Of a stretch of 16,585 nucleotides of DNA, positions 1 to 16,585 are shown piece by piece. The translations under genes and the position numbers were made by a program. Each line of letters starts with the position of its first letter. Positions within the stretch are counted from its first letter, which is position 1. Source of the DNA: Dentipellis sp. KUC8613 (taxonomy: Eukaryota > Basidiomycota > Agaricomycetes > Russulales > Hericiaceae); the NCBI GenBank assembly GCA_002286715.1, contig NSJX01000186.1, forward strand, positions 1 to 16,585. Reading direction: 5' to 3'. Under the pieces are notes generated by a model. It saw only the letters and a list, made by a program, of their open reading frames with translations, was not told where the DNA came from and made no database searches.

Positions 1-5
1 GAACA

Positions 6-52
6 CTAGTTGGGAGTGGGCCGTCACAAGTGCGGCAGATCTGATTCAGCTA
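6..52 (-). other. 3' terminus of copy A: subterminal inverted repeat, hairpin, CTAG
   Basis: On the minus strand the order is the inverted 13-mer (52-40), then a hairpin with arms GCCG and CGGC (36-33 and 23-20) around a CAC/GTG inner pair, then ten bases, then CTAG (9-6). The same order and spacing occur at the 3' end of copy B, though the two elements share no other obvious sequence in their 3' tails. A stable hairpin 10-12 bases before CTRR is the family hallmark of Helitron 3' ends. Confidence 0.72.
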
Positions 53-171
53 GGGGAAAGCATTCACTTCCTTCAACTTGTAATGTTATTGGTCAGTTCT
101 TGATGCCAAGAGCTATGACTTTCATGTCACTTATGTTTCATGTTACATGTTATAGTAACATGCACAACACC
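53..171. other. AT-rich 3' tail of copy A, outer part
   Basis: This stretch of ordinary base composition lies between the conserved 3' terminus and the inserted MITE. It has no counterpart in the copy B tail (14314-14398). I see no gene, RNA or clear motif in it beyond the short inverted pair TGTTACATGTTATAGTAACA near 141-160. Confidence 0.5.
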
Positions 172-174
172 TGT

Positions 175-770
175 CACTGGGGGAAGGAACCAATTTCCGA
201 CCTGGGACATTGGGAGAACATAGCAAGGCCATGAACAATGTATCTATTATCTGTTATCAAGGAACATAATAGGAGCATAATCAATTTACAGTGATATTTT
301 TGTGTAATGTAGCCCAGCAGTAAATAGCCTTTGTACCGTGTGAGTACACATAGCACACATGGATAAGGCCATAGCCAATGGGCACATTGTGTGACCCCGA
401 AACCATGCTCGAGACATAGCCTATGTCCCAAGTGTGTTCCCTTTGTGTTATGACAATGTACACCCACATAGGTTATGCACGGAGCAACCGGGTGTGACAT
501 AAAGGGAACATGCTTGGGACATAGGCTATGTTCTGAGCATGGTTTTGGGGTCGCATGATGTGCCCATCGGCTCTGGCCTTATCCATGTGTGCTTTATGTA
601 CTTGCTCGGTACAAAGGCTATTTACTGCTGGGCTACATGACACAAAAATATTGCTGTAAATTGATTATGTTCCTATTATGTTCCTTGGTAACAAATGATA
701 GATACATTGTTCACAGCCTTGCTATGTTCTCCCAATGTCCCAGGTTGGAAATTGGTTCCTTCCCCCAGTG
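175..770. mobile_element. CACTA (EnSpm)-like foldback MITE with 276-base arms
   Basis: The element begins CACTGGGGGAAGGAACC at 175 and ends with its reverse complement at 770. The flanks carry a 3-bp direct repeat TGT (172-174 and 771-773). Left arm 175-450 and right arm 495-770 are inverted copies of equal length with scattered mismatches, separated by a 44-base loop. CACTA/CACTG tips with a 3-bp target duplication are the signature of the CACTA superfamily, so the assignment rests on tips and TSD. There is no transposase. It sits inside the 3' tail of copy A, so it inserted there later. Open frames on both strands (the shared peptide text around RYKGYLLLGY) are just the two arms read in opposite directions. 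A transcript would fold into a long imperfect hairpin, a plausible small-RNA source. Confidence 0.85.
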
Positions 771-773
771 TGT

Positions 774-860
774 TTATTGTTGACATCTCTAGAAGCTGTC
801 TGACTTTGATTATGAAAAGCAAGTCAGAGATTATTTTTTTATCTGGTTTCATCTGAATGT
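774..860. other. AT-rich 3' tail of copy A, inner part, with small hairpin
   Basis: This short AT-rich stretch joins the MITE to the 10-bp minisatellite. It contains an 8-bp stem TCTGACTT (799-806) and AAGTCAGA (821-828) with a 14-base loop, and a run of T at 833-840. No coding content is visible. Confidence 0.45.
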
Positions 861-910
861 CTATGAATTTCTATGAATTTCTATGAATTTCTATGAATTT
901 CTATGAATTT
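861..910 (+). repeat. 10-bp minisatellite (CTATGAATTT) x5
   Basis: Five exact tandem copies of CTATGAATTT are followed by a partial CTA, and a degenerate copy (ATCTGAATGT) precedes them. The block marks the edge between the AT-rich tail and the GC-rich array of copy A. The word TTTCTATGAAT also occurs singly in the 5' leaders of all three elements. Confidence 0.93.
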
Positions 911-3383
911 CTAAGGGATGACGGCAGTATGAAAGGGCACAAAGGGCGCAAACGGGCAGGAGACAGGGTGAAGGGGCACGACGGCGGCGTGAAGGGGCGC
1001 GAGAGCAGAGCGGCGTGAAGGGCGCGAGACGGTGCGAGAGGGTCGTGATGGTCGTCGCGACAAGCGGAGCAACGGCGACGCGACAAGCGGGGCGCAAGAC
1101 GGCGCGAGGGGGGCCGCAGCAACTGCGCGAGGGGGGTGCAAGACGGCGTGAGAGGGGCGCGGCGGCATCACGACGAGCGGGGCAACGGCGACGCAATGAG
1201 CAGGGCGACAACAATGCGACGAGGGGCACGGCGGCGACACGACGATGGTGGCGCGGCGACGGGGCGACAGGGGTGCGAGACGAGCAGAGAGGGGTGCAAC
1301 GAGGGGCGTGACGCCGGTGAGAGATGGCGTGAGGGGGGCACGAGACGGCGTGAAGGGGCACGAGGGGTGAGGGCGACGCGACGAGGGGCGCACCGGTGGC
1401 GCGAAGGGGCGCGAGAGCAGAGCGGCGTGCGGGGCGCGAGACGGCACGAGACCGGCGTGACGGCGACACGATGAGGGTGGCACAGTGACGGCGTGAGGTG
1501 GTGCGGCGACAGCGCGAGGGGGGAAACGACGGCGCGAGGGGGGAAACGACGGCGCGAGGGGGGAAACGACGGCGCAAAGGGGCGTGCGCAAGGGGCGCGA
1601 GACAGCACGAGAGGGCGCGTGAGAAGGGCAGCCAGGCGCAAGAGGGCGGCGTTGGGGCGCGAGAGGGCGGCGGTGAGTGTGCGGGAGCGTCCGACGGCGG
1701 CTGGGGGCTCGCGAGGGCGGCAGTGGACTAGCGAGGGCGGCGGTGGGGTGCACGAAAACGGCGGTGGGAGTGCGAGGATGGAGGTGGGCGCGAGTGCGCG
1801 AGCGAGAGGCGGGCGAGGGCAGCTGTGGTGGGAGAGGGTGAAGGAGGGTGTGGGGTGCGAGAGCGCGCGCGCGGGGCTCGAGGGCAGCTGAGGGCAGCTG
1901 TGGGGCTTGTGAGGGTGGCAGGGAGGGTGTGGGGTTGGAGGGCACAAACGAGAGCGGCCCGGGGTGCGTGAAGGTGGGCGTGAAGGCGGCAGTAGGGCGT
2001 GTGAGGGCGGCGGTGAGTGCGACGGTGCGCGAGGGCAATGGTTTGGCGCGCGAGGGCAGCGCTGGGGTGCGTGAGGGCGGCGTTGAGGGGCGCGAGGGCG
2101 GCGTTGGGGCGGTGTTGGGGTGCGAGAGGACGCGTGAGGGCGGCATGGAGCGTGCGGAGGCGGCGTGCGGCGGGCGGCGTGCAGAGGACGTCGACCGTGT
2201 GCGGAGGGCGCTGAGGGCGTGCGGAGGGCGCTGAGGGCGTGCGGAGGCGGCGTGCGGCATGTGGAGGCAGCGGAGTGCGCGCACATGGTGTCGACAGTGC
2301 AGGGCGGTCGGAGGCCACGGAGGCTGCAGTCGATGGCGCGTGGAGGCAGCAGACGGCGTGTGGAGGCCGCAAGCGGCGCGAGGACGGCGTGTCGAGGGCG
2401 CGTGTGGCAGGGAGAGAGCGTCTGGAGGCGGCGGAGGGTGCGCGGAGGGCGCGCGGAGGCGGCGAACGGCGTGTGGAGGCGGCGGACGGCGGATAGAGGC
2501 GGCGGAGGGTGCATGGAGGTGGCGGACGGCGTGTCGACAGCGCGTACGGCGCGTACGGCGCGTGAGGGCGGCGGAGACGGTGGCAGGCAGCGGCAGGCGG
2601 CGCGAGGAGGGTGGCGGAGATGGCGGCGGACGGCGTGGCGGAGGGCGCTGGGAGGGCGCGAATGGCCCAAAGAGGGCGCGGAGGGCGCAAGGAGGCCGCG
2701 TCGAGGGCGCGGACGGAGTGTCGAAGGCGGCGGTGGGCGAACGAGGGCGGGGAGGGCGGCGCGGAGGGTGCGTACGGCGCGGAGGGTGCACACAGCGCGT
2801 AGGGCGCGTAGAGTGCGTGGAGGGCGCGTAGAGTGCATGGAGGGCGCGTAGGGCGCGAGGAGGCAGTGTCGAGGGCGGGGAGGGCGCGTACGGCGCTTGG
2901 AGGGCGTGAGGAGACGGCGGAGAGAGCGGGGAGGGCACGTACGGTGCGTACGGCGCGAGGACGGTGCGAGGACGGCGCGAGGAGGCAGTGTCGAGGGCGT
3001 CGAGGGCGGTGGACGGCGCATGGAGGGCGTGAGGAGGCGGCAGAGAGGGTGTCGAACGCGGCGGTGGGCGAATGAGGGCGGCGGTGGGCGAACGAGGGCA
3101 ACGAGGAGGCGGCGGTGGTGCGTGCTGGGGCACGAGGAGGCGGCTGTGGGACCGCGTGGGGCGCGTCGACGGCGTGTACGGTGCGCGGAGGGCGCGAAGG
3201 GCGCGTGCAGGGCGCGAAGAGCGTGAGGAGGCCGGTTGGAGGGCTGCTGGGAGGGCGTGTTCGGCGCATTGGAGGGCGAGGGTGTGGCGCAGAGGAGGGC
3301 GAGAACGTGCGTGCAGAGGGGGAGCGTGAGCATGGAGGGCAAGGAACGGTGCGCGAGTGAGGGGTAGCGTAGACGGACAAAGG
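911..3383 (+). repeat. G-rich, CpG-dense degenerate array (3' arm of copy A)
   Basis: About 2.5 kb of loosely repeated words such as GGCGCGAGGGGG, GGCGTGAGGGG, GCGTACGGCG and GGAGGCGGCGGACGGCG, with very little T. Local periods of 9 and 20 bp appear, but no unit holds throughout. Read on the minus strand, which is the sense of copy A, it is C-rich. Positions 3249-3383, next to the module, are collinear with 11379-11513 of copy B; beyond that the arrays diverge. Open frames of up to 885 codons run through it on the minus strand and others overlap on plus. All translate to low-complexity R/P/A/S or R/G/A text, so I do not call genes here. Confidence 0.85.
1511..1570 (+). repeat. 20-bp tandem repeat x3 (GCGCGAGGGGGGAAACGACG type)
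   Basis: Three units of 20 bp start at 1511, 1531 and 1551, identical except the first base of the first unit. Each has a G6 run followed by AAACGACG. The next unit (1571 on) degenerates. This is the most regular block in the G-rich array. Confidence 0.92.
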
Positions 3384-3411
3384 ACGCGAGCCCGGGATCC
3401 CGGGCTTGCGT
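3384..3411. repeat. 28-bp palindrome at module edge (copy A, left)
   Basis: The perfect 18-bp core AGCCCGGGATCCCGGGCT (3389-3406) extends to 28 bp with one mismatched pair (G3388/T3407). It contains overlapping CCCGGG, GGATCC and CCCGGG. It sits exactly where array sequence gives way to module sequence. Confidence 0.92.
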
Positions 3412-3568
3412 GGTCAGTCAACGATGAGGACAGAGCGGTGGCGACGCACCTGAACTGCCTAGCTCTCCTCGACTTCTCTCCTGCCTGTTGAAAGAGGGCT
3501 TGTGTGGGTTGGGGGGGCGTGTTCACAAGGGGGTGTGGACTTGTGGGATGAGTCTGCAACGAGAACAA

Positions 3569-3612
3569 GCTTCGGCAATTACCGCGAGGGCTGACGCGGG
3601 AATTGCCGAAGC
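3569..3612. other. 44-base hairpin in module, copy A
   Basis: Two 18-base arms beginning GCTTCGGCAATT surround an 8-base loop. One mismatch (A3581 opposite G3600) distinguishes it from the perfect version in copy B. It lies near the module centre. It might be a cruciform, a structured RNA or a protein site; nothing here decides. Confidence 0.85.
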
Positions 3613-3816
3613 CAGCGCAGACGCGACTTCGTACTCTATTACAACGTGTCGCTCACTCTCGACATCAATGTACTTACCCTCCATACTCGCGCCACCGCAA
3701 CCGCCCATCCTCAACGTACACAACAGAAGCCTGCGTGCATTGATATCAGAAGATCTCGGAGAGGGATGGTGTCCAGGTATGTCGCTTTTGCTATGATTTT
3801 TACTCTTGACTGACCG

Positions 3817-3842
3817 CACGAGCCCGGGATCCCGGGCTTGCG
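3817..3842. repeat. Palindrome at module edge (copy A, right)
   Basis: The same 18-bp core (3821-3838) is perfect, and the outer arms are partly decayed by mismatches at 3820/3839 and 3818/3841. It is preceded by GACTGACC, the inverse of the motif inside the left edge. Confidence 0.9.
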
Positions 3843-3843
3843 T

Positions 3844-5266
3844 CCTTGTCGCCCTCCAGGTCCCGCCGTCGCCCTCCTCACCGCCGTTGCTCTCCATGAC
3901 CCACCATTGCTCTCCCCCTCCCACCATCATTCACTGCCTTCTTCCGCCGCCTCCACGCGCTGTATGCGCTCTCGACGCGCCGTCCGCGCCGTCGACGCGC
4001 CCTCTCTGCTGGCTCCTCACACCATCCACGCGCCCTACACGCCTTACGCGCCGTCGACGTGCCTTACGCGCCGTCGATGTGCCTTATGCGCCGTCGACGT
4101 GCCTTACGCGCCGTCGACGCGCCGTCGACGCCGCCTGCTTGCGCCCTACGCGCCCTATGCACCGTCAGCCGCCATCTCCATCATCTCCGCCGCCATCTCC
4201 ACCATCTCCGCCGCCTCCACGCGCTGTACGCGCCCTCGACGCGCCGTCCGTGCCCTCGATGCACCCTCTCCGCGCCCTCATCGTGCCCTACGCGCCGTCC
4301 GCCGCCCTCTTCGCCCCTCTCCGCCGCCTCCTCGCGCCCTCTCGCGCCCCAGCACGCCTCACCACTGTCTTCGCACGCCCACAGCCGCCTCGGAGCGCCC
4401 TCGCACGTCCACCGCCGCCCTCTCTCGCCACAGCATGCCCCACCACTGCCCTCACTCGCCCACTGCCGTCTTCGCACGCCCACAGCCGCCTGCTCGCGTT
4501 CTCGCTCGTGCCTGTACGCGGTGTCGTTGCCCTGTCCGCGGTGTCGTCGCCCCGTCTGCCGCCTCCGCACGCCGTTCGCTGCCTCCACACGCCGTCCGTC
4601 ACCTCCTCGCGCTATCCACGCGTCGCACGCGATCTCCATGCGCCGCACCTACCGTCCTCGCGGCCTCCAACCGCCGTCCTCGCCCCCTCCGCGCGCTTTA
4701 CACACCGTCCACATGCCCCACGCGCCCTCTTCGTGCCGCCCTCTCGTGCCCCCTCGCACCCCGTTGCGCCATGCTGCGCGCTGTGGCACCGTGTTGCGTC
4801 GCGCCGCGCCATCTAGACCGCTGCCTCGCTCCCCGTCCCTCCCCGTCGTGCCCTCTCATGCCCTCTGACGCCCCATGGCGCGCCCGCGTCGCACTCTTGC
4901 GCCACACCACGCTGTCTGCACCCGCACGCAGCCTCCTCCCGCCGTCTGACAGCTCCACCCACCATGTCAGCACCCATGTGCTGAGCTGCGTGCCAGCTCG
5001 CTGCCCCACACGCCCTCTCACTGGCGGCAGACCTGCGGTCTGGCGGCCCCACTGGGTGTGTCGCTGCCGCACACGCCCTAGCAATGGCGCAGGCAGCACG
5101 TCCTCTCGCTGTCCCACTCACCCTGTCACCTGTCTACCCATCTCCACCCACCGTTTTGTGCCGCGCGGGCCCTAGTAACGGCGTGGGCGGGACGCTCTCT
5201 CACTGCCCCACCCTTTAAAGTTGCCGCCAGCGCACCTCATTGTCACGCCGCATACCCTAGCAATGA
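3844..5266 (-). repeat. C-rich array (5' arm of copy A; G-rich on the element's sense strand)
   Basis: Degenerate words such as CGCGCCCTC, GCCGCCCTC and CGCCGTCGACGCG fill this segment, with almost no A runs. It is the opposite strand bias to the array left of the module. Positions 3844-3942 match 10807-10917 of copy B, and 4730-5266 match 9797-10335 of copy B, so the array edges are conserved while the middle differs in length and order. The outer part contains CCTAGCAA words at 5255, 5171 and 5079 (imperfect at 5171), spaced about 90 bp. Open frames through it (445 and 336 codons on plus) are low-complexity. Confidence 0.83.
4041..4120 (+). repeat. 20-bp tandem repeat x4 (GCCTTACGCGCCGTCGACGT)
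   Basis: Four units of exactly 20 bp start at 4041, 4061, 4081 and 4101, differing by single transitions (GTCGACGT/GTCGATGT, TTACGCG/TTATGCG). The differences are at CpG sites, as expected from methylcytosine decay. The period equals that of the unrelated block at 1511-1570. Confidence 0.93.
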
Positions 5267-5557
5267 CTGATTCACATGTCATGTCACGAAGGCTTTGAAA
5301 GTCCCAGTTTCAATCATGTAGACTACATACATTCATAGAAATTTAAATTTCTTTTTTTACACAACCAAATGTTCTACCTGAGTCAAAAAATCATTGAAGA
5401 ATCATTATAGAAGTCTGCTCAGCTATGAATTTGAAGTCACAGCCAGTGTTTGACGCGTCAAAAAGACCGTGGGAATTCATTTCCTGTTTGTATGATTAAA
5501 AGTGGACGATGCGACCTGCGAGTGTGTCTAATTAAAAGTGATTCATGGCTGAATCAG
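5267..5557 (-). other. AT-rich 5' leader of copy A
   Basis: About 291 bp bounded by CTGATTC (5267-5273) and GAATCAG (5551-5557). It is nearly identical to 9505-9796 of copy B and clearly related to 14451-14745 of copy C. It holds a 16-bp perfect palindrome AGAAATTTAAATTTCT (5337-5352), the near-palindrome ATGTAG-A-CTACAT (5316-5328), and the 14-bp perfect palindrome TTTGACGCGTCAAA (5449-5462). It is the most conserved part of the family, so it probably carries the 5' recognition sequence. No plausible gene lies in it. Confidence 0.8.
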
Positions 5558-5558
5558 A

Positions 5559-5690
5559 AAGCTCCCGAAGAACCGCACCTACAAGCCGAGCCGGACGCAT
5601 GTAGGAGGAAGGAGCTCGAGGGGCAGAGCAACGCGAAGTCACGATAGGTAAGTTTCTTTTTGCTCTCTTTGTGTTTCTGCCGTCTTGCCC
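5559..5690. other. Mixed-composition stretch flanking the 5' end of copy A
   Basis: This is non-repetitive sequence outside the element. It contains an ideal splice-donor-like string ATAGGTAAGTTT (GT at 5648-5649) followed by a T/C-rich run. A short open frame upstream ends at 5647, but it starts inside the transposon leader, so I do not call it. It could be the edge of an old exon or chance. Confidence 0.35.
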
Positions 5691-8600
5691 CGCCCCGCTC
5701 CACTCGTCCGCCCCGCAAATGATATCACCACTTCGCCTGCCCCAGCAACGGCGTAACATCGCCGACCTGCATGCCCGCAGGATCGTTCTCGCCACCTCGC
5801 CCTCGCTCTCGCTCTCGCCGCCCTGCTCGCCCCTACGTCGCCTCGTACGCGTTCTCACTGCCCCGCACGCCCCGTAACCGCCCTCCTTGCCGTCCCCGCG
5901 CCCTGCCCGCATTAGCGACGGTGCTGGACGCGCGCTCTACGCCGTTTCGCTACCCCGTGCGCCGTCGCGTCGCTCTGCACGCCCACGCTCCGCCATGTAC
6001 GTCCTCTCGGCACCTCCAACACCTTCGCACCGACCCGTAACCGCCCCATGCGCCGTCGCTGCGCCCAGCCCGCCTTAGCAACAGCGGACGATGCGGGCTG
6101 TACCCCTCTGCGCCTCAAATGTCTTCGCAGCGCCTTCCAACCGCCCCGTGCGCCCCTCTCGACGCCGTGTCCCCGCGTCTCCCCCGACGCCTTCTCGCTG
6201 TCCCTCGCGGTCTTGCGCGGTCCAAAGCCCTCAGCCACTATCTCACATCCTCGCTCGCCCTCTTTCACAGCCCCAAGCCTCTTTGCAACATCGTGAAAGG
6301 CACGAGACGTCTCGCACCACCAGCACACCGCCCTGCCGCATCTCTCGTAGCCCCGCGCTGCATGTCATTACCCTGCGCGTCGTCTCGCCGCCTCCGGTCC
6401 CATAGCCATGCCGTCTTGCAGCCCCGCGCCCCACCCTTTTCTGCCTAACACCGCACCCTCCATGTCCTCACGCGCCCTCTCTCCGCCGTTCGCGCCCTCG
6501 CGCCACTATCGTGCACCCCGCACCGCCACCGTGCGTCCCGCACCGCCATCGCGCGCCCTCGTCGCGCCGCCATCACGCCCCTGGCAGCCGTCGGCACGCA
6601 CCTGGTGGCCGCTGTCGCGCCACTTGCGCAGCCATCACCACCCATCTCGCGGTCCCTTCGTGCCCCGCGCCACGTCGCACACTCTCAATGCCCGCCGCGC
6701 CCTCTTCGCGCCCCGCCCCGCCGTCTGCGCACCCCACCTTGCCGTCTGTGTGCCCCGCCCCATCGTCTGCGCGACGCGCCATGCCCACTCGTGCACCGAC
6801 ATGCCATCGCGCACTGCTGCCACGCGCCTTTGCACAGCCCTCACGTGCCGTCGCTCGCCGCCCTCACGCGTTCTCGGCCCCTCGCTTTGCTGTCGCGCGC
6901 AGTTTCGCCCACGCTCGTGCACACTCTCTTCGAGCGCGCCTCCGCAGCCCCCGCATCACCCCCATATTGCCGCACCACCACAGCACGGCCACTTCGCGCC
7001 TGTGCGCGCCCGTTTGCGCCCGTGCGCCCCTATTTTTCGCTCACGCGCGACCGTTTCGCGTGCCCCCGCACCACCCCCATATCATGCACTGCCGCAGCAA
7101 GGCTGTTTCACGCCCGCGCGCTGCGGTCATGCACCTCAGCGGCACCGTCTCGCGCCCCAGCGCCGCTGTCGCGCCTCAATGCCGCCTTCACGCAACGGTG
7201 CGCGACCTCCCTCTGCCCCCAGGGGCCCTCGCTCGCCGCCCTGACGCACCGAAATGCCGCCCTCATGCATCCAAGTGCCGCAATTGTGTCCCCTCGCGCC
7301 GCCCTCTAGACCCTTCATGCCGCCGTCTCACTGTCTTGCCGTCAATCACCCTCACTCCTCCGCCACGCGCCGTCGCGCCGTCATCGTGCGGCCCGTGCCG
7401 TCATCGTGCGCCCTCGCGCCTCGATTGTGCGCCCCCACGCTGCCGTCACCCGCCCTCGCGCCGCCCTCGCTCGCCGCCCTCCCGCACCACAGCGCCTGCC
7501 CTCGCGCCACCGCCACGCGTCGTCACGCGTTGTCACGCGCCCTCCCTTGCCACTCTCGCACTGCCGTCAGGCGCCATCGCGCTGTCATCACGAGCCGTCG
7601 TGCCCCCTCACTCGCCACCACCCGCCATCACCGCGCTCTGGCTCCCCATGGCGCTGCATTGCGCCCCGCCACGCCCTCGTGGCCCCCACGCGACCCTCCC
7701 GCTCCTTGTCATGTCACCGGGCCACGCGCTTGCGCCACACCACGCAGTCTGGATCCCCGTCTCGCTCGGTGCACCACGCCGTGCGTTCTCAGCCGCGCCA
7801 CGCCGTCTTCGCGCCTCGTAGAGCTGTCTCCCGCCACGTCTCGCCTCCTGCGCGCTTTCTGCGCGTTCTCAGCCGCTCCGTCTCGTTCTCTGGTCACCAC
7901 GCCGCGCGTTCTCGGCCCAGCCCAGCCGTCTTTGCGCCACCACGCCCTCTCTAGTGGATTCTCATCCGTGCTGCGCCCTTTGGACGCCCCACCGCACTCT
8001 CTGTGCATATCATCTCACTCGATGCACCACTCGGCGCATGCTCAGCCGCGCCACGCCCTCTTCGCGCCCCGTGGGGCCATCTCGCGCGCTGAGGTGCCGT
8101 TTGCGAGCCACACTGCGCCCTCTTCATGCCTCGTCGGGTCGTCTCATGCCCCGCCCCGCCATCTGCCTGTCCCGCCCCTCCATCTCGCTCACCCCGCCGT
8201 GTCGTTCACCCCGCCGTGTCGCTCGCTGCATCGCCACGCGCCTGCCACGCGCCGCCAGCCCGCCGTCACTCGCCGCAGCGCCGCCATTCCATAGGCAGGG
8301 GCCCCGCGCCGCCGTCTCAGCCACCGTCGCGCATCCTCGTGAGTCACACAACGCCCTGCACCCCAGCGACGCCACTTCACCGCTCTCCCGAAGGCGTCTC
8401 GGGCCTCTGGCGCCCGAATGACGCGCCCTGCGCCCTAGCAACGGCCCCTCGCGCCCTCTGGCACCCCACCTCCGCCGCTCCACAGCTCTCCGACAAGTCT
8501 TGGGCATCTGGCGCCCCATCAATATGTCCCGCGCCTCACCGATGTACCCCGTGCCCCGCCAACGTCACACGCAACGGCCCCCAGCACGCTAGCGATGATA

Positions 8601-9503
8601 CGCTACACCGACGCCGCTTCACACACTCGCCCCGCCGGCATGCCCCGCCGCCGCCGTCTGGACGCCCCCTGCCGCCCCTCCCGCCGTCGTCTTCCGCCCC
8701 CCGCCGCCGTATTCGACCCTCCGCTGCGCCGTCTGCACCCCGCCGCCCTTTCTTTGGGCCCCAGCGCCGCCGTCGTCTCCCGCCCCCTGCCGCACCCCCG
8801 CTGACCCCCGCTGCCGTCGCTCACCACGCGCCGTACCCCGCCCCCGCTCGCCGCACGCCCCCTGCGCCGTCGCTCGCACGCCCCCTGTGCCGTCGCCTCG
8901 CCCTGCCCGCCTTAGCAATGGGCGTAGGGCATGCACACGGCGCATGACACACATTCCAAGCCCACGCGCGGCCGTTTTGGGACCGTACGTCCCCGTTCCG
9001 CACCCCAGTGCCCGCGCCGCCCTCTCTGTCCTCTCCCGCACCTGCACCGCCCTCGCGTGGCGCTGCCCCATGCCTTCTTGTGCACCATAGCGTGCACTCT
9101 CGCTTGCTGTCGCCCGCCTGCTCGCGCGCCGTCTGTCGTGCACTGCCTTACGCTGCGCGCCCCCATTTTGCTCCGTCATGCCCGCACCGTCCGCGCACTC
9201 GCTCTGTCGCCCCGCGCCCCCTTGCGCTGCCGTCACCTGCCTTGCCGTCGCGCCCTAGTGACGCCCTCTGGCGCCGCATCGACACCCTCTATTTGTGCCA
9301 ACTCGTGTCCACTCCCCCTTCGCCCCTTTAGCCTATCGCTGTCTTGTGCCCTCATCGCACCCCCATGCTTCTTTGCCCTGCCGTCGCGTGTCCCAGCGGC
9401 GCCGACGCCCCCCCACGGCGCCTTCATGTGCCGTCGCGTGGCCCTATCTCGTGCCGATGGTGCTGTGTTGCACCTCACAATGCCGTGTTGAGCCCCTTGC
9501 TGT
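5691..9503. repeat. C-rich degenerate array between the 5' ends of copies A and B
   Basis: About 3.8 kb is C-rich on plus throughout, with words such as CGCCCTCGCGCC, CCCCGCGCC and CACCGCCGCCCTC, and no G-rich partner or central module. A motif related to CCTAGCAACGGCG recurs irregularly (near 5742, 5908, 6078, 8440, 8588, 8911 and 9250). The same motif marks the ~90-bp repeats at the 5' ends of A and B, which suggests common origin. It runs to the base before copy B. Open frames here (up to 436 codons) are overlapping low-complexity shadows. It may be host satellite-like DNA or the remnant of another element. Confidence 0.72.
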
Positions 9504-9504
9504 T

Positions 9505-9796
9505 CTGATTCAGCCATGAATCACTTTTAATTAGACACACTCGCAGGTCGCGTCGTCCACTTTTAATCGTATAAACAGGAAATGAATTCCCACGGTCTTT
9601 TTGACGCGTCAAACACTGGCTGTGACTTCAAATTAATAGCTGAGCAGACTTCTTCAATGATTCTTCAATGATTCTTTTGACTCAAGTAGAACATTTGGTT
9701 GTGTAAAAAAAGAAATTTAAATTTCTATGAATGTATGTAGTCTACATGATTGAAACTGGGACTTTCAAAGCCTTCGTGAGATGACATGAGAATCAG
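9505..9796 (+). other. AT-rich 5' leader of copy B
   Basis: 292 bp bounded by CTGATTC and GAATCAG, nearly identical to the leader of copy A. Palindromes AGAAATTTAAATTTCT (9711-9726), ATGTAG-T-CTACAT (9735-9747) and TTTGACGCGTCAAA (9600-9613) are all retained. A tandem TTCAATGATTC pair lies near 9652-9673. Composition changes sharply to GC-rich directly after it. Confidence 0.82.
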
Positions 9797-10917
9797 TCAT
9801 TGCTAGGGTACGCAGCGCGACAACGAGGTGCGCTAGCGGCAACTTTAAAGGGTGGGGCGGCGAGAGAGCGTGCCGCCCACGCCGTTGCTAGGGCCCGCGC
9901 GGCACGAAACGGTGGGTGGAGATGGGTAGACAGGCGAAAGAGTGAGTGGGACGGCGAGAGGGTGTGCCGCCTGCGCCATTGCTAGGGCGTGCGCGGCAGC
10001 GACACACCCAGTGGGGCCGCCAGACCGCAGGTCTGCCGCCAGTGAGAGGGCGTGTGGGGCAGCGAGCTGGCACGCAGCTCAGCACATGGGTGCTGACATG
10101 GTGGGTGGAGCTGTCAGACGGCGGGAGGAGGCTGCGCGCGGGTGCAGACAGCGTGGTGTGGCGCAAGAGTGCGACGCGGGCGCGCCACGGGGCGTCAGAG
10201 GGCGTCAGAGGGCGCGACGGGGAGTGACGGGGAGCGAGGCAGCGGTCTAGACGGCGCGTCGCGGCGCAACACGGTGCCATAGCGCGCAACATGGCGCAAC
10301 GGGGCGCGAGAGGGCACGAGAGGGTGGCACGCGGTACAGCGGGGGTCCAGACGATGTGGTGTGGTGCATGAGCGCAGCGAGGCAATGTCGCGCTGCACGA
10401 GGGGGTCGCCAGGGGACCGAGAGGGCATGACGGGGGTCCGGACGGCGCGCGACGGCCGCACGGGGCGCGTGACGGCGGAGTGACGGCGCGTAGTGAGCGG
10501 GCGCGAGGCGATACAGCGCGGGCGGCATGACGCGAGGCGGCGCAGACGGCACGAAATGACATGGAGGGGGTGAAAGGGAAAGGCGCACGAGAGGGACAGC
10601 GCGCAGACGGTGAGCACACGCAAAAGGGGAGGCGGACGGGCAGGAACGAGGGTGCGCGAGGTAGAACCGCACGCGTGAGACGGTGCGGACGGTGCGAGAT
10701 GACACCATGGCCGCGGCCTGATGGTGAGACGGGCGCGAGAGATTGAGAAGGAGGGAGCACAAACGGCGAGTGCGCGCGAGACCGAGGGCGGAGCATATGA
10801 CGTATGAGAAGGCAGTGAATGATGGTGGGAGGTGGAGAGCGATGGTGGGTCATGGAGACAATGGCGGTGAGGAGGGCGATGGCGGGACCTGGAGGATACA
10901 GGACAAGGGCGACAAGG
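9797..10917 (+). repeat. G-rich array (5' arm of copy B)
   Basis: G-rich, CpG-dense array. Its first part, to about 10335, is collinear with copy A and contains TGCTAGGG at 9801, 9886 and 9980, a loose ~90-bp unit that includes GCGAGAGGGCGTG-like words. The middle differs from copy A in length. The last ~110 bp (10807-10917) match A again, apart from a 13-base insertion near 10890-10905. A CTTTAAAG palindrome near 9843 is also shared with A. No credible coding sequence: the minus-strand frames are low-complexity. Confidence 0.82.
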
Positions 10918-10918
10918 A

Positions 10919-10944
10919 CGCAAGCCCGGGATCCCGGGCTCGCG
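10919..10944. repeat. Palindrome at module edge (copy B, left)
   Basis: The perfect 18-bp core AGCCCGGGATCCCGGGCT (10923-10940) has outer arms with one mismatch (A10922/C10941). It marks the switch from G-rich array to module. Confidence 0.92.
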
Positions 10945-11142
10945 CGGTCAGTCGAAAGTAAAAATCATAGCAAAAGCGACACACCTAGACACCATCCCTC
11001 TCCGAGATCTTCTGAGATCAATGCATGCAGGCTTCTGTTGTGTACGTTGAGGATGAGCGGTTGCGGTGGCGCGAGTATGGAGGGTAAGTACGTTGATGTC
11101 GAGAGTGAGCGACGCGTTAGAGCACAAGTCGCGTCTGCGCTG

Positions 11143-11186
11143 GCTTCGGCAATTCCCGCGTCAGCCCTCGCGGGAATTGCCGAAGC
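11143..11186. other. Perfect 44-base hairpin in module, copy B
   Basis: Arms GCTTCGGCAATTCCCGCG and its exact reverse complement (18 bp) surround the loop TCAGCCCT. This is the strongest short stem in the window. The same structure with one mismatch is at 3569-3612, and only one arm survives in copy C (15435-15448). Confidence 0.92.
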
Positions 11187-11350
11187 TTGTTCTCGATGCA
11201 GACTCATCCCACAAGTCTGCACCCCACCGCCCCTTGTGAACACGCCCCCCCAAACCACACAAGCCCTCTTTCAACAGGCAGGAGAGAAGTCGAGGAGAGC
11301 TAGGCAGTTCAGGTGCGTTGCCACCGCTCTGACCTCATCATTGACTGACC

Positions 11351-11378
11351 ACGCGAGCCCGGGATCCCGGGCTCGCGT
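11351..11378. repeat. Perfect 28-bp palindrome at module edge (copy B, right)
   Basis: Every one of the 14 base pairs matches, centred on GGGATCCC. It is the best preserved of the five full copies in the window and begins directly after GACTGACC. Confidence 0.95.
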
Positions 11379-12651
11379 CCTTTGTCCGTCTACGCTACCC
11401 CTCACTCACGCACCGTTCCTCGCCCTCCACGCTCACCCTCCCCCTCTGCACGCACGTTCTCGCCCTCCTCTGCGCCACATCCTCGCCCTCCAATGCGCCG
11501 AACACGCCCTCCCGTGCATCATTGCCCCCTCTCGTGCGGCATCACGCCCTACACGCCCTGTCCGCGGCCTCCACATGCCGCACGCGCTCTCCTCACGCAC
11601 TTCACGCCCTCCACGCGCCCTTCGCGCCCTCCGCGCACTGTACACGCTGTCGACGCGCCGCACGCGGTCCCGTTGCCGCCCTCTCGCGCCGCAGCACACC
11701 TCACCACCGTCTTCGCCGTCCACACTCGCTCACCGCCGCCTCCTTGCACCCTCGCTCGTCTATCGCCACCCTCACTCGCTTGTCGCAGCCCTCACTTGCC
11801 CGCCGTCATCCTCGCCCGCACCATCGCCACCCTCACGTGCCCATCGCCGTGCCCGCATGTTCCATTGCCGTCTTCGCTAGTCCACCGCTGCCCTCGCTCG
11901 TCCACCGCCGTCCTCGCGTGCCGCGCGCCGCCCTCTCTCGCGCTCTCGCGCTCCGCTGCTCTCTGCAGCCGTCCTCTCTGCCCTCTCGCCTCCACCACCG
12001 CCTTCTCGCGCCCCCCGCCCTCTCTCACGCACTCTCGCGCCCCACAGCCTCCCTCCCTCGCGCTCTCGACCCACGCGCGCTCCCTCGCATCCACCACCGC
12101 CCTCACATGCCCCACCGCCGCCATCACGCGCCCCATGCCGCGTTCGCTCGCGCCCTCGAACCTGCGCGCCCCTCCATACGCACTGCCGCATTCACGCATC
12201 CCGGGCCGCCCTCGCTCACGTTCTCTCGTGCCCCACAGCCGCCCTCTCCGCCCGCTGCCGCCCTCACATGCCCCACAGCCGCGTTCACGCACCCGGGCCG
12301 CCCTCGTTCGGGCCTTTGAGCCGCGCACACGCTCCTTCGCGCTCCACAGCTTCCCTCCCTCCCGCTCTCGATCCCTGTGCGCCCCCACGGTCCCGCCGCC
12401 ACCCTCACACGCACCACAGCCGCCTTCACACGCCTCCGGCTGCCTTCGCTCGTGCCCTCAAGCCGCACGCGTGCTCCCTCGCGCCCCATATCCGCCCGCC
12501 CTCTCCGCCCGCTGCCGCCCTCACATGCCCGCCGCCGCCCTCACACACTCCACAGCCGCCTTCACGTACCCCCGCCGTCCTCTCTCATGCCCCCGCCGCC
12601 CTTGCGCCACTCTCGGGTACCCCCGTGCCGCACCTCCGTCGCCCGAGCCGA

Positions 12652-12790
12652 ATGCACGACGAAGACGCACAAGCGCGATGGCACGACGAGGGTGCGAGGG
12701 CGCACACGGGCCGACGAGGGCGTGAGGGCGTGACAACGCGACAAAGAGGGCGCGAAGAGGGCGCGGTGATGAGGGTGCGACAAGAGCGGT
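12652..12790 (+). repeat. Strand-flipped G-rich block inside the C-rich array
   Basis: From ATGCACGACGAAGACGCAC onward the plus strand becomes purine-rich (GACGAGGGTGCGAGGGCGC and similar words) for about 140 bp, then returns to C-rich at 12791. It resembles the opposite-arm array in reverse strand sense, so a local inversion or capture of opposite-arm sequence is likely. Confidence 0.7.
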
Positions 12791-13170
12791 TCGCGCCGTC
12801 CCTGCCTTCTCTGCGCCATTCACGCGCCGTATGAACGCTCCACGCACCGTACGTGCCCTCTGCTGCCCTGTCTGCCCTATCCGCATTCTACACCGCCTCT
12901 TCGCGCCTATGCGCACCGTCGGCCACTCTCTCCGCCCTCGTCCGCCTCCTCACGCCCTCTCTGCCCTCCACGCGCCGTACGCGCCGTACACCGCCCTCTC
13001 ATCCCTCTCCGCCGCCTCTACGCGTCGTCCGCTGCCCTCTCCGCCCTCTCCACCCTCTCCGCCACCTCCACGCACCCTACGCGCCGTCCGCGCCCTCTCC
13101 GACACCTTGCGCCCTCCACGTGGCGTACGCGCTGTTGACGCGCCGCACGCGGTCCCGTTGCCGCCCTATC

Positions 13171-13424
13171 GCGCCCCAGTGCGCTTCACCGCCGTCTTCG
13201 CGCGCCCACAGCCACCTCCTCGTGCCCCAGCACGCACCGCCATCGTCCTCGCGCCCCTACGCGTCTCACCGCTGCCCTTTCGTGCGTCAGCGCGTCCCAC
13301 CACCCTCGCCGCCCTCGCCCACCCACCACCGCCCTCTCACGCCCCGCCGCCGCCCCGCGCCCCAGCGCATCCCACCGCCATCTTTGCGCGCCCAAAGCCA
13401 CCTCCTCGTGCCCCAGCACGCACT
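13171..13424 (+). repeat. Higher-order direct repeat, spacing ~186 bp
   Basis: The block around GCCACCTCCTCGTGCCCCAG, with its upstream CGCGCCCCAG..CACCGCC.TCTT.GCGCGCCCA, appears at 13171-13238 and again at 13357-13424 with a few substitutions. The spacing is far longer than the short array words, so it records a segmental duplication. Confidence 0.78.
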
Positions 13425-14313
13425 CACCACCGCCCTCGCTTGCCCCAACGTCGCCTATTCGTGTCCCAACGCCGCCGTCTCGCACCCTCTGCCGCCCTCT
13501 GCTGCCTTCTCGCAGCCCACGGCCGCCCTTGCATGCCCTCCGCCTCCCTCACACGCCCTCCCTCACATGCCCTCGCTCACCCACCGCCGCCCTCGCTCAC
13601 CCACCACTGTCCGCTGCCGTCAGTCACTGTCTGCCGCCCTCCGTCGCCGTCTGCTGTCGTCTGTGGCCCTCTGCCACCCTCTGCTGCATTCTCGCTCACC
13701 CACCGCTGCCCTCGCTCGCCCACCACCCTCCGCCGCCCTGTCGTACCGTTCGCCACTCTCGCGCGTCCTCCTGCCTCTACTGCCGCCCTCGCACGCCTCC
13801 GCGCCCGGCACCTCCTGCAGTCGGTCGCTGCTGCCCGCCATCTTGCTGCCCTCGCGCGCCCTCGCTCCGTCGCCACGCACCCCGCGCCACCGATATGCGC
13901 CTTCGCCTCGCCGTCGTGCCCCTCGCTCTCCGCCACCCGCCGTCGTTGATGTTTGCGGCCTCCGCCGTACGCACTGTCCACGCGCCACACGCGCTCTCCA
14001 CGCGCCACACGCGTCCTCCAGCCGCCCTGCGCCGCCCTGTGCGCACTCTCCATGCGCCCTCTGCGCCCTCCACACGCCCTCTGCGCACCACACGCGCCGT
14101 ACAGGCCGTCGACGCGCCACACGCACCCTCCTTGTGCCCTCCGCGCGCCGTACACGCCGTCGACGCGCCACACGCGCAGTCTTCGCGCCCTTTGCGGCCT
14201 CCAACCGCCCCACTCGCGCCCTTTGCCGCCTCCGCTGGCCGTACACGCCCTCCCCGCGCCATAGACGCCGTCAACGCGCCGCACGCGTCGTCTTTGCGGC
14301 GTCTGCGGCCTCT

Positions 14314-14398
14314 TAATATTCCTCCTCTACATCCATGACAGTTGGATATATTATGAAATTAAGAATTTATTAATATTTGCTGAATGAAATAACCCCCC
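14314..14398 (+). other. AT-rich 3' tail of copy B
   Basis: A short AT-rich stretch (ATATTATGAAATTAAGAATT) follows the array abruptly and leads into the conserved terminus. It shares no obvious sequence with the copy A tail. No gene or motif is seen. Confidence 0.6.
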
Positions 14399-14446
14399 TG
14401 GCTGAATCAGACCCTGCCGCACATGTGACGGCCCACTCCCAACTAG
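14399..14446 (+). other. 3' terminus of copy B: subterminal inverted repeat, hairpin, CTAG
   Basis: TGGCTGAATCAGA (14399-14411) is the exact reverse complement of the element's first 13 bases. It is followed by a hairpin GCCG-CACATGTG-A-CGGC (14416-14432), the ten bases CCACTCCCAA, and CTAG (14443-14446). The match with the minus-strand end of copy A at 6-52 fixes the 3' boundary. Confidence 0.78.
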
Positions 14447-14450
14447 TATT

Positions 14451-14745
14451 CTGATTCAGCCATGAATCACTTTTAATTAGACACACTCGCAGGTCGCGTC
14501 GTCCACTTTTAATCGTACAAACAGGAAATGAGTTCCCACGGCCTTTTTGACATGTCGAACACTGGCCGTGACTTCAAATTCATAGCTGAGCAGACTATAA
14601 TAATGATTCTTCAATGAATCTTTTGACTCAGATAGAGCATTCAATCATGCAGGTATGTGTAGAAAACAAAGTTAGATTTCTATGAATATATGTATTTTAC
14701 ATGGTGAAAACTGGGTCCTTCGATGTGACATGAGACAAGAATCAG
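14451..14745 (+). other. AT-rich 5' leader of copy C
   Basis: 295 bp bounded by CTGATTC and GAATCAG (14739-14745). It aligns along its length with the A and B leaders, but TTTGACGCGTCAAA has become TTTGACATGTCGAA (14546-14559) and the AGAAATTTAAATTTCT palindrome is lost. Beyond GAATCAG the sequence differs from A and B. Confidence 0.75.
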
Positions 14746-15199
14746 CACCACACAGGTGGCGGTGGGCGCGAGATGGTGCGCGAGGGTGGCGCTGGAGTGC
14801 GCAAGGGTGGCGATGGGGCGCGGGAGGGCAGTGGTCGGCGCGGGAGGACGCGCAGGGGCACAGAGCGGCGTCGTTGGTGACTGAGATGGCGCGCGAGGGC
14901 GGCCGTGGGGCGCGTGAGGGTGGTCGTGAGGCGCGATAGGGCGGCATTGGGGCCCGCGAGGGCTGCTGTGGGCGCAAGATGGTGCCCGAGGGTGGCGCTG
15001 GGCGTGCGATGGCGTGCGAGGGCGGCTGTGCAGCGCACAAGGGCGGCCATGGGGCGCGTGAGGGCAGCGATGGGGACGCGCGCGAGCGCAGAGCAGTGTC
15101 GTTGGGGGTCGAAATGGCAGAGAGGATGGTGCTGGGGCACGAGGCGGCGGTGACGGCGTTGCTGGCGAGCAAGATGTAGATGGGGACCTGTGATGAGGT
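14746..15199 (+). repeat. G-rich array (5' arm of copy C)
   Basis: A short (about 450 bp) G-rich array with words such as GGTGGCGCTGGGGTGCG, GCGCGAGGGCGGC and GGGGCGCGTGAGGGC. It starts immediately after the leader and ends at the module palindrome. No coding sequence is supported. Confidence 0.78.
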
Positions 15200-15227
15200 G
15201 CGCGAGCCCGGGATACCGGGCTCGCGC
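15200..15227. repeat. 28-bp palindrome at module edge (copy C, left)
   Basis: This is the same palindrome as in A and B, but one base of the centre is changed (GGGATACC instead of GGGATCCC). The other pairs match out to 14 per arm. Confidence 0.88.
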
Positions 15228-15388
15228 GGTCAGTACTGCTATGGGAATATTGAGGGTGTGCAACGACACACCTGCATACCTCACATTCCCACTTCCTTTC
15301 CTTGCTGAGACAACGAGTATGTGTGTGATGATAGATCGAGGACGAAAGTTGGAAGACAATCGGGGGATGGGACATGACAGTGTTTGAG

Positions 15389-15408
15389 AAGTCGCATTGA
15401 AGCGACTT
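15389..15408. other. Small hairpin AAGTCGC-ATTGAA-GCGACTT
   Basis: A 7-bp stem with a 6-base loop, located where the AAGTCGC word of the B module (11126 region) lies. It is found only in copy C. Confidence 0.6.
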
Positions 15409-15877
15409 GTCGTCTCCTGTCACGCGCGTCCCACCTCGGCAATTCCCGAGTGCTGCTTGTCAATGCATCCCTCTCGCACCCACCGTCTCCCTCTCACACC
15501 CACCACCGCCGCCCGTTCGTGTCCCAACACCGCCGTCTCGCACCCGCTGCCGCCCTCGCGTGCCCCACCACGACCCTCGCACGCCCCACGGTCGCCCTTG
15601 CGTGCCGTTTCGCGCTTTCGCGCCCCATAGCCGCCCTTGCCATGCGCGCGTCACCGCCTCCCTCTCGCACCTACCGCTGCCCTCTCACACCCACCCCGCG
15701 CCGCTATCGCTTGCGCCCTCTAGCCCAGCGCGCTCCCTCTCGTGCCCACCACCACCATCGCACGCCGCACAGACTGGCGGGAGAGAAGCAGAAAGAGGAA
15801 CAGTACCAGTGAGTACTAGTGAAATACAGGTGCGTCACCGCCGCTCTTATCTTACCATAGACTGACTGCGCGAGCCC

Positions 15878-16585
15878 CCCGCTGTCTGCCGTACCACGTA
15901 CGCGCTGTTCGTGCGGCCGGCGTCCGGTACGCGCCCCCTGCGTCCTCTACGCGTCCCCTGCCACCTCCCTCGCCCACCACCGCCCTCGTCCGCCCGTCGG
16001 TGCCCTGTCTCGCTCCAGCACGCCCCACCGCCGCCCTCGTTCGCCCACCGCCGCCCTCTCCGCCCCTCCGCCCCCTCCTCGCGCCCTACGCGCCCCCGAC
16101 ACACCCTACACGCTGTCGACACGCTGTCCGCGCCGTCAACGTGCCCTCTCCGCCCTCTCCACCACCTCGACGCGCTGTACGCGCCCTCGACGCGCCCTCT
16201 ACACCCTCTCGGCCCCCTCCTCGCGCCCCATGCGCCATCCGTCGCCCTCTTGCGCCCCAGCGCTTCCCGCCGCTGCCGTCTCTCGCCCCAGCAAGCGCCG
16301 CCGTGGTTCACGCTCACCCACAGCCGCCTGCTCGTGCCCACAGCCGCCCACAGCCGCCCTCTCGTCCCTCCACCGCCCTCGCCGTCCGCGCCGCGTCCGC
16401 CGCCTCCACGTGCCCTACGGGCTCTTTGCCGCCCTCCGCGCCCTCCGCGCCCTCTGCGCCCTCCACGCACCCTCCACCGCCCTCCACGCGCCCGCCGCCG
16501 CCCTCCACGCGCTGTATGCGCCCGCCGGCGGCCTCTCCGCGGTCTCTGCACGCCGTACGCGCCCTCTTGGGGCCGTACGCACTGT
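15878..16585 (+). repeat. C-rich array (3' arm of copy C, runs off the window)
   Basis: C-rich degenerate repeats with CGCGCCCTC and CACCGCCGCCCTC words continue to the window end. The right side of the module thus shows the same strand bias as in copy B. No gene is supported; minus-strand frames (234 codons and shorter) are R/G-rich low-complexity. Confidence 0.8.
16431..16466 (+). repeat. 9-bp tandem repeat x4 (GCCCTCCGC)
   Basis: Four adjacent 9-bp units start at 16431, 16440, 16449 and 16458, with single substitutions in the last two. A period divisible by three keeps reading frames open and helps explain the long spurious frames in these arrays. Confidence 0.85.

Follow-up and report, generated by a model that had tools for sequence, protein, structure and literature searches.

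Foldback-looking elements with a strand-bias flip look like composite, non-autonomous Helitrons

Drosophila foldback (FB) elements resemble the elements described here in their 10/20/31-bp repeat ladder but have long terminal inverted repeats, which were not found in the latter. Several other traits of our elements are known from HINE/DINE-1, which are non-autonomous Helentrons. According to the available text of the source, these show T-rich insertion without target duplication, carry a palindromic subterminal inverted repeat at the 5' end, its partner lying some 38-60 nt ahead of the 3' end, and in some HINE copies contain tandem repeats; unlike them, the present elements have kilobases of strand-biased 10/20-nt repeats after a donor-like site, and some hold two head-to-head units (PMC4067079). 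Cg_HINE of the Pacific oyster is likewise of Helentron type, with tandem arrays of fixed orientation relative to the flanks, but its monomers are 140-180 bp long, its arrays are short, and no inverted second array is described in the accessible part of the paper (PMC7492417). The Helitron2-like FoHeli of Fusarium oxysporum shares the TC start, the hairpins, the asymmetric terminal inverted repeats, the T-side insertion and a self-insertion proposed for composites, whereas its end sequences are different (FoHeli1/2 end in ATTTT) and the available sections describe no long arrays (PMC5148889). HELPO1 and HELPO2 of Pleurotus ostreatus, finally, have a fungal RepHel, with introns in the RepHel genes of two subfamilies, a T[C/G] start, a CT[A/T]G 3' end and no target duplication; they differ in inserting between A and T, and the word "tandem" does not occur in the available text (PMC4289320). 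Literature searches for Helitrons with GC skew and inverted repeat, and for fungal Helitrons with subtelomere, tandem repeat and CTAG, returned nothing, although such arrays may still be in print.

Here, we analyze a window of 16,585 nt, the whole stretch of DNA under study, in which three elements had been predicted to be giant imperfect foldbacks whose strand composition flips exactly at a central module. The elements look like Helitron-type, non-autonomous rolling-circle transposons, and the pattern, origin-like or foldback-like in appearance, is accounted for by two oriented transposon units standing back to back. The features are the following, and a search of the window against Rfam at gathering scores gave no match.

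6-5558, minus strand: element 1, complete composite of Helitron type; 5' end at 5558, 3' CTAG end at 6, both ends matched
3844-5263, minus strand: 5' array of element 1, C-rich on the window's plus strand, G-rich in the element's sense
3384-3843, minus strand: module of element 1, with palindromes at its edges (3390 and 3822) and its two leader halves placed head to head
912-3383, minus strand: 3' array of element 1, C-rich in the element's sense
3449, minus strand: donor-like AG/GTGCGT, element 1, leftward
3777, plus strand: donor-like AG/GTATGT, element 1, rightward
5559-5648, plus strand: final part of another leader, cut short by element 1 and closing with AG/GTAAGT; 24 matching places in the genome, including the window's own
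5690-9503, plus strand: C-rich array of that leader, evenly biased and without palindrome; element 2 starts where it ends
9504-14446, plus strand: element 2, complete composite, both ends matched
9801-10917, plus strand: 5' array of element 2, G-rich
10918-11378, plus strand: module of element 2, central hairpin at about 11143-11186
10984, minus strand: donor-like AG/GTGTGT, element 2, leftward
11313, plus strand: donor-like AG/GTGCGT, element 2, rightward
11379-14312, plus strand: 3' array of element 2, C-rich
14450-16585, plus strand: element 3, a composite that runs off the end of the window; 5' end motif, left palindrome at 15206
15200-15880, plus strand: module of element 3: inverted leader, C-rich array of about 330 nt, second leader end with degenerate palindrome
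15271, minus strand: donor-like AG/GTGTGT, element 3, leftward
15830, plus strand: donor-like AG/GTGCGT, element 3, rightward

The flip itself is pronounced. In 300-nt windows, the GC skew of element 1 is +0.33 to +0.54 to the left of the module and -0.25 to -0.46 to the right, and in element 2 the sign reverses across the module in the same way. The centred cumulative G-C curve has a range of 563 in element 1 and 469 in element 2 (1000 shuffles reach at most 143 and 128) and of 226 in element 3 (shuffle maximum 78), so that the cumulative skew exceeds all shuffles in each case. Fitted with three segments on a 4-nt grid, element 1 switches at 3447/3815 and element 2 at 10948/11348, at most about 65 nt from the predicted edges. 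If a single turning point is taken for each, it falls at 3605 and 11122, inside the central hairpin at which the two module halves meet or some 20 nt to its side. The edge palindromes of these two elements mark the end of the G-rich array and the start of the C-rich one. For element 3, the fit gives 15230/15414; the left switch is close to the left palindrome, but C-richness sets in already within the module, some 460 nt short of the right edge predicted at 15877. The flip at the module edges is thus borne out for elements 1 and 2, but on the right side of element 3 it is not.

Behind the flip stands a simpler unit, which reads, in order, 5' end, leader of about 650 nt (~650-700 nt), AG/GTRNGT, palindrome, array, tail and 3' end. 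The leader closes with this splice-donor-like site and, in most types, also with the palindrome CCCGGGATCCCGGG; the array consists of kilobases of degenerate ~10/20-nt repeats and, on the strand that is read outward from the leader, is rich in C. With the orientation of the palindromes set by a motif independent of skew, the outward 500 nt are C-rich at 32 of 32 edge palindromes (skew -0.16 to -0.50). Nine full-length elements were found in this genome, three of them composites, including elements 1 and 2. The other six have a single C-rich array with no flip, which is the observation that the original prediction had itself set against the flip as a family-wide trait.

These single arrays also bear on an origin of replication or a divergent transcription unit, at which mutation bias would part the two sides. 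The sign does switch at a defined centre; however, single-array elements are equally biased without any switch, the window is C-rich all along 5700-9480 with no palindrome module, the array at 5690-9503 is biased without one, and the bias tracks the donor-like site, inverted units included. An origin-like skew, one of the causes suggested earlier, was therefore rejected, and we regard it as extremely improbable.

The ends of the elements point to Helitrons. All 19 rows of 3' tails close with CTAG followed by T, neither of which was required by the search pattern, and two further tails end in CTAG and CTTG. The nine full-length elements read T/TCTGATTCA...CTAG/T and have the TC start; since the pattern itself required TCTGATTCA, and with it TC, together with CTAGT or CTTGT, the one independent feature here is the T that precedes the 5' end (9/9). 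At one insertion (L018), the joined flanks match C7:21411-21649 over 240/240 nt at 96%, with the junction spanned by 38 of 42 rows. In the aligned empty sites (C7 and C50), a single T stands in place of the two Ts that flank the filled site, and the target duplication of this one element is accordingly at most one T. The joined flanks of a second locus (L021), used as query, found no empty site. These Ts are not those of the insertion between A and T known for canonical Helitron1. As to the TT target of Helentron/Helitron2, filled sites have a T on both sides, but the two aligned empty sites have only a single T. Subterminally, the 5' end carries a palindromic repeat, with a predicted hairpin CTGATTCA..TGAATCA (z -5.2), and the tails have the inverted partner TGAATCAG about 40-45 nt before the 3' end, within the 38-60 nt of the HINE type. 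A short stem is predicted shortly before the 3' end, but 44 of 200 shuffles gave a fold that is equally good (z -0.67).

As for the proteins, PF14214 (RepHel) was found at 12 places in the genome. Both RepHel frames scanned contain DUF6570 and Helitron_like_N, and one of them (L038) also PIF1; no endonuclease domain was detected in these two frames, which are both interrupted by other elements. No intact autonomous copy that combines a RepHel gene with both ends was seen, the frames at L037 and L038 being cut by other elements. From ends inserted at the frames and an array upstream of one frame, we infer that RepHel proteins move these ends. The relatives of RepHel, among 120 of 409 listed, include Peniophora sp. 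and Athelia sp., both Agaricomycetes, and the host is probably a basidiomycete; a search with RF00002 gave no hit. It should be pointed out that proximity to contig ends is no proof of a subtelomeric place, because three contigs (L009, L023, L037) start or stop within these elements; a pattern search of the fetched loci found no telomere-like repeats.

The composites combine two types: an A-type element contains a leader and array of B type in inverted orientation, and in most cases this leader faces a second one head to head. The left module half matches the inverted leader B_L013 at 79-84% over 258-286 nt in six composites, while the best matches of the right half are to A/C leaders (79-83% over 127-145 nt; elements 1, 2 and L010). 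By these alignments, the two halves derive from two different subfamilies. The arrays largely follow: in 6-mer content, the 5' arrays are closer to B arrays in four of five composites, the exception being element 1, whose 5' array is closer to A/C/D, and the 3' arrays are closer to A/C/D in all five. The flanks of the three complete composites differ, and the stretch at about 9595-9800, from the 5' end to the inverted array, has no match in the fetched loci outside other composites.

The arrays had been described as loose reverse complements, which is correct for composition but hardly for alignment. In L011, L010 and L014, the arm-versus-arm scores of 38, 38 and 39 lie within block-shuffled controls (maxima 54, 57 and 49), and elements 1 and 2 are just above them (148 vs 146 and 53 vs 47). 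Within element 1, the 5' and 3' arrays do match over 708 nt (68%), but the score of 148 is no nearer than those obtained against 3' arrays from other composites (144, 132, 124 and 91), and the 5' array resembles that of element 2 over 469 nt at 95%. In the composites, neither arm is an inverted copy of the other. A true foldback transposon, its arms made from the arrays by inverted duplication and its loop from the module, would account for the opposite composition of the arms and for the 68% match in element 1. Against it are the ends, where instead of long inverted repeats the 5' side is Helitron-like and the 3' side differs from it, the scores of three of five composites within controls, and the single arm of six of the nine full-length relatives. 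An FB-like foldback was therefore rejected as highly improbable, and with it the giant foldback with the module at its apex. Of the inverted duplication suggested as its seed, the head-to-head leader halves remain; the two-subfamily origin of the halves and the unlike arms speak against the duplication.

Another option considered was a working divergent promoter in the module, the flip being selected since C-rich RNAs are useful or G-rich RNA is harmful. As predicted, outward RNA from the module would be C-rich both ways, and each module half of elements 1-3 has an outward donor-like site; site and palindrome are both kept in each leader half of elements 1, 2 and L010, and the polarity is constant (32/32). 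However, the module retains just the last ~210-285 nt of each leader, so upstream promoter parts may be lost; in L011 and L014 a single inverted leader runs directly into the array without a second one, and most full-length relatives show no flip. We consider this option improbable.

Quite probably, then, the composites arose when two Helitron subfamilies were nested in inverted orientation or fused, and were subsequently amplified as a unit. Their A-type element is interrupted ~90 nt from its start by the inverted B-type leader and array; an A-type leader remnant and its array follow, and both arrays run outward from a common centre. The strand composition flips at the meeting point because two oriented units of leader and C-rich array stand back to back there, and array polarity can therefore be used as a marker of unit orientation in the annotation of fragments. 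The inversion could have come about when one Helitron inserted, oppositely oriented, into another and the inner ends were lost, as proposed for Fusarium Helitrons in the available text of PMC5148889, or alternatively by template switching at the shared word CGGGAATTGCCGAAGC. The arrays may be transcribed as C-rich leader or intron sequence.

The strongest period between 5 and 16 nt is 10.04-10.36 nt in all 22 arrays tested, that is, one DNA turn. Being common to arrays of different subfamilies, it offers a testable case of selection or repeat growth, which would act on DNA turns or nucleosomes within a rolling-circle transposon. Tentatively, the arrays could belong to Helitron genes, as giant introns or 5' leaders that are rich in C and stay in helix register, with gains and losses in steps of ~10.2 nt. 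If so, fast-changing kilobases would keep one helix face or nucleosome phase while their RNA stays C-rich; loss of the gene would give the leader-plus-array elements, and inverted nesting of these the flip. A coding role of the arrays is not favoured. Stops on the C-rich strand of 16 arrays are depleted (z <= -2) in three and in excess (z >= +2) in three, and a period-3 signal is present but below the ~10-nt signal in every row. On a smaller scale, the 3' array of element 2 has a brief stretch of weak or reversed bias at about 12640-12790.

The strand-composition flip in the window is real. Strong GC skews of opposite sign flank 3384-3843 and 10918-11378, the central modules between the arrays of elements 1 and 2, and the centred cumulative curve spans 563 in element 1, 469 in element 2 and 226 in element 3, where none of the 1000 shuffles made for each went beyond 143, 128 and 78, respectively. 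In a three-segment fit, composition switches at 3447/3815 in element 1, 10948/11348 in element 2 and 15230/15414 in element 3. A single turning point falls at 3605, 11122 and 15402, respectively; in elements 1 and 2 it lies within the central hairpin or ca 20 nt beside it. The original prediction of a flip exactly at the module in all three elements thus holds for elements 1 and 2, where the switches are about at the palindromes, but not for the right edge of element 3, where the C-rich part begins ca 460 nt ahead of the stated edge. The stretch 5700-9480 is C-rich over its full length. In the 3' array of element 2, the bias is weak or reversed at 12640-12790, as if a piece of the array were inverted.

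The flip is not family-wide. Using the module of element 1 as query, at least 83 matching pieces were found in the genome (34.1 Mb, 171 contigs), of which the window is C73:1-16585, and 20 stretches around better copies were taken for comparison (loci L009-L028). Nine elements in the window and these loci have both ends, all reading TCTGATTCA...CTAG between two flanking T, although the pattern behind these nine itself required TCTGATTCA and CTAGT or CTTGT; a search pattern free of the CTAG requirement gave CTAG followed by T in 19/19 tails. Six of the nine (L018 twice, L021, L025, L027, L028) carry a single C-rich array and do not flip, which contradicts the flip as a trait of all elements, while elements 1 and 2 and L011:1861-6433 are G-rich and then C-rich.

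The elements are built in the Helentron/Helitron2/HINE style, as described in passages of PMC4067079 and PMC5148889. When the two flanks of the L018 element are joined, they match an uninterrupted copy at C7:21411-21649 (240/240 nt, 96%), with 38 of the 42 rows of this query crossing the junction; in alignments with contigs C7 and C50, the empty site shows a single T. The joined-flank query from L021 matched only its own two flanks, giving no empty site. PF14214 occurs at 12 places in the genome; DUF6570 and Helitron_like_N were found in both Rep-helicase (RepHel) frames scanned, and PIF1 in one of them. Ends of other elements of the same family interrupt RepHel frames at L037 (7943-7984) and L038 (2697-2716, 7436-7442).

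The flip quite probably arises because the elements that show it are composite Helitrons, each holding two leader-array units that point outward. The left half of the module is an inverted leader of subfamily B in six composites (elements 1 and 2, L009, L010, L011, L014); it is 79-84% identical to the B-type leader of L013 over 258-286 nt and ends at positions 418-448 of the latter. On the right, elements 1 and 2 and L010 have a leader of A/C/D type in direct orientation, with best matches of 79-83% over 127-145 nt; L009 also has a right half, but is cut by the contig end. In L011 and L014 the inverted leader runs directly into an array, and element 3 has a different inverted leader, then directly an array, and then a second leader end. 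Composites share with single-unit A elements only the first ca 90 nt of the 5' end, and the following ca 200 nt have matches, among the loci compared, in other composites only. The flanks differ among the three complete composites, and the fused form has therefore moved. Element 3 begins 3 nt past the CTAG end of element 2, as a head-to-tail pair (14443-14451).

The leaders compared have a common order: 5' end, ca 600-650 nt, a splice-donor-like site, ca 45 nt, palindrome and C-rich array. At all 32 edge palindromes (at most one mismatch; window and L009-L028), the outward 500 nt are C-rich, with skews of -0.16 to -0.50. Orientation was set by the leader-side TTGACTGACC motif, the decision being close at L017:936 (4 vs 5 mismatches) and L013:9169 (3 vs 5). 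The donor-like G|GTRNGT (or GTRCAT/GTRCAG) lies 44-50 nt ahead of the palindrome core in 29/32, and is one letter off in L010:4690, L011:1508 and L027:4893. AGGTRNGT is absent from both strands of 2882 nt of upstream parts of five leaders. Each of the seven array starts in the window carries one such site, aimed into the C-rich direction:

Donor-like sites at array starts in the window
3449, minus strand, donor-like site
3777, plus strand, donor-like site
5648, plus strand, donor-like site
10984, minus strand, donor-like site
11313, plus strand, donor-like site
15271, minus strand, donor-like site
15830, plus strand, donor-like site

Two more words of this form occur elsewhere in the window, at 6601 (minus) and 14653 (plus). 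The array 5690-9503 is without palindrome and is preceded by a different leader end, which matches 24 places genome-wide, itself among them.

The array bias might be due to the avoidance of R-loops and G-quadruplexes that C-rich RNA offers. At L037, a RepHel frame (2315-7978) is immediately preceded, on its own strand, by a C-rich array that opens with GTAAGT at 161; TACTAAC (2164) and TTCTAG (2185) come after it. This layout, from one locus whose contig begins 160 nt ahead of the donor, may be that of a large putative intron. The further GGTAAGT right behind the array in the L011 and L025 tails would not be expected from one simple intron, and there may be a short intron that ends with the palindrome AG. 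Two more short intron-like stretches (GTAAGT..CTCTAG, GTGAGT..TGCAG) lie between array and RepHel frame within L037 161-2480.

As for the origin of the composites, a candidate route would be nesting, in which a Helitron inserts into a second one in opposite orientation and the inner ends are lost, as proposed for Fusarium in a passage of PMC5148889. The main alternative to such nesting is that the template was switched at the inverted CGGGAATTGCCGAAGC word; in element 2 this word folds into a strong hairpin (z -9.1).

There is partial agreement among the arrays. Elements 1 and 2 have 469 nt of their 5' arrays in common at 95%, and element 1 and L010 have 664 nt of their 3' arrays in common at 84%. 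By 6-mers, 5' arrays are closer to B (four arrays) than to A/C/D (five arrays) in 4/5 composites, the exception being element 1, and 3' arrays are closer to A/C/D in 5/5. The arrays had been described as loose reverse complements of each other. Comparing the first 680 nt of the arms (the 5' and 3' arrays of one composite) with 30 block shuffles per composite, L011, L010 and L014 are within controls (38, 38 and 39 vs maxima of 54, 57 and 49), and elements 2 (53 vs 47) and 1 (148 vs 146) lie just above them; the comparison covers these five composites, element 3 and L009 being truncated. The element 1 score reflects no special kinship of its two arms: its 5' array scores 144, 132, 124 and 91 when set against 3' arrays from other composites. 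A 0.6-kb foldback (175-770; 274-nt arms, 90% complementary) lies in the element 1 3' tail.

The part likely to surprise specialists is the helical-turn pitch of the arrays. Among periods of 5 to 16 nt, the one with the strongest signal is at 10.04-10.36 nt, close to a turn of DNA, in all 22 hand-cut arrays (seven from the window, 15 from L010, L011, L013, L014, L018-L021, L024, L025, L027 and L037; the L014 5' array and the L026 array are outside the set). It exceeds all 40 shuffles in 21, the exception being 5700-9480, and on a coarser grid 15/22 are above 100 shuffles. Autocorrelation peaks go on at 20, 31, 40-42, 51, 60-62, 71, 80-82, 91, 102, 111-113 and ca 122, and strong/weak and purine/pyrimidine classes carry the period alike. 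Units of 9+11 = 20 nt plus extra 11-nt steps would also produce this period, and selection on the helix is therefore only a putative cause.

Contigs start or stop inside elements at the L009 end and the L023 and L037 starts, and some short contigs therefore look like assembly breaks at repeats. At the L011 start there is a candidate Copia-type reverse transcriptase frame, judged by eye from the first bases.
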